Of a stretch of DNA of 64,000 nt, positions 1-64,000 are shown piece after piece. Within the stretch, counting starts at the first letter, position 1; each line of letters begins with the position of its first letter. The position numbers and the translations under genes were made by a program. The notes under the pieces were generated by a model that saw nothing but the letters and a program-made list of their open reading frames with translations, had not been told where the DNA came from and made no database searches. This DNA is from Candidatus Methanoplasma cognatum (lineage in GTDB: Archaea; Thermoplasmatota; Thermoplasmata; Methanomassiliicoccales; Methanomethylophilaceae), in assembly GCA_009777615.1 (NCBI GenBank), contig WRLM01000002.1, positions 1 to 64,000 of the forward strand, in the 5' to 3' direction.

Positions 1-3000
1 GTGAGATGATCGAGGACTATGTCGTCTTCCACGAAATACCAGCCATCGACCGTGTTGTAGCCTGTCAGATTGCCGTCCATGGTGGAGAAATAGCTCTGAT
101 TGATCCTTGTCACACTCGCGTGTGTTTGTAAGGTCCCGTCCACATCGACATAGTTCTCGCCGACCAGGCTCACGGCGGTCAGCTGACTGCCCGATACCAA
201 TATGCGATAGCTTTTGTTGCCGGGCGGGTCGCCGGTGAACATGTTGTTCGAAAGCGACATAGTCATTGAGCTTGCATCTATCAGAACTATGGTCTGATTA
301 GTATGTCCGATTATGTCCCCGTCCTCAAAGCTCACCGCGGCATTGCCGGTGGCCGAGCCGGTGACGGTGGAATAGATAAACGGTGAAGCCAATGAACCGG
401 AGAAGTGAAGCTTGCCTGTATACATCCCCATGGCAAAGTTGCCGGTTATCAGGCTGCCGGCTCCGAATTCGATGTCGTTGTTGTTGGCATTGGCGAGGGT
501 GACGCTACCTGTGACCGCATTGAAGTTTTTGAAGGTCGTAGCGCCGCTGGTGACGGTTATGCCGTTGGTGACGCCGACGATGGTTCCCGTTATTTCATTG
601 GTGATCGTGCCGCCATTACCGAAAGAAACAGCAGCGGAGCCGGCGCCGGATAAGAAGCTCTCTATCGTGCCGAAGTTGTTGATCGTGAGAGGCGTGCCGG
701 AGCTGATACCGTAGCCCGTACCTTTGATCGTAGCACCGGCCCGGTTGATGATCGTGGTTGTGAGATTTTGGGTTCCGTCTGCCCAGAGTCCTATCGTGGA
801 TGTTGAAGTGCCGTCGTTTGCCTCGATCATGCCGAAGTTGTCGACTTTGAAGCCAAGGCTTCCCTGTGATAAACGGACGCCGCTCAGGGTTCCTGTTATG
901 TAACCGCTGCTGTGATTGAAGAGTTCACCTGCGCCCTCCGCGCGGATACCGCTGCTGGCGGGGCCTGTGCCCTGGATCACATTGTAGTTATTGACCGTGC
1001 CGTTACCGTGAAGGATACCATACGTCACGGCTCTGATAATTCCTGTCATCCCGACTGTGATATCGCCTCCGGCGGTGGAGTTTACGGCGTAGTAACCGCC
1101 GTACGTAGATGCGATGAGGGCTGTGTTTATGAGTTCGCTGCCGGCATTTAGAGTAACACCGTTTCTGTTGGAGCTCAGCATGCCCATGCCATCCACTATC
1201 GGTTGCGAATAGAATGAAAGGCGGCTACCCGGCTGAACTACTATGCCGGTCGCTAAGCCGGATGAATATATTGTATATCCGTCACCAATGATGATCTTGA
1301 CATCACCGTTGATCGTAATAGCTTGACTGAGGGAGAAAGTATCCTTTATGAAATACCAGCCGTCAACCCCTCCGCTGCCGGTCAGCACTCCGCCTTTGGA
1401 GTCGATATAGGCCTTATCGATCGGAAGCGCCTCCACAACTTGTGTGTTTCCGTTCACGTCAACGTAAGGTACCTCCACTGCATACAGGAAGTACACAACG
1501 TGGTTGCCGCTGATGTTCGAAAGGGTCGCCTGGTTTGAAGGGTTGATGAGAGGATCGTAACGATCCGTCGGCGGGTTATTCCAAATGTGACCTTTGTTGA
1601 GATAGCCTGCTATTGCCGGAGCGGTAACATTGTAGTTGCTCCCTGTGGCAAGAATACGGATGTTTTCTGTTTGGAACTCCACGCCGCTGTCAACGTAAAT
1701 GTATTTCTCGGTGACGGATGCGAAAGATGTGGTACCCGTTCCCATTTTTACGGGCAAGACCGCATCGTTGTTGCCGGTCTTATTGGGCGGAACGGGAGTG
1801 GAATCATCCCAAGCGTAAATGTTGTAACTGCTCATCGGGCTTGCCGATGATGCGTTTATTGTGGGGATTTGAGGGCTGTTGTCGATAGCGCGAAGCACAT
1901 CGAACACAGTTGTGCCGCCGGCCCCTATGAACTCTGCATAGACATTATAGAACGCTGCATTTGAGCCGGGGATCTGGAAAGCAAAGGATTTCCAATTTTG
2001 GTTATCGACGCGCATCGTTGCCAGTGCATTGGTCATGTCGCCGTCTGCAAAGACGCGCAGGTTATACGGTTGATTTTGGAAGGCTTGAGGGATGAAGTTG
2101 GTGAGCTGCACGGTCGCATTCACAAAGTAACCGTCGCCTGCAATACTTCTTGCATGGATGGCGGGAAGGTTAGCATTTCCGGTTCCGCCGTGATAATACA
2201 TACACCAAGATGATGCATTGACAGTCGCCGTACTGTAAATGGTGAGTGCTGTCCCCTGTCCGTTGGCGTAGTTGCTGCTGCTGCTGCTGCCGCCGCCGAT
2301 GGCTGCGCCGTTTCCTGATGTTGCGGTCACAACTGCGTTGCCGCCGATCGTAATGCTGCCGCCGCCGCCGCCGACCGCGTTATTGCCGCCGCCGCCGCCG
2401 ATGGCTGCGCCATAGCTGCCCGGTCCTATATTGGTAGCGGTCACTGTACCGCCCATGATGTTTATGTTACCGGTAGCCTGACCGACATTGCCTCCGATGG
2501 CTGCCGCGTTGCTCAAGTTCGGGACGGTCACATTGAGCGACCCGTCGCTACCGCCGTTATTGTCTGAATTGTTAATTGTAAGAGTGGCTGTGCTGGGCAC
2601 TACGACGCTTCCTGTGATCGTGCTTGATCCGTGCAGGAGAATAGTTGCGTTGGCCCCGTTACCTAGTGTTATGCCTATCGGCGGTCCGGTTCCGATCGAG
2701 TTTCCGGTTATATTGATGCCGTCAATGACGACAGTGGTTGTTACATTGAGCCCAAAAGCAATATTCGCATTTTTGTGCGGGCCCGACTGTATGATAGTAT
2801 ATTTGAAATTATTTGCATCTGATGAGAAGGTTAGCGCTCCTGTGCTTGCGTTGAAGCCATAGCCTGTTCCCATTAGATTGTCAGTGGATGACAGATCAAT
2901 AGTAAAATCTGTCGTTATGGTTGCAGACGTATCCTCATAGGAATCCGATGGTATGAGCTGCACGGCCGCAAAAGCGGCCACCATCACTGCCATCGCCAGC

Positions 3001-3065
3001 ACCCCGTACATGTACTTGGGATGCTTTCCTAGCTTTCTCAGTCCTGTCTTATGTTTTGCTTTCAT
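1..3065 (-). CDS. Large modular adhesin-like surface protein (3' end outside window)
   Basis: The frame is open from an ATG at 3065 to the window edge, so at least 1021 residues are present and the C-terminus is missing. A basic start (MKAKHKTGLRKLGKHPKYMY) is followed by a hydrophobic segment (about 20-39), which looks like a signal sequence or anchor. Next come Gly/Asn/Thr-rich stretches with AAIGGG turns encoded by GCN/GGC runs at about 2270-2410, a MucBP-like stretch ending NHVVYFLYA, and then a module that begins with a YVDVNG motif, has GWYFIKD, a GD(V/I)..I.GDG strand and FYSQ, and runs into NTG/INN beta-helix turns. A second such module begins at about 160-85. The same module makes up the two genes at 59.7-64 kb. 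The role is presumably cell-surface attachment; this is inferred from architecture, as no binding ligand is visible. Confidence 0.85.
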   Translation of the reverse strand, partial: MKAKHKTGLRKLGKHPKYMYGVLAMAVMVAAFAAVQLIPSDSYEDTSATITTDFTIDLSSTDNLMGTGYGFNASTGALTFSSDANNFKYTIIQSGPHKNANIAFGLNVTTTVVIDGINITGNSIGTGPPIGITLGNGANATILLHGSSTITGSVVVPSTATLTINNSDNNGGSDGSLNVTVPNLSNAAAIGGNVGQATGNINIMGGTVTATNIGPGSYGAAIGGGGGNNAVGGGGGSITIGGNAVVTATSGNGAAIGGGSSSSSNYANGQGTALTIYSTATVNASSWCMYYHGGTGNANLPAIHARSIAGDGYFVNATVQLTNFIPQAFQNQPYNLRVFADGDMTNALATMRVDNQNWKSFAFQIPGSNAAFYNVYAEFIGAGGTTVFDVLRAIDNSPQIPTINASSASPMSSYNIYAWDDSTPVPPNKTGNNDAVLPVKMGTGTTSFASVTEKYIYVDSGVEFQTENIRILATGSNYNVTAPAIAGYLNKGHIWNNPPTDRYDPLINPSNQATLSNISGNHVVYFLYAVEVPYVDVNGNTQVVEALPIDKAYIDSKGGVLTGSGGVDGWYFIKDTFSLSQAITINGDVKIIIGDGYTIYSSGLATGIVVQPGSRLSFYSQPIVDGMGMLSSNRNGVTLNAGSELINTALIASTYGGYYAVNSTAGGDITVGMTGIIRAVTYGILHGNGTVNNYNVIQGTGPASSGIRAEGAGELFNHSSGYITGTLSGVRLSQGSLGFKVDNFGMIEANDGTSTSTIGLWADGTQNLTTTIINRAGATIKGTGYGISSGTPLTINNFGTIESFLSGAGSAAVSFGNGGTITNEITGTIVGVTNGITVTSGATTFKNFNAVTGSVTLANANNNDIEFGAGSLITGNFAMGMYTGKLHFSGSLASPFIYSTVTGSATGNAAVSFEDGDIIGHTNQTIVLIDASSMTMSLSNNMFTGDPPGNKSYRILVSGSQLTAVSLVGENYVDVDGTLQTHASVTRINQSYFSTMDGNLTGYNTVDGWYFVEDDIVLDHL

Positions 3066-4544
3066 AGGTTTACACCATCTTTTCTTATTTCTTTTAAAAT
3101 AGCCCCCGCTAAACGCGGCGAGGTACGCGTAACCCGTTTGGTAAATACTTTTACGCCGAAGCCGCGGCTTACGCCAGCGGCTCTATCCTCGGCCATGACT
3201 GTTCCGCCCTCTTTGGGGATAACGGCGGATGTATCTGTATGAGCGAACGTATAATGGCCAGATGCCTTCGGCCCGGAGACATTACGGTATGTGCACAACA
3301 ATGCGAGGATCAGAAATGCCTTTATTAATAGGGAAATGACATCTCTGGATGCGGCTGGACCATACATAAAAACATTATTGCGGTATGGGGCCGACTGCCT
3401 TCTTTTTCCGTATCTTATACTCCTTTCGGACGCGGACGCTATTCTTTTTGTCATTAACGTTCACTTTCAAGCAATACTTCGGCGAGAATGTTTCCCCCAA
3501 CCCGCCTCTGCAAGCGTATGGAGAGTAAGAACGCATATCGAGAATATATATTCTTCTGCTCGGAATTACAAACAACTATTTTGGTTAAACAGAAATTCTT
3601 ATAAAGATATTTCCGCCGAACAGACAATAGTATTGCCACTTAAGGCACATTGAACGCGGCCGTCTCCGCCGCGCCGTCTCCTAAAACCAGACCATACCGG
3701 CGGCTTATTCGGCGCGTGCTCCGCCTTGAACGCAGGCCTTTATGACATCTTTCTTTGTCTTTTTATGAGAAAATGTTCAGCCTTTTTACGCCATCGGCGG
3801 ATACGTTTCCGAGAGCTCAAAGAACAATATTTGGGGGCTAGGCGCCATAAAAAAAGCATCCGATCACTCCGGCGCGGACAGTCCGGACTTCACAGTTTTT
3901 CGCAGATTCCGACCGAATTTACGCGGCTTTCCCGCGGAGACCGGCGACCTATATTTGCAGATCGACCGCCGTCAACGGACGAATTAACTGCCGCGAAGAG
4001 GACGGGACCTGAGAAAAAAGAGGGTGATCCCGATGCGCCGCCGAAGAATATAGACGGCTTTGCGGGGCGGAGTTTCGATCGCGCGGTCCGCTAAATGCCG
4101 TTTTCGCCCGCCGTTCGGAGACGCCGGAAACGTCAAACCCGACCCGCGGTCTGCGGTTTTTTTACCGAATTGACATCAAATGACCCCCGCCGGTCAAGCG
4201 GCCGATATGATGATTTTCCATAAAAACACCCGGAAACACCTTCCGAACGGCAGGTCCCGCTGCGTGAAGCGAGCAGAAAATTCCTCGAAAAATAAGGTCC
4301 GCGGCGGCGGAAAAACTTGATAAAAGGAGCCTTTTCGCCAAAAAATAATGAGGCCCTCGGCGCAACAGGGAGATGTATATCTATTTTTTGCACGGTCGCG
4401 GCGCCGCTATGAAGAAGTACCGATAATGGATATATAGTATATAAAGTGTTCATTTGCTATACAAAGATAATAATATATAAAGTATTCTTGTGGTATGCAA
4501 ATACGATACAATAAAGCTTAATTCTCTGACACAATCAAAAGGGC
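3066..4544. other. Long intergenic region without a recognisable gene
   Basis: About 1.5 kb between the divergent adhesin and the RHH gene. Open frames exist on both strands (for example 3291-3653 and 3726-4094 on plus), but they are rich in Arg/Ser/Pro with no recognisable motif, no good ribosome site and no codon pattern like the neighbours, so I treat them as chance. The stretch next to 3065 holds the adhesin promoter; its minus-strand leader has a GGTG-type ribosome site. The part near 4430-4510 is AT-rich and is described separately. Confidence 0.6.
4429..4515 (+). promoter_or_regulatory. AT-rich promoter/operator region with repeated boxes
   Basis: Several TATA-like stretches (TATATAGTATATAAAG, ATATATAAAGTATTC) alternate with similar short boxes, GCTATACAAAG near 4457 and GGTATGCAAATACG near 4486, in the 100 bp before the RHH gene. 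Such direct repeats suit autoregulation by a ribbon-helix-helix dimer, which is an inference. The boxes resemble the GTATACAAAT core found before the adhesins at 59.6 and 61.4 kb. Confidence 0.4.
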
Positions 4545-4802
4545 GTGGAAAGAAAAAACAGAACAACCGTGGTGACCCTGCGGGTTCCAGAAGGCCTGAT
4601 AGAAAAGGTAGATCAGGACGTTGAAAGATTCAACGACTTCTCCAGCAGGGCGGATTTCATCATTGTTGCGATAAGGAGCTACCTTGAAGAAAGAACCGAA
4701 GCCATATCCGAACGGAACAAGGCTTTTTCAGACGAAAGAACAAGGGCCAAGGAGGAAAGCAAGATCGCCGCCCGCCGGACGGATGCCGAGGATGGCGACT
4801 GA
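4545..4802 (+). CDS. Ribbon-helix-helix (CopG/Arc-type) DNA-binding protein
   Basis: An 85-residue protein starting at a GTG. The N-terminal segment TTVVTLRVPEGLIEKVDQ is the typical beta-strand plus first helix of the ribbon-helix-helix fold, followed by FSSRADFIIVAIRSYLEE for the second helix. The rest (about 50-85) is a highly charged, probably helical tail rich in Glu, Arg and Lys. Such proteins are dimeric repressors or antitoxin-type regulators. No toxin gene follows: the next 770 bp has no clear coding sequence, so this is more likely a stand-alone regulator. The repeated AT-rich boxes upstream suggest that it controls itself. Its targets cannot be read from the sequence. Confidence 0.7.
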   Translation: MERKNRTTVVTLRVPEGLIEKVDQDVERFNDFSSRADFIIVAIRSYLEERTEAISERNKAFSDERTRAKEESKIAARRTDAEDGD

Positions 4803-4996
4803 ACGATCATTTGCAAAATGTACATTCATGTCTCGATTCTTTGTTTTTTCCGAATATAGATGCGCTTTGCGAGGGCGTCCCTACGTATGAGCCTCGGTTA
4901 TCCGCCGAGGCCGCCCCGCACTATCTCAAACAACCCCTCCCCGCTTATACGGTCCGCCCGCTGACATCCATATAACAAGCATATGATATGCAATTG

Positions 4997-5062
4997 AGAT
5001 TCAGATGAGTATTGCATGGTGACCGAGGGAACTCATCGGACCCTAAGATGGTCCGATTTTTT
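4997..5062 (+). ncRNA. Candidate small structured RNA ending in a terminator
   Basis: The TATA-like TCCATATAACAAG (around 4970) would give a start near 4997. The short transcript then folds into a 7-bp stem GATGAGT (5004-5010)/ACTCATC (5031-5037) around a 20-nt loop, and a second hairpin TCGGACC/GGTCCGA followed by six T. The two stems share nucleotides 5036-5037, so they could compete. No open reading frame explains it. It could be an sRNA or the leader of a lost gene; the function is unknown. Confidence 0.4.
5036..5062 (+). terminator. Hairpin plus T-run terminator
   Basis: TCGGACC (5036-5042), loop CTAAGAT, GGTCCGA (5050-5056), then TTTTTT (5057-5062). This is a perfect 7-bp stem with a U-tract, the strongest terminator-like structure in this gene-poor region. 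It follows no gene on the plus strand, which is why a small RNA is suspected. Confidence 0.65.
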
Positions 5063-5572
5063 AGCAGTCGCCTCTCTTTCGGGAAGGAAACTCTGACGGT
5101 TCTCCGACATTTTCGAGGTTGTTTTGCAGGCCGAGACGCCGACGAACCGGAGAAAATTCCGTAGCGGTGCGGTTCTTCTCCTTGCACATTTTAATGCCGA
5201 GACATCATTCTTATCGGAAAATTTCCTAAAAAGAGGCCTGCGAGCTGCGTGCTCGCAACCCGTATCTCCCCGTACTGCGCCCGTTGCAAACTCTATTTTA
5301 CCTCTGCTATTAAGTTCATATTCGTTCTTCCAAAGGGCCTTATCTCTGTTTCTTTAGCGGGTTCGACCATATCCCTATGCATTAAATTTTCGGAGATAAC
5401 TCCCCCTGCCGCATGTGTGCGGTCAGCTTTCAGCGCCGCCCGGCAGAGAAGCAAAGCAGAACCGGAAGGTATCTGCCCGATATGATCCCCCGTCGGCCGC
5501 AGGCATACATCTGACGTATAATCCCCATGCGACCGCGAAAAGATATTAAATGCAGTCATCCATTGAACGGCG

Positions 5573-6421
5573 ATGAGAAACAAGCTCCTGCTGGCATCGG
5601 TCGCGGTCTCACTGCTGGTGCTGACGCTGATGCCGCTAGCACCCGCCGACGGCGACGATACCGTCACGAACTACTACATAGAAGGTTACGTCGCGGATAC
5701 CGAGAAGAACGCCATGGGAGGGGTTACCGTCTCCGTGAACGACGGACGCGACCCCGTACCTTCCGGCCAGACCAGGGCCGACGGCTTCTTCAGCGTGGGC
5801 GTCGCCGTGAACACCGGCCTCACAATATCCTTCACCGTTTCGGGATATACCGTCCTGACCTGTCCGAACACGTCCTTCCTGCAGGGGTCTGATTATAGGG
5901 CCCTCGATCTTTCAAAGGCGTCATATAACAGCATGACGCGCACATATACCATCACCACAGGCCCGGTCGAGGATATGCAGTGCGCGATAATGATGATCGC
6001 GCCGAGCGGCGATTTCGAAGGCGTGGTCTCATTCAACGGAGGCGCCATAAAGAACGCGACCGTTTCCCTCACCTCCACATACGGCGGCGGAGTTTATACG
6101 GCGCACACGGACGACCGCGGGAGATATAAGATAACGTGTCCGGCCGGAACATACAGTCTGACGGTCAGCAGCCAGGGCTTCAATAGCTATTACGGCGACG
6201 AAGTGAAGGTGCCTTCGAGCAAAGAGGAGATCACCATATTGGAAAAGACCGAACTGAGGAAATACCTCGGAATGGATGCGGCCCACGTGCTTGTGCTTGT
6301 AGGCGCGATAGTAGGTATCCTGCTGGCGTTCGCCGTGTGGTTCATGAGCAAGCGCATGAACGAACCCCGTTACCGGGAGATGTTCGACGACAGCACAGAG
6401 GAAGAAGACGTCAATACCTGA
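5573..6421 (+). CDS. Membrane-anchored surface protein with carboxypeptidase-regulatory-like domains
   Basis: 282 residues. There is a clear signal peptide (about 1-25, MRNKLLLASVAVSLLVLTLM, then an AxA-like PADGDD cleavage region). Two beta-sandwich domains of the carboxypeptidase regulatory-like type follow. The first is at about 34-95 (YYIEGYVADTEKNAMGGVTV...GQTRADGFFSV), the second at about 145-215 (FEGVVSFNGGAIKNATVSL...TDDRGRYKITCPAGTYSLTV). A C-terminal transmembrane helix (about 240-262, VLVLVGAIVGILLAFAVWFM) and a short acidic cytoplasmic tail end the protein. It should sit on the outer face of the membrane as a cell-surface scaffold. No enzyme domain is attached, so the ligand is unknown. 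Its 3' end overlaps the convergent fumarase beta gene by 11 bp. Confidence 0.75.
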   Translation: MRNKLLLASVAVSLLVLTLMPLAPADGDDTVTNYYIEGYVADTEKNAMGGVTVSVNDGRDPVPSGQTRADGFFSVGVAVNTGLTISFTVSGYTVLTCPNTSFLQGSDYRALDLSKASYNSMTRTYTITTGPVEDMQCAIMMIAPSGDFEGVVSFNGGAIKNATVSLTSTYGGGVYTAHTDDRGRYKITCPAGTYSLTVSSQGFNSYYGDEVKVPSSKEEITILEKTELRKYLGMDAAHVLVLVGAIVGILLAFAVWFMSKRMNEPRYREMFDDSTEEEDVNT

Positions 6422-6974
6422 CGAGCTTTGACCTTATATCCTCATAAAGACAGCCGCCTTCGGAGTCCATCGCGACCACCAGCGGCCCCATCCTATCCAT
6501 TCTGAAACTCCAAACCGCCTCGGCCATGCCGAGGTCCTCCCATTCGACGCCGCAGACCTCGGCCACGGACTCGGCGATGGATACCGCCGTCCCGCCCACC
6601 GCCGCAAGGTATACGCATCCGACCTCCCGCATAGCATCCCCGATCTCTTTAGACATCCCTCCTTTCCCGATGACCGCGCGGATCCCGAACCTTCTGATCA
6701 TTTCCGGCCCCAAAGCATCCATCCTGGCGCTGGTGGTGGGGCCCGCTGCGATGACCTTCCATCCGTTCCCCTCTTTCTCCACGATGGGGCCGCAGTGGAA
6801 CAGGACGGAGCCCTTGATCCCCTCTGGGACCGGCTTCCCGGAACGGGAATGCTCTATCGCCCGGATGTGCATCCCGTCCCTCCCCGTTATCACGCCGCCG
6901 GACAGGTACACGATCTCTCCGATCTTCAGCCTCCTGACGGCTGTTTCATCAAGCGGAGACCTCAATTCCTTCAA
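6411..6974 (-). CDS. Fumarate hydratase class I, beta subunit
   Basis: 187 residues homologous to the C-terminal (FumB/TtdB-like) half of class I fumarases, with the expected LKIGEIVYLSGGVITGRDGMH, VLFHCGPIVEK, AGPTTSARMD and GKGGM motifs. The subunit forms part of the active site of the Fe-S enzyme that interconverts fumarate and malate; in archaea with an incomplete TCA pathway it links aspartate/oxaloacetate and fumarate metabolism. I chose the TTG at 6974: it overlaps the TGA of the alpha gene (TTGA) and is preceded by AGGAGG inside the alpha 3' end. A longer upstream frame is open but would run through the alpha gene. The close homologue is the L(+)-tartrate dehydratase beta subunit; substrate assignment rests on fumarase being the commoner archaeal role. 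Confidence 0.85.
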   Translation of the reverse strand: MKELRSPLDETAVRRLKIGEIVYLSGGVITGRDGMHIRAIEHSRSGKPVPEGIKGSVLFHCGPIVEKEGNGWKVIAAGPTTSARMDALGPEMIRRFGIRAVIGKGGMSKEIGDAMREVGCVYLAAVGGTAVSIAESVAEVCGVEWEDLGMAEAVWSFRMDRMGPLVVAMDSEGGCLYEDIRSKLVRY

Positions 6975-7840
6975 AGGACCGCCTCCTGACTGTACTCCAC
7001 GTCCGTATCGGTAATACGCGCGGCGGCCCTCCTCGTGGCCCAGCATCCTATGCTTACCGCGACCGGAAGGCTTGCCGTATGGCAGCAGGCGGTCCTGATC
7101 CTCACTCCGAGGACGGTGGTAGAACCCCCCAACCCCATCGGGCCGAGCCCGCTGCCGTTCAGTTTGACAAAGAGCTCCTCCTCCAGCTCTCTGAGGGCAG
7201 GATCGCTGTTCTCCCGGCCTAGGGGGGACATCAATGCCTCCTTCGCCATCGCTGCGCATCCGTCCGCCGTGCCTCCGATCCCGATCCCGACCACGCCGGG
7301 GGGACAGGGCCTCCCTCCCGCATCCAGGACCGAGTCTGTGACGAACTTTTTGATACCTTCGATCCCGTCCGAAGGGTTCAGCATGGCCAGCCGGGTCATG
7401 TTCTCCGAGCCGGCGCCCTTTATCAGGACCGATATCTCGGTGAAATCGTCTTCGGTCGGGATGTAATGTATCTCGGGCATGCCTTTCCCCAGATTGTCCC
7501 CGGTGTTCTTCCTTGTCAGCGGGTCCACGGTGTTGGGCCTGAGGGGTATCGTTTCCGTCGCTCTTCTCAGCCCCTTGATTATTTCCCCGCGGATGGAGGC
7601 GTCGAACCTTCCTTTCACATAGAACGCCGGTATGCCAGTATCCTGGCACATCGGACGGCCCAGGGCCTCCGCTTTCTTCACGTTGTCCATTATCGTCCCG
7701 AGCTGCATCCTCGCCGTCGGGTCCGCTTCCCATCCGGCGGCGGCCTCCAGCGCCCAGCCGATGTCCGGCGGAAGCTTGGTGTTCGCCGCCTTCAGAAGAT
7801 TGACCACGACCTGGTCTACGGGTTCAGGCAGTTTTATCAT
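6971..7840 (-). CDS. Fumarate hydratase class I, alpha subunit
   Basis: 289 residues from the ATG at 7840, preceded by an AAAGGT ribosome site; in-frame codons upstream to 7951 are not conserved-looking. The family's three [4Fe-4S] ligands are placed as expected: Cys65 in MCQDTGIP, Cys179 in RPCPPGVVG and Cys266 in SIGCWATRRA. The KGAGSENMTR motif is also intact. It pairs with the translationally coupled beta gene downstream to form the two-subunit form of class I fumarase (one chain in bacterial FumA). The two genes look like a bicistronic unit; upstream lies the leader of a Bro-N-like pseudogene, so the promoter should be in the AT-rich stretch near 7950-7980. Tartrate dehydratase alpha is the main alternative. 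Confidence 0.87.
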   Translation of the reverse strand: MIKLPEPVDQVVVNLLKAANTKLPPDIGWALEAAAGWEADPTARMQLGTIMDNVKKAEALGRPMCQDTGIPAFYVKGRFDASIRGEIIKGLRRATETIPLRPNTVDPLTRKNTGDNLGKGMPEIHYIPTEDDFTEISVLIKGAGSENMTRLAMLNPSDGIEGIKKFVTDSVLDAGGRPCPPGVVGIGIGGTADGCAAMAKEALMSPLGRENSDPALRELEEELFVKLNGSGLGPMGLGGSTTVLGVRIRTACCHTASLPVAVSIGCWATRRAAARITDTDVEYSQEAVL

Positions 7841-7979
7841 AGTACCTTTATTGCTGTTCCGATAAAAAGATGCACTAGATGCTGACCGCCGCATAAAGAG
7901 TGGGTGTGAGGAGTAAGCATTCCTTCGTAACGCCGCCTGCCGCTTTTGCATATTATATTACCTAATTATTTAGAAGAAT

Positions 7980-8107
7980 TCAAGGCCAAGTTCCATCAGC
8001 TTTTCCCAAAGAATACGGCGAGGATGCCCCCGGCCATGCCTAACTGCCTAACTGTAGCATGATGTCTTTTTCTGCTCAGCACCAAGTCTACAGGCGGAGT
8101 TGAGTCA
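7980..8107 (+). repeat. Conserved leader of the Bro-N gene, copy 1
   Basis: Noncoding sequence before the Bro-N-like gene that matches, with one 7-nt gap, the reverse strand at about 20338-20201. Shared blocks include TCCATCAGCTTT.CCAAAGAAT, CTAACTGTA and CGGAGTTGAGTCAATG. The final 63 nt up to and including the start codon align without gaps. It is the 5' part of an inverted repeat pair 12 kb apart. Confidence 0.75.
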
Positions 8108-8510
8108 ATGGACGATGACAAAAAAGTATGGCTTTTTGAGAAAAAGCGCATCCGAACAGTATGGGACGAAGAAAAAGAAGAGTGGCTTTTTTCAATAGTT
8201 GACGCGGTCTCAGTGCTGACCGACCAGCCCACCCAACGCAATGCGAGCACATATTGGGCTGTCATGAAGAATCGTCTGAAGAACGAAGGCGCCGATGAAC
8301 TGCTTACAAACTGTAAGCAGTTGAAGCTTACCGCAGACGACGGCAAGAAACGTTCTACTGACGTCGTTAACACAGAGCAGCTTTTACGGATAATACAATC
8401 CATACCGTCACCAAAAGCGGAGCCGTTCAAATTATGGCTGGCGGTCGTAGGGAGCGAGAGGATCGATGAAACCATCGACCCTGAGCTGACCATCGGCCGC
8501 GTTGTCCTCA
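8108..8510 (+). pseudogene. 3'-truncated Bro-N/DinD-like gene
   Basis: The reading frame (to 8587) encodes a recognisable Bro-N/DinD-like protein up to about residue 130. Seen in order: KRIRTVWDEEKEEWLFSIVD, AVLTDQPTQRNASTYW, TADDGKKRSTDV, RIIQSIPSPKAEPFKLW and ERIDETIDPEL. The match to the family stops at about 8500, where the sequence runs into the 3' end of the convergent NMD3 gene (stop at 8508). The remaining Arg-rich frame is simply the antisense of NMD3. The C-terminal YYLKKGYSxEWI-type segment of the family is absent here, although a relic of it survives in copy 2. Full-length relatives are induced by DNA damage or are phage antirepressors in bacteria. The gene looks transferred and then cut off. 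Confidence 0.75.
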
Positions 8511-9536
8511 CGGCACGTAGTAAAGAGCGTCGTCTATCTCGACCACCCTTACCGTATCCCCTATCTCGGCGTCGTCCGGAACATTAACGTCGACGGTGGA
8601 ATAATCCGACGGGTCAAGGACCTGTATCTCTCCCTTCCCCCTGTTCACCACCACCGCCTCTCCCATGTCCTCCGACCTCTTGTGCACTTTGAAAGACGGC
8701 ATGTCCGATCTTTTGACCGTCCTTTCCCGGAAATTCATCAGATCCGTTACTTTGGCGCCGCTGCCGGACACCCTGGTCAGTTTGAAGTACCGCCCTTCGA
8801 ACAGTATCACGTCGCCGGCATGGAAGTCGGGAAGCCGCACCAGATATGTTATTCTGTACATGTTCCGGCCGTCGTCCGTCATTCCGACAAGTTTGAAGGT
8901 CTCCTTTGTTTCCGCGCAATACGTGTCGGCGAGGTCCTTCGTTACGGCTTTTCCGAGCGACATGGAGGAAAGATAGACGTCGATCCCTCCCTGCACCTCC
9001 TCCGTCTTGGTTATGAAGAGATGTCTGCTGTTAACAGCCTGCGTGTCTACGAAATTCTCCACTCTGCAGAGCGCTTCCCGCATGATCTTCCGCGATGCGT
9101 CCTTGGAGCCGGCCCTTATCTGCAGTATCGCCTCGTAATAGTTCCCGAGCTGTTTTGAGCACCTTTTACAAACGGTGTTCTTCAGTCTTACTATTGTGGA
9201 GGAGGAATCCTCCGCGGTGTGTCCGCCGACGTCGAGCACGGCGTCCACCGTGACGGCGTGCGCGTAAGGATCCTGCTCCTCCGACGACGCCCTGGCACTG
9301 ACGATCTTCGCTTCTTTTATCGTGGCGAGGGAATTAACTGCCGCATCTGTTATGGCGTCCCCGATGTCCTTCGTCACCCACCTTTCCCCAATCCCGACGT
9401 CCCCGCAGTTGGTGCACACGTTCACGTCGACATGGTGCGGAAGGGAGGTCAGCTTCCTGCCGTCGAGGAAGCATTCCGCGCAGAGGCCGTTGATCGTATC
9501 GCCGGTCTCTTTCCCGCATTTCACACAGAAACTCAC
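8508..9536 (-). CDS. NMD3-family 60S/50S export and ribosome-assembly protein
   Basis: 342 residues from a GTG at 9536 that overlaps the stop of the upstream DUF424 gene (ATGTGA). The N-terminus carries the NMD3 zinc-binding Cys pairs: FCVKCGKET, GLCAECF, NVCTNCG and later CKRCSKQL. The length fits archaeal NMD3, which lacks the eukaryotic nuclear-export tail. The C-terminal part (about 225-342) is beta-rich, with DFHAGDVILFEGRYFKL. In eukaryotes NMD3 is the late 60S adaptor; the archaeal protein is thought to act in large-subunit maturation. It sits in an operon with DUF424 and MCM and is convergent with the truncated Bro-N gene. Confidence 0.87.
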   Translation of the reverse strand: MSFCVKCGKETGDTINGLCAECFLDGRKLTSLPHHVDVNVCTNCGDVGIGERWVTKDIGDAITDAAVNSLATIKEAKIVSARASSEEQDPYAHAVTVDAVLDVGGHTAEDSSSTIVRLKNTVCKRCSKQLGNYYEAILQIRAGSKDASRKIMREALCRVENFVDTQAVNSRHLFITKTEEVQGGIDVYLSSMSLGKAVTKDLADTYCAETKETFKLVGMTDDGRNMYRITYLVRLPDFHAGDVILFEGRYFKLTRVSGSGAKVTDLMNFRERTVKRSDMPSFKVHKRSEDMGEAVVVNRGKGEIQVLDPSDYSTVDVNVPDDAEIGDTVRVVEIDDALYYVP

Positions 9537-9826
9537 ATTATCACCACTTGAGCGTGCTTCACCTCTCCGATGACCATCACGCTCTGTTCGGAGACCAGCC
9601 CCTCTTTTACGGCTATTTCGACGGCGCGGTTGCCGACGATGTTCATTATCGTAACGGATCTTGTCCTTTCGACGAACGCCTCTTCGGACACGGCCTCTCC
9701 GCCGTAGAAGATCTCGGACACTTTTATTTTGACGCCGTCCCCTCTGAATGTCATCCCCAGGATCTCCAGGTCGCATGCGGCCAGTATCCTTTCGTTCTCA
9801 TGGACGTGAATTTTACAGCTTATCAT
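9533..9826 (-). CDS. DUF424 family archaeal protein
   Basis: 97 residues starting MISCKIHVHENERILAACD, typical of the small archaea-specific DUF424 family, with TIMNIVGNRAVEIAVKEG near the C-terminus. The function is not known; members are commonly found beside translation or replication genes. Here it lies between MCM (1 bp gap) and NMD3 (4-nt overlap), so the three are almost certainly co-transcribed. It is short, basic/acidic mixed, without membrane segments or zinc motifs. Confidence 0.8.
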   Translation of the reverse strand: MISCKIHVHENERILAACDLEILGMTFRGDGVKIKVSEIFYGGEAVSEEAFVERTRSVTIMNIVGNRAVEIAVKEGLVSEQSVMVIGEVKHAQVVIM

Positions 9827-9827
9827 C

Positions 9828-11936
9828 TTATGCCCTCTTGTATCTGCCGCCGGGAGGACAATACAAAGTTCCGTCGTCCTTCATCGCCCTCAGTCTTTTC
9901 CTGGTCTTTTCCTCTGACAACCCCTCGCTGAGGGCTTGGTTGACTATCTCTTCCTCGGACGCCCCGTCGGCCGACTCCAAGCCGTCGATTATGCCCAGTA
10001 TCACGGTCAGTTCGTTGCGGTCCTTCTTTGTGAAATTCGACGATAAGTTGTCGATATCCCACTGCCCTCCGTCCGGAGCCAGTAACTTTCCGAGATAGTA
10101 TTCCACAAGGTTAACCGCCCTTACGGCGTCCTCTTCTTCGACCGTACGGCTGAGCCTCATCTTTGCCGACGCCTCGGACAGCCTCACGTATGCCTCGAGC
10201 TGTCTTGCCGTAATGGGAACAGAATCGTTCTCCCCCGCCCCCATAGCCCTTATTTCAAGGTATTTTTCTTCAATTATCCCCATGGCCTTGTCGGTCATCA
10301 CCGGTACGATGCGCTTCGAATAGGCCACATACTTCCTGAGTATCTCCTGCCCGTAGACCGGCCTTACGTTCTGCGTCTCATCCTTTATCTTCTTGACATC
10401 CACTCCCACGACAAGCGGCGCATCATCCGTTATCTGCCTTGCCTGTCCCCTTCTGTGAACGTTCAGGATGTGGGCGGTCAGCTCCCTGTCCATCTTTGCG
10501 TTAGGCTTGTCGGTAAGCACGAATATAAGATCAAAACGTGACATCAGCGCGGGCGGGAGATCTATCTGCTTGGTTATCGACATCCCGTCCGTCTCGAATC
10601 TCCCGAACTTCGGGTTGGCCGCGGCCAGCAACGAGCATCTGCACTGAAGGGTGGCGGTTATGCCTGCCTTTGCCACCGAGATCCTCTGGGATTCCATAGC
10701 CTCATGGAGGGATGAACGGTCCTGAGAGGTCATCTTATCCAGTTCATCAATGCATGCCAGCCCCTTGTCGGCCAGGACCAGCGCTCCCGCCTCCAGCGTC
10801 CACCTTCCGTCGCCGAATTCGTCCTTGACCGCAGCGGCGGTCAGTCCCGCCGCCGACGCCGATTTGCCAGAGGCGTATATTCCCCTGGGAGCAAGCGAGC
10901 TCATATATCTGAGAATTTGAGACTTCGCGACACCCGGATCTCCGACAAGGAGCACGTGCATGTCCCCTCTGATCACCGTCCCATCGTCCATCTCTTTGTT
11001 GCAGCCGCCGAACAGCTGCAGCGCGATCGCGCTCTTGACCTCGGCCATCCCGTGGATGGTCGGGGATATGGAAGCGATGATGTTGTCAAAGAGCATCGGA
11101 TCCGCGGACATGTCCATGATCGCGAGCTCATCCTCTTCCGTTATCTGTATCTCGTCGTACTCGTGCTCCTCGAATTCTACAGACAAAACATCCATGAATA
11201 TCTCGAACACCGTTGATTTATCCCTGTCGTGTTTTTCGGAGGACCTTATTATCCCGTTTATGGTCACCCTGTTGCCGGCAGTTATTATCCCGGCGATGTC
11301 GTCCTCGACGAATCCGGCTATCCTCTCCGGCTGGGCCCCGCCTCTCAGCCCCTCGGGGCTTTCCTGTATCTCTATTTTCTGAGTGTCCACGAACACCGAC
11401 GCCTTTGAATCGAGGTCGAAATGCGTGGCCTGCTTATTGCAGCTGCCGTCGGGATTCGAACACATAAGTGGCTCTCTCATGATGACGCTTCTTTGGGCCT
11501 CCCATATCTCCGCCCCGCATCTGGCACACCTGAAGAGAGCGTGCGTCATCTTCGGTTTTACCGTGGTCGCTTTCCTTACGAGCCCTTCCACCGCTACCAG
11601 TTTCCCAAGGTGTTTGGCCCTTATCTTCCTCACTTCCACCTTGGCGTCGCGGGGAAGGTCGATTATCCTCAGGTTCACGGCGTCCTTGTTGTCCCATGCG
11701 GGGGGGAGCGAAGCTTTCACGACCTCTCTGCCTTTGCTCAGGCACTTGTCCGGATTATCCAAAAAATACATGGCGAGATCCGTGTTGTATGCGTCAATAT
11801 CCTCATAGGGGACATAGACGCTCCTCTTCTCCGGATAGCTGGCCGCTATGTCGGCGAACATAAGGCGGTACTTGTCCTTACCCAGTATGTCCTCCCACCC
11901 GGCAATTATCTCGCTGTCCTGAAAATTCATAGCCAT
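9828..11936 (-). CDS. mcm: Replicative DNA helicase MCM
   Basis: 702 residues from the ATG at 11936, preceded by GGCGGGTGACGG; the open frame continues 90 bp upstream without a ribosome site. Domain order is normal. The N-terminal MCM domain has a zinc site at Cys137, Cys140, Cys159 and Cys166. The AAA+ core has Walker A GDPGVAKS (332-339), Walker B LACIDELDKM, the sensor region LLAAANPKFGRF and the arginine finger MSRFDLIF. The end is a C-terminal winged helix (to KRLRAMKDDGTLYCPPGGRY). MCM is the replication-fork helicase loaded at the origin by Orc1/Cdc6, which is encoded in this window at 26.8 kb. No intein is present. It heads the MCM-DUF424-NMD3 operon; a TATA-like TCTATAATATAG lies near 12050. 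Confidence 0.95.
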   Translation of the reverse strand: MAMNFQDSEIIAGWEDILGKDKYRLMFADIAASYPEKRSVYVPYEDIDAYNTDLAMYFLDNPDKCLSKGREVVKASLPPAWDNKDAVNLRIIDLPRDAKVEVRKIRAKHLGKLVAVEGLVRKATTVKPKMTHALFRCARCGAEIWEAQRSVIMREPLMCSNPDGSCNKQATHFDLDSKASVFVDTQKIEIQESPEGLRGGAQPERIAGFVEDDIAGIITAGNRVTINGIIRSSEKHDRDKSTVFEIFMDVLSVEFEEHEYDEIQITEEDELAIMDMSADPMLFDNIIASISPTIHGMAEVKSAIALQLFGGCNKEMDDGTVIRGDMHVLLVGDPGVAKSQILRYMSSLAPRGIYASGKSASAAGLTAAAVKDEFGDGRWTLEAGALVLADKGLACIDELDKMTSQDRSSLHEAMESQRISVAKAGITATLQCRCSLLAAANPKFGRFETDGMSITKQIDLPPALMSRFDLIFVLTDKPNAKMDRELTAHILNVHRRGQARQITDDAPLVVGVDVKKIKDETQNVRPVYGQEILRKYVAYSKRIVPVMTDKAMGIIEEKYLEIRAMGAGENDSVPITARQLEAYVRLSEASAKMRLSRTVEEEDAVRAVNLVEYYLGKLLAPDGGQWDIDNLSSNFTKKDRNELTVILGIIDGLESADGASEEEIVNQALSEGLSEEKTRKRLRAMKDDGTLYCPPGGRYKRA

Positions 11937-12367
11937 TCCGTCACCCGCCTTCGCATGCTTTGTTCTTCCGGCGTTCCCCATCCGCCGCGGGCACCCTCTC
12001 CGAGGGCCCCGGACCAAGCGCCGCAATGCCGTCGTGTATTATGATATTCTATATTATAGAGTAGGATAAAAAACGCACACTGTAAATGAGGGGGTCCGGG
12101 CACAGCCTTGAAGTTCTGAGCGCGGGTGCCGTGTCTCCGCAGTTTGACGGCCGGACCGCCTGTGGCGCGGCCGTGATGGTTTTGACATAATGGTCCGCAG
12201 AGTACGAAGATCATCAGAGGATATTTTCTCTCCGGCTCCGGCCGCTTGGTCTCGATCGAGCGCAGGACCTTCTCCTTCAATCCCGCTATATCATTCCTTG
12301 TCTCTGAGTAGTATGTGCATTTAATTATCCCACCGGGGCCGCAGACTGTCCGGGTCCGATCCTCCAT
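11927..12367 (-). CDS. Possible small protein upstream of mcm (uncertain)
   Basis: An open frame of 146 codons from the ATG at 12367, behind a strong AT-rich TATA element (ATTATAATATTATAATATAA, about 12400-12419). The first 95 residues have the G/C-ending codon use of the neighbouring genes and a plausible protein sequence (VCGPGGIIKCTYY, GLKEKVLRSIE, KYPLMIFVLCGP). The remainder runs through what looks like the mcm promoter and into the mcm start, which is unlikely to be coding. The real gene may be shorter and disrupted near 12080, or the region may be a transcribed RNA ending at the T-run (TTTTTT) near 12068-12073. I do not recognise a family. Confidence 0.35.
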   Translation of the reverse strand: MEDRTRTVCGPGGIIKCTYYSETRNDIAGLKEKVLRSIETKRPEPERKYPLMIFVLCGPLCQNHHGRATGGPAVKLRRHGTRAQNFKAVPGPPHLQCAFFILLYNIEYHNTRRHCGAWSGALGEGARGGWGTPEEQSMRRRVTEWL

Positions 12368-12465
12368 GAACCTTAAGCCCACATCTTATTCTTTTAGTTA
12401 TATTATAATATTATAATGATTAGTTTATCTTTAATATCAATAATAGAGTTTGAATTTACTTTGGT

Positions 12466-12996
12466 TTATGTCTTGAGGGAACCTTTGCCGAGTATCTCTT
12501 CCAGGTACTCGTTCTGTATGCGGATGACCTCCGCGCTGTCCTTCGCTTTGGAATAATCTTCAAGCAGCGGTCCGTTAAGCCGGATGAATTCCGGCGCCCA
12601 ATTGAACCTTTCCATGAACGTTCCGGCCTGCTCATTCTCGCCGAGTATTATCAGGGCCGCCATGACGGCCTCCGCGCTGTTGAGCTCCATCGGCCTTCCC
12701 CAATTCACCGGATTCGACGCAAGCAGGTAGGGGAGGGCCCTCTCGCTGACCCCCTTCAATCTCGGGAATTCGTCTATATTCGTCCAGGTGAGGTCCATAA
12801 CTACCAATCCCTTCTTTGCTCGGACGGCGTCGGCCGGGGACAGCGCAATATCCGAGAAGGGAGAAAGTACGACCGATCCGGAAGGTACCGCGGACAGCGT
12901 TTTCGCCTCCTTGCCCAACCCGAATTTGAGCATCCTCCTGGCAGTGCATTTCTTCGGGTCGCACTGGCATTTGTCATAGATTATTACGGGGATCAT
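12466..12996 (-). CDS. Tsr3-type rRNA aminocarboxypropyltransferase (DUF367)
   Basis: 176 residues with the family signature near the N-terminus (IIYDKCQCDPKKCTARRMLKF) and the conserved core GLVVMDLTWTN, RALPYLLASNPVNWGRP, LNSAEAVMAALIILG. Tsr3 transfers an aminocarboxypropyl group from S-adenosylmethionine to a small-subunit rRNA uridine derivative late in ribosome assembly, and adopts a SPOUT-like fold. The length is close to other archaeal members. The start overlaps the stop of the preceding gene (ATGA), so it is translated together with the LMW-phosphatase-like protein. This places another ribosome-maturation factor close to NMD3. Confidence 0.87.
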   Translation of the reverse strand: MIPVIIYDKCQCDPKKCTARRMLKFGLGKEAKTLSAVPSGSVVLSPFSDIALSPADAVRAKKGLVVMDLTWTNIDEFPRLKGVSERALPYLLASNPVNWGRPMELNSAEAVMAALIILGENEQAGTFMERFNWAPEFIRLNGPLLEDYSKAKDSAEVIRIQNEYLEEILGKGSLKT

Positions 12997-13469
12997 GCGC
13001 TTATCATCGACCTCAGTTTCTCAACATCGTCCATGTTCTCTCTGACCCATTTGCTCACTTTTTCAATGATGCCGGAATAACATTCCGCAAGCTCAAGGTC
13101 GTCGGTCGCGGCGAAGTCGTCGGCGGACCCCAGGTCGCAGAGCACCTGTTTTCCCTGCCACGGGGTCCTCTTCGCCCATTCGTCGAACACGTTCTTCCTC
13201 AAGAAAACAACGATGTCATAATCCTCATCGTCCCTGAGCCGGTCCCTGTCCCTGAAATCCTTCGAGACCTGCCGCCTCATGTCCTCACCTCTTTGATACA
13301 TCACAGATATCAGCTCGCAGTCGATAAGGTCGCGCTGCGGGCCCGCGCTGTACGCCTCATACTTACTGCCGAAGTATTCTTTTGTGAAGTACTCCGCAAG
13401 CTGCGACGTCAGATCGTTCTTCTCGTCAATGAACAGCACGCGGACCTTTCTATCCTTCTTCCCGAACAT
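12993..13469 (-). CDS. Low-molecular-weight phosphatase-like protein lacking the catalytic cysteine
   Basis: 158 residues with the overall layout of the LMW protein-tyrosine phosphatase/arsenate reductase fold: VRVLFIDEKNDLTSQLAEYF at the N-terminus, YEAYSAGPQ, DYDIVVFLRKN and a C-terminal helix. In active enzymes the first loop is CxxxxxRS; here the corresponding residues are IDEKNDLTS, with neither Cys nor the Arg, so this is probably a non-catalytic member. It is translationally coupled to Tsr3 downstream. A TATA-like GATATATTTC lies about 55 bp upstream. A binding or regulatory role is more likely than phosphatase activity; the fold assignment is by eye and moderate. Confidence 0.6.
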   Translation of the reverse strand: MFGKKDRKVRVLFIDEKNDLTSQLAEYFTKEYFGSKYEAYSAGPQRDLIDCELISVMYQRGEDMRRQVSKDFRDRDRLRDDEDYDIVVFLRKNVFDEWAKRTPWQGKQVLCDLGSADDFAATDDLELAECYSGIIEKVSKWVRENMDDVEKLRSMISA

Positions 13470-13560
13470 AAGACCACTCTTGGAACATTCTCTCGTATAG
13501 ATTGAAGAGATTTAGCACTTCCTTGAAATATATCCTTTCTGACAGTCTGCCTCCGGCGGG

Positions 13561-13920
13561 TTATAGGCCGTCCAGAATGTTCCGGCATGCTTTTTCCAGA
13601 ACGGGGATCTCGTCCAACACAGTGAACCTTATCCATGAAAGATCTATATTCTCATATTGATGTGCGATCCTGTCTCTAAGGCCGGATGCACCTTTCCAAT
13701 CAACCTCAGGATGAGCATCTCTCAATTCAGAAGAAAGGCGTTTGATGTGCTCGCCTATCTGCTCCAGTGCGAAAACGCTGCTGTACTGCAGAGAGATATT
13801 CTCCTGAAAGTCTGTCTCATCTGAACCATGGAGCATAACAAGATGTCCTATGTCTTCACAGTATTTGATAATGGACCGAATGCTTTCGATGTCATGCTTC
13901 GAACACGATCTTTCTCTCAC
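13561..13920 (-). CDS. hepT: HepT-type HEPN toxin of a type VII toxin-antitoxin pair
   Basis: 119 residues from a GTG at 13920, the best start because it leaves a family-length protein that overlaps the end of mntA; an ATG at 13947 is possible. The HEPN RNase motif RX4HXY is intact as Arg82, His87 and Tyr89 in LRDRIAHQYEN. Helical segments before it (IRSIIKYCEDIGHL, FALEQIGEHIKRL) match DUF86 proteins. Known HepT toxins cleave RNA and are silenced when MntA attaches AMP residues to the motif tyrosine, which is present here. A second, diverged pair lies at 57.5 kb. Confidence 0.85.
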   Translation of the reverse strand: MRERSCSKHDIESIRSIIKYCEDIGHLVMLHGSDETDFQENISLQYSSVFALEQIGEHIKRLSSELRDAHPEVDWKGASGLRDRIAHQYENIDLSWIRFTVLDEIPVLEKACRNILDGL

Positions 13921-14218
13921 GTAGCAATTCCTCCTTGAAAGACTCATTCCGAACACCTTCTTCGCTGATGATGTCCACCCCAGTCCCGAGCGCATCCTTT
14001 AGGTCATAAAGGAACGATCCGATCTTGATGAGACCATATCCCTTTGGCGCAAGAACACAGAAATCGTAGTCGCTGTCCATCGTATTGTCACCGCGTGCCC
14101 TGGACCCGAACAGATAAACACGGATAATTCCATGCTTTGCGGCGATAGGTGCGACTATTTCACATAGCTCTTCGAAGGTGAATTCGTGCGCCGCTTCTGC
14201 CTGTTCCATGATAGTCAT
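13892..14218 (-). CDS. mntA: MntA-type nucleotidyltransferase antitoxin
   Basis: 108 residues (ATG 14218; ATG 14209 is equally plausible and lies about 29 bp from the TATA-like AATTATAGG, fitting a leaderless mRNA). The minimal nucleotidyltransferase motif is complete: GSRARG at 38-43 followed by the metal-binding pair Asp50/Asp52 in DSDYDF. Such MntA proteins neutralise HepT by AMPylating its active-site tyrosine. The gene overlaps hepT by 29 bp and precedes it, giving antitoxin-first order. No operator palindrome is obvious. Confidence 0.85.
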   Translation of the reverse strand: MTIMEQAEAAHEFTFEELCEIVAPIAAKHGIIRVYLFGSRARGDNTMDSDYDFCVLAPKGYGLIKIGSFLYDLKDALGTGVDIISEEGVRNESFKEELLRERKIVFEA

Positions 14219-14487
14219 ATCAAAAAGATAGCCTATAATTGTTGCGCAAAGTGCTGAAATTGATTTGAAAGATAACCTTGTCTAAAAGACGGCCTTGCCG
14301 GGTCTGAACAGACAACCATTTATCCTCATCATGTGATTGAACCCTGCCACGATGATGAACATTTTCGAGCTGATGTCTGATGATAGACGGGCGAGCTGAG
14401 TGGCCTCCTTCTCTTTATGGGCCGCTTTCGGCTTTCGTCGAACCGCTTTTCAATAACTGTAAATAAAACCCTGCCGATAACAACGGT

Positions 14488-15780
14488 ATGAAACCTGTCT
14501 TGCAGGTAGCACTGGACCTTATGCAGCTTAACCGCGCGGTGGCGATAGCCCATGAAGCTGTCGACGGCGGCGCGGACTGGGTGGAAGTGGGGACCCCTCT
14601 GATAAAGAGCGACGGCGCCGAAGCCGTGAGGACGATCCGCAGAGAGTTTCCGGACAGGAAGATCATCGCCGACACAAAAACTATGGACGTAGGCGGGCTG
14701 GAGGTCGAGATGATGGCCAAGGCCGGCGCGGATATCGTGACGGTGCTGGGCCTTGCGGACGACTCCACCATTGCCGAGGCGGTATCTTCCGGAAGGAAGT
14801 ACGGCGCGGATGTGATGATAGATATGATCAACGTTCAGGACTGCGTCTCGAGGGCAAAAACGGCGGAGAAACTGGGAGCATCGTACATCTGCCTCCACAT
14901 GGGGATCGATTCTCAAATGAGGGGGGAAGGGAACCCCGTCGAAACACTCAGAAAGGTCGTTCAGGAAGTTTCCGTACCGGTAGCCGCCGCAGGCGGCATC
15001 ACTGTGGAGACCGCCCCTAAGTATGTCGAAGCGGGAGCGTCGATAATAATAGTCGGCGGCGCAGTGATCAAAGCGGCCGATATCAGAAGATCGGCGGCGG
15101 ATATCATTGCCTCGATGGAGGGAAAAAAGATAGCCGCCGTTCTGTCCAAAAAGTATGGAGAGGAAGAATTATTCGAAGCGTTCTCCAAAGCATCCACCTG
15201 CAACATATCCGACGCATTCCACAAAAGAGGAGTGATCATGGGTCTGCAGCCCTTCATTAAAGAAGGGGTCAGGATGGTCGGAAGGGCGCTGACCGTGCAG
15301 ACCGCCAACGGCGATTGGGCGAAGCCCGTCGAAGCAATAGACCGCGCTAAGCCCGGCGATGTGATCGTGATCGACGTCGGGAACGCGCCCGTTGCGGTCT
15401 GGGGGGAGCTTGCTTCCCATTCGGCAATGGTAATGGGCGTGGTCGGAGTCGTCATAGACGGCGCGATACGGGACATAGATGACATAAAGAAAATAGGATT
15501 CCCCGCTTTCGCAAGGTCGGTGGTCCCCTGCGCGGGAGAACCGAAAGGCTACGGCGGTATCGGCATGGAAGTGACGATCGGCGGACAGATCGTCCGTAAC
15601 GGGGACTGGATAGTCGGCGACGAATGCGGGCTCATGGTCATTCCGAAGGAGGTTGCGGTGGAGGTGGCCAACAGGACCGTCGATGTCAACGAAAGAGAGA
15701 ACCGTACCAGAGAAGAGATAAAGAGAGGCTCCACGCTTTCCAAGGTTAACGAGCTTGCGAAGTGGGAGCCGGTAAAGTAA
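14488..15780 (+). CDS. Bifunctional hexulose-6-phosphate synthase / RraA-like protein
   Basis: 430 residues with two fused domains. Residues 1-210 are a 3-hexulose-6-phosphate synthase barrel of the OMP decarboxylase superfamily, with VEVGTPLIKSDG, the catalytic DxKxxD as Asp62-Lys64-Asp67 in ADTKTMD, and AAGGIT. Residues about 225-425 are an RraA-type domain (ISDAFHKRGVI, VIVIDVGN, VVIDGAIRD, NGDWIVGDECGLMVIP). In archaea lacking transketolase, the synthase runs in reverse of formaldehyde fixation to make ribulose-5-phosphate for nucleotides. The RraA-like domain may be an aldolase or decarboxylase; it is not shown to regulate RNase E in archaea, which lack that enzyme. A TATA-like CTGTAAATAAAA lies about 25 bp before the ATG, suggesting a leaderless mRNA. 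Confidence 0.88.
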   Translation: MKPVLQVALDLMQLNRAVAIAHEAVDGGADWVEVGTPLIKSDGAEAVRTIRREFPDRKIIADTKTMDVGGLEVEMMAKAGADIVTVLGLADDSTIAEAVSSGRKYGADVMIDMINVQDCVSRAKTAEKLGASYICLHMGIDSQMRGEGNPVETLRKVVQEVSVPVAAAGGITVETAPKYVEAGASIIIVGGAVIKAADIRRSAADIIASMEGKKIAAVLSKKYGEEELFEAFSKASTCNISDAFHKRGVIMGLQPFIKEGVRMVGRALTVQTANGDWAKPVEAIDRAKPGDVIVIDVGNAPVAVWGELASHSAMVMGVVGVVIDGAIRDIDDIKKIGFPAFARSVVPCAGEPKGYGGIGMEVTIGGQIVRNGDWIVGDECGLMVIPKEVAVEVANRTVDVNERENRTREEIKRGSTLSKVNELAKWEPVK

Positions 15781-15782
15781 GA

Positions 15783-16706
15783 TCAGTATGTGCCTGCCTT
15801 TCCTCTTTTGAAAGGATCCGACTGTCTCGGCGTCTTTTCGATCTCCATCTTAACTGCGAGATCATTGAGCCTTGCTATCCTGTCGTCCATCGGCGGGTGG
15901 GTGCTGAACATCCTCTTGAACAGACTCTTCTTCCTGACAGGATCGGAGATCCACATGTCGGCATAGCTTGTGTTGCTGTATTCGTTGCGGGAGGAACTCA
16001 CTCCTGTTTCTATGCTCCTGAGAGCGCGGGCGAGCGCGCGGGGATTGCCTGTTATCTTCGCGCCTGTCTCATCCGCCAGATACTCTCGGCTTCTTGAGAC
16101 ACCCAGCTGAACAAGAATTGCAGCTATTGGCACCGTTATACTGAGGGCTATCGCTATGGCATAATTGGCGAGACTCCTGTTGTTGCCGCTCAGCATGACC
16201 CCCCATATTGCATATCTTGAAAGGTATGAGAGCACCGCTGCCATCGTCGATGCGACGGACATCACCAGGATGTCCCTGTTTTTAACATGGGCCATCTCGT
16301 GTGCGATCACTCCTTCCAGCTCATCGTCCGGAAGCAGGTTCAGAAGGCCCCTCGTGGCGACCACCGCCGCATTCTTAGGATTTCTTCCCGTTGCAAACGC
16401 ATTCGGCATGGGGAGCTCCGACACGCCTACTTCCGGCACGGGCACGCCGGCTTTGCCGGCGACATTCCTGACGATGCCATACAGCCGGGGCTCCTCCGCT
16501 TCGGTAACGATGCGCGCCTTGTTCGCCCTGAGTGCGCTGCGCTTAGAAAAGAAATACGCATAGAGATTGAATGCCACAGCCAAGATCAGCATGAGGATCA
16601 AACCGATCCACACATTGTCAACCAGCCACCCGAACAATAGCCCTACGGTCAGCAGTATCAGAGTCATCACTACAAACAATGATGCTGTCCTAATGCGCCA
16701 TTTCAT
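15783..16706 (-). CDS. htpX: HtpX-family membrane zinc metalloprotease
   Basis: 307 residues from the ATG at 16706. Two N-terminal transmembrane helices (about 8-28 and 32-52) precede the zinc site HEMAH (136-140), with the third ligand Glu208 in SRSREYLAD; two further hydrophobic segments (about 147-170 and 182-202) follow. HtpX is a membrane quality-control protease that degrades misfolded membrane proteins under stress, with its active site in the cytoplasm. The length is normal. It is convergent with the hexulose-phosphate synthase gene, separated by 2 bp. An open stretch upstream to 16844 has no ribosome site and is not included. Confidence 0.92.
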   Translation of the reverse strand: MKWRIRTASLFVVMTLILLTVGLLFGWLVDNVWIGLILMLILAVAFNLYAYFFSKRSALRANKARIVTEAEEPRLYGIVRNVAGKAGVPVPEVGVSELPMPNAFATGRNPKNAAVVATRGLLNLLPDDELEGVIAHEMAHVKNRDILVMSVASTMAAVLSYLSRYAIWGVMLSGNNRSLANYAIAIALSITVPIAAILVQLGVSRSREYLADETGAKITGNPRALARALRSIETGVSSSRNEYSNTSYADMWISDPVRKKSLFKRMFSTHPPMDDRIARLNDLAVKMEIEKTPRQSDPFKRGKAGTY

Positions 16707-16994
16707 TTTATCACTCAAACATAGGTACAATTGCGGTTGTATTTGAATATATCTTTGAAAAAGGCCATGATCTCCTTTCCGAGCTGAATGCTGGGGCGAA
16801 CATAGTCTGCAAGTCTGCATATTTATCATGCCAGGTGGCAACATTAGTGCGAAAGTATCCGGTGCGATGCAACGAAGATCTGTGCAGGCGCAGCTGCGTA
16901 CAAATTTGCTGGTCGGCGGCGGACTGCGGATCAGCCGCGTATGGGCTCAGAAAAATGTGAAACGGTTGCTTATCCGGTCACGCTGGCTATCTCT

Positions 16995-17753
16995 TCAGAC
17001 ATCCACGGATAGGACGGAACCGGCATAGAAATCGCTGACGCCCTTGAGACCCAGTTCCACTCTGAGATACATCATGCCCCTGACGCCGGTGCAATGGTTG
17101 AGGTGCAGGTCCGTGCAGTTCTTCTCCGAGAACGAGGCCGCGATGCCGACCGCCTTCTCTTTCTCCCTCTTGCGTATGTGCACCCCTCCGACGTAAGCAT
17201 GGGGATACGACCCGAACCTTTTCTTCACGGCCTCCATCACCGGATCCACACCCGCATGGGAACATGCGGAGACGACGACCGGCCCCTTCCTTGATAAAAT
17301 GACCATGAACACTTCGGTGAGACCATCGCCTATGTCCATAGGGCAGGAGACGAACACCTTATCGGCCAACTCCATCCAGTTCATCACCTCGAATACGCTG
17401 GTCCTGTGCGACAGCTCTTCCGGGACGCGGACGCCTTTCGGGCCCGACAGCTTTCCGGCGCCGATCGCCGAGCGCGGGGCGTATATGTCCAGGGGAGATT
17501 CCCTGTTCCTAAGAATGTCCTCCACTCCCCCGGTGTGGCTGGCGTGCCCGTGGGATATCACCACCTTGTCCACATCCCCGGGTTTTATGTCCAGGAACAT
17601 CATGTTGTTCAGAAGGTACCTTCCCCTTCTGCCGGTGTCGAAAAGTATCCTCTTGCCGCCGGATTCGATCAGGACGGCGAACCCTTTCGCTCCGATCAGA
17701 TGAGTGCCCATCTGCGCACCTTCATCGTAGACGCTGGTTATTTTCACCTGCAT
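16995..17753 (-). CDS. MBL-fold metallohydrolase
   Basis: 252 residues from the ATG at 17753 (GGGGATGAG upstream). The metal-binding loop SHGHASHTGG is intact, preceded by ILFDTG, and followed by VVSACSHAGVDP and a late HLNHCTG, the pattern of the MBL subgroup annotated as 7,8-dihydropterin-6-yl-methyl-4-(beta-D-ribofuranosyl)aminobenzene-phosphate synthase-like. That enzyme acts in tetrahydromethanopterin-type cofactor synthesis, but this subgroup is broad and the substrate cannot be fixed from sequence alone. It follows the TatD-like gene by 38 bp and is probably in the same transcript. Confidence 0.78.
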   Translation of the reverse strand: MQVKITSVYDEGAQMGTHLIGAKGFAVLIESGGKRILFDTGRRGRYLLNNMMFLDIKPGDVDKVVISHGHASHTGGVEDILRNRESPLDIYAPRSAIGAGKLSGPKGVRVPEELSHRTSVFEVMNWMELADKVFVSCPMDIGDGLTEVFMVILSRKGPVVVSACSHAGVDPVMEAVKKRFGSYPHAYVGGVHIRKREKEKAVGIAASFSEKNCTDLHLNHCTGVRGMMYLRVELGLKGVSDFYAGSVLSVDV

Positions 17754-17791
17754 ATTCTCATCCCCGTATCTCTTTTGGATTGAATAATGTT

Positions 17792-18631
17792 TCAGCGGTG
17801 GTAGAGACTGTTCGGGATGTCCCCGCATATCCTGCTGATATCTTCCGGCTCAAGCCTTCCGTTCGCAAGCAGCGTCCTTACTTTGTTGGGGACTGTGGTG
17901 ACGGGCATCATCATTCCCGGACGTTCCGGATCATCGATGTAATCCGTTTCCAGCATCAGCCTCGTCGACCTCTTTCCCAGCGCTTCGGAGATGTTCTTCT
18001 TAGACGCGGGTATCGACGGCATGACGCCGAATGTCTCCTCCTCGGTCACGAACGGGGGCGACGAGTGTTTCACCACCAGCCCGGGATCCAGGCCGACGCT
18101 CCTCGCCATCTCCGACAGGGACCGGTTGGTGTCCGTGGTCCCTGACTCGCTGTGTATGATGACTGGGCAGTCCAGCTCCTTTGCGTACTCCATGCCTCTT
18201 GACAGGATCCTGTTGGAGACGTCCCAGATATCCGCCATAACATCAAAATGCGGCCTTCCGATCTCTCCTATCGCGCATGCCTTGCCTTCGCCCACTATCT
18301 TCGCCGCGATCTCCATCCCTTTCATCATGATCTCTTCGGCCTTCTCTATTCCGTAGTGTTCCGAGAGCGGCAGGATCAGCACCGGATACGGGCCGACGGC
18401 GATGTTTATCTCCAGGTCCGCCGCCTCTCTCGCTTTTTCCGCAAGAGAGAGCGTGATCCCGTACGAACGTTCGAAATCCTCTCCTTTGGTTATCTGAACC
18501 TGTTTGTACGGCAGAGTGACCAGGGTCAAGCCTGTCCCGCCTGCCGCCTCGAACTCTTTGACTGCGTCCACATTCCTGCCTGACGGGTCCATGTGGATAT
18601 GGTTGTCGTAAACGGGGATCCTTTCGGCCAT
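17792..18631 (-). CDS. TatD-related metal-dependent hydrolase
   Basis: 279 residues from the ATG at 18631. An amidohydrolase-type barrel is indicated by the metal motif DNHIHM near the N-terminus, IGEIGRPHFD, VIIHSES, VKHSSPP and the C-terminal metal region LETDYIDD. The archaeal TatD-related group (COG1099) is uncharacterised; relatives act as DNases or deacylases. It diverges from priS over a 52-bp shared promoter region and is followed by the MBL hydrolase. Nothing in the sequence narrows down the substrate. Confidence 0.8.
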   Translation of the reverse strand: MAERIPVYDNHIHMDPSGRNVDAVKEFEAAGGTGLTLVTLPYKQVQITKGEDFERSYGITLSLAEKAREAADLEINIAVGPYPVLILPLSEHYGIEKAEEIMMKGMEIAAKIVGEGKACAIGEIGRPHFDVMADIWDVSNRILSRGMEYAKELDCPVIIHSESGTTDTNRSLSEMARSVGLDPGLVVKHSSPPFVTEEETFGVMPSIPASKKNISEALGKRSTRLMLETDYIDDPERPGMMMPVTTVPNKVRTLLANGRLEPEDISRICGDIPNSLYHR

Positions 18632-18683
18632 ATTGGTGAAGCGTCGGACAATATAATTATACATTACCCGATTCAAGTACGAT

Positions 18684-19907
18684 ATGGACAGCAACTCCCG
18701 TTTCCTGCTGAAATCCTTCAGGAAATATTACAAAGAAAATCGTCCGATAATGCCGGACCGTTTCACTAAGAGGGAGTTCGGCTTCATGTTCTTTGACAGG
18801 CAGATGGTCCAGAGGCATATGGGTTTCCCAGCCCCCGATGAGCTGACCAGATTCATGATTGCGCAGGTGCCGAGCCACAGCTACTACTCGACCGCATACT
18901 ACCGGAAGCCGAGCGCCCCCACTATGGAAGAGAAAGAATGGCTCGGCGCGGATCTTATATTCGACCTCGACGCGGACCATCTGGAGGGCGCCGACAGGAT
19001 GTCGTACTCGGAGATGCTCGACAGGATCAGGGATGAGATGATCAACCTGGCCGATTCTTTTTTGTTCGCGGACCTCGGTTTCAGCGATAAGACCGTCCAC
19101 ATAACGTTCTCAGGTGGGCGGGGATACCACGCGCACATCCCGTCCAAGGACGTTCTTACTCTGGGCACCCATGAGAGGAGGGAGCTCGTCGACTACATAA
19201 CATGTTCGGGTCTGAACATAGACTGGGTGTTCCCTTTCCAGAGGGTTGCGACGTCTCAGATGAAGACCGCCGCCGGCAGCCGGACGAACGTCGCGAAGGA
19301 CCGACTCATACCTCCTCCTGAGGCCGGAGGGTGGAAAAGAAGAATGAGGGTCGGACTCATGGACCTTGTGAACGATGTGTGTGATCTTGACCCGAAGGTC
19401 CTTAAGAGGGCCTATCCCTCCATCTCTTCCTCCGGCACCGGCACAATCATCAAGATGCAGGAAGACGTCAGATCGGGAAGGAAGAAACTTTTCGAAAAGA
19501 ACAATATGGCGACCCTCGACCGCAATACCCAGGAGATGCTCGTGAAGATCATGGAGGAGGATGTGGCGCCTTCCCTTTCGGCCGAGGTAGATAAGCCCGT
19601 CACCCCAGACATCAAAAGGATAATACGTCTGCCAGGATCCGTTCACGGGAAGACCGGCCTCAGAGTGACGCCCATCACAAGGGACGAGCTGACGGGATTC
19701 GATCCCCTCCGGGATGCCGTCCCGTCGTCATATTCGGACGACCCGGTGAGGATCACTATGAAAAAGGATTATGAATTCAATATGAAGGGGGAGCACTTCT
19801 CACTGTCAGGAGAGACCGAGGTTCCGGAGTTCGCCGCCGTATTCCTTGTGGGAAGGAGGGCCGCCGACCACGGCTACCTCTCTGAAAAAAAAGATTCTAT
19901 CTTCTGA
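18684..19907 (+). CDS. priS: DNA primase small (catalytic) subunit PriS
   Basis: 407 residues. The archaeo-eukaryotic primase catalytic aspartates are present in LIFDLDADHLE (Asp94, Asp96, Asp98 region), with the nucleotide-binding SGGRGYHAH and, later, RLPGSVHGKTGLRV. A YYSTAYYRKP segment precedes the active site as usual. PriS makes RNA/DNA primers together with PriL, which is not in this window. The TATA-like AATATAATTATA lies about 30 bp before the ATG, so the mRNA is probably leaderless; the promoter is shared divergently with the TatD-like gene. The 3' end abuts the relic of the Bro-N copy on the other strand. Confidence 0.93.
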   Translation: MDSNSRFLLKSFRKYYKENRPIMPDRFTKREFGFMFFDRQMVQRHMGFPAPDELTRFMIAQVPSHSYYSTAYYRKPSAPTMEEKEWLGADLIFDLDADHLEGADRMSYSEMLDRIRDEMINLADSFLFADLGFSDKTVHITFSGGRGYHAHIPSKDVLTLGTHERRELVDYITCSGLNIDWVFPFQRVATSQMKTAAGSRTNVAKDRLIPPPEAGGWKRRMRVGLMDLVNDVCDLDPKVLKRAYPSISSSGTGTIIKMQEDVRSGRKKLFEKNNMATLDRNTQEMLVKIMEEDVAPSLSAEVDKPVTPDIKRIIRLPGSVHGKTGLRVTPITRDELTGFDPLRDAVPSSYSDDPVRITMKKDYEFNMKGEHFSLSGETEVPEFAAVFLVGRRAADHGYLSEKKDSIF

Positions 19908-19909
19908 AT

Positions 19910-20200
19910 AAAGCTCCTACTTATCCGCTCGCGGCTGTAACTCTTCCTGAGATATGCGGCGAGGGCACAGTTTGAAAGGCTCCGCTTTCGCCCGCCATCT
20001 CTACCTGGGGACAATTTGTCCCTATGTAGTTTCCCAGTATAACATCGCGTTTACGCAGTTCTTTCAGATAATCTGGGGATGGGGCTGTCCGTCAGCGAGC
20101 CAACCACATCCGCAAGAGAAAAATATCAATCCTGTTTCTCTTCGTCCCGTAGCATGCGTATGTGTTTATTTTCAAACAACTGTGTCTTATTGTCGTTCAT
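19910..20200 (-). pseudogene. Decayed second copy of the Bro-N/DinD-like gene
   Basis: Starting at the ATG at 20200 the minus strand reads MNDNKTQLFENKHIRMLRDE, similar to copy 1, then meets a stop at 20126. In a shifted frame homology resumes as YFSLADVVGSLTDSPIPR (about 20112-20059), then as KAEPFKL (about 19985-19965), and finally as AYLRKSYSRERISRS just before the priS end, corresponding to the family's C-terminal YYLKKGYSxEWI segment. Frameshifts and an internal deletion mean no functional protein can be made. The GGGACAATTTGTCCC palindrome at 20009-20023 lies inside the relic. Confidence 0.75.
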
Positions 20201-20338
20201 TGACTCAACTCCGTCGGCAGACTCTGCATAGAGCGGAATAAGAGGTTGCAATACAGTTAGGTGCGGCGAGTAAATCCGGAGGCGCATATCTATCCGCCGC
20301 ATTCTTTGGAGAAAGCTGATGGAGCTTGGTTTTGCATG
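20201..20338 (-). repeat. Conserved leader of the Bro-N gene, copy 2 (inverted)
   Basis: The reverse strand here matches the leader at 7980-8107 in a collinear way up to the start codon; CGGAGTTGAGTCAATG is identical in both. Preservation of about 130 nt of noncoding leader in a dead gene shows that the duplicated unit included its own promoter or leader, and that the duplication is fairly recent or that the leader is an element in itself. Confidence 0.7.
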
Positions 20339-20449
20339 GAAGACGATGAAACCGATCTTCTGAGACGTGATTATGGTCTCGAACACCTTCGCCGGCTTAC
20401 GCCCTGATGACGGTGTCTCTACCAAAGTTTTATTAATTAAATATAAATC

Positions 20450-20683
20450 ATGAACATCATGAAAGCATTCCGTATAGTGGGTTCATACGCTGACCCGAGG
20501 AAGAGGCAACCCTTCTCCATCGAGGCCTCCGCCGAGGATGAGGAAGCGGTCAAGGAGAAAGTTCTGTCCATTCTCGGCAGCAAACACAGGCTCAAAAGAT
20601 GGGAGATCGACATAACGGAGATAACCGAGCTCTCCCCGGATCAGATCACGAACCAAGTTGTGAGATATGAAGTCGGGGCATGA
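20450..20683 (+). CDS. Large-subunit ribosomal protein L18a/LX (eL20 family)
   Basis: 77 residues, MKAFRIVGSYADPRKRQPFSIE at the start, followed by KVLSILGSKHRLKRWEIDI, matching the short archaeal LX protein of the eL20 (L18Ae) family. The ATG at 20450 gives MNI before the conserved MKAF; the ATG at 20459 is the alternative. The TATA-like TTAATTAAATATAAATC directly before the start suggests a leaderless or very short leader. It overlaps the prefoldin gene by an ATGA, giving an L18a-prefoldin-FtsY operon, a gene order common in archaea. Confidence 0.9.
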   Translation: MNIMKAFRIVGSYADPRKRQPFSIEASAEDEEAVKEKVLSILGSKHRLKRWEIDITEITELSPDQITNQVVRYEVGA

Positions 20684-21111
20684 CGATGGATGAGAATGAG
20701 CTTCATCAGGCAATGGCGGTCCTCGACGCCTACACCGCCCAGCTGGAGGCTCTGAACAGACAGGTCAGGCTGCTCCAGGTCTCCCTTGAGGATACGAACA
20801 GAGCGCGGGATTCCTTCAAAGCGCTGGCAGACGCAAAAGAAGGGGACGAGATACTTATCCCCGTGGGCGCGTCCTCGTTCATACCGGCAAAGGTCACCGG
20901 CAAGAAGAAGGCGATCGTCGGTATCGGTAACAGGCTCTCCACCGAGAAGGACCTGACCGAGGCCGCGGAATTCATGGAAGCAAGCGGAAAGGACATCTCC
21001 AATGCTCTCAGGGAGGCCATAGGCGCTCTCGATGAGATAGAGAGAATGGCCAACGAACTCTCGGCAGCCATCGAGAACGAATATCAGAACAGACGGCGAT
21101 CGACACAGTGA
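20680..21111 (+). CDS. pfdA: Prefoldin alpha subunit
   Basis: 143 residues. Two long coiled-coil helices (about 5-50 and 90-138) flank a beta-hairpin region with GDEILIPVGASSFIPAKV and KKKAIVGIGNRLSTEKDL, the form of archaeal prefoldin alpha. With the beta subunit (not in this window) it builds the hexameric jellyfish-like holdase that passes unfolded chains to the thermosome. It overlaps L18a (ATGA) and meets ftsY, so the three genes are co-transcribed. Together with Cdc48 and Hsp20 further right this adds to the proteostasis genes in the window. Confidence 0.9.
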   Translation: MTMDENELHQAMAVLDAYTAQLEALNRQVRLLQVSLEDTNRARDSFKALADAKEGDEILIPVGASSFIPAKVTGKKKAIVGIGNRLSTEKDLTEAAEFMEASGKDISNALREAIGALDEIERMANELSAAIENEYQNRRRSTQ

Positions 21112-21116
21112 GCTGC

Positions 21117-22238
21117 ATGTTCGATTCTCTGAAGTCCAAGCTCAAGAACGTTTTAAACAAATCATCATCCAAATTGGACTCCGAGAGCATATTCGAAGAC
21201 AGGGAGGAAAAAAGCGCCGCCGATGAGATCAAGATCGAGGAGCCCGAAGAAAAGACCGTACCCTCCGAGCCTGAGATAGAAGATAAACCCGTTTCGAGAA
21301 AAGAACAGCTTAGGGCGGGTAAACAGAAAAAACCGGCCCCCAAAGAAACCGGCCCCTCCGCCGGCAAGATGGTCGGAGACTCCGGGAAGAAGATAAAGGA
21401 AGATCCGCTGGATGACCTCCTGGATGAGCTGGAGGTCGTCCTTTTGGAATCAGATGTGGCGTATCCTGTCGTGCAGGACATAATACTGGGCGTCAGGGAC
21501 AACCTTGTTAACAAGAAATACGGAAGACAGTACACACTGGAGCAGGTCGTCGAGACCGCCGTCAGAGAATCGGTCAGAAACGTTCTGAAGGTCAACGAGT
21601 TCGACTTCGACAAATGGGTCGACGGGCAGGAGAGGCCGACAGTGATGATGTTCGTCGGCATCAACGGGACCGGCAAGACGACCACCATCGCAAAGATAGC
21701 GAAAAGGCTGAAAGACAACGAAAAAAGCGTGGTGATAGCCGCATGCGATACCTTCCGGGCGGGAGCGATCGAGCAGCTGAGCATCCATGCTGAGAGGGTC
21801 GGGGTCAAGATCGTCAAACAGGGGCAGGACGCGGACCCTTCGGCGGTGGCATTCGATGCGATCGAGCACGCCAGATCAAAAGGGAAGGATATAGTCCTCC
21901 TGGACACGGCCGGCCGCATGCAGACCAATAACAATCTGATCGCAGAGATGAAGAAGATAGCCAGGATCTCAAAGCCTTCTTTAAAGATATTCGTCGGGGA
22001 TGCTCTGGCGGGGAACGACGCGATCGAGCAGGCAAAGGTATTCGACGCCGCAATAGGGATAGACGCGATAGTCCTTACAAAGATAGACACGGACGCCAAA
22101 GGCGGCGCCGCGCTTTCGATCGCGCACACCATCGGCAAGCCCATAGCTTTCGTATCTGACGGCCAGGGGTACGAGGACCTTCAGGTCTTTGATTCAGAAT
22201 GGATGCTTGAGCGGCTTTTTGAAGGTTACGAAGAGTGA
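21117..22238 (+). CDS. ftsY: Signal recognition particle receptor FtsY
   Basis: 373 residues from the ATG at 21117 (MFDSLKSKLK); a GTG at 21108 overlapping the prefoldin stop (GTGA) would add three residues. A highly charged, Lys/Glu-rich N-terminal region (to about 95) precedes the helical N domain and the SRP-type GTPase G domain: GINGTGKTTT (G1), CDTFRAGAIEQL, VLLDTAGRMQTN and LTKIDTDAKGGAALS. It docks the SRP-ribosome complex at the membrane and interacts with Ffh/SRP54. It is the last gene of the L18a-prefoldin-FtsY operon, closed by the terminator at 22242. Confidence 0.93.
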   Translation: MFDSLKSKLKNVLNKSSSKLDSESIFEDREEKSAADEIKIEEPEEKTVPSEPEIEDKPVSRKEQLRAGKQKKPAPKETGPSAGKMVGDSGKKIKEDPLDDLLDELEVVLLESDVAYPVVQDIILGVRDNLVNKKYGRQYTLEQVVETAVRESVRNVLKVNEFDFDKWVDGQERPTVMMFVGINGTGKTTTIAKIAKRLKDNEKSVVIAACDTFRAGAIEQLSIHAERVGVKIVKQGQDADPSAVAFDAIEHARSKGKDIVLLDTAGRMQTNNNLIAEMKKIARISKPSLKIFVGDALAGNDAIEQAKVFDAAIGIDAIVLTKIDTDAKGGAALSIAHTIGKPIAFVSDGQGYEDLQVFDSEWMLERLFEGYEE

Positions 22239-22241
22239 TCG

Positions 22242-22262
22242 CTGCCCTGCTGGCAGTTTTTT
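22242..22262 (+). terminator. Terminator after ftsY
   Basis: CTGCC (22242-22246), loop CTGCT, GGCAG (22252-22256), then six T (22257-22262), just after the ftsY stop. It closes the L18a-prefoldin-FtsY transcript; the M20 gene converges from the other side a few bases further on. Confidence 0.65.
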
Positions 22263-22268
22263 ATGCGA

Positions 22269-23513
22269 TCACACGCATAACTTATAGAACAGCGAAGCGA
22301 AAACCTTCGCATCTATCACCAGATTGTCTATGACCGCATACTCGTTCGGGCCGTGAAGGGTGCCGCCGCCGTGCTGCCACACGTATGCATCGCATCCCTC
22401 CTTTCTGAAGAAGTTCGCACACGTGGCGCCGCCCACGCCTACCGGCCTCGGCCTTTTACCTATGACGGATTCTATCGACTCCATCAGCGATTCGAAGACC
22501 TCTCCCTCTGTTGAGGATATCCCGCCGGAAACATGCCTCTGTATCTCGCGGACCTCTATCTTCGCTCCGGTCGCTTCTTCATGGGCCTTCGCAACGCGCT
22601 CTGCTACGGCCAGGACCTCATCCTGATTATATTCCGGAACGACTCTGATGTCCATGGAGAATTCGAAGTTCCCCGGTATTGTATTCACATTCATCACCGT
22701 GCCGCCGCATTTTGTCGGTTCGAATGTCGATGTTTTGGGAATGAACATCTCGTTCTCATTGGGGAATTCTTTCTTGAACTCGGCCAGCAGGTCCGTCAGG
22801 AGCTTCGCGCCGACCTTGAATGCGTTAACGCCGCTGTCTGGGGTCGAACCGTGCGTAGATTTTCCGGTAACGCTGAACTGTAGCCAGATCAGATTCTTCT
22901 CCGCTACGTCGACGAGTTCTCCTCCGGGGGTCCCCCAGTCCGGCACGATGAACACGTCGTCCTTGGAAAAATGCCCTTCTCTGATGAGGTGCTCTATGCC
23001 CATCTTGCTTGACATTTCTTCGTCGGCGACATACGCCACCCCGATGGATCTCTTTGACAGCATCTCCTTCGGAATGAACTTGGAGGCGAACATCGAAGAT
23101 ATCACCGCCTGACCGTTATCCTCCGTCCCGCGGCCGTATATCCTGCCATCCCTGACTACGGGCTCGAAGGGATCCGTATCCCAATCTTGGAGGTCATCCG
23201 CCGGGACGGTGTCCGTATGGGCGACGATCCAGACCGTTCCTCTGCCTTTGCCGTTCTTTTTGGCAAGTATGTTGGATCTTACCGCGCTCGGATCGTGATC
23301 GTCCTGCACGTCGACACGGACAACGCTGTCATAACCCTCCAGGCATCCGATGAGCATGTCCGCCCTCTTCCCCTCGCCCGTCCCTCCGCATACGGGAGCG
23401 ATCGCAGGAATGCGTATCATCTCTGACATCACGCGTACCATGTCCTCTCTGGATCCCTCTATCTTTTCGAGGATCTGCTCCAACTCCATGAACAGGGATG
23501 GTCGGGGATTCAT
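22269..23513 (-). CDS. M20-family metallopeptidase (DapE/ArgE-like)
   Basis: 414 residues (ATG 23513; the internal ATG at 23489, MELEQ, is possible). The dinuclear zinc site of M20 enzymes is visible: VAHTDTVPAD, GRGTEDNGQA, then ADEEMSSKMG with the catalytic Glu pair, and a final HGGGTLHGPNEYA with a metal His. A dimerisation domain with STHGSTPDSGVNAF is inserted as usual. Relatives remove succinyl or acetyl groups (diaminopimelate or ornithine synthesis) or act on dipeptides; the exact substrate is not readable. No lysine or arginine biosynthesis gene lies nearby. It sits downstream of, and on the same strand as, the thiolase. Confidence 0.82.
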   Translation of the reverse strand: MNPRPSLFMELEQILEKIEGSREDMVRVMSEMIRIPAIAPVCGGTGEGKRADMLIGCLEGYDSVVRVDVQDDHDPSAVRSNILAKKNGKGRGTVWIVAHTDTVPADDLQDWDTDPFEPVVRDGRIYGRGTEDNGQAVISSMFASKFIPKEMLSKRSIGVAYVADEEMSSKMGIEHLIREGHFSKDDVFIVPDWGTPGGELVDVAEKNLIWLQFSVTGKSTHGSTPDSGVNAFKVGAKLLTDLLAEFKKEFPNENEMFIPKTSTFEPTKCGGTVMNVNTIPGNFEFSMDIRVVPEYNQDEVLAVAERVAKAHEEATGAKIEVREIQRHVSGGISSTEGEVFESLMESIESVIGKRPRPVGVGGATCANFFRKEGCDAYVWQHGGGTLHGPNEYAVIDNLVIDAKVFASLFYKLCV

Positions 23514-23571
23514 AATATGTTTACTGTAAAAGTGAGAAGGGGTTTGAGTGAAGAGGTTTGCGCCGTCCCGC

Positions 23572-24750
23572 TTATTCGCTGCGGACGATCATTGTCACCG
23601 CATTCCCTCCGCCGAGGCAGAGGGTGCACAGGCCGGTTTCCTTTTTGCGGTCCTGCAGAGCATAGATAAGCGTGGTCAGAACACGCGCGCCGGAACAGCC
23701 TATCGGGTGTCCGAGTGCTATCGCTCCGCCGTTCACGTTGAATTTCTCATCTGGAACATTCAGAGCTTTCTTTACCGCGCACGAAGCAGTGGAGAAGGCT
23801 TCGTTGTGCTCGAACAGATCGATGTCGTCGATGGTCATCCCCGCTTTCTTCAGAACATGCTGGGTCGTCGGTACCGGCGCCTCCATGATGAGCTCCGGCG
23901 CCACTCCCCTCTCTCCGTATGCGATGATGCTCGCCATCGGTTTTATTCCGCGCTCTTCCGCCCAGGACCTGGACGCGATCACCAGTGCCGCGGCTCCGTC
24001 GCTCAACTGTGAGGAGTTGCCCGCCGTCACGACCCCGTCCTTCTCGAACGCCGGCCTGAGGGATCCCAGCGACTCCATCGTCGTGTCCCCCCTTACGCCC
24101 TCGTCCGTTTCGAATACCGTGTCTCCTTTTTTGGATTTTATGACGTACGGTACGATCTCCTTCTTCAGCCTGCCCGCCGCCTGCGCGGCGGCCGCTTTAA
24201 CGTTGCTGTCCACCGCCAGCTGGTCCGCGTCCTGCCTTGTGACACCGAACCTCTGTGCGACGATCTCCCCGGTGGATCCCATGTGTTTATTGTTGAAGAC
24301 ATCCCAAAGGCCGTCGTGGACCATTGTGTCGGTCATGATCTGGTCGTTCATCTTGAATCCCCACCTGGCGCCGTCGACATAGTAGGGGATGTTGCTCATG
24401 CTCTCCATCCCTCCCGCAACTATCACATTATATTCTTTGGCCTTTATGGCGTCTGCCGCGTTCATGGCAGCCTTCAGACCGGAGCCGCACACGTCATTCA
24501 CAGTATACGAACCGATCTCAAGAGGCAGGCCGGCTCCTACGGCAGACTGTCTTGCCGGGTTCTGACCGAGGCCCGTCGAGATGACGTTGCCCATTATGCA
24601 TTCCTCGATGTCCGTCGTTGCGAGACCCGCCCTCTTGACGGCCTCGCCGACGGCCGCGGCGCCCAACTCCGTTACTTTTATGCCTTTGAGCGTGCCGCCG
24701 TATTTTCCTATCGCAGTCCTGGCTGCGCTGAGTATAACAATTTCTTCCAT
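23572..24750 (-). CDS. Acetyl-CoA C-acetyltransferase (thiolase)
   Basis: 392 residues from the ATG at 24750 (GAGGGATGTA upstream). All thiolase catalytic elements are present: the nucleophilic Cys in VNDVCGSGLK, the His-containing NEAF loop motif in LFEHNEAFS, GHPIGCSGAR with the second Cys, and CLGGGNAV at the C-terminus. The overall sequence resembles bacterial-type biosynthetic thiolases (single chain, about 390 residues) more than the archaeal thiolase found fused or clustered with HMG-CoA synthase and DUF35. It joins two acetyl-CoA, the first step of mevalonate synthesis. The neighbouring genes are not lipid-related. Confidence 0.88.
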   Translation of the reverse strand: MEEIVILSAARTAIGKYGGTLKGIKVTELGAAAVGEAVKRAGLATTDIEECIMGNVISTGLGQNPARQSAVGAGLPLEIGSYTVNDVCGSGLKAAMNAADAIKAKEYNVIVAGGMESMSNIPYYVDGARWGFKMNDQIMTDTMVHDGLWDVFNNKHMGSTGEIVAQRFGVTRQDADQLAVDSNVKAAAAQAAGRLKKEIVPYVIKSKKGDTVFETDEGVRGDTTMESLGSLRPAFEKDGVVTAGNSSQLSDGAAALVIASRSWAEERGIKPMASIIAYGERGVAPELIMEAPVPTTQHVLKKAGMTIDDIDLFEHNEAFSTASCAVKKALNVPDEKFNVNGGAIALGHPIGCSGARVLTTLIYALQDRKKETGLCTLCLGGGNAVTMIVRSE

Positions 24751-24811
24751 TACATCCCTCTTTGAAATAGTAAGCCTAAGTATAAGCCGGAGTATATATT
24801 GGTGTCGGTGT

Positions 24812-26134
24812 TCACGTACGTCTATTGACGAAATCAACGGGCTGCTCCGCCCCCATCCTCTTAAGCGGCTTCGACAGGTGCCTGCGGGCGGAGGTGGGCG
24901 GCTCGTACCAGCCCTCCCTCACCCATCTTACCGCTTTTTTGAGATCGGGTTGCTGGGCGGACGTATGGCATTTCCTGCAGCGGTACCCTTTGCCCCTGCC
25001 AAGGGATTCCATTGTCCTGCCGCAGCCGGCGCATATCGGATTTGAGATCTTCTCATACCTTTCGGCAACGGATATCACCCGCACCTTCTCCGCATTCAGG
25101 GTCCTCGGCTCCTCTCTGAGCTCCCCCATCACTCCAATTACATCCCCCTCCGAAAGATTATCGAAGAGATATCGGAACTCCTTTGAAGGCTCGTATGCCC
25201 CGACGGTCATCCTCCCGTTCACGGTATCGATCTCGGTAAGAACGTGCCCGCCTGCTATGTGCCCGCTTTTTACTACCTTCCCTTTGACATAGTATGAACG
25301 GTTCGGAATCAATTCCGCCTGGCCGCGCATTATGTGGTCGTCCGTTCCCTGATTAGTTAGGAAGATCATCCACCGTTCCGTCTCTTCGCTCCTGACCATA
25401 TCTTTTCCGATCATAAGGTCCGAGACATTGTCCCCCCGAAGCCCGTACATCACCGGACAGGGAGTCGCCGGTACCATCGCGACCTTCCGCGCCCTTTCCT
25501 CCCAGCTGTTGAATGTGGAAGGAATTGAGAGATCTACATCCCTGATGGAAAGCGAATCGAAGACGCGCTCGGTCCCCCATCTCTCCCTGGGTCTGTATGT
25601 CAGGATCTCATAGGTGCTGTCCCGAGGCCTCCACGCCATCCCGCAGACCGCACCGATCGTGCCGCGGCCGCATCCTCTCTCATATTTGAACGCGCCGATC
25701 CTCCGGATCTCATCATCGGCGGCGCTCTTGTCCAATATAGACCTGACCCCTTTCCAATACATCGACTGGGACGGCTTCTTTCTGCTCACCGCGAGTCCCG
25801 GGTCCGAATCTGGCTCGCTGTTCCTTTCTATCAGGGGGATGAGCCTTTCCAGGATCCGGTTCTCATCCGGTTCATACGCCGCGGCGCTTTTGAAACAGAA
25901 GATGTCCTCCCCCGCGACGCTGCCGGCATGTATCTTCTCGCCCCTGCCTCTTCCGAACCTCATCACAAGGGAGCCATTACCCCTGGTCTTCCAGGGGACC
26001 GCCGGATTGAGTCTGACGATGCGGGGATATCCTATCATATCCAGGTCCCCGCAGAGCTCGGATATCATCTCTGTTGCAAGGAATGTGGTGCAATTGCCGC
26101 TGACCGAATCCGTATCGTCGACCGCAATGTACAT
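24812..26134 (-). CDS. tiaS: tRNA(Ile2) 2-agmatinylcytidine synthetase TiaS
   Basis: 440 residues starting MYIAVDDTDSVSGNCTTFLA, the signature of TiaS. It continues with MIGYPRIVRLNPAVPWKTRGNGS, GCGRGTIGAVCGMAWRP, TYEILTYRPRERWGTERVFD and an OB-fold region (YYVKGKVVKSGHIAGGHVL). A C-terminal zinc ribbon (CAGCGRTM...YRCRKCH) ends the protein. TiaS attaches agmatine to the wobble cytidine of tRNA-Ile(CAU) so that it reads AUA codons and not AUG; it is specific to archaea and essential. It follows the small OB-like protein on the same strand, 29 bp away. Confidence 0.92.
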   Translation of the reverse strand: MYIAVDDTDSVSGNCTTFLATEMISELCGDLDMIGYPRIVRLNPAVPWKTRGNGSLVMRFGRGRGEKIHAGSVAGEDIFCFKSAAAYEPDENRILERLIPLIERNSEPDSDPGLAVSRKKPSQSMYWKGVRSILDKSAADDEIRRIGAFKYERGCGRGTIGAVCGMAWRPRDSTYEILTYRPRERWGTERVFDSLSIRDVDLSIPSTFNSWEERARKVAMVPATPCPVMYGLRGDNVSDLMIGKDMVRSEETERWMIFLTNQGTDDHIMRGQAELIPNRSYYVKGKVVKSGHIAGGHVLTEIDTVNGRMTVGAYEPSKEFRYLFDNLSEGDVIGVMGELREEPRTLNAEKVRVISVAERYEKISNPICAGCGRTMESLGRGKGYRCRKCHTSAQQPDLKKAVRWVREGWYEPPTSARRHLSKPLKRMGAEQPVDFVNRRT

Positions 26135-26163
26135 GCTTGGTCATCCTTCAATTACGATATAAT

Positions 26164-26457
26164 TCATTCTGAGACAATCCTCATTGAGTTGACGAAAAAT
26201 ATGCTTCCGTCATCCGAGGCCGTTCCTTTGATGGAATATACAAAATACTCTGTCGGTTCGGTGCGGGAGAAACATTTCATCTTACCGCCCCGGCTATCTT
26301 CCAGAAAGAAAGTGAAACCGTTCTGGGTCTCTTTTATTTCATAGGCTATGCCAACTATGCTATTGTCTTCCGGCTCCCCCCGGTCGACGAACACCGCGGC
26401 CAAGATAATAAAAGAGACTGAGATGCACAGCAATGAATACCTGTCAAATATTTTCAT
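26164..26457 (-). CDS. Small exported or membrane-anchored OB-like protein
   Basis: 97 residues. An N-terminal hydrophobic stretch (about 7-25, SLLCISVSFIILAAVFV) acts as a signal or anchor; the rest is beta-rich with SIVGIAYEIKETQNGFTFFLEDSRGGKMKCF and TEYFVYSIKGTASDDGSIFFVNSM, which resembles a short OB-fold (compare the IIGMIYEKKETKNGHTTLLLED stretch in the PolD small subunit at 42.3 kb). An OB domain bound for the cell exterior is unusual; the function is unknown. It precedes tiaS and borders the origin region. Confidence 0.6.
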   Translation of the reverse strand: MKIFDRYSLLCISVSFIILAAVFVDRGEPEDNSIVGIAYEIKETQNGFTFFLEDSRGGKMKCFSRTEPTEYFVYSIKGTASDDGSIFFVNSMRIVSE

Positions 26458-26518
26458 ACTGTGATTATATTCCCTGTGGATTTTAAGATTGTAATTACAG
26501 TTATATTACATTCTCCGA

Positions 26519-26547
26519 ACGCCCCCGCCCCCCTATTTCCAGTGGAA
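26519..26547 (-). promoter_or_regulatory. Origin recognition box (ORB)-like element 1
   Basis: Read on the minus strand it is TTCCACTGGAAATAGGGG followed by GGCGGGGGCGT. The TNCASTGGAAA core plus a downstream G-string is the archaeal ORB pattern bound by Orc1/Cdc6. All 29 nt recur exactly, inverted, at 28087-28115. Confidence 0.7.
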
Positions 26548-26608
26548 CATCTTTTGAATGTCAAAGTTAGATCAGTATATCAAAATTAAGAAGAGGTTTG
26601 TTTTCTTT

Positions 26609-26695
26609 TCAGAAAAATGTACCTATTGCCCAGATAAGTAATATGAATGCGGCTATGCCGAGAATGCAAGCGCCTATGACCAACCATCCTTTCAT
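26609..26695 (-). CDS. 28-residue single-helix membrane protein
   Basis: A very short gene: ATG at 26695, stop at 26611-26609, product MKGWLVIGACILGIAAFILL plus IWAIGTFF. One transmembrane helix fills nearly the whole chain. Support for translation is unusually good for its size: AAAAGGAG lies 8 nt before the ATG and a TATA-like GAAAATATAAC just upstream of that. The function is unknown. It lies inside the proposed origin between the ORB and orc1 and is on the opposite strand to orc1. Confidence 0.6.
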   Translation of the reverse strand: MKGWLVIGACILGIAAFILLIWAIGTFF

Positions 26696-26839
26696 CTGAA
26701 TTCTCCTTTTTTAAGTTATATTTTCACCTAATACAATCTACCTATAAATTAACATATACTAAGGTTCCGGAAACTCTCAGAAGAAACTATTATAACAGCC
26801 TTCTTTGTATGTAGTAGGGCTTTGGGGGAGAGGATGTAA

Positions 26840-28066
26840 ATGGGGATATTCGACGATTCAAAAAACAAAAGGAACGTTCTCATAAAGGACAGAAGCATCC
26901 TTCAGACAACGTACATACCTGATCAGCTTCCCCACAGAGAGAATGAGATAAGCAATATTGTCGATATAATAACCCCTTCACTCTATAAGAACAGACCATC
27001 CAACATATTCCTTACGGGGAAGACCGGGACAGGAAAAACGGCAGTTCTGCATTATATCGGAAAAGAATTGAAGAAAGCTGATCCTGAAGAAGAAAATTGC
27101 AGTTTTGTCTATGTGAATTGTGAGATCGTTGACAATTCATATGCAATCCTTTTCAATATTTCCAATCAGATAATCAAAGACCAGAATAATAGGATACCTT
27201 TCACAGGATGGAGTTTGGATAGGGTCTATGATACAATAATACAATACGTTGATGAACGTAATAAAGTGCTGATAATTGTTTTAGATGAGATAGACAGGGT
27301 CCTTCAGAAAAGCGGGGATGATATATTCTATTTCCTGACAACAATGAATGAAGTACTAAAGAATTCAAAGATATCAATAATCGGAGTTACTAACAATACA
27401 AAATTCATGGAACTTATATCTCCGAAGATAAAAAGCAGACTTGGGGAAGAGAAAATAGTATTCTCCCCATATAATGCAGAACAGTTACAAGATATTCTTA
27501 AAGGAAGGGCCAAACTCGCGTTTGAACCGGGAGTAATGGAGGATGGAGTGATCCCGTATTGCGCAGCGTTATCGGCTCAGGATTCCGGCGACGCAAGAAA
27601 AGCATTGGATCTTCTCAGAGTCTCGGCGGAGATCGCTGAAAGAAATGGGGATATATCCATTACGGAAGCTCATGTCAAATCCGCAAGGAACAGAATAGAG
27701 ATGGATGCTGTGGTGGAAGTGATAAAGACACTCCCCGCTCAGTCAAAGATAGTATTGAGAAGTATAATAGAGAATCATGAAAGAAAGGATACGGCTGTGA
27801 TAACAGGCGATGTCTATTCTGTCTATAAGGAAATATGTAATATATTGAGCTTCAACACCTTAAAAGAAAAAAGGGTTGCGGATCTTATATCTGAGTTGGA
27901 TATGCTTGGAATAATACACGCAAGGGTCAAGTCTTTCGGAAGGAACGGAAGGACCAGGGAGATAGAGCTCAACATCAATAAAGAAATTATTGAATTCATA
28001 ATGAAAGACGAGCTTTTCGAGCCATTGCTGAAACATAAACAGATCAAACAGACCAAGCTATTGTGA
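26840..28066 (+). CDS. Origin recognition protein Orc1/Cdc6
   Basis: 408 residues, with an ATG preceded by GGGGGAGAGGATGTAA. AAA+ ATPase core: Walker A GKTGTGKT (60-67), Walker B IIVLDEIDRV (about 144-153), sensor 1 IIGVTNN, and an arginine-finger region KSRLGEE. The helical lid has DSGDARKALDLLR, and a C-terminal winged helix (about 290-390) carries the DNA-binding wing. It recognises ORBs and loads MCM. The gene is distinctly more A+T-rich, with A/T-ending codons, than most genes around it; this could reflect an origin-linked paralogue or later acquisition. It is convergent with the signal peptidase gene, 2 bp apart. ORB-like boxes lie on both sides. Confidence 0.93.
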   Translation: MGIFDDSKNKRNVLIKDRSILQTTYIPDQLPHRENEISNIVDIITPSLYKNRPSNIFLTGKTGTGKTAVLHYIGKELKKADPEEENCSFVYVNCEIVDNSYAILFNISNQIIKDQNNRIPFTGWSLDRVYDTIIQYVDERNKVLIIVLDEIDRVLQKSGDDIFYFLTTMNEVLKNSKISIIGVTNNTKFMELISPKIKSRLGEEKIVFSPYNAEQLQDILKGRAKLAFEPGVMEDGVIPYCAALSAQDSGDARKALDLLRVSAEIAERNGDISITEAHVKSARNRIEMDAVVEVIKTLPAQSKIVLRSIIENHERKDTAVITGDVYSVYKEICNILSFNTLKEKRVADLISELDMLGIIHARVKSFGRNGRTREIELNINKEIIEFIMKDELFEPLLKHKQIKQTKLL

Positions 28067-28068
28067 TG

Positions 28069-28935
28069 TTATTCATCATCTTCATCTTCCACTGGAAATA
28101 GGGGGGCGGGGGCGTATAGTTCTTCGTTCATTTCTTTTCTGTATTTCCAGAAAAATCTGTAATCAAAAAGGAAACTTATACCGATAATAAGGAACAATAC
28201 AAGCAGAGAGGCGGCGGTGAGGTTGGGTATCGTATTGGGAACCCATCTTTCCAGAGCATCTTTATTATCATTTAAGATCATTTTGAACGCCCCCACCCAA
28301 GGCACCTCTATCCATGCGACCGATCTTATCTGTTCGTATGATATCAGGCCGTTCACCCCGCTTACGCTGGCCGGCTGGTCGAATCCCGGGTTGTTGTCCC
28401 CCATAGTAATATATCCGCTGGCTGGTTTGACGCTCACAAGCGTGTTTAGATCCAAGGCAGCATATATCGTGTTGGTGTAACCCATATTCGTCAAAGAAAG
28501 CCACCCGGACAGTTTATTGTAATCATCACCGCTTGCGCAGGACCAGAGATCCGAGGGGTAGTCTTTCAGACTGGGGGCGCTCCAGGTGCCGTCGCCGTTA
28601 TAATCGAGCCAGAGGATGGCCCTATGTATTATGGGATTGCCGGTATCCCGGCCGTAGATTATGACATCGCCGTAATTGCCGAACTTCTTGTATCCTGTTT
28701 TGTAACCGTCGACGAATGTCCGGATATCGACCTTATCTTTACTCTTAAGGATGACCACGTCCCCGGTGTCAATGATACCGATCTCCGACCCTATCCCGTG
28801 CTGCATGCTTCCGGATTCGATGACCGTCTGAAAAGGGCTGACGCCCGAGGCCGTGGAGACGCCGACGAAAGCGACGGCTACGATGATGACCGCGGCGATG
28901 ACCACGATTACTGCATGCTTGACATCCTTGTCCAC
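28069..28935 (-). CDS. Signal peptidase I of the archaeal/ER (S26B, Sec11-like) type
   Basis: 288 residues. An N-terminal membrane anchor (about 8-28) precedes the catalytic Ser43 in ESGSMQHG. The second catalytic residue is His104 (GNPIIHRAI), as in Sec11-type enzymes, which use His where bacterial enzymes use Lys. GYITMGDNNPGFD supplies the Asp residues (Asp180, Asp186). A second transmembrane helix (about 240-262) and an acidic tail follow. The enzyme removes signal peptides at the outer membrane face, relevant to the many exported proteins nearby. The last 15 codons contain the second ORB-like element. Its promoter, ATTATTATTATATATTG, lies around 28950-28970. Confidence 0.88.
   Translation of the reverse strand: MDKDVKHAVIVVIAAVIIVAVAFVGVSTASGVSPFQTVIESGSMQHGIGSEIGIIDTGDVVILKSKDKVDIRTFVDGYKTGYKKFGNYGDVIIYGRDTGNPIIHRAILWLDYNGDGTWSAPSLKDYPSDLWSCASGDDYNKLSGWLSLTNMGYTNTIYAALDLNTLVSVKPASGYITMGDNNPGFDQPASVSGVNGLISYEQIRSVAWIEVPWVGAFKMILNDNKDALERWVPNTIPNLTAASLLVLFLIIGISFLFDYRFFWKYRKEMNEELYAPAPLFPVEDEDDE
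28087..28115 (+). promoter_or_regulatory. ORB-like element 2, inside the signal peptidase coding end
   Basis: TTCCACTGGAAATAGGGG plus GGCGGGGGCGT on the plus strand, identical over 29 nt to the inverse of 26519-26547. It lies in the codons for YAPAPLFPVE of the signal peptidase, so the sequence does double duty. The two boxes point away from each other across orc1. Confidence 0.7.
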
Positions 28936-29137
28936 ATCTGGAGTATGTGTCTTGATTATTATTATATATTGTCTGTCGGTCCTTCCATGACAGGATAAAG
29001 CGGTCCGCTGACATCATTCCAAAATTTGCCTAGTAAAAAAGTTTTGTGAGGAGGTCATCCGCCTCTTCGATCCGGATATCTATGCGGGTAATAGATAGTT
29101 CTTTCCCGAAAGTATGCAGATGATCTCCTCTTTGGGT
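28936..29137. other. Short intergenic stretch
   Basis: It holds the signal peptidase promoter on the right flank of 28935 and the 3' region of the propeller protein. I see no gene or strong terminator here. Confidence 0.5.
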
Positions 29138-32095
29138 TTATCCTCCGGTTGCGTATTTCACTATGATCGCTTCTAGTGAGCCATTTCCTGCAATACCTGT
29201 CCAATCGCCGCTGTCAAAGGACCCCGGACTTGAAAACCCCACAGCGACAATGCCGTCGGACACGGCAGTCACCGATAAAAATTCATCCCGACTGACACCG
29301 CCGAAGTTCTCCTTCCACACGACATCGCCGTTATCATCATATTTAACGATAATTGCATTATATATGCCTCCAATGCCCGCCCAGTCGCCATTGATTAATG
29401 TTTGTGAATACCCAACGGCGACAACGCCATCAGACACTGCCGTCACTTCGTAATAATAATCGGCACCGGACCCGCCGAAGTTCTTCGCCCAAACCACGTC
29501 GCCGTTGTTGTCATACTTCACGATGAATGCATCGTAACTACCCTTCCCCGCAACGTTCGTCCAATCTCCGTTACCGAAGGACCCTGGATACGAGGACCCT
29601 GTGGCGATAACGCCGTCGGATACCGTCGTCACTGAGTAATAATAGTCATTGTCCGACCCGCCGAAGCTCTTCGCCCACACCACGTCGCCGTTGTTGTCAT
29701 ACTTCACGATGATCGCATCAACGCCGCCTTTTCCCGCGACGCTGGTCCAATCGCCATTGCCGAAGGAACTGTTGTCTGAATACCCCACGGCGACAAATCC
29801 GCCGGATACCGCCGTTACAGATTCATAATAATCGTAGCCGGACCCGCCGAAGTTATTCTTCCATATCACATCGCCATTGTTGTCAAACTTCACGATGAAC
29901 GCATCGTAGCCGCCCTTCCACGTGAGGCCGGTCCAATCTCCGTTGCCGAATCCGTAAGAATACCCCACGGCGACAAACCCGCCGGGAACCGTTATCACGG
30001 AATTACAGTAATCACTGTCCGATCCGCCGAAGTTCTTCGCCCAAACCACGTCGCCGTTGTTGTCATACTTCACGATGATTGCATCAGTGTGGCCTTTCCC
30101 CGCGACACCCGCCCAGTCGCCGCTGCCGAATGAACCAGGATCCGAATGCCCCACGGCGATAACGCCATCAGATACCGCAGTCACTGCATAATAGGAGTCA
30201 TTTCCAGGCCCGCCGAAGTTATTCTTCCACACCACATCGCCGTTGTTGTCATACTTCACGATGATCGCATCGTAACTACCATTCCCCGTGGCATCTGCCC
30301 AGTCACCGCTGCCGAATGCGCTTGAACGCCCAACGGCGACGATGCCATCGGATACAGTAGTTACTGACTCATAATAGTCCATACCATGCCCGCCAAAGTT
30401 CCATTTGCCCTCGATGGGAATCGTAACAACGCCCGCCACGCTTATGGTGAAGTCCTTTGTGAAGTTTACTCCAAGCGCGGAGCCGTTTGCGATTGTCGCC
30501 GTCACGACAACTGTGCCTGATGCGGCTGCGGATAACACATTTCCGCTGATGGAGGCACCAGTCATTCCCGCATCCTTAACAGACCATACTATGGTCTGGT
30601 TCGTAGCGTTGGATGGAACAACTGTTCCCGCTAGGGTCAATGGTGTTCCGACCGTGGCTGTCGAAGGCACCCCGGTTATGTCCGTGACAGGAACCAGAAT
30701 AGTTGCACTATACTTCACGACGATTGCATCCTGGACGCCATTTCCTGCAACACCTGCCCAATCGCCGTTGCCGAAGGACCCCGGACTTGAAAACCCAACA
30801 GCGACAACGCTGTCAGGCACCGCTGTCACAGAGAAATAATGGTCCTCTGAAGATCCGCCGAAGTTCTTCGCCCACACAACGTCGCCGTTGTTGTCATACT
30901 TCACGATGATCGCATCTTTGTCGCCTTTTCCCGTAACGCTGGCCAAGTCACCGCTACCGAATGATTCAGGTTGTGAATACCCCACGGCGACAATGCCGTC
31001 AGGCACTGCCGTCACAGATTCAAAGTAATCGATGCCAGATCCGCCGAAGTTCTTCGCCCAAACCACGTCGCCGTTGTTGTCATACTTCACGATGATCGCA
31101 TCTTTGTCGCCTTTTCCCGTAACGCTGGCCAAGTCACCGCTACCGAATGAATCAGGATATGCTTGTCCCACGGCGACAAAGCCGCCAGGTACTGCCGTCA
31201 CAGATTCAAAAGACTCTGCACTAGCTCCGCCGAAGTTCTTCTTCCACACAACGTCGCCGTTGTTGTCATACTTCACGACGATTGCATCATTGCTACCTTT
31301 TCCGGTCACACCTGACCAATCGCCGACGCCGAAGGACCCCTGACTTGAATACCCAACAGCAACAACGCCGCCAGGTACTGCCGTCACCGAGTAATACATG
31401 TTATTCTTCATGTCGCCGGAGTTCTTCGCCCACACAACGTCGCCGTTGTTGTCATACTTCACGATGATTCCGTCAACGTTGCCCTTGCTCGCGACGCCTG
31501 CCCAATCGCCGTTGCCGAACGAATTTCCACTCGAATATCCCACGGCGACAACGCCGTCAGACACCGCTACCACAGAGTAATAGCGATCATCATGAGATCC
31601 GCCGAAGTTCTTCGCCCACACCACGTCGCCGTTGTTGTCATACTTCACGACGATCGCGTCAACGTTGCCCTTGCCGGTCACGCCCGCCCAATCGCCGTTG
31701 CCGAATGAATTTCCACTTGAGTATCCCACGGCGACAAAGCCGTCGGATACCGCGGTCACAGATTCAAAGTAATCGGTGCCAGATCCGCCGAAGTTCTTCG
31801 CCCACACAACGTCGTCGTCGTTGTCATACTTCACGATGGTCGCGTCAATGTCACCCTTGCCGGTCACGCCCGCCCAATCGCCGTTGCCGAATGCATATGT
31901 GTGTCCCACAGCGACAAACCCATCAGATGCTGCTGTTACTGATTTATAAAAATCATAACTTGACCCGCCAAAATTTTGTGCGTTTATTTCGAGATCGTTA
32001 CCATCTCCATCCGCTGAAAAAGCGATGGCAGGTATGGTAACAACCACTAATGCCAATAGCACTGTAAGTGCCAAAATACCCTTTTTGTTTTTCAT
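29138..32095 (-). CDS. Exported protein of 7 + 7 propeller-type repeats around an Ig-like domain
   Basis: 985 residues with an AAGGAGGGGG ribosome site before the ATG and a signal peptide (about 1-28, GILALTVLLALVVVTIPAIA). Fourteen repeats of about 60-65 residues follow the pattern NFGGSGxDYYxSVTAVSDG, then AVGYS...FGNGDWAGVTGKG, then DAIIVKYDNNGDVVW. I count seven before and seven after a single bacterial-Ig-like (Big-type) domain at about residues 480-570 (VPVTDITGVPSTATVGTPL, then WSVKDAG). Seven blades each would close two beta-propellers (inference). A C-terminal anchor is not visible, so it is probably secreted or bound through other surface proteins. Repeats are very similar at the DNA level, which predicts copy-number change. 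Confidence 0.85.
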   Translation of the reverse strand: MKNKKGILALTVLLALVVVTIPAIAFSADGDGNDLEINAQNFGGSSYDFYKSVTAASDGFVAVGHTYAFGNGDWAGVTGKGDIDATIVKYDNDDDVVWAKNFGGSGTDYFESVTAVSDGFVAVGYSSGNSFGNGDWAGVTGKGNVDAIVVKYDNNGDVVWAKNFGGSHDDRYYSVVAVSDGVVAVGYSSGNSFGNGDWAGVASKGNVDGIIVKYDNNGDVVWAKNSGDMKNNMYYSVTAVPGGVVAVGYSSQGSFGVGDWSGVTGKGSNDAIVVKYDNNGDVVWKKNFGGASAESFESVTAVPGGFVAVGQAYPDSFGSGDLASVTGKGDKDAIIVKYDNNGDVVWAKNFGGSGIDYFESVTAVPDGIVAVGYSQPESFGSGDLASVTGKGDKDAIIVKYDNNGDVVWAKNFGGSSEDHYFSVTAVPDSVVAVGFSSPGSFGNGDWAGVAGNGVQDAIVVKYSATILVPVTDITGVPSTATVGTPLTLAGTVVPSNATNQTIVWSVKDAGMTGASISGNVLSAAASGTVVVTATIANGSALGVNFTKDFTISVAGVVTIPIEGKWNFGGHGMDYYESVTTVSDGIVAVGRSSAFGSGDWADATGNGSYDAIIVKYDNNGDVVWKNNFGGPGNDSYYAVTAVSDGVIAVGHSDPGSFGSGDWAGVAGKGHTDAIIVKYDNNGDVVWAKNFGGSDSDYCNSVITVPGGFVAVGYSYGFGNGDWTGLTWKGGYDAFIVKFDNNGDVIWKNNFGGSGYDYYESVTAVSGGFVAVGYSDNSSFGNGDWTSVAGKGGVDAIIVKYDNNGDVVWAKSFGGSDNDYYYSVTTVSDGVIATGSSYPGSFGNGDWTNVAGKGSYDAFIVKYDNNGDVVWAKNFGGSGADYYYEVTAVSDGVVAVGYSQTLINGDWAGIGGIYNAIIVKYDDNGDVVWKENFGGVSRDEFLSVTAVSDGIVAVGFSSPGSFDSGDWTGIAGNGSLEAIIVKYATGG
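29170..32000 (-). repeat. Tandem repeat tract of about 190-bp units in the propeller gene
   Basis: Units are nearly identical over long stretches; for example CCGTTGTTGTCATACTTCAC recurs in most units on the plus strand. The array is split by the Ig-like domain coding segment (about 30410-30700). High DNA identity between units suggests ongoing homogenisation or slippage. Confidence 0.8.
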
Positions 32096-32185
32096 TTTTA
32101 ACCCCCTCCTTTAGGGTCACTTTAAATATGATTCTATATAGTATATATAGCGGCACGTTCCGCTCTCCGGACGCCTCCGCCAAGC

Positions 32186-32195
32186 GGGGGGGGGG
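32186..32195. repeat. Ten-G homopolymer in a divergent promoter region
   Basis: A run of ten G between the propeller gene (start 32095) and the dCMP deaminase (start 32298). It lies about 90 bp upstream of the propeller start, just before its TATA-like TATATATACTATATAG (about 32132-32147). Such tracts slip easily and can switch surface genes. Confidence 0.6.
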
Positions 32196-32297
32196 CGAGA
32201 GAAAATGAAAAACGGAACCCTTCATCCGACCGGTGAAGCCCCTCGGAACAAGATCGCCGGGTTATAATTATAAAAAGGTAAAGCCATACTCCAAGGC

Positions 32298-32768
32298 ATG
32301 GACAGGCCCTCCAATGATGAGTATTTCATGAGCATGGCCGAACTTGCCGCACAGAGGTCGACATGCGTAAGGAGGAGGGTCGGGGCGGTCATCGTGAAGG
32401 ATAAGCATGTTCTTTCCACAGGATACAACGGATCGCCCAAGGGCACAAGGCACTGCGAGGACCTCGGGTGCATAAGGGAGCAGCTGAACATACCGTCTGG
32501 CACAAGGCATGAATTGTGCAGGGGGGTGCACGCCGAACAGAACGCCGTTGCGCAGGCGGCGTACTTCGGAGTAAGCGTTAAAGATGCCACCATTTACACA
32601 ACAACGTTCCCATGTTCCATGTGCACAAAGATACTTATCAATTCCGGAATAGTCGAAGTAGTTTACAAGACTGGGTATGTGGATGATCTGTCAAAGGATC
32701 TTCTTTCCGAGACCAAGATAAAGGTCCGCTGTTTCCCGGAAACGGCCGGATGCTCCCCATTGGGGTAA
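32298..32768 (+). CDS. dCMP deaminase-family protein (ComEB-like)
   Basis: 156 residues with the zinc-dependent cytidine deaminase motifs: HAE (His78, Glu80 in GVHAEQNA) and PCSMC (Cys106, Cys109). The larger insert of the dCMP deaminase group ([20 protein letters not shown]) includes extra Cys/His that can bind a second metal. It converts dCMP to dUMP, feeding dTMP synthesis. The start follows a TATA-like TATAATTATAAAAAG about 30 bp earlier, consistent with a leaderless or short-leader mRNA. It precedes the ATP synthase operon by about 80 bp but has its own promoter. Confidence 0.88.
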
Positions 32769-32846
32769 AGCCTCCCCGATCGGACAATTACGCTTAAGTA
32801 TAACCACTCAATACCAATGGACGACAAATGAGTCGGGGAGTGTAAA

Positions 32847-33179
32847 TTGAGCCGAACTGACATACTTTCGGAAATAAAGAAGGCTGAAGCGGCGGCTGAC
32901 GCCAAGGTCGAAAAGGCCGAGGCAGACAAAAAAGCAGCTATCGCAGAGGCCCGCAGAGATTCTGTGAAGAGAATTCAAGATGCTGAGGCAGAGATGCGCA
33001 GCAGCCACGAATCCGCAGTCGCGGATGAGCAGAGGTCGCTTAATGAAAAGAGGGAGGAACTTCTTGCCGCCGGTGAGAACGAGGCCAAATCCATTGAGAA
33101 ATCTTCTGCCAAAAAGATCAAAGAAGTGAATGAATTTCTAATCGAAAAATTCGAGAGGACCATAAATGTCACTTCCTGA
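32847..33179 (+). CDS. ahaH: A1AO-ATP synthase subunit H
   Basis: 110 residues from a TTG start with GGGGAGTG upstream; no ATG fits. Almost the whole chain (about 5-100) is a charged Ala/Glu/Lys coiled coil (EIKKAEAAADAKVEKAEADK), matching subunit H, which pairs with subunit E in the peripheral stalks. It is the first gene of the operon; the TATA-like CTTAAGTATAACC (about 32791-32803) is the likely promoter for all ten genes. Overlaps the next gene by 14 bp. Confidence 0.85.
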   Translation: MSRTDILSEIKKAEAAADAKVEKAEADKKAAIAEARRDSVKRIQDAEAEMRSSHESAVADEQRSLNEKREELLAAGENEAKSIEKSSAKKIKEVNEFLIEKFERTINVTS

Positions 33180-35235
33180 GTCGATGAGTAGGATCGTGGT
33201 AGTGGGCACCAAATCCCGCTTGGAGGAGGCCATTGAGGCCTTCTACAGCGTAAAGGCGCTCCACGTGATAGATCATACCAGCGGCGCGGACGGTATGTCC
33301 ATCGGGACTCCCCTGCCAACGAACGCCAAAGCATCCGAGAGGTTGCTCAGGGTGAAGGCAATGGAAAAAGAGCTCGGAATAGGAGATACCACCGAGACGG
33401 CCCGGGTTTCTGTAGGAGAAATAAGGGGCCAGATATCATCCGGCAGCATCGAGGACGTCGAAGCCGAGGTCCTGAGGGTGCTTGACGTAAGGAATGGTCT
33501 CAATCAGAGGATCACTGAATTAAACATTAAGAAAAAAAGTTTAGAACTTCTCGCGGCGTTCCCCGTGGACCTTGAACTCTTTTCGGGGTACAGGAGTCTG
33601 GCGGTCATCGCCGGAACGGTGAAAGGAGATCCCTCCGAGGCGCTCAAAGCGCTTGAGGACTCCGAGGTCTTCGTCTCTTTCAAAAAGAAAGAAGGCGGGA
33701 CGGTGGCAGTGTTCGTAAGGGCTGAGGACGAAAGCAAAGCGTCGTCGATACTCTCCGAGTACGGCTTCGCGGAGATAGCCGTGCCGGAAGGAGAAGGGCC
33801 GGTGTCTGAGGCGCTCGTTGTGACCAACGAGAACCTGACGGACCTCGCCGCAAAATTGGACTCAGTAGAGAAAGAGGTCGAAGCGCTTCAGATGAAACAC
33901 AAAGCATTCCTGCGTGCGTCTGACGAGGAGCTCACGATCGAGATCGAGAAGGGAGAGGTCCCGCTCAGGATCGCTACTGGGGAATACACATACATAATGG
34001 ACGCATGGGTGCCTACGAAGAAACTGCAGGCGGTGTCGGCCGAACTGGAATCAAGGTTGGGCAATGACATTCACGTAGAATTCGAGGAGACCCGCGGCAG
34101 AAACCTGCACGAAGAGGAAAAAGCGGAGGAGAGATTCAAGACCGCACCCTCTAAGGGCAACAACGGAATAATCGCAAAGGAGTTCGAGTATGCCACAAGT
34201 CTGGTCTCGACCCCGAAATATCAGGAGATCGATCCTTCGATCCTGATCATGTTCTTCCTTCCGTTGTTCTTCGGATTCATGATAGGGGACTGCGGTTACG
34301 CGATCCCGTTCATAATAATCGGAGCGTACGGCCTCAAGGTCACGCACCACAAGGACTGGCGCGCGATCGCCACGGTGCTGTTCTTCGGAGGCATATGGTC
34401 ATTCGTCTTCGGGTTCTTCTTCTTCGGAGAAGCGCTCGGAATGCACTTTATCGGCGAACACGGCGCATGGGCTCCGCCTGTGGGTATTACGTGGGAAGGA
34501 CTGCTCGGCATAAGCCTGCCGGACTGGTTCAGCGGGATAATGGTCAACGGTCACGGGGTTTCGAAGCTCGGGGACCAGGTAGTCATGCTGCTGAAGCTCA
34601 CGATCTACGTGGGAATAATCCACATCATGATAGGATACATATGCGGCTACATGAACATAAGGAGACAGCACAGCAGCAAACACGCCTTCCTTGAAAAGGG
34701 CGGATGGATCATCCAGTTCATTGGAATGGTGGTGTTATGTTATGCGCTGACCCAGTGGCTGTTCAGCAGTGTAGATATGGAGGGACTGGTCCTGTATCTC
34801 CTCATAACAGGGGTCGCGCTGCTCGTAGTGGGGGTGGCACTGAATATCAAGATGGAAGGCGCCCAGGCGATACTTGAATTGCCGGGCATCCTCGGAATGA
34901 TATTGTCATATGCACGTTTAGCGGCCATTGGAATGTCCAAGGCCGGCATGGCTATGGCTTTCAACTACATCGTGTTCGGATTGCTCATGGGAATGACCCA
35001 CGCAGTAGTCTGGCCAAGTGCATACATACTCATACCGTGTTTGTTATTCTTAGGTTTCCTGCATTTCGTCGTATGGACATTGGGAATACTGTCGGCGGGA
35101 CTGCACGCCTTAAGGCTGCAGTTCGTGGAGCTGATGACCAAGTTCTACGAAGGAGGCGGAACGGAATACGAACCGTTGAAGATCAAACGCATTAAAACAT
35201 TCTTAACAAAAGCGGAAACAAATAGAGAGGTATAA
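33166..35235 (+). CDS. atpI: A1AO-ATP synthase subunit I (a-subunit)
   Basis: 689 residues. The N-terminal cytoplasmic half (to about 345) is mixed alpha/beta with coiled coil and links to the peripheral stalks; the C-terminal half has about eight transmembrane helices (PSILIMFFLPLFFGFMIGDC onwards). The essential membrane arginine lies in SYARLAAIGMSKAGMA. This subunit forms the ion half-channels facing the K ring. Length and order are normal for the family. Confidence 0.95.
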   Translation: MSLPESMSRIVVVGTKSRLEEAIEAFYSVKALHVIDHTSGADGMSIGTPLPTNAKASERLLRVKAMEKELGIGDTTETARVSVGEIRGQISSGSIEDVEAEVLRVLDVRNGLNQRITELNIKKKSLELLAAFPVDLELFSGYRSLAVIAGTVKGDPSEALKALEDSEVFVSFKKKEGGTVAVFVRAEDESKASSILSEYGFAEIAVPEGEGPVSEALVVTNENLTDLAAKLDSVEKEVEALQMKHKAFLRASDEELTIEIEKGEVPLRIATGEYTYIMDAWVPTKKLQAVSAELESRLGNDIHVEFEETRGRNLHEEEKAEERFKTAPSKGNNGIIAKEFEYATSLVSTPKYQEIDPSILIMFFLPLFFGFMIGDCGYAIPFIIIGAYGLKVTHHKDWRAIATVLFFGGIWSFVFGFFFFGEALGMHFIGEHGAWAPPVGITWEGLLGISLPDWFSGIMVNGHGVSKLGDQVVMLLKLTIYVGIIHIMIGYICGYMNIRRQHSSKHAFLEKGGWIIQFIGMVVLCYALTQWLFSSVDMEGLVLYLLITGVALLVVGVALNIKMEGAQAILELPGILGMILSYARLAAIGMSKAGMAMAFNYIVFGLLMGMTHAVVWPSAYILIPCLLFLGFLHFVVWTLGILSAGLHALRLQFVELMTKFYEGGGTEYEPLKIKRIKTFLTKAETNREV

Positions 35236-35237
35236 AA

Positions 35238-35468
35238 ATGGCATTGGAAGGAGATGCAGCAGGATACGCTGCAATAGGAGCGGGACTCGCCGTCGGGCTT
35301 TCCGGTATCGGGTCAGGAATGGGAGAGAAAGACGCGGCTGCGGCGGCAATAGGAGCCATAACCGAGGACAAGGGCATGTTCGGAAGGGCAATGATCTTCG
35401 TGATCATTCCCGAGACCATCGTCATCTTCGGTCTTGTCATAGCTATCATCGCACTCTTCGCATTGTAA
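35238..35468 (+). CDS. atpK: A1AO-ATP synthase subunit K (rotor c-ring)
   Basis: 76 residues forming one hairpin of two transmembrane helices (about 8-32 and 50-75), joined by the polar loop GEKDAAAAAIGAITEDKG. The ion-binding carboxylate is the Glu in IPETIVIFGL of helix 2. A Thr follows it, as in many sodium-type rings, but I see no matching Gln in helix 1, so H+ or Na+ coupling stays open. The single-hairpin form contrasts with duplicated c-subunits of some methanogens. A RBS (GAGAGGTATAAAA) lies 2-10 nt upstream. Confidence 0.93.
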   Translation: MALEGDAAGYAAIGAGLAVGLSGIGSGMGEKDAAAAAIGAITEDKGMFGRAMIFVIIPETIVIFGLVIAIIALFAL

Positions 35469-35485
35469 GCATCTGAGGCCTTAAT

Positions 35486-36043
35486 ATGGCATTAGATAAC
35501 GTCATGAAGGAGATCACGGCGTCCGCCGAGCTGCGGGCAGGCGAGATAGACTCGCAGGCCAGAGCGGAAGTGAAGGCCATCCTGGCCGAGGCGGAGGCAG
35601 TTATATCTGACATGAAAGAAAAAGAGGACAAGAAGCTCAAAGAGGAAATTGAGCGTCTCAAACGCCAGGAGCTTTCAAGCGCGGAGCTGGAAAGCAAGAA
35701 GATAGTCCTGTCTAAAAAGAAGGAGATCCTGGCCGAGGCTTTCGAGACGATGCTCGCCGACCTCGAGGCTGCTCCCAGGGACGTTAAGCTGGAGCAGTAC
35801 AAGAGGATGGTGGACTCAGCAAAGACCGTCATCGACAAGCCAAGGGCGGTGATATCTCCGAAGGATGACTTCACAGCAAAGGATCTCGGTGTCAAATCGG
35901 TCAAGACGGACCCGAAGGTACGTGCGGGCATGATCCTCCAGAGCGAGGACGACACCGTAGAGGTGGACATGCAGTACGAGACGATCCTTCAGACGATCTG
36001 GGACAGTGAGATAAAGGCTTTGTCCGACATCCTGTTCGGGTGA
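35486..36043 (+). CDS. atpE: A1AO-ATP synthase subunit E
   Basis: 185 residues: an N-terminal coiled coil (about 1-90, SAELRAGEIDSQARAEVKAI) and a globular C-terminal domain (VISPKDDFTAKDLGVKSV), the layout of subunit E that forms the peripheral stalk with H. Ends in a GTGA-type overlap with the next gene. Confidence 0.9.
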   Translation: MALDNVMKEITASAELRAGEIDSQARAEVKAILAEAEAVISDMKEKEDKKLKEEIERLKRQELSSAELESKKIVLSKKKEILAEAFETMLADLEAAPRDVKLEQYKRMVDSAKTVIDKPRAVISPKDDFTAKDLGVKSVKTDPKVRAGMILQSEDDTVEVDMQYETILQTIWDSEIKALSDILFG

Positions 36044-36048
36044 GACAC

Positions 36049-37098
36049 ATGTTCGGGCGCAACAGAAGCAAAGGCAACTATGCGTACACCTCGGCCAGAG
36101 TAAAGGCCAAGAAATCCCTCTTGATGAAAGAGGAGGATTACGACAAGATGCTGATGATGACCGTGCCGGAGATATCCCGCTACATAAGCGAGACCGGATA
36201 CAGCAAAGAGATGACGGACCTGGCGGGAAGAATGTCGGGGCTCGATCTTCTTGAGCATGCAACCCATCTGAACATGGCAAAGGTGTTCAGAAGCATCCTC
36301 TCGACGTCTACGGGAGAGCTTTACAGTATGGTATCCGCATATCTTGACAAATGGGACGTATGGAACCTGAAGGTCATACTCCGCGGGAAGTCATACGGTC
36401 TGGACGCGGACGGTATCCGAGAGGACCTCGTTCCCGCGGGCCGCGTCGGCGCCGAATCATTGGAAAAGCTGATCTCTATCGACAATGTCGACGACATCGT
36501 TTCAAACTTCGGGAAGATGGCTCACGTGAACATCCCCGCGGAGGTCCTGTCCGCCTATAAGGCGAGCGGCAACCTGGGGGAGATCGAGGACTTCTTGGAT
36601 ATAATACACTATGAGAGACTGATACGCAGCATCGACCCGCTGTCGAGACCCTCGTACATCTTCCTCACCTATATCAGGGAGCAGGTGGACATAAAGAACT
36701 TCGAGACCATCCTGAAGCTTAAGGCCGAAGGTATCTACGGAGAACAGGTGATGAAGTACATCATCCCCAGAGGGAGAAGGATAGACGAGAGGCTACTGGC
36801 GCTTCTGGCCAACGCGGAGACCATCGATTCGATGATGTCCGAGCTGTCTCAGCTCGAATTCGGCGAGGAGATAAGAGGCGCGCTGGAAGCCAGCAATATC
36901 AGGGATGCCGTGCTGACGCTTAAGAGATACGAGATGAAGAAAGCGAAGAAGTTCTCGCACCTGTATCCGCTGTCCGTGACCCCGGTGATCGACTATATGA
37001 TTAACAAAGAGAACGAGGTCAGGAACATCAGGATAATAGCCAGGGGAACGCAGAGCGGTCTGAACAGAGAGACAATCAAAGGACTGTTGGTGATCTGA
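36049..37098 (+). CDS. atpC: A1AO-ATP synthase subunit C
   Basis: 349 residues from the ATG at 36049 (MFGRNRSKGNYAY); a GTG at 36040 overlapping the atpE stop would add three residues. It is all-helical in pattern and corresponds to V-ATPase subunit d, the cone between the rotor ring and central stalk. SARVKAKKSLL near the start and ARGTQSGLNRETIKGLLVI at the end are typical. Overlaps atpF by one base of ATG/TGA. Confidence 0.92.
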   Translation: MFGRNRSKGNYAYTSARVKAKKSLLMKEEDYDKMLMMTVPEISRYISETGYSKEMTDLAGRMSGLDLLEHATHLNMAKVFRSILSTSTGELYSMVSAYLDKWDVWNLKVILRGKSYGLDADGIREDLVPAGRVGAESLEKLISIDNVDDIVSNFGKMAHVNIPAEVLSAYKASGNLGEIEDFLDIIHYERLIRSIDPLSRPSYIFLTYIREQVDIKNFETILKLKAEGIYGEQVMKYIIPRGRRIDERLLALLANAETIDSMMSELSQLEFGEEIRGALEASNIRDAVLTLKRYEMKKAKKFSHLYPLSVTPVIDYMINKENEVRNIRIIARGTQSGLNRETIKGLLVI

Positions 37099-37403
37099 TG
37101 GAGATAGCAGTAGTGGGCAGCGAGGAATTCGTGCTGGGGTTCAGATTGGCTGGGCTGAGGCGCGTGTTCGTGGCGGACGAAAGCAACTACCAGAACGTAA
37201 TAGGGGCGGCCATGTCAGACGCCGACATAGGCATCCTGGCGGTCGATGCGGAGGATCTGAACTACCTCCCGCATAACGTGAGGTCGAAGGTCCTTGATTC
37301 AATCCGGCCCGTGGTCGTACCGGTGGGCGGAGACGAAAGCGACCTTCGCGAGAAGGTCAAAAGAGCAATTGGCGTTGATTTATACAAAACAGAGGATGAG
37401 TAA
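37098..37403 (+). CDS. atpF: A1AO-ATP synthase subunit F
   Basis: 101 residues starting MEIAVVGSEEFVLGFRLAGL, a small Rossmann-like domain with a C-terminal helix, as in subunit F of the central stalk. It binds the DF shaft and regulates hydrolysis in known enzymes. It is immediately followed by atpA (no gap). Confidence 0.92.
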   Translation: MEIAVVGSEEFVLGFRLAGLRRVFVADESNYQNVIGAAMSDADIGILAVDAEDLNYLPHNVRSKVLDSIRPVVVPVGGDESDLREKVKRAIGVDLYKTEDE

Positions 37404-39134
37404 ATGAGTACAAAAGGTGTAATCTACAGGGTCGCAGGTCCTGTGGTGACGGCAACCGGGATCACCCCCAAGATGTATGATGTGGTACAGGTAGGGAACG
37501 AAGGTCTCATGGGCGAGGTCATCAAGATCGTAGGCGACTACTCTATCATCCAGGTTTATGAGGATACTTCGGGCGTAAAACCCGGAGAGCCGGTCACTAA
37601 TACCGGGCTCCCTCTTGTCGCGGAACTCGGTCCGGGACTTCTGACCTCCGTTTATGACGGGATTCAGAGGCCGCTTCCCGTTCTCAGGGACAAAATGGGG
37701 GATTACATCTTCCGCGGTGTTTCCGCACCTGGACTGGAAAGAGAGAAGAAGTGGGAATTCAAGCCCACCGTAAAGAACGGCGAAGAGGTCGAGGCGGGAC
37801 AGGTGATAGGTACCGTCATGGAAGGTCCGATGCTCCACAAGATCATGGTCCCTCCGACATTCAGAAAAGGAAAGGTAAGCGACATATCCGCAGGCAAATA
37901 CACTGTCGAGGATGTAGTGGCGAAGGTCGACGGACAGGACGTGTGCCTGATGCAGAAATGGCCGGTCCGTGTATCGAGACCGGTGAAAGAAAAGCTGCAG
38001 CCGGACATACCGCTGGTCACCGGACTCAGGGTTCTGGACACGATGTTCCCCCTTGCGAAGGGCGGAGCGGCGGCCATTCCCGGCGCGTTCGGCACCGGAA
38101 AGACGGTCACGCAGCAGTCCTTGGCCAAATATTCCAATGCAGAGATAGTGGTATACATAGGATGCGGCGAACGCGGCAACGAGATGACCGAGGTTTTGAC
38201 AGAATTCCCGGAACTGGTCGACCCGACCACCGGAGAGTCCCTGATGAACAGGACGGTCCTGATCGCGAACACATCCAACATGCCGGTGGCGGCGAGAGAA
38301 GCGTCCGTTTACACAGGCATCACGATAGCAGAATACTTCAGAGACATGGGATACGACGTCTCGCTGATGGCGGACTCCACCTCAAGGTGGGCGGAGGCCA
38401 TGCGTGAGATATCGTCAAGACTGGAAGAGATGCCCGGAGAGGAAGGATATCCCGCGTACCTTGCGGGCCGCCTCTCGGAATTCTACGAGCGCGCCTGCCG
38501 TGCAAAGGCACTTGGCGGCGAGACCGGATCGATCTCCGTCATCGGAGCGGTATCCCCTCCAGGAGGGGACCTGTCCGAGCCGGTCACGCAGAACACTCTG
38601 CGTATCGTCCGTGTGTTCTGGGCGCTTGACACCAAACTGAGAGAGAGGAGGCACTTCCCAACCATCAACTGGCTGACATCATACTCAATGTACGATAAAC
38701 AGCTCAGCAGCTGGTACAAACAGAATGTGGCGGAGAACTTCCCGGACCTCAAGGCGTGGGCGATGCAGGTCCTTCAGAAAGAGTCGGAGCTGCAGGAGAT
38801 CGTGCAGATGGTCGGATCAGACTCTCTGCCGGACGAGCAGAAGATGACGCTGGAGGTCGCAAGGATGATCCGCGAGATATACCTGCAGCAGAACGCCTAC
38901 CACCCCGTGGACGCGTACTGCCCCATAAGCAGACAGTACACTATGATGACCCTCATCAAGAAATATTCGGATCTCGCGGCCAACGCGCTCGCGTCCGGAG
39001 TGCAGGTCGACAAGATAGCGTACCTGCCGGTGAGGCAGAGGTTCAACCAGGCCAAATATGAAGAGAACGTTGACGCTGAACTCGAGGCCGTGTCCAAGGA
39101 CATGGAGGAGCAGTTCGAAGGACTGAGGGCGTGA
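37404..39134 (+). CDS. atpA: A1AO-ATP synthase subunit A (catalytic)
   Basis: 576 residues. The P-loop GAFGTGKT (about 227-234) has the archaeal catalytic form; [25 protein letters not shown] and the catalytic-site loop region follow. The non-homologous insert of A-type subunits (about 110-200, [17 protein letters not shown]) is present. No intein interrupts the P-loop, unlike in some archaea. It alternates with subunit B in the hexamer. Confidence 0.97.
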
Positions 39135-39139
39135 GAACA

Positions 39140-40522
39140 ATGTCAAAAGCAAAAGTATCCAAAGAGTACAAGACGGTCTCCCAGATAGCCGGACCGCTGG
39201 TCTTTGTCAAGAAGACGGAACCGGTCGGCTACCAAGAGATGGTCAGCGTAAGACTTTCCGACGGATCGATGAAAAGAGGCCAGGTCCTCGACACATCCGA
39301 CGAGATCGTAGTCGTCCAGATATTCGAGGGCACCTCAGGCATAGACAGGCAGGCGTCCGTGAGGTTCCTCGGCGACACCATGAAGATGCCCGTCTCAAAG
39401 GAAATGCTCGGAAGGGTCCTGTCCGGAGCGGGAGAGCCTCTCGACGGAGGAGCAAGGATCGTTCCCGACAAGGAACTTGACATAGTCGGAGCGGCCATCA
39501 ACCCCTGGGCAAGGGACAGTCCGGCCGATTTCATTCAGACCGGCATTTCGACGATCGACGGAATGAACACCCTCGTCAGGGGACAGAAGCTGCCTATATT
39601 CTCGGGAGCCGGACTTCCTCACAATGAGATCGCCCTGCAGATCGCGAGGCAGGCGAAGGTCCTCGGAGAGAACGAGGAGTTCGCGGTGGTGTTCATCGCG
39701 CTGGGTATAACGAACGAAGAGAAGCAGATGTTCATGAAGGAGTTCGAGAGGACCGGCGCTCTGAAGAGCGCGGTGGTCTTCCTGAACCTTGCCGACGACC
39801 CGGCGGTCGAGCGTATCGTCACGCCCCGTCTCGGTCTGACAACGGCGGAATACATGGCGTTCGAACTCGGAATGCAGGTTCTTGTCATAATGACGGACAT
39901 AACCAACTACTGCGAAGCACTGCGTCAGGTCGGCGCGGCGAGAGAAGAGGTTCCCGGAAGACGCGGATACCCCGGCTACATGTACACCGACCTTGCTCAG
40001 CTGTACGAGCGCGCGGGAAGAATCAAAGAGAAGAAAGGTTCGATCACCCAGATCCCCATCCTCTCGATGCCGGGCGATGACATAACCCACCCGATCCCCG
40101 ATCTTTCAGGGTACATCACCGAAGGGCAGATAGTTCTTTCAAGAGAACTGCACCGCAACGGTATCTACCCGCCGGTGAACGTTTCGTCATCCCTGAGCCG
40201 TCTGATGAACTCCGGTGTCGGAAAAGGCAAGACCCGCGATGACCACAAAGCGGTATCGGACCAGCTGTACGCTTCGTATGCGGAAGGCAAGGACCTCCGC
40301 GGCCTGGTGGCCATCGTCGGAAAGGACTCGCTATCTGCAAAGGACAGAAAGTTCCTGGACTTCGCGGACATATTCGAGGACCGCGTCGTCCGCCAGGGCC
40401 TTGATGAGGACCGTTCGATAGAAAGGACCCTTGAGATCGCCTGGGAGATCATGAGAGAGCTTGACGTGGATCAGCTGACGAGGATCGACCGTAAATACAT
40501 CGAGCAGTATCTGAAGAAGTGA
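39140..40522 (+). CDS. atpB: A1AO-ATP synthase subunit B (non-catalytic)
   Basis: 460 residues from the ATG at 39140 ([13 protein letters not shown]); GTG 39131, overlapping the atpA stop, is the alternative and adds MRT. The P-loop position is degenerate ([12 protein letters not shown]), as expected for the regulatory subunit, while [21 protein letters not shown] and [13 protein letters not shown] are conserved. Confidence 0.96.
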
Positions 40523-40526
40523 GCAC

Positions 40527-41162
40527 ATGGGAAGCCAAGATATCACCCCGACCCGTTCGGTCCTTCTGGACCTCAAGAAAAAGATCAAGCTGTCCGAGAG
40601 CGGATACAAGATCATGAAGATGAAGAGGGACGGCCTCATCATCGAGTTCTTCGAGGTTCTGGAAAAGGCCAAGAAGATGCGTAAGGGTGTTTCCTCTGAT
40701 TATGAGGCGGCGATGGAGAAGATAACCATCGCGCGCGCTGTCGAAGGGGAGATCGCCGTTAAGAGCGCGGCATACGCCCTCAAAACGGAACCGCAGGTCA
40801 AACTTGGCAGTAAGAGCATAATGGGAATGATGGTCCCTAAGGTGGAGGCCACTTCGATCCGCACCAAGATGACCGAAAAGGGATACGGTGTGGTCGAGAC
40901 GTCCGCCTATATCGAAGAGGCCGCGATGGCCTTTGAGAAGCTCCTCGACACCCTGGTCCGCGCGGCCGAGGTCGAGACCACCATGAAGAAGCTGCTGGAT
41001 GAGATAGAGAAGACCAAGAGGAGGGTCAACGCCCTTGAGTTCAAGATCATACCCGAGCTCAAGGAGTCGGAGAGGTTCGTCAAGTTCCGTCTCGAAGAGA
41101 TGGAAAGGGAGAACACGACCCGCCTCAAACACCTGAAGAAGAAAGGAGAGGCCGCAGAGTGA
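40527..41162 (+). CDS. atpD: A1AO-ATP synthase subunit D
   Basis: 211 residues with the family start ITPTRSVLLDLKKKIKLSESGYKIMKMKRDGL, then two long helices forming the antiparallel coiled coil of the central shaft (ending RVNALEFKIIPELKESERFV). It turns inside the A3B3 hexamer. Its stop overlaps the GTG of the small G-like gene. Confidence 0.95.
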   Translation: MGSQDITPTRSVLLDLKKKIKLSESGYKIMKMKRDGLIIEFFEVLEKAKKMRKGVSSDYEAAMEKITIARAVEGEIAVKSAAYALKTEPQVKLGSKSIMGMMVPKVEATSIRTKMTEKGYGVVETSAYIEEAAMAFEKLLDTLVRAAEVETTMKKLLDEIEKTKRRVNALEFKIIPELKESERFVKFRLEEMERENTTRLKHLKKKGEAAE

Positions 41163-41305
41163 GATCTTTCAAGGAGCGCGTGAACGAGATAAACGAAGAC
41201 CCGAAAAAACTGAGAAGGGTCTTCACATTCATCTGGGCCACGGCGTACCTCATGCTCATCCTCGGTTTCATCCTGATCGTCCTGGTCTTCGTTTACGCCC
41301 TTTAA
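41159..41305 (+). CDS. ahaG: Small AhaG-like protein at the end of the ATP synthase operon
   Basis: 48 residues from a GTG at 41159 that overlaps the atpD stop (GTGA). A charged N-terminus (VRSFKERVNEINEDPKKLRR) precedes one long hydrophobic helix (about 21-47, VFTFIWATAYLMLILGFILI then VLVFVYAL). Position and character match AhaG, the small hydrophobic product of the last gene of the aha operon in Methanosarcina, whose role is not established; an assembly role comparable to bacterial AtpI/UncI is a guess. Sequence homology to AhaG itself is not checked. A T-rich stretch (ATTCTTTTTTC, about 41319-41329) beyond it may end the operon. Confidence 0.7.
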   Translation: MRSFKERVNEINEDPKKLRRVFTFIWATAYLMLILGFILIVLVFVYAL

Positions 41306-41357
41306 ACCATTTAAAACAAATTCTTTTTTCTGGAAGTTTATTAAAACACAGATCCGT

Positions 41358-42812
41358 TCATTTAGTGAAATCCATCATCTTCACGGCGCCCGTGCCCAAG
41401 TGGACGACCGGCATTATCGCCGGATTCGGGTTAAAATTATGCGCCCTTTGGTATTCGGTCTGGTCCTGCCACGCGGATGCGTTTATGATCTTGGTGCCGC
41501 GGTAATCCATCTTTCCAGCGCCGTGCACATGGCCGGAGACGAATATGTCCGGGGCCTTCTCTATGATCAGGTAATCCTTCTTCTCCGGCGCCATGGCCGT
41601 TTTCCCTCCGTACATGGGGGAGAGGTGGCGTCTGATCAGCATCTCCTTCATTACGCTGATGGGATCGTCGTAACTCAGCTTCTGCACGCTTGCCACCCAG
41701 TCGTCGATGCTCTTGCCGTGATAAGAAAGGATGGTCCTGCCCTCTATCTCCATGCCGACCGGATTTCCTGCCAGGATCACATTGGAATCAAAACCTTTGG
41801 TGAATATTCTGTTCAGTGCCGGCTGAGGCTCAGCCAGCCTCACGGCGTCATGGTTGCCTGGCTGGATGACCACTTTGATATGATCGGGGATATCCTTGAC
41901 ATACTCTCCGAGCACCTCATACTGCCCATATATATCAGCTATTTTGAGCTCCTCTTCCTGCCCCGGGAATATCCCTATCCCGTCGACCACATCTCCAGGG
42001 AGTATGAGGTAATCAAGGTCCATGTCATAGGAGTTGGCTTTCAGCCAATTCATCATCCTCTTCCATTCTTTCTCCAGGAAAGTGGAGCTTCCCACATGGA
42101 TGTCCGAAAGGAACGCAACCGAGGCTACCGAATCTGACGGCACCCATGTCCGTCCGGCGGGAATGTCTGGTCTGAATATCTTGTCTGCGATGAAAAGGTC
42201 CCCTCTTGTCGAGGGTTTTCCGGATATGCCTATCACTTCGTCATTGACGAACATCTCTTCGGAACAGGGGGAATCCTTGGATATCAGCACGGTACATGTT
42301 CCGGAGTCATCCTCGAGCAGCAGGGTGGTGTGGCCGTTCTTCGTTTCCTTCTTTTCGTAGATCATTCCGATTATCTGCGTCTCCCTTCCGAGGGTCAGCG
42401 CCCGGGTTATTTGGACGGACGTTCCGAAATCCCTTCTTTTTTCGATCAGCTTTTTAAGAGCGAAGAACCTGCTTTTGAAATAAGCGGCAAAATCAGTGAT
42501 CTTACCCTCGCAGGTGGAATCTCCCGTGACATCCGTTCCGGGAATGACGTTAATGTCGCTGTGCTTCTTGTTCCTGGGGGTCACGGGTTTCCTGTCGGGC
42601 TCGATAGCGACGTCTCCGGCAGCGAAACCCATAATGTCCTTCTTCTCGATGAACATGGAACTCTCGGAAAGCGTAGCCAGAATAGTGTTGGTAAAGGCCA
42701 TGGGATCGGTGTTTGACAGCACCATCTCTAGTGCATCAGGGGAGAAGAAAAGGTTCCTCCTCGCCGCCGCATTCAGTACCTCCGACCTCATAACATACGC
42801 TATACGGTACAT
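41358..42812 (-). CDS. polB: DNA polymerase D small subunit DP1
   Basis: 484 residues from the ATG at 42812; the ATG at 42791 (MRSEVL) lies 26 bp below a TATA-like GTATTTAGC and is a good alternative. After an N-terminal region comes an OB fold (about 130-220, QIIGMIYEKKETKNGHTTLL) and then a calcineurin-like phosphoesterase domain with all metal motifs: SDIHVGS, PGDVVDG, PGNHDAV and SGHVHGAG. Intact metal ligands predict an active 3'-5' proofreading nuclease, as in other archaeal DP1 proteins. The large subunit DP2 is not in the window. It lies about 14 kb from orc1. Confidence 0.93.
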   Translation of the reverse strand: MYRIAYVMRSEVLNAAARRNLFFSPDALEMVLSNTDPMAFTNTILATLSESSMFIEKKDIMGFAAGDVAIEPDRKPVTPRNKKHSDINVIPGTDVTGDSTCEGKITDFAAYFKSRFFALKKLIEKRRDFGTSVQITRALTLGRETQIIGMIYEKKETKNGHTTLLLEDDSGTCTVLISKDSPCSEEMFVNDEVIGISGKPSTRGDLFIADKIFRPDIPAGRTWVPSDSVASVAFLSDIHVGSSTFLEKEWKRMMNWLKANSYDMDLDYLILPGDVVDGIGIFPGQEEELKIADIYGQYEVLGEYVKDIPDHIKVVIQPGNHDAVRLAEPQPALNRIFTKGFDSNVILAGNPVGMEIEGRTILSYHGKSIDDWVASVQKLSYDDPISVMKEMLIRRHLSPMYGGKTAMAPEKKDYLIIEKAPDIFVSGHVHGAGKMDYRGTKIINASAWQDQTEYQRAHNFNPNPAIMPVVHLGTGAVKMMDFTK

Positions 42813-43007
42813 CGCTAAATACCCTTTTGACACATGGTTCCGGGGAAATTTTCTGAGCAGGCATCGGTCCCAAAATGACCAAGATCTTGAACAAGACATC
42901 AAAGCAGAAGGAATGGATCAGCCGCCCACAGGCCTGGGCTTTTGCGCCGAGTATGCCAGCTATATACGTGTAACTCCCTTCTTGGTTGTATCCAGTGAGG
43001 AGGATCT

Positions 43008-43922
43008 ATGATGGAGTTTATGAAGGGAATGCGAAAGGACAGGGCCGGGATAAGCACGATTCTGGTGATCGCGGCAGTGGTCATTGTGGTCATCGCTGCC
43101 GCGGTGGCGTACATTGTATTGTCCGCTGATAATGAAAAAGAAGAAGTGGCACCTGGAACAACGATGAAATACGAGGTTTCTATGGGCGGAGAAACACTCG
43201 GAATGTTTGAAATACACTTCATCGGACAGAATGCCGATGAGTATTTGATCATGGAAAAAGAAGTAGAAGACGCGTCAACTACCACTGCCTATCGAATGTC
43301 CCCGAAAGGAGGAACACCAGTAAAGGTTACCGGTACAGAAGAGCTTGATACGATCGACGGCAAAAAGACCCTTCAGATACAGGAGTTTACCCAGCAAGTA
43401 TCTGGAATGACGGCCCAGGTTAAAGCATATGTCGACCCTTCGAACGGACTGCCGTATAAGGAGGAAATATCCTTACTGGGAATGAGCATGACACAAATAT
43501 TGGTGGGATATGAGCTCAAATGGCAAACATCATACAAAGAATCCAAGTCAGTCGGCATGACTTATGACTATGTTTGTAAAGTAGAAGGACTTACACTTGA
43601 TGCAAAGATAGTGTGTGTGGCCGACTGCGTTGATGATCAGTATGGTGTGATGTATGACTTCACCGCATATGGCGGCGGCACGACGTACTTCATCAGCGAT
43701 TTCCCCCAGGGGCTACCGGTCGATGCTGAGCACAAAGGAGGAACAACCGCCATAACCACTATTGATGGCGACATATCTGTTGAGTTGTGGGAATACGTCG
43801 ACCCCATAGATGGAACGAAACTATACTTCTACATTGAATCCGATACGCACATAATTTACAGATTTGTCGTGGACTTTTCCGTCGCCGAGTTAGTTTTCGA
43901 TTTAACAAAGAAATCTGCGTAA
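43008..43922 (+). CDS. Secreted protein with a type IV pilin-like N-terminus
   Basis: 304 residues. A short basic start (MMEFMKGMRKDRAGIST) leads straight into a hydrophobic helix (about 17-37, ILVIAAVVIVVIAAAVAYIV), the layout of class III signal peptides processed by PibD-type peptidases in archaeal pilins. The long remainder (about 40-304) is beta-rich, with TTMKYEVSMGGETLGMFEIH and TVDDG-like repeats, larger than a usual pilin, so it may be a pilus-like surface protein or a lipoprotein-style exported domain. I recognise no family. RBS GAGGAGG lies 7 nt before the ATG at 43008-43010. Followed by a large hairpin at 43954. Confidence 0.55.
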   Translation: MMEFMKGMRKDRAGISTILVIAAVVIVVIAAAVAYIVLSADNEKEEVAPGTTMKYEVSMGGETLGMFEIHFIGQNADEYLIMEKEVEDASTTTAYRMSPKGGTPVKVTGTEELDTIDGKKTLQIQEFTQQVSGMTAQVKAYVDPSNGLPYKEEISLLGMSMTQILVGYELKWQTSYKESKSVGMTYDYVCKVEGLTLDAKIVCVADCVDDQYGVMYDFTAYGGGTTYFISDFPQGLPVDAEHKGGTTAITTIDGDISVELWEYVDPIDGTKLYFYIESDTHIIYRFVVDFSVAELVFDLTKKSA

Positions 43923-43953
43923 TGCAGAAAAACAGTTTCCAAACAATTTATCA

Positions 43954-44038
43954 GGCGGAACAGCGGCAATAAGGAGCACGTCGGTGGCGTAATGCCCCGC
44001 TGGGCAAGGGCTCGCTGTTTCCGCCCACCTGTATTTTT
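43954..44038 (+). terminator. Long hairpin with T-run, possible small RNA
   Basis: GGCGGAACAGCG (43954-43965) pairs with CGCTGTTTCCGCC (44013-44025) with one bulge; the 47-nt loop (GGTGGCG/CCCCGC...) is G+C-rich and can fold further. TTTTT follows at 44034-44038. The size of the loop is more than a terminator needs, so an independent RNA or a riboregulator is possible. Confidence 0.5.
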
Positions 44039-44196
44039 ATTCTTGGATGCTAAGGCCAGTTTTATATCCTGGCAGTTTCTGAACATTATTCAGAATCCAT
44101 TATTTTCTGTTCATGCTTGGACTTAAAACAAAAGATAGTTCTTCTCAGAAACCGCTCCGCAAAGGCAGTTAAATACGCACAATGCCTGCCCGTATT

Positions 44197-44583
44197 ATGG
44201 TCACGGTTTCGATATCATGTCCGGTATGTCCCAGCGAGGATCCGGAAAAGGTAAGGGGGGCGATCCTGAACATTTTCCCCGACGCCTTGCTCGAAGAGAC
44301 CGGCAGCGGGTTCGAAGGGAAGGCAAGCGCGGGCAGGTTCCATGATCTGATACGTAAGCAAAAGATCCTGGACAGCACAAGGTCGATGATGTTCAAAGGG
44401 ATCAGAGGCGGTTCCATCACGGTGCATCTGAATAAGCAGGTCGCTTTCGTCGGGAAGGTTTCGTTCACTGATCCAAATACGGTTCTGGGGACAATGCGGG
44501 TCACCATTGAGACCGATGATCCCGAGTTAACTATAGACAGCATAGCGCCGAGAACGGTGGACGGCGAAGAGGTGAGGGCATGA
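44197..44583 (+). CDS. UPF0201 family protein
   Basis: 128 residues from the ATG at 44197 (MVTVSISCPVCPSEDPEKVR), which matches the family start and lies about 25 bp below a TATA-like TTAAATAC; the ATG at 44182 would add five residues. The archaeal UPF0201 family (COG1325) folds as an L5-like RNA-binding domain and is proposed to bind RNA. FPDALLEETGSG, SMMFKGIRGGSITVHLNKQVA and TIDSIAPRTVDG are conserved-looking. It overlaps the TIM-barrel gene downstream by ATGA. Confidence 0.82.
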   Translation: MVTVSISCPVCPSEDPEKVRGAILNIFPDALLEETGSGFEGKASAGRFHDLIRKQKILDSTRSMMFKGIRGGSITVHLNKQVAFVGKVSFTDPNTVLGTMRVTIETDDPELTIDSIAPRTVDGEEVRA

Positions 44584-45344
44584 TAGGGATGTCGTGCACA
44601 CAATTCGGCACAGAGGACCCTGAAAAGGTCATGGAAATGGTATCAAAGGATTTTGAGCTGTGGGAAATATTCTCCGAAGCAGAGAACGATGTGGCCAAGT
44701 TCTCTTCCAGGTTCAATGAGATAAAAGGATCATACAGAATGCGATACTCCATACATGCTCCGATCTGCGACATCAACATCGCATCCCTGAACGAAAGGAT
44801 CAGGGAGGCGTCGGTAGAGGAGATGCTAAAGACGATGGATCACGCCAGCCGCATGGACATAAAGACAATAACGATCCATCCGGGATTATACTCGATGGTG
44901 CTGCACGATGTGAGGGACCGTTCAATAGAACTTTCAAAATGCTCGCTGAAGACGATAGAGAAAGCATCCGAAGAGTACGGAGTGACCGCCGCGGTGGAGA
45001 ACATGCCGTCGTTCGCTGTGATGATGGGACAGACCCCGGATGAGCTGCTGGATCTGATAGACGGCACAGACCTGGCGATATGCTTTGACATCGGCCACGC
45101 GAACACGATGGGCATGATCGATGAGTGCATTGACGCATTTGACGGAAGGATCGCGAACATCCATATACATGACAACGTCGGTAAGAATGACGATCATATG
45201 ACGATCGGCGACGGAAACATCGACTTTGTGCGCGTCCTGTCAAGGCTGAAGGATTACAAAGGCAATTACATAATCGAATCCAGGAACATGGGGTCCGCTG
45301 TTGAATCAAAGAAGCGATTGGAAGAGATCATGCGCAGATTGTGA
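44580..45344 (+). CDS. Xylose isomerase-like TIM-barrel protein (sugar epimerase/AP endonuclease 2 fold)
   Basis: 254 residues with the barrel's metal-site pattern: YSIHAPICDIN, ITIHPGLYS, AVENMPSF (Glu), CFDIGHANTMG (Asp, His), NIHIHDNVGKNDDHM and a final YIIESRN (Glu). These fit the sugar phosphate isomerase/epimerase superfamily, which shares its fold with endonuclease IV. No classical endonuclease IV spacing is evident, so a small-molecule isomerase or an archaea-specific role is more likely. It is translationally coupled to UPF0201. Confidence 0.75.
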   Translation: MIGMSCTQFGTEDPEKVMEMVSKDFELWEIFSEAENDVAKFSSRFNEIKGSYRMRYSIHAPICDINIASLNERIREASVEEMLKTMDHASRMDIKTITIHPGLYSMVLHDVRDRSIELSKCSLKTIEKASEEYGVTAAVENMPSFAVMMGQTPDELLDLIDGTDLAICFDIGHANTMGMIDECIDAFDGRIANIHIHDNVGKNDDHMTIGDGNIDFVRVLSRLKDYKGNYIIESRNMGSAVESKKRLEEIMRRL

Positions 45345-45389
45345 TTGTCCTTCCAAAAATATCAACGGGAATCTGCAAAACCATCAACA

Positions 45390-45452
45390 TAATTAATTTA
45401 AATACTAATACATATTTTAGTATGTTATATCTTAGTAAATCTAACATTAGTA
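45390..45452 (+). promoter_or_regulatory. Promoter with TTAGTA operator repeats
   Basis: TATA-like TTTAAATAC (45397-45405) overlaps a perfect dyad ATACTAA (45402-45408)-8 nt-TTAGTAT (45417-45423). Two further TTAGTA boxes follow at 45432 and 45447 before the ATG at 45465. The boxes span the expected transcription start, so a repressor binding here would block the ATPase gene. Confidence 0.55.
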
Positions 45453-45464
45453 AAAGTGAAAAAC

Positions 45465-46853
45465 ATGTTCGTCGGCCGTGAAAAGGAACTCAGCGAGCTG
45501 AATAAGCTATATCATTCAGATGAATTCCAATTTTCCGTGATATGCGGCCGGAGGCGCGTCGGGAAGACCGCATTGATAAACGAATTCGTCAAAGGCAAGG
45601 AAACAATATTCTTTACCGGCATGGAAACAAGCTGCAAACAGAACCTGGAGAGCTTCAGCAGAGCCACGTTCAGTTGTGTCTACGGGCGCGGCCCCGCGCC
45701 TATATTCAGGAGTTTCATGGACGCGCTGGAATATGTGTTCATGTTATCAAAGGACAAACGTCTGATATTGGTGATTGATGAATACCCTTCCTTAGCGAGG
45801 TCTTACGAAGGATTCGCGTCGTTCCTGCAGATCCTGATAGACAAACACAGGAGCACATCCAAGCTGTTCCTTATTTTGTGCGGATCAGACACGCCCTTCA
45901 TGGAGTATCAGGTAATGGGACACAAAAGTCCTCTGAATGGGAGGCACACGGCGCTGTTTAGGATACTGCCGTTTGATTTCTTTGAGAGCAGACAGTGTTT
46001 CAGGTATTTTTCTGACACAGACATGGCATTGATCTACGGCATCGCAGGCGGCACGCCTCAATATCTTCTGCAGATGTATGATTTCATTTCAGTGGAAGAG
46101 AACATCAAGAACACTTTTCTGAGAACATCTTCATATCTATTCGAGGAACCGAACAACCTGCTGAAACATGAGGTGCGCGAACCGGCGATCTATAATGCTA
46201 TCATCACGGCGGTCGCCGGCGGCAGCACCAGAGTCTCCGAGATATCTGACAGAGTGGGCGAGGAGACCAGCGTCTGTTCGGCCTATCTGAAAAACCTCAT
46301 CTCGCTGGGCATCATAAAAAAAGAGACGCCCGTCACGGAAGGAACGCAAAGAAAGACCATCTACACGGTAGCCGATAATATGTTAAGGTTCTGGTACCGC
46401 TTCGTTCCGCCCAATCTTTCAGCCATCCAGAACGGAATGGCGGATGCGGTGTACAAGAACATATCGGAGCGGCTGCCGTCCTTCATGGAGGCCGTGTTCG
46501 AAGACATATGCATACAATACCTTCAGCGCCTTCACCATGACGGCGATGTGCCGGTAGCGTTCACAGAGATCGGGAGGTGGTGGGGAAACGACCCCAGGAC
46601 AAAGAGCGAGGTCGAGATAGATATCTTAGCCGCGGACAGAGAGGATTCGGCGATATTCTGTGAATGCAGATGGACGGACGAGGACGTCGACGTTTCTGTG
46701 CTTGAAAAGCTCATCAGACGAAGCGAACTGTTCCAATTTGAAAAGAAATATTTCTATCTTTTTGCAAAGAACGGATTCACTCTGGAGTGCAGGGAACGCT
46801 CTGCCAAGCTGGGTAATGTGAAGCTTGTGGCTTTTGAGGACATACTGGCATAA
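45465..46853 (+). CDS. Archaeal ATPase with C-terminal DUF234 nuclease-like domain
   Basis: 462 residues from the ATG at 45465 (MFVGREKELSELN); a GTG at 45456 is the alternative. STAND-like AAA ATPase core: Walker A CGRRRVGKTALI (about 28-39) and Walker B LILVIDEYPSLA. A winged-helix segment follows (about 250-300, TRVSEISDRVGEETS...LIKKETP). The C-terminal DUF234 domain has EVEIDILAADRE followed by FCECRW, the D...ExK-like arrangement of PD-(D/E)XK nucleases with Cys/Arg around the last position. Such genes are numerous and mobile in archaea; defence or toxin-like roles are suspected but unproven. Operator-like repeats precede it. Confidence 0.82.
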   Translation: MFVGREKELSELNKLYHSDEFQFSVICGRRRVGKTALINEFVKGKETIFFTGMETSCKQNLESFSRATFSCVYGRGPAPIFRSFMDALEYVFMLSKDKRLILVIDEYPSLARSYEGFASFLQILIDKHRSTSKLFLILCGSDTPFMEYQVMGHKSPLNGRHTALFRILPFDFFESRQCFRYFSDTDMALIYGIAGGTPQYLLQMYDFISVEENIKNTFLRTSSYLFEEPNNLLKHEVREPAIYNAIITAVAGGSTRVSEISDRVGEETSVCSAYLKNLISLGIIKKETPVTEGTQRKTIYTVADNMLRFWYRFVPPNLSAIQNGMADAVYKNISERLPSFMEAVFEDICIQYLQRLHHDGDVPVAFTEIGRWWGNDPRTKSEVEIDILAADREDSAIFCECRWTDEDVDVSVLEKLIRRSELFQFEKKYFYLFAKNGFTLECRERSAKLGNVKLVAFEDILA

Positions 46854-46924
46854 AGTGAATGAAGCGGTTTCGGCCAATAGAGATCAGCACATCGGGGGCG
46901 ACTGGAAGGCATGGTGGTCAGACA

Positions 46925-48019
46925 TCATTCTTTTTTTGCGTATCCGTTCCAAAATATAGGGAGCGAATCAATCGATTCCCTGGAGCCGGCCAGCTTCATA
47001 ATGATATAAAGTAAAGCGGCAAACCCCGCCACAACGATAAGCAGAACCATCACTCCGCCTATCCAGCTGACCCCCATCCAATCGAAGGACGAAAGATAAT
47101 TGGTCGCAAAATGCATGAGTATCGACGCATACAGTCCAAAACGGACGAACACATATCCGAGGAATGCACCCGTTATGCCGGCAGTGAGGACCTTCCATGC
47201 CTGATCGTCCCAGCCGGAATAGTGTGCAAGACCGAAGATGGCGCCCGATACTATTATGAGGATAAAGGCCGTCATACTCATTCCGAAGCCGCCGAGGAGG
47301 CACTTCAAGGACTCTTTTTTCTTGGTAATGATGAGCGAGATGACAGCCATCGGCACTCCTATGAGCAGCAGGCGGGTAACGATCTCCTCCCAGACGGCGG
47401 CATCCGCCAAAAGGAACATCTGTTCTATCTTGCTCCCGAAATCAGGGGTGGTCGCGTCGCTGCCTATCATGAATTGTACGAGCAGAACAATGAAGCTGAT
47501 GGCAAACATCGCGCAAAAGAGGACAGAGACCCATAAGGCAGCGGTCCCCTCAATGATGCCCGGCTTGGTGATGCCTCCGGGACTTCTTGCAGCCTCTATT
47601 AGTTTTTGCACAGTGGTTACTACGCACGAAAGGATTATGCTGACCACTGCTGCCCAATAGATCTGCAGAGCCAGACCTCCTAAGGAGAATATCACTTTCG
47701 GTAAAGGCACTAACACAAAGAAGGAGAGGCTCTTATCCGACAGAAAACTGAAAATGTCCGGACTATGTATAAACATAGTGATCGTTTCGAAGATGACAAT
47801 GAACAGAAAGAATATGCACACCATGACGAGGAAGATTTCAACGGGGCCGGGCTGTATCCTTCCGGACCCGGCAGGTTGATAGCTGCGTGCTGGGCCGCCG
47901 CTCACCGGACCCTGGTGTGGCCTTTCTGTATTGATTCCTCCAAGAGGGCTTCCGCATGCTCCGCAGAATGATTTTCCGTCAGCGGCATATTCTCCGCACC
48001 TGGGACATCCGTTGCTCAT
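46925..48019 (-). CDS. CPBP-family intramembrane protease with N-terminal zinc ribbon (paralogue 1)
   Basis: 364 residues. A zinc ribbon at the N-terminus (CPRCGEYAADGKSFCGACG, Cys5/8/19/22) is followed by a Pro/Gly-rich linker and about eight transmembrane helices. The CPBP (Abi/CAAX protease-like) motifs are complete: EEIVTR, FGLAHYSGWDDQ and HFATN. Such proteases cleave within membranes; relatives prenyl-process proteins (Rce1) or take part in bacteriocin immunity. The gene follows its close paralogue and is the last of a four-gene minus-strand operon. The zinc ribbon may bind a partner; no substrate is visible. Confidence 0.8.
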   Translation of the reverse strand: MSNGCPRCGEYAADGKSFCGACGSPLGGINTERPHQGPVSGGPARSYQPAGSGRIQPGPVEIFLVMVCIFFLFIVIFETITMFIHSPDIFSFLSDKSLSFFVLVPLPKVIFSLGGLALQIYWAAVVSIILSCVVTTVQKLIEAARSPGGITKPGIIEGTAALWVSVLFCAMFAISFIVLLVQFMIGSDATTPDFGSKIEQMFLLADAAVWEEIVTRLLLIGVPMAVISLIITKKKESLKCLLGGFGMSMTAFILIIVSGAIFGLAHYSGWDDQAWKVLTAGITGAFLGYVFVRFGLYASILMHFATNYLSSFDWMGVSWIGGVMVLLIVVAGFAALLYIIMKLAGSRESIDSLPIFWNGYAKKE

Positions 48020-48083
48020 TTTATACCGTCCCCAGTATGTTCAACAGCGTTATATATTCTTATTCCAACTCGTTCTGATAAGA

Positions 48084-49175
48084 TCATTTTTCGCCGTATC
48101 CGTTCCGGAACAGGGGAAGCGACTCAATCGATTCTTTTGATATTAGCAGTTTCCATACAATGTAGCACAAGGCAACAAAGCCGACCCCGAAGATCAGCAT
48201 AGTTACCAATGCATCGATCTCAGCGCCCCCGATCCATAAGAAGGACGAAAGATAGTCCATGATGAAATGCATGAGTATCGACGCATATAATCCAAAACGT
48301 ACGAAGACATATCCGAGGAATATGCCCATCATGCCGGTTGTAATGACCTTCCAGGCCTGGTCATCCCAGCCTGAATAATGTGCCAGACCAAATATGGCAC
48401 CGGAAATTATTATGAAAATGACCGCAGCCGTGCTCATTCCGAATCCGCCGAGGAGACACCTCAGAGACTCTTTTTTCTTTGTAATGATGAGAGAGATGAC
48501 GGCCATCGGCACCCCTATGAACAACAGGCGCGTAATGATCTCCTCCCAGACAGAGGCGTTCGCAAAAAAGAACATCTGTGCGGTTTCATCTCCAAAGAAG
48601 GGACTCGTTACTCCGCTCCCGGCCGCCAGCAATAAGTACGTGATCGTGATGGTGACGAAAACATAGGCACAAAGAAGGATGGAGACCCAAAAGACAGCGG
48701 TCCCCTCAACAGCTCCGGGCCTGGTGACGCCGCCGGAATCTCTTATTGTTTTGATGAAATTCCATATTGCAACCGCCACGCACAGAAGGATGATAATGAC
48801 CAAGATTACCCAATATGCCTGCATAGCAGACCCTTGCAGGCGGAATATGATCTCAGGGGAAGGCGTGAGAATATAGAAACCGACATTAAGGTTTGACAGG
48901 AAGCTGAAAACATCTCCGCTGTGTACCGCCAGGACGATCGCTTCAAAAACGGCAATGAAGATGAAGAATGCGCACAGGACCGGGAAGAAGATGTCTATGA
49001 AATCAGGATGCGTCCTTTCCGGACCGACATCATCCGTGTCGTATAGGGGATCGTCGTCCGCCGAGTCATAAAGCCCCTCGTCGGGCATGATGTCCTCGAA
49101 AGAACGACCACATGCTCCGCAGAAGGGTCTTCCGTCGGCGGCATAATCTCTGCATTCCGGACACTCGTCGTTCAT
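48084..49175 (-). CDS. CPBP-family intramembrane protease with N-terminal zinc ribbon (paralogue 2)
   Basis: 363 residues, a tandem paralogue of the next gene with the same design: zinc ribbon (CPECRDYAADGRPFCGACG), an acidic linker (DSADDDPLYDTDDVGPE) replacing the Pro/Gly one, then the membrane part with EEIITR, FGLAHYSGWDDQ and HFIMD. The last motif has Asp in place of the Asn of the other copy. The C-terminal halves are close in DNA as well as in protein, while the linkers and early helices differ, suggesting duplication with divergent sensing ends. It overlaps the upstream unknown gene by ATGA. Confidence 0.8.
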   Translation of the reverse strand: MNDECPECRDYAADGRPFCGACGRSFEDIMPDEGLYDSADDDPLYDTDDVGPERTHPDFIDIFFPVLCAFFIFIAVFEAIVLAVHSGDVFSFLSNLNVGFYILTPSPEIIFRLQGSAMQAYWVILVIIILLCVAVAIWNFIKTIRDSGGVTRPGAVEGTAVFWVSILLCAYVFVTITITYLLLAAGSGVTSPFFGDETAQMFFFANASVWEEIITRLLFIGVPMAVISLIITKKKESLRCLLGGFGMSTAAVIFIIISGAIFGLAHYSGWDDQAWKVITTGMMGIFLGYVFVRFGLYASILMHFIMDYLSSFLWIGGAEIDALVTMLIFGVGFVALCYIVWKLLISKESIESLPLFRNGYGEK

Positions 49176-49789
49176 TTTCCACCGTTTCTGATATGCTCGA
49201 CTATACTATATATCCTTTCCACTTCGACGACTGCCAGCAAGGAGCGTCTGTACTTCGCGATATCGATTATCTGCGACGCAATGTGTTCTTCGCGCTTCTG
49301 GCTTACTTTCTCATACCCTTTGACCTTGTTCAGGTAGCTATCCCACGAAATGGCGAACGATTCCGCTGACGACATATCGAAACTGCGCTTCATGCCTTTC
49401 TTTGCGAGCCTGTGTTCTTTCACGAACTCCAGGGTCTTCACGGTGTTAATGTACATCTCGGTGAACTCCTCGTTGTTCATATCCAGCGGTATCACGTCAA
49501 TGGAGTCCTTTAAGCAGAGGTCTATCAATTCGCAGAATGCGGGAGTAGGTGATTCTATGTCCCCGAAATTTGATAAATGATAGACATAGACCATATCGAT
49601 CTCGCTCAGCTCCTGCACGTCCTCGATCTCATCCCGGTGCTTTATCGCAATTATCTCCTCGATACCCAGCGCGGCTGAGTATGCTTCATACCCTCCGTAA
49701 GCCTCTCTGACCTTTTCCGCTTCCGACACAAGGCCTTTGACGATCGGAAGGATGTCCACCCTGCACCTTCCGATATCGAGGGAGATCAT
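49172..49789 (-). CDS. Unrecognised conserved-looking protein in the CPBP operon
   Basis: 205 residues, soluble, without a signal peptide or metal motif. The first half reads like an alpha/beta domain (ISLDIGRCRVDILPIVKGLV, GIEEIIAIKHRDEIEDVQEL, DMVYVYHLSNFGDI), the second half is helical and charged (EKVSQKREEHIASQIIDIAK). The start overlaps the HTH gene stop (ATGA) and the end overlaps the protease gene (ATGA), so it is made together with both. I do not recognise the family; nothing supports an enzyme. Confidence 0.65.
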   Translation of the reverse strand: MISLDIGRCRVDILPIVKGLVSEAEKVREAYGGYEAYSAALGIEEIIAIKHRDEIEDVQELSEIDMVYVYHLSNFGDIESPTPAFCELIDLCLKDSIDVIPLDMNNEEFTEMYINTVKTLEFVKEHRLAKKGMKRSFDMSSAESFAISWDSYLNKVKGYEKVSQKREEHIASQIIDIAKYRRSLLAVVEVERIYSIVEHIRNGGK

Positions 49790-50733
49790 TTTTTAGTGCT
49801 CCTTGAAAGTACCAGATCGGTAAGGGCATCCTGATCGTCTATCTTTTTGAGTTCCTCGCTCGTCACCACTGCAGTGGAGTCGATGTTCTCGGCTGAGCGT
49901 TCCCTCTCAACGATTATTAGGGAATGCTTGCCCGCTATCTTCGATATCTCCGAGGCGATCATGGCTTTCTGGATGAGTTTCTCCTCATCGACGCCGAGCC
50001 CCGTGAGGAATATCGTCTGTCTGCTTCTGCTTATGGCCTCAAAAGGACTCTTTGTGACAGGAGTTATCGCGAACCCTATCTCAATGAGGCGGTTCAGCGC
50101 GTTCGATTCGGTCCGCTTCCCCGTGGCCACTTCATATTCCTCAGGCTTCTTTTCGTTCTTGTATTCAAAAGGATTGATCGGCTCTATTATCGGTACTTGG
50201 AGGAATTCCTCCAGTCTCATCGCGGCGTCGATCATCGCCCCCATCCCCGATTCGTACATCTGGATCGTACGTCTGGAGACCCCCGCGCTCTCGGCCAGGG
50301 TGCCGAGACTGATCCCTCCGTTTTCCCTGGCCGCTTTGAGGATGCCGCTGTCTATCTTGACATAGAGGCCGCCCGGCGCCGCGAATATGAAGGGAGGGAC
50401 CTCCTCCAGCAGATGTTCGCCGAGGGTCTCGTTGGAAATGATCGGGATCTTGAATCTTGAATATACTATGCCGGCCTCGAGAGGCCCGGAGCTGGATGTC
50501 TCGCCGATGAGCAGGGGTGTCGCCCTGAGTGCATCCGCGAGGACCTTCATATCCTCCGCATTCTCTCTGGAAAATGCGTCCACGTTGCTTAGGATCTTTA
50601 TGATGAGCAGCGTTTCGTCCTTTCTTCCGACTATGTCAAAGCAAATGCTGCGGAGGCTGAGGGATGAGGAAATGTCGAATCCAGCCTTTGCTAATATAGC
50701 TCGGGTGGTGTTGATGAGATCCTCTCTGCTCAT
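49786..50733 (-). CDS. Archaeal HTH-type transcriptional regulator (COG1395 type)
   Basis: 315 residues. An N-terminal domain (about 1-120) with the alpha/beta pattern of a nuclease-like fold (FDIVGRKDETLLIIKIL) precedes a Cro/C1-type helix-turn-helix (about 134-175, ISLGTLAESAGVSRRTIQMY). A C-terminal domain repeats a related fold. This is the layout of the archaeal COG1395 regulators. The mRNA is probably leaderless: GTTTTATATAG lies about 24 bp before the ATG. It heads a four-gene overlapping operon with the unknown gene and the two membrane proteases, which it may control. Confidence 0.82.
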   Translation of the reverse strand: MSREDLINTTRAILAKAGFDISSSLSLRSICFDIVGRKDETLLIIKILSNVDAFSRENAEDMKVLADALRATPLLIGETSSSGPLEAGIVYSRFKIPIISNETLGEHLLEEVPPFIFAAPGGLYVKIDSGILKAARENGGISLGTLAESAGVSRRTIQMYESGMGAMIDAAMRLEEFLQVPIIEPINPFEYKNEKKPEEYEVATGKRTESNALNRLIEIGFAITPVTKSPFEAISRSRQTIFLTGLGVDEEKLIQKAMIASEISKIAGKHSLIIVERERSAENIDSTAVVTSEELKKIDDQDALTDLVLSRSTKK

Positions 50734-50812
50734 AATGTAAAAGAGGTTGTTCTTCTATATAAAACGACACTTTACAAAATATATGAAAATGGTTTAATGC
50801 CCGCTCTGGCGG

Positions 50813-54093
<3,281 letters not shown>

Positions 54094-54296
54094 ATTATCA
54101 CTTGGTTGTTAACTTATGGTTACTAACTAGTAGTTAATGTACATGTTGTATTTAAACAGTGCGTGACAATGGCTGCTTTTTTGAAACAACTGTAAATGAG
54201 ACACTGTGTCCGCGAGTTGTTTTATTATTAGATATGATGTATAATAATATACATCAATGTACACATTATTAAATAGATGGATATAATCATCCGAAC
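54094..54296. promoter_or_regulatory. Divergent regulatory region between the heat-shock operon and trpB2
   Basis: On the regulator side, TTA-N3-ACTAGT-N3-TAA (about 54119-54136) is a dyad downstream of a minus-strand TATA (TTTAAATAC, 54148-54156). On the trpB2 side, TTATTAAATA (54266-54275) lies 27 bp before the ATG. TGTACA occurs at 54138-54143 and at 54258-54263, the latter touching the trpB2 TATA; TGTACA is the TRP box of TrpY in Methanothermobacter. A perfect dyad GATGTATA-ATAA-TATACATC occupies 54236-54255. Confidence 0.6.
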
Positions 54297-55616
54297 ATGG
54301 CAATCCCAAAGGACATAAGGATAGATCTGCCGCCGGAAGGGATACCCAAAAAGTGGTATAATCTTGCAGCAGACATAGGGCAGTTGGAGCCTCCGCTCAA
54401 CCCCGGAACAAAGAAACCCGCCTCGCCGGAGGATTTCGAAGCGATCTTCTGCAAAGAGATCATAAGACAGGAAGGCTCGACCGAACGCTATATCAACATC
54501 CCTGAGGAAGTGAGGGACAATCTGGTCTACCTCAACCGCCCGGCACCGCTCCAGAGGGCATACAGGCTTGAGAGACATCTCAAAACACCTGCAAAGATAT
54601 ACTTCAAAAGAGAGGATATGAGCCCCCTCGGAAGCCACAAGGGCAACACCGCCCTCGCGCAGGCATATTTCAACGCGGAGGCGGGGATACACACGCTCAC
54701 CACGGAGACCGGCGCGGGCCAATGGGGAACCGCCTTGTCGATGGTGTCGAACCTGTTCGATATCGACTGCACAGTGTTCATGGTCAGGGGCAGCTACCAA
54801 CAGAAACCGACGAGGAAGGCCCTCATGCGCACATACGGCGCGACGGTTCATGCTTCGCCGAGCCCACAGACCGAATTCGGGAAGAAGGTCCTGAAGGAGC
54901 ATCCAGAGACGACCGGATCTTTGGGGATAGCGATATCCGAAGCCTGCGAGATGGCGGCGAAGGACCCGAATATCTGTTATTCGCTGGGAAGCGTGCTCAA
55001 CCATGTTATGCTCCATCAGACCGTGATCGGTCAGGAGACGATCGAGCAGATGAAGATAGGCGAGATAGATCCGGACTACATGATAGCATGCGCCGGCGGA
55101 GGGTCCAACTTCGGAGGGTTTGCATTCCCTATGCTCGGAGAGAGGATCAAAGGCAAGACAGACTGTCAGTTCATTGCAGCGGAGTCGAAGGCCGCCCCGT
55201 CCCTTACGGAAGGGGAGTTCAAGTACGACTTCGGGGACACGGCGGGATTCACCCCTCTGCTGATGATGTACACCCTCGGACAGGAATTCATTCCCAAAGG
55301 GATACACGCCGGAGGGCTGAGGTACCATGGGATGGCCCCGCTTGTGTCCGCCGCTATGGACAAAGGGCTGATAACCGCCAGGGCCTATGAACAGCTGGAG
55401 ACGTTCGAAGCTGGGATGACCTTCTCAAGGACGGAAGGTATGGTCCCGGCGCCGGAGTCATGCCATGCGGTGAAAGCGGCCATCGATATCGCCCTCGAGT
55501 GCAAGAAGACCAAAGAGGAGAAGACGATCGTGTTCTGCATGTCGGGACACGGGATGCTGGACCTATACGGATACGAGCAGTACCTGGATGGGACGATGCA
55601 GGATTCGTCTTTCTGA
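54297..55616 (+). CDS. trpB2: Tryptophan synthase beta chain-like protein (TrpB2)
   Basis: 439 residues, longer than TrpB1 as is usual for the TrpB2 group. The PLP lysine lies in SPLGSHKGNTA, the phosphate-binding loop in CAGGGSNFGG, and TETGAGQWGTALS is conserved. It condenses indole with serine (or O-phosphoserine in some archaea) to make tryptophan. It stands alone without TrpA or other trp genes, which fits an indole-salvage role. Codon use matches the neighbours. The mRNA is probably leaderless, with candidate TRP boxes in the promoter. Confidence 0.9.
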   Translation: MAIPKDIRIDLPPEGIPKKWYNLAADIGQLEPPLNPGTKKPASPEDFEAIFCKEIIRQEGSTERYINIPEEVRDNLVYLNRPAPLQRAYRLERHLKTPAKIYFKREDMSPLGSHKGNTALAQAYFNAEAGIHTLTTETGAGQWGTALSMVSNLFDIDCTVFMVRGSYQQKPTRKALMRTYGATVHASPSPQTEFGKKVLKEHPETTGSLGIAISEACEMAAKDPNICYSLGSVLNHVMLHQTVIGQETIEQMKIGEIDPDYMIACAGGGSNFGGFAFPMLGERIKGKTDCQFIAAESKAAPSLTEGEFKYDFGDTAGFTPLLMMYTLGQEFIPKGIHAGGLRYHGMAPLVSAAMDKGLITARAYEQLETFEAGMTFSRTEGMVPAPESCHAVKAAIDIALECKKTKEEKTIVFCMSGHGMLDLYGYEQYLDGTMQDSSF

Positions 55617-55642
55617 TCAAAAGTGAACGAACAACAAAAACA

Positions 55643-55668
55643 AGGCGGAAACCGCCTGCCTTTATTTT
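55643..55668 (+). terminator. Terminator after trpB2
   Basis: AGGCGG-AAA-CCGCCT (55643-55657), a perfect 6-bp stem, followed by GCCTTTATTTTT. It lies 27 bp after the trpB2 stop. Confidence 0.65.
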
Positions 55669-55761
55669 TAATACCCAGACTGTTCGATTTTTATTACATT
55701 GTCATTATTTCTTTAAATTCCAATCATATTTTAAACACATTTAATAAAAAGGAAAGATGCG

Positions 55762-56110
55762 ATGCGACCCACTGCAACACAGACTCAAAACGGCGGTGCG
55801 CAAAAGTCACTTTCGGAAGATTCGGAGACCCCCTATAAAGACATATATAACCGCGCAGGGGTTTGTTTCTTTGCCGTTGGATGGGAAGCCCGGTTCGGAG
55901 TCTTCCTAGAGACGGCGAACCGGGACCATCAGGCAGGAGGTGTTTTTATAACAACCGAAAAGCGCAATGGCTCCGTCATTGTTCGTATTCGGGTTGGCGA
56001 AGTGATCGTTACGGTCACTATCAAAGACCCTTAAACGGACCTTTTCGCCTGGTCCGCGTTAAGGACCCGGTCCCCTTGGGGATCGTTATTCCTCTGCCAA
56101 TGGATTAATC
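55762..56110 (+). other. Structured intergenic region with an uncertain 90-codon frame
   Basis: Between trpB2 and endA. A TATA-like CATATATAACC (55841-55851) is followed by a 9-bp perfect stem CCCGGTTCG (55889-55897)/CGAACCGGG (55916-55924), and by a second hairpin AACGGACC (56034-56041)/GGTCCGCGTT (56051-56060). An open frame from 55762 to 56034 (after GGAAAG) reads convincingly only near its end (VFITTEKRNGSVIVRIRVGE). The two readings conflict, since the TATA lies inside the frame. I favour a structured RNA, without certainty. Confidence 0.3.
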
Positions 56111-56204
56111 GCCCTACGCAAATAAATATTCTTTGTATGCAATTTCAGGCGAAACCTACAAACAAAATGTGTTTCTTTTGATAAAAGATGCAGAACAATA
56201 AAAT

Positions 56205-57278
56205 ATGAACAGATTTCTGTTGATGCATATGCCCGGGGAACTGCGCGAAGACACAGTGGTCATTGAGGATCAGAAGGAGGGGACCCAACTTTACAACAAG
56301 GGAAACTTCGGTTATCCGATGAGAGGAGGCGGTCTGGAGCTGGATCTTATCGAAGCGACGTTCCTGGTGGAATGCGAAAGGCTCCAGGTGATGAAAGATG
56401 GCTCGCCGATGCCATTCGGGGAGATATTCAGGCATTCTTCGACACAGTTCGACAAGTTCGACATATCTTATCTGGTATACCGCGATATGAGGAACCGCGG
56501 TTTCGTCGTAAAGGCGGAAAGCGGCCTTTTCGACCTTTCGGTCTTCCCCAGGGGTTCCACGATGAGCAACTCCCGTCCGCTTTATCTCGTAAGGGCGGTC
56601 TCCGAAAGAGAGACCCTGGATCTGGAAACTTTCTCGGAAGAGGTGTCGCATACCGAAAGCAAGGGGAAGAAGCTTCTCTATGGGGTCGTGGACGAGGAAG
56701 GCGACATAACATACTATCACATGTCCACAAAGAATCTGAGCGGCAGCGCTTTCCACACATCGTCAAAGTATGCCGCAAAAGGCGTTCAGATGGGAGAAAG
56801 GGTGCTGGTGTTCGAAGAAGGTCAGATCGAGCATCTGAGGGGAAAAGGATTCTACGGGAAAATGATGGGCAGCGTTCTTCAGCTGTCGCTCATCGAATGC
56901 TGCTTCCTTATGGAGATGGGGGACATCGAGGTAACGTCCCAGTCAGGAGACAGGATGTCCGCGGAGGAGATAGCGGAACTCGGAGCAAGGACCCAGGAGG
57001 AGTTCGGGCTCAGGCTCGATGCGTTCGGGGACCTCAAGAGGAGAGGAATGGTCGTAAAGACCGGATTCAAGTACGGCGCGCATTTCAGAGTGTACGAGGG
57101 GTCGCCCGACGAGGGCCACGCAAAATACCTGGTGCATTCCGTTCCCAGAGACAAAGTTATGATGTGGCCGGAGATATCCAGGACCGTCAGACTGTCCGGT
57201 GGAGTGAAAAAAGAGATACTCTTTTGCCGGACAGGGGACCCGATGGAATATTTGGAATTCAAATGGTTCAGGCCGTGA
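56205..57278 (+). CDS. endA: tRNA-splicing endonuclease EndA, two-domain form
   Basis: 357 residues, twice the length of the single-domain type: an N-terminal non-catalytic repeat (about 1-165) and a C-terminal catalytic repeat. The catalytic triad is in the latter: Tyr297 in FRVYEG, His305 in DEGHAKYLVH and the Lys of VKKEILF (335/336). The first repeat keeps the fold (GYPMRGGGLELDLIEATFLV) but lacks the triad. Two chains form the alpha2-type enzyme that cuts introns from precursor tRNAs. It has its own promoter and is not in an obvious operon. Confidence 0.92.
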   Translation: MNRFLLMHMPGELREDTVVIEDQKEGTQLYNKGNFGYPMRGGGLELDLIEATFLVECERLQVMKDGSPMPFGEIFRHSSTQFDKFDISYLVYRDMRNRGFVVKAESGLFDLSVFPRGSTMSNSRPLYLVRAVSERETLDLETFSEEVSHTESKGKKLLYGVVDEEGDITYYHMSTKNLSGSAFHTSSKYAAKGVQMGERVLVFEEGQIEHLRGKGFYGKMMGSVLQLSLIECCFLMEMGDIEVTSQSGDRMSAEEIAELGARTQEEFGLRLDAFGDLKRRGMVVKTGFKYGAHFRVYEGSPDEGHAKYLVHSVPRDKVMMWPEISRTVRLSGGVKKEILFCRTGDPMEYLEFKWFRP

Positions 57279-57382
57279 AAGGAGGAACACCCTCTCCTAA
57301 TGCGGGGACGGATTCCGTGTTTTCTGGAACGGGTAACGGATCAAATGATTCATTTGTTGTGTGGTTCATTCGAGGTGCTTAA

Positions 57383-57404
57383 TGACAATACATGGGTATT
57401 GTCA
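57383..57404. promoter_or_regulatory. Perfect palindrome upstream of the second mntA
   Basis: TGACAATAC-ATGG-GTATTGTCA, a 9-bp perfect dyad about 60 bp before the TATA of the MntA gene. It could be an operator for the toxin-antitoxin operon or, less likely, part of the endA terminator, since no T-run follows. Confidence 0.5.
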
Positions 57405-57475
57405 GCGCGACATAGCATTCTGTCACAGGGAGGCTCTAAAGGAAATTATAAAGAGTGCGCGGCAGATATAATATC

Positions 57476-57787
57476 ATGTCCCCGGCAACCAAAAAAAGAC
57501 ACTCCATCGATGAGCTGAGGTCCATAGTTACTCCAGTGGCAGAGAGGTACGGTGTGGGAAAAGTATATCTTTTCGGTTCGGTCGCCAGAGGGGACTATGG
57601 GGAAAGCAGCGATTATGATTTCTGTATCGAGCTTGGCAAGATAAGGGACCTATTTGTCTTATCTGAATTCTTCCTAGACCTCCAGGATGCAGTGGGGTCG
57701 GAAATAGACCTTGTGGACATTAAAGCAGCAAATCCCGATCTTCTCAGCAGCATACTATCCGAAGGCGTGGTTGTCTATGAAGAATGA
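57476..57787 (+). CDS. mntA: MntA-type nucleotidyltransferase antitoxin (second pair)
   Basis: 103 residues from the ATG at 57476, chosen because a TATA-like ATTATAAA (57445-57452) lies 25-30 bp before it and there is no ribosome site (leaderless mRNA); the frame is open to 57455. Motif GSVARG (34-39) with Asp46/Asp48 in ESSDYDFC is intact. It resembles but is well diverged from the MntA at 13.9 kb. Overlaps hepT by 11 bp. Confidence 0.83.
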   Translation: MSPATKKRHSIDELRSIVTPVAERYGVGKVYLFGSVARGDYGESSDYDFCIELGKIRDLFVLSEFFLDLQDAVGSEIDLVDIKAANPDLLSSILSEGVVVYEE

Positions 57788-58121
57788 TGCGGCCTTGATA
57801 AAAATGATATTGGCCTACTGCAATAAAATAGATGACTGTGTCACCTTCTTTGGTGGAGATGAAGAGGACTTCCTCGCAAGCGACATATATCAAAGCAGTT
57901 GCGCTTTTTATATTCTGCAGATAGGGGAGTTAGTAAAGTCCATATCGCCGGAGACAAGGAGCAGCAATGACAACATACGCTGGAAAGGAATAATAGGATT
58001 CAGGAACGTCATCGTTCATAATTATGGCGGCGTGCGGCCAGACGCCCTATGGAACACAATAGTGGAGAAGATTCCCGAATTAAGAAGTGCCTGCGAGGAA
58101 ATAATGGCCGAGATCGAATAA
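57777..58121 (+). CDS. hepT: HepT-type HEPN toxin (second pair)
   Basis: 114 residues from the ATG at 57777. The RX4HXY motif is intact as Arg76, His81 and Tyr83 in FRNVIVHNYGG. The preceding helices (IKMILAYCNKIDDCVTFFGG, AFYILQIGELVKSI) match the DUF86 pattern. The tyrosine that MntA modifies is kept. This copy shares little sequence with the first HepT beyond the motif, so the two pairs probably arrived separately. Confidence 0.83.
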   Translation: MKNDAALIKMILAYCNKIDDCVTFFGGDEEDFLASDIYQSSCAFYILQIGELVKSISPETRSSNDNIRWKGIIGFRNVIVHNYGGVRPDALWNTIVEKIPELRSACEEIMAEIE

Positions 58122-58189
58122 AAGCAGAGTCCTTTTAGATTGAATACATAATCAAAAAAGCAGAAAAGTGTTTTTCGAAGGTGTTTGGG

Positions 58190-59122
58190 TCAGAGTGCGA
58201 TCTCGATGCCGAGCTTCTCCGTGAGTTCCTTGTACCTGTTGCGGATGGTTACCTCGGTGACCCCCGCGACGTCGGCGACCTCTCTCTGGGTCCTGCGCTC
58301 GTTGCAGAGGATGGATGAGATGTAGATGGCCGCAGCGGCGACACCCGTGGGCCCCCTTCCAGAGGTGAGCTCTTTTTCGGATGCGTCCTTCAGTATCTCG
58401 GCGGCTTTGCTCTGGACCTCTCCGCTCAGTTTCAGTTCGGAGCAGAACCTCTGGACGTAGTCCTGGGGTTTGGTGGGCATGAGCTTCAGCTTCAATTCGC
58501 GGGTCATGAACCTGTAGGTGCGGCCGATCTCCTTCCTTCCGACGCGGCTCGAACCGGCGACCTCGTCGAGTGTCCTCGGGACGCCGCACTGCCTGCACGC
58601 TGCATATAGAGATGCTGCGACCACTCCTTCGATGGACCTCCCTCTGATCAGGTTCTTGTTGACCGCTTTCCGGTATATCATGGCCGCCGTTTCCCTGACG
58701 TTCCTCGGAAGTCCCATTGCGGACGCCATCCTGTCAAGTTCGGAAAGCGCAAAAGCGAGGTTCCTTTCCGTGGCATTGGAAACGCGGATCCTCCTCTGCC
58801 ATTTCCTGAGCCTGTACAGCTGGGCCCTGTTCCTGGTGGGGATGCTCTTACCGTAGCTGTCCTTGTTCTTCCAGGAGATCTCGGTCGATAGACCCTTATC
58901 ATGAATGGTATACGTCATCGGGGCGCCGGTGCGCGCTCTCTTCTCTCCCTGCTCGACGTCAAAGGCTCTCCATTCCGGCCCTTGATCTATGAATTGGTCA
59001 TCCAAAACCAATCCGCAGTCCTCGCACAGGAGCTCCCCTCTCTCATAGTCGCGAACAAGATGGTGGCTTCCGCATTCGGGGCAAGCCTCAATCTCTTCTG
59101 TTCCTTCTTTTGTCTTTGCCAT
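58190..59122 (-). CDS. tfb: Transcription initiation factor TFB
   Basis: 310 residues from the ATG at 59122, with AAGGAGAG 6 nt upstream. The N-terminal zinc ribbon has Cys14, Cys17, Cys33 and Cys36 (CPECGSHH...LCEDCG), followed by the B-finger region ([17 protein letters not shown]). Two cyclin folds follow (about 115-205 and 215-305); the second ends [17 protein letters not shown] and has the BRE-binding helix-turn-helix. TFB bridges TBP-bound promoters and RNA polymerase. It overlaps gar1 by 35 bp, the typical archaeal pairing. Confidence 0.95.
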
Positions 59123-59360
59123 TTCGAGCTCTCCTTGTTATGTACAGTTCCTTACCTTTCAGCCCGCTCAGGACAACGGCGTCGTCGGCCGCCACCGTGA
59201 TGAACGGTTCTTCGATCGGTCCGAATATGCGTTTGACAGTCCCTATCTTATTTTTTTTGGAATCAAAAACAGGATTTCCTATATCGGGGATGTCTTTCGT
59301 GCCTATTACGATGACAATGCCATTGTCTGCGGCCCCATCAGCGATCCCTAAAAATTCCAT
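59088..59360 (-). CDS. gar1: H/ACA RNP protein Gar1
   Basis: 90 residues. A small beta-barrel with [20 protein letters not shown] and [17 protein letters not shown] fits GAR1/NAF1, followed by a basic tail ([15 protein letters not shown]). Gar1 joins Cbf5, Nop10 and L7Ae in guide-directed pseudouridylation of rRNA. It is the first gene of the gar1-tfb unit and overlaps tfb. The stop is inside the tfb start region. Confidence 0.85.
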
Positions 59361-59481
59361 TTATTATTCCTCTAAGAAAGGTCCTACCTTATATAGAAAG
59401 GTAGATACATATTATATTTAAATGTTAGGGTTTGATTTAATTAGGATAACTGTTTCATATATAACACATTATCTTATTTAT

Positions 59482-59622
59482 CTGGCGTATGCCTCACATT
59501 GGGGGATATGCTGCCCTTCCGTGCCGGGATCAGGCCGGCAAAGCATACGGGCGGCGGGAACGGCACATCTGTGGCTGGGTTTCGGTGCGGGACCGCGCGG
59601 CCCGGGCCGACAGGGAATCAAG
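59482..59622 (+). ncRNA. Candidate G+C-rich structured RNA
   Basis: A G+C-rich island in an A+T-rich intergenic region, starting about 26 bp below the TATA-like TTCATATATAAC (about 59453-59464). CGTATGC (59486-59492) pairs with GCATACG (59543-59549), enclosing TGCCGG (59522-59527)/CCGGCA (59535-59540). GTGCCG (59521-59526) can also pair with CGGCAC (59561-59566), which would compete. No open frame explains it. I do not see the conserved SRP RNA or RNase P motifs. Confidence 0.4.
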
Positions 59623-59633
59623 TCCGTTGTAAT

Positions 59634-59658
59634 ATATTTAAGTATACAAATGAAATAC
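59634..59658 (+). promoter_or_regulatory. Promoter element of adhesin 2
   Basis: ATATTTAAGTATAC followed by AAATGAAATAC; the same 25 bp recur with one change at 61451-61475. It includes a TATA-like box (ATATTTAAG) and lies about 70-90 bp before the start codon. Confidence 0.6.
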
Positions 59659-59724
59659 ACATGTAGACGTGCTAACAGCCGGTGCTGAAACATATTATAG
59701 TGAAAATGAGGAGGGACCGTCGCA

Positions 59725-61365
59725 GTGAATGGGAACATGCTGAAATCGGGAATGCCCCGCAATCTGATGTTGGCGGTGTTGCTGGTCGCGGCAGTATTGG
59801 TCGTTGCAGGAGCGGTATTTTTGCAGCAGAGGGATAAATCGCCTCAGACGTTATCCGCAGAAGGCATCCCCTACATTAACACAGACGGTACAGTCGGATA
59901 CCAGCTGAATGCGACGGATATCGATCAGGCCTATTTTGCACTCACGCCGTATTTGCTGGACAGTTCAGGCCCGAGCGAAGGCTGGTACTTCGTAAAGGGT
60001 AACATCACTCTTACAAATCCTCTCACAATATCCGGCGATGTCCATCTGATCATAGGGGACGGTTTCACGCTGACTGTCACAAGAGCGACCAACAACGTTA
60101 TCGTCACGTCAGGCAGCCTGTCGTTCTATGCCCAATCAGAGAGAGCGATGGGTAGGATAGTGGTCACCGACGACAACGGCATATCCCTGGCCAGCGGTTG
60201 CGGCCTTGTCAACACAGCTTCGATCACATCCGCATCGCCGAACGGCCACGGCGTACATGCATCCGGCACCGCCGCAATAACAAACGGCGTCACCGGCATC
60301 ATCAGGGGCGGCTCGGATACGATCATGCTTGAAGCCGGCGGCACCGTTAATAATCTCGGCTTGATCACCACCACGGGGGCCTTTGCCTACGGCATTCAGA
60401 CCCTTGCATATGCCGATGTCACGAACTCCGGCAGGATCCAAAGCAACTATAGAGGCATACTCCTGGATGCCGGCGGTGTTATCGAAAACTCCGGCACGAT
60501 CATCGGTACGGATCATGGCGTAGAGGTCGAAAACCATACTGCCGACATAACCAACAAAGCCGCGGGCACCATAGAGGGCGGCGGTGGCGGCATCTCTCTC
60601 GGCCGCGGAGGTACTGTCAACAACTCCGGCATGATCCGCTGTACGGACCTCTACAGCGACGGCATATATGCCAGCAACAATGTCATGATCATAAATTCCG
60701 GTATCATCCAAGGCACTTGGAGCGGCGTAGATCTCACCGGCGGCGGCACTGTTGAAAACTTTGGCACAATAAGAAGCGCGGACATCAATGGCAATGGTAT
60801 CGCCGCCTCCGGCACCGCCGTCACCATTTTCAACACCGGCCTCATCCAAGGCGGAGCATGCAGCATCAGGCTGGACGCAGGCGGCGCTGTTGACAATTTC
60901 GGCAGGATCGTCTCCGCCGATGCAAACGGCAATGCCGTCGAGGCGGGACATGGCACGGCCCCGGTCACCCTCATAAACACCGGTACGATCACCGGCAGCG
61001 TATCCCTTCCCGACCTGGCGAACGACATAACTTTTATGGCCGGTAGCAAAATAGACGGTGACTTCCGCATGGGCACAAACGCGGGTTCCAAACTCACGTT
61101 CGCCGGCGTGTTGGACTCGTCGCTGCAATATTCGGTCATAGTCGGCAATGCGGACATCGGCAACGCTGTGATAGATATTGACGGCACAGGTCTGCCGTCT
61201 TCTTTGGTAGGAGGGGACACTGTCATTCTGATCAACGCCAGCGCAGGGTCGGTCACCGATCCGGCGAACATCAACATCAGCGTAGGCGTGTATGATTTCA
61301 CATTGTCGGTGGAAGACAAACAACTGGTAGCAATGAGCCCCCCTAATAGGGTAACGCCCAGGTGA
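59725..61365 (+). CDS. Adhesin-like beta-helix surface protein
   Basis: 546 residues from a GTG at 59725 (GAGGAGGG upstream); the ATG at 59737 is possible. A signal or anchor (about 12-32, LMLAVLLVAAVLVVAGAVFL) precedes one copy of the module seen at 1-3065: IPYINTDGTVGYQLNATDID, then DSSGPSEGWYFVKGNITL, SGDVHLIIGDGFTLTV, GSLSFYAQSE and a series of NxGxI beta-helix turns (VNNSGMIRCTD, VENFGTIRSAD). The protein ends after a shared C-terminal segment (FTLSVEDKQLVAM). No C-terminal membrane anchor is seen. Attachment or cell-cell contact is likely, by inference. Confidence 0.8.
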   Translation: MNGNMLKSGMPRNLMLAVLLVAAVLVVAGAVFLQQRDKSPQTLSAEGIPYINTDGTVGYQLNATDIDQAYFALTPYLLDSSGPSEGWYFVKGNITLTNPLTISGDVHLIIGDGFTLTVTRATNNVIVTSGSLSFYAQSERAMGRIVVTDDNGISLASGCGLVNTASITSASPNGHGVHASGTAAITNGVTGIIRGGSDTIMLEAGGTVNNLGLITTTGAFAYGIQTLAYADVTNSGRIQSNYRGILLDAGGVIENSGTIIGTDHGVEVENHTADITNKAAGTIEGGGGGISLGRGGTVNNSGMIRCTDLYSDGIYASNNVMIINSGIIQGTWSGVDLTGGGTVENFGTIRSADINGNGIAASGTAVTIFNTGLIQGGACSIRLDAGGAVDNFGRIVSADANGNAVEAGHGTAPVTLINTGTITGSVSLPDLANDITFMAGSKIDGDFRMGTNAGSKLTFAGVLDSSLQYSVIVGNADIGNAVIDIDGTGLPSSLVGGDTVILINASAGSVTDPANINISVGVYDFTLSVEDKQLVAMSPPNRVTPR

Positions 61366-61450
61366 TCGAACGCGCATATCCAAAGGCCCCGATCACTGAG
61401 GTCCATTATTTAAGCAGTTTCGGTCTCAATATAGAAATTGTTTCAGTTAC

Positions 61451-61475
61451 ATATTTATGTATACAAATGAAATAC
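61451..61475 (+). promoter_or_regulatory. Promoter element of adhesin 3
   Basis: ATATTTATGTATAC followed by AAATGAAATAC, 24 of 25 bases identical to 59634-59658, at a similar distance from the ribosome site. The two adhesins are therefore probably controlled together. Confidence 0.6.
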
Positions 61476-61574
61476 CATTATATAGAGCGGTTATGAAACA
61501 GCCGATACGGCTGACACATACGGATTGATGAAGGAGGAGATACCATCGTCATAAAGACAAAAATATCGGAACAC

Positions 61575-64000
61575 GTGACGCCCGGCAAAGCGGCGTTCTC
61601 GGTGTTGGCGGTCGCGGCGGTACTCATCGTGGGGGCGATAGTGTTCTTACAGCCGGAAGAGAATTTACAGTCGGAAGAGAAAATACCTCAGACGCCGGCA
61701 TTGGGGGACAGCGTGCCCTACCTGGATGTGAACGGCGCCGTGGAGTATCGGTCGAGTGCGGCGGAGATCGATCAGGCATATTTCGAGACCGCACCTTATG
61801 CGCTGGACGATACGGGCCCTAGCGAAGGATGGTACTTCATTAACGGCGATATCGCCCTTACCGGCCCCCTGGTAACATCAGGGAATATCAATCTGATCTT
61901 AGGGAACGGCATCACGCTGACCGTCACGGGAGAGGCCAACAGCATCACCGTCAAAAGCGGCGGCCTGTCGGTCTACGCTCAGTCAGCGGGCGCAGCCGGT
62001 AAGGTAGTGGTGATCAGCGGCAGCGGCATATCTCTTGCAGCAGGCTGCAGTTTCGTCAACACTGCCTCGATAACCTCCCTGTCGCCGGGCGGATACGGCG
62101 TATATGCATCCGGCAGCGCCGCGATAACCAATGGCGTTACTGGAATCATCAGGGGCGGCTCGGACGGTATCCTGCTAGCCGCCGGAGGAACAGTCGACAA
62201 TTATGGCGCGATTATAGTCACGGGGCCCATTGCCTGCGGCATAAGCTCCGCAGCCTATGCTGAGATCACAAATGCCGGCAACATCCAAAGCAGCAGCATA
62301 GGCGTCAGCCTCCCGGCCGGCACTATCTACAACACCGGCACCATCGCCGCAGACATCGACAGCAGCGCCGTCGATGCGGGAAATGGTACGGGTGCCGTTG
62401 TCCTCTTCAACGGCGGCACGATCACCGGCAGCGTATTCCTGCCCAATGCGCCGAATGATGTCGTGCTTAGAGCAGGCAGTAAGATATACGGCGACTTCAG
62501 TATCGGCACAGACGTAAAGTCCACGATCGTTTTCTCCGGCGAATTGAGCCAGTCTATGCAGTATTCGATCATAACCGGCGACGTGGACATCGGCAATGCC
62601 TTTGTGTTCATCGACAGCGCCGGCATTCCATCCTCCTTCAGTCAGGGGGATTCTGTTATTCTGATCAACGCCGGCACAGGGTCGGTCACCAGCCCGGTGA
62701 ACAATGCGGTCAACTCCACATGGTACGACTTCACATTATTGGTGGTGAACAAACAACTGATAGCGAAGACCTCCGCCTTCGTGATGCCTCCGGAAGGCTT
62801 CCATTACATAAACATGAGCGGCCTCATGAGACTCCAGGCGGATGCGGAGGAGATCAACCAGGCTTATTTCACAGCCGCGCCGTATACTCTGGACGATACG
62901 GGTCCGAGCGAAGGCTGGTACTTCATGAGCGAGGACATCACCCTTACAAGTTCCCTTGTCATATCGGGCGACGTCAATCTGGTCTTAGGCGACGGCCTTA
63001 CACTGACCGTCACCGGAGCGGCCAACAGCATCACCGTCAAAACGGGCAGCCTGTCTGTCTTTGCTCTGTCGGAAGATGAGGCCGGCAAGATAGCGGTCAC
63101 CGACAGCGCCGGCATATCACTCGCCGAAGGATGCGTCCTAGTAAACACGGCTTCGATAACAGCCGCATCCTCAAGCGGCATATATGCATCCGGCGCCGCA
63201 GTGATAACCAACGGCGTCACAGGCACGATCCAAGGCGGTTCGGACGGTATTCTGCTTGAAGCCGGCGGCATAATTGATAACTATGGCACTATAACCACCA
63301 CCGGGGCCTACACATACGGCATCAACTCCTTTGCCTATGCCGAGATCACAAATGCAGGCATCATCCAGAGCGGCTACACGGGCATCAGCCTTTGCGCCGG
63401 AGGCGTCATCGATAACTCCGGCAGGATAATCGGCACGGACCGCGGCGTCGAAGCCGACGTCGTTGCCGCCAACATCACCAACCGCGCCACAGGCGTCATA
63501 GAGGGCGGCAGTTACGGCATCTATATCGGTTACGGCGGCACGATCGATAACTCCGGCATGATCCGCTGCATAGATGACTATTGCGACGGCATTTACGCCA
63601 GCATCGAGGTTGTGGTCATAAATTCCGGTACCATTCAAGGGACATGGAGCGGCGTAGACTTCAATAAAGGCGGTACGGTTACCAATACTGGTACAATAAT
63701 CGGGACGGACCCCTTCGGCAACGGTATCGTTGCCTTTGGAGATGCTCCTGTAATTTCCAACGCAGGCACGATCGAAGGCGGATCCCGCGGCATCAGGCTG
63801 TATGCCGGCGGCGTTGTTGACAACTCCGGCATGATCGCCGCCGATATGAACGGCATAGCCATTGATGCGGGAAACGGTACGGAATCTGTCACGGTCATCA
63901 ACGGCGGCATGATCTTCGGCAGTGTGCTCCTCTTTGATGTTCAGAACAGCATTATCTTTATGGCTGGCAGTATGATCAACGGCGACTTCAGCATCGGCAC
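61575..64000 (+). CDS. Adhesin-like beta-helix surface protein (3' end outside window)
   Basis: Open from upstream to the window edge, over 800 residues. The first canonical start is the GTG at 61575, but the strong AAGGAGGAG site at 61531-61539 points to about 61545, where the in-frame codons are ATC GTC ATA. A hydrophobic signal (FSVLAVAAVLIVGAIVFL) is followed by two full copies of the family module, beginning VPYLDVNGAVEY (about 61710) and FHYINMSGLMRL (about 62800), each with GPSEGWYF. The beta-helix turns and a KQLIA linker between modules match the other two genes. Same presumed role as its neighbours. Confidence 0.8.
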   Translation, partial: MTPGKAAFSVLAVAAVLIVGAIVFLQPEENLQSEEKIPQTPALGDSVPYLDVNGAVEYRSSAAEIDQAYFETAPYALDDTGPSEGWYFINGDIALTGPLVTSGNINLILGNGITLTVTGEANSITVKSGGLSVYAQSAGAAGKVVVISGSGISLAAGCSFVNTASITSLSPGGYGVYASGSAAITNGVTGIIRGGSDGILLAAGGTVDNYGAIIVTGPIACGISSAAYAEITNAGNIQSSSIGVSLPAGTIYNTGTIAADIDSSAVDAGNGTGAVVLFNGGTITGSVFLPNAPNDVVLRAGSKIYGDFSIGTDVKSTIVFSGELSQSMQYSIITGDVDIGNAFVFIDSAGIPSSFSQGDSVILINAGTGSVTSPVNNAVNSTWYDFTLLVVNKQLIAKTSAFVMPPEGFHYINMSGLMRLQADAEEINQAYFTAAPYTLDDTGPSEGWYFMSEDITLTSSLVISGDVNLVLGDGLTLTVTGAANSITVKTGSLSVFALSEDEAGKIAVTDSAGISLAEGCVLVNTASITAASSSGIYASGAAVITNGVTGTIQGGSDGILLEAGGIIDNYGTITTTGAYTYGINSFAYAEITNAGIIQSGYTGISLCAGGVIDNSGRIIGTDRGVEADVVAANITNRATGVIEGGSYGIYIGYGGTIDNSGMIRCIDDYCDGIYASIEVVVINSGTIQGTWSGVDFNKGGTVTNTGTIIGTDPFGNGIVAFGDAPVISNAGTIEGGSRGIRLYAGGVVDNSGMIAADMNGIAIDAGNGTESVTVINGGMIFGSVLLFDVQNSIIFMAGSMINGDFSIG

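Follow-up and report, generated by a model that had tools for sequence, protein, structure and literature searches.

The orc1/cdc6 gene of Candidatus Methanoplasma cognatum, a methanogenic archaeon of gut type, lies between two copies of one archaeal origin recognition box (ORB). This raises the question of whether the locus is the chromosomal replication origin, and how an origin is built with its initiator gene inside. The window, meaning the whole stretch of DNA analysed, comprises 64,000 nucleotides of contig WRLM01000002.1. ORB 1 (29 bp, 26519–26547, minus strand) has its core facing orc1 and its G-string outward, and is conserved in the family. ORB 2 (29 bp, 28087–28115, plus strand) is its exact inverted copy and lies in the 3′ end of a signal-peptidase-like ORF, which confirms the exact inverted pair on both sides of orc1 described in the initial annotation. 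The shared 29-mer, TTCCACTGGAAATAGGGGGGCGGGGGCGT, occurs at just these two sites in the 1,619,733-base (1.62-Mb) genome. Including their flanks, the inverted arms are 32 nt long, 97% identical, and 1533 nt apart. The 18-nt ORB core, with up to three mismatches, occurs twice in the 64-kb window against 0.03 occurrences expected. Both boxes fit the published consensus TTCCASTGGAAA followed by a G-string, and their inverted orientation flanks AT-rich DNA in an interval of 1539 bp that contains genes. A third copy of the 29-mer was found nowhere in the genome at up to three mismatches, nor with a looser ORB pattern. The scattered copies that would have spoken against an origin are thus ruled out. 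Weak repeat families in the window (D1–D12) were taken as chance. A block immediately outside ORB 1, ATTACAGTTATATTAC (26494–26509), is kept among congeners and is perhaps the promoter of the gene at 26164–26457.

On sequence grounds, the chromosome very probably has its single replication origin at this locus. The looser pattern was run over nine genomes of the family that are complete or nearly so, the host's among them, and ORB matches stand beside orc1 alone: two per genome, and three in one. GC skew was followed along the window's contig and in sampled stretches of two complete relatives. On the contig, the cumulative curve bottoms out at 32.2 kb, about 4 kb from orc1, and then rises as far as about 198 kb. 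The same-genus relative G004 is a complete genome in one contig, with orc1 beginning at base 101; after detrending, its sampled skew is lowest at about 1,484 kb out of 1,488.7 kb. In the other relative, G023, the sampled skew switches sign at orc1. The skews in these genomes are weak and partly follow gene direction. A minimum at or near orc1, as expected of an archaeal oriC1-type origin, is therefore read from a weak signal that was sampled in the relatives; together with the unscattered 29-mer, it supports the origin that the initial annotation had placed at orc1. A second, divergent orc1/cdc6 paralogue (25% identity) lies on another contig of the genome (C3, about 171835–172923, minus strand) and is present in most family genomes. 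The 10 kb around it contain no ORB, and a second orc1 without an ORB is also reported for relatives (PMC4153887).

The initiator gene (26840–28066, plus strand) is of the Orc1-1 (Cdc6-1) type. Its product contains AAA+, Cdc6 lid, and Cdc6_C (winged-helix) domains and aligns over its full length with the Cdc6-1 chain of Sulfolobus (PDB 2qby_A) and with an Aeropyrum chain (2v1u_A). An initiator gene of the expected type is thus adjacent to the boxes. The inter-ORB segment (26548–28086) is 1539 bp long with 62% AT, and it is this segment that lies reversed in six relatives. The part between ORB 1 and orc1 (26548–26839) reaches 65% AT, compared to 47% in the window, in agreement with the AT-rich stretch noticed earlier. 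Within it, the divergent intergenic region at 26696–26839 comprises conserved CTATAAA and TTATAACA blocks and one of the window's ten least stable 100-bp stretches, and is a candidate unwinding and promoter region. A short gene-free unwinding element between the boxes, which is usual though not universally required, is absent, as orc1 and a small ORF lie inside. The locus is thus a variant of the oriC1 type and not a plain member. A titration cluster of ORBs like oriC2D was likewise not found, the window having one downstream box and the relatives one to two.

The small ORF (26609–26695, minus strand) encodes a 28-aa micropeptide with a single transmembrane segment, MKGWLVIGACILGIAAFILLIWAIGTFF. 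It is divergent from orc1 and conserved across the clade in which boxes flank orc1. Most genomes of this clade have a hydrophobic ORF of 24–33 aa (MKGWLVIGACILGI...) in the same divergent position, and it turns together with orc1 in the genomes where the segment is flipped. Differences at the three codon positions are 0.30, 0.21, and 0.61, which is the signature of a coding sequence. Near orc1 in the clade with direct-repeat boxes, a search for homologues gave chance-like matches alone.

Outside ORB 1 lie a conserved 97-aa protein with no family assigned (26164–26457, minus strand) and tiaS (24812–26134, minus strand), and both serve as orientation markers. On the other side, the signal-peptidase-like ORF (28069–28935, minus strand) is weakly identified, its match to TIGR02228 falling below the NCBIfam cut-off. 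Beyond it, a 985-aa protein (29138–32095, minus strand) contains repeated NFGGSxxDxxxSVTAVSDGxVAVGY units and has no credible Pfam family. Gene directions had been said to diverge at the locus. The left-hand genes are indeed mostly on the minus strand, but the signal-peptidase-like and 985-aa ORFs on the right are also minus, and plus-strand genes begin only at about 32.3 kb. Rfam gave no match across 20–36 kb of the window.

The C-terminal codons of the signal-peptidase-like ORF read through ORB 2 as YAPAPLFPVE, and five codons then lead to the stop, so the box is in the final codons of this gene as first described. The suggestion that such a match in coding DNA points to selection on the DNA itself is borne out by the 3′ end of the gene in relatives. 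The reading frame passes through the box in 14 congeners, in which fourfold third positions are 85% identical in the box codons versus 35% in the rest of the gene. By 10-codon windows, conservation of the gene peaks over the box. Other genera have the box outside the gene, in non-coding DNA, and it is still conserved there.

The architecture was compared in almost all family genomes that yielded an orc1 region and in 20 genomes of sister families. Nearly all family members have one box on the minus strand about 256–473 bp upstream of orc1 and one on the plus strand downstream, with the cores inward and the G-strings outward. The downstream box is mostly 5–47 bp past the orc1 stop, and a minority have it about 185 bp away or farther. 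In the sister families, as in g9 and g14, which are basal genera, the boxes are direct repeats that precede orc1, typically near −185 and −42. On the orc1 tree, the flanking arrangement needs one change, a single gain. In genus g12, the downstream box is followed at about 40–70 bp by a second box in tandem (five loci). Whole genera have CACCGG, CATCGG, or CACAGG in place of the palindromic core CASTGG, and the change usually affects both boxes (nine loci).

The genes around the origin keep a conserved order: prefoldin, FtsY, peptidase, thiolase, TiaS, the 26164 gene, [orc1], signal peptidase, dCMP deaminase, and ATPase subunit. In six genomes (G008, G013, G023, G038, G047, and G048), the orc1 segment alone is reversed against these neighbours. 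These are six of the 80 oriented genomes of the flanking clade, compared to none of 23 with direct repeats, and the orc1 tree of the 103 oriented genomes requires at least five independent flips. As in invertible elements, a segment bounded by inverted repeats thus occurs in both orientations, across different genomes. No dedicated recombinase was identified among the genes adjacent to orc1. An enclosed gene that has turned at least five times indicates that its direction relative to the neighbours is evidently unconstrained, while the box pair is constrained.

The breakpoints of the flips coincide with the boxes wherever they can be placed, which is in three events. In G038, the sequence beyond the downstream box resembles what lies beyond the upstream box in unflipped congeners (z 9.7 and 7.5), whereas the match to their downstream side is 0.8, and the inner flank stays with orc1 (z 7.0 and 5.2). 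G008 and G047 have the same pattern. Since outer flanks are exchanged (z=9.7 versus 0.8 at locus L164, up to 9.9 at L096, and up to 4.7 at L039) and inner flanks are kept, the breakpoints of these three genomes fall in the boxes. The other two of the five events (g12 and g13) have breakpoints that only gene order and spacing locate. In g12 (G023 and G048), the spacing to the 26164 gene, judged by eye, suggests a breakpoint at the second, outer downstream box. For G013, the evidence is gene order alone. The G038 draft contains two Orc1-1 genes of different genera, on contigs C23 and C38, so contamination is probable; the one on C23 clusters with its genus.

The two boxes of a genome are also more alike than expected. 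Inverted pairs differ at 1.17 of 26 positions, versus 2.29 when partners are shuffled within genera (0 of 5000 shuffles as low), a shuffling that does not fully remove relatedness, and 3.38 when they are shuffled over all genomes. This homogenisation spans exactly positions 1–29 and is gone from position 30 onward. Direct pairs of the other clade have 5.05 mismatches versus 5.68 when shuffled (76 of 5000 as low), which means that their boxes are almost independent.

The flanking clade also has an AT shift in the initiator gene. The GC3 of orc1 minus that of neighbouring genes is −0.127 in the flanking clade (negative in 62 of 69), whereas the direct clade has a difference of 0.000 (sd 0.028). 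The deficit is largest within orc1 (−0.13 to −0.19) and weakens with distance, with −0.12 in the 26164 gene, −0.10 in the signal-peptidase tail, and −0.04 at the start of TiaS. The idea of a shift that ends sharply at the boxes was dropped because this graded profile reaches the signal peptidase and the 26164 gene. The shift would fit an interval used for unwinding or helicase loading, or a mutational effect of that process. Its association with the architecture spans one evolutionary transition and is thus suggestive.

These observations are best read, with a probability of roughly 0.78, as an oriC1-type origin whose ORBs would bind Orc1-1 and have MCM loaded between them, and in which recombination between the boxes would flip the orc1 segment and homogenise the boxes. 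In Sulfolobus, a single Orc1-1 occupies each ORB in a polar fashion, the DUE lies between two inverted ORBs, neither of which is dispensable, and MCM is brought in between the two (PMC12141716). By analogy, each ORB here would bind Orc1-1, and the two inverted sites would direct MCM onto the intervening DNA, from which forks would depart both ways. Orc1 binding, MCM loading, and initiation would then all take place as in Sulfolobus, though within 1.5 kb that hold the initiator and micropeptide genes and are AT-rich overall, not within a short unwinding element. The near-perfect inverted boxes would occasionally recombine, the orc1 segment would flip, and an equivalent origin would be restored, while recombination or conversion would keep both boxes identical. 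Such exchange between inverted copies would explain the homogenisation and the flips together, and co-evolution with Orc1 may still play a part. A more speculative and rather doubtful extension is that the ORBs double as recombination sites, which would make the initiator cassette invertible; it might flip in living populations, and what happens at the origin might trigger this, so that the origin rearranges yet works.

Co-evolution could instead account for all of the box identity, both sites following the DNA contacts of Orc1 and the flips being ordinary, rare, tolerated inversions. Core changes such as TTGCAG, CACCGG, and CTCCAG, each common to both boxes of a lineage, and the resemblance of the conserved columns to protein contacts fit this account. 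It is nevertheless considered unlikely, as direct-repeat pairs are equally bound to co-evolve with Orc1 and are hardly homogenised, spacer positions 14–16 and 21 agree within a genome although they are the most variable between species, and flip breakpoints fall in boxes. The flipped arrangement would need no biological explanation if the 29-bp inverted repeat had misled assembly, and five of the six flipped loci do come from drafts. However, G023 is one contig of 1,937,883 bases that matches the finished ISO4-H5 genome (1,937,882 bp, PMC5011839), whose gaps were closed via PCR and Sanger sequencing, so that at least this flip is not a draft artefact. The sister genome G048 has the same flip independently, and ordinary reads exceed 29 bp. 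An artefact is thus very improbable.

The function of the boxes may also be divided differently. The origin could consist of the upstream box and the AT-rich region, with the downstream box regulatory, acting through titration of Orc1 or control of orc1. The clearly AT-rich intergenic region does sit upstream, and in Haloarcula hispanica the oriC2D cluster, located downstream of cdc6E, is a negative regulator of oriC2 that probably works through titration (PMC3936714). That cluster has 11 ORBs versus one here, and the two boxes of this locus are equally conserved, mutually homogenised, and inverted, which is the expectation for equal partners; a flip also exchanges their outer neighbours with no visible consequence. 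A regulatory downstream box is therefore judged improbable. Boxes serving orc1 and the adjacent genes as transcriptional operators, with the origin elsewhere, would suit their location near promoters or gene ends, but are scarcely credible when the genome has no further ORB and the skew turns at orc1. In addition, two convergent genes have their 3′ ends at the downstream box, which is poorly placed for an operator, and the orc1 paralogue has no box in the surrounding 10 kb.

The boxes changed just once from direct and upstream to inverted and flanking, and the AT shift of orc1 and homogenisation followed, which amounts to a natural experiment on the role of inverted ORBs. The permissible distance between inverted ORBs and the point of initiation between them can thereby be tested directly in relatives that are in culture, for example ISO4-H5.

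ORBs that flank orc1 are already known from Ca. Methanomethylophilus alvus (2014, PMC4153887) and occasionally from haloarchaea (PMC3528665). The literature searched, which included few subscription papers, contains no report of repeated orc1 inversion at the boxes, of homogenisation over 29 bp in inverted pairs only, of an AT shift specific to the clade, or of the micropeptide. In the portions consulted of the two relevant papers, the predicted origin of Ca. M. alvus has ORBs on both sides of orc1/cdc6.1 (Borrel 2014, PMC4153887), and those of alvus and ISO4-H5 share the same consensus with an extra G-string and a second orc1 without an ORB (PMC4153887, PMC5011839). The same portions do not mention segment inversion, homogenisation, a micropeptide, or an AT shift, and that of the ISO4-H5 paper does not mention an upstream inverted box or the flipped orientation (PMC5011839).

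Sulfolobales oriC1 (ORB2-DUE-ORB3) resembles the present locus in its inverted ORBs with G-strings, its adjacent gene of the Orc1-1 type, and the AT-rich DNA between the boxes. However, its interval is about 130 bp and gene-free, whereas here 1539 bp, about ten times as much, contain orc1 and the micropeptide gene. Haloarcula hispanica oriC1 also has inverted ORBs with extended G-strings, apparently at the outer ends as here, to judge by the mutated letters given in a figure legend (PMC3936714), but its boxes enclose an AT-rich intergenic region alone, whereas orc1 is enclosed here. The oriC2/oriC2D system of the same species is similar in that ORBs can lie downstream of a cdc6 gene; its 11 downstream boxes are repressive, in contrast to the one downstream box here. 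Haloarchaeal origins can have ORBs in both intergenic regions around cdc6, as here, but there the arrangement is occasional and occurs in various replicons (PMC3528665), whereas the present one is a fixed two-box layout of almost the whole family.
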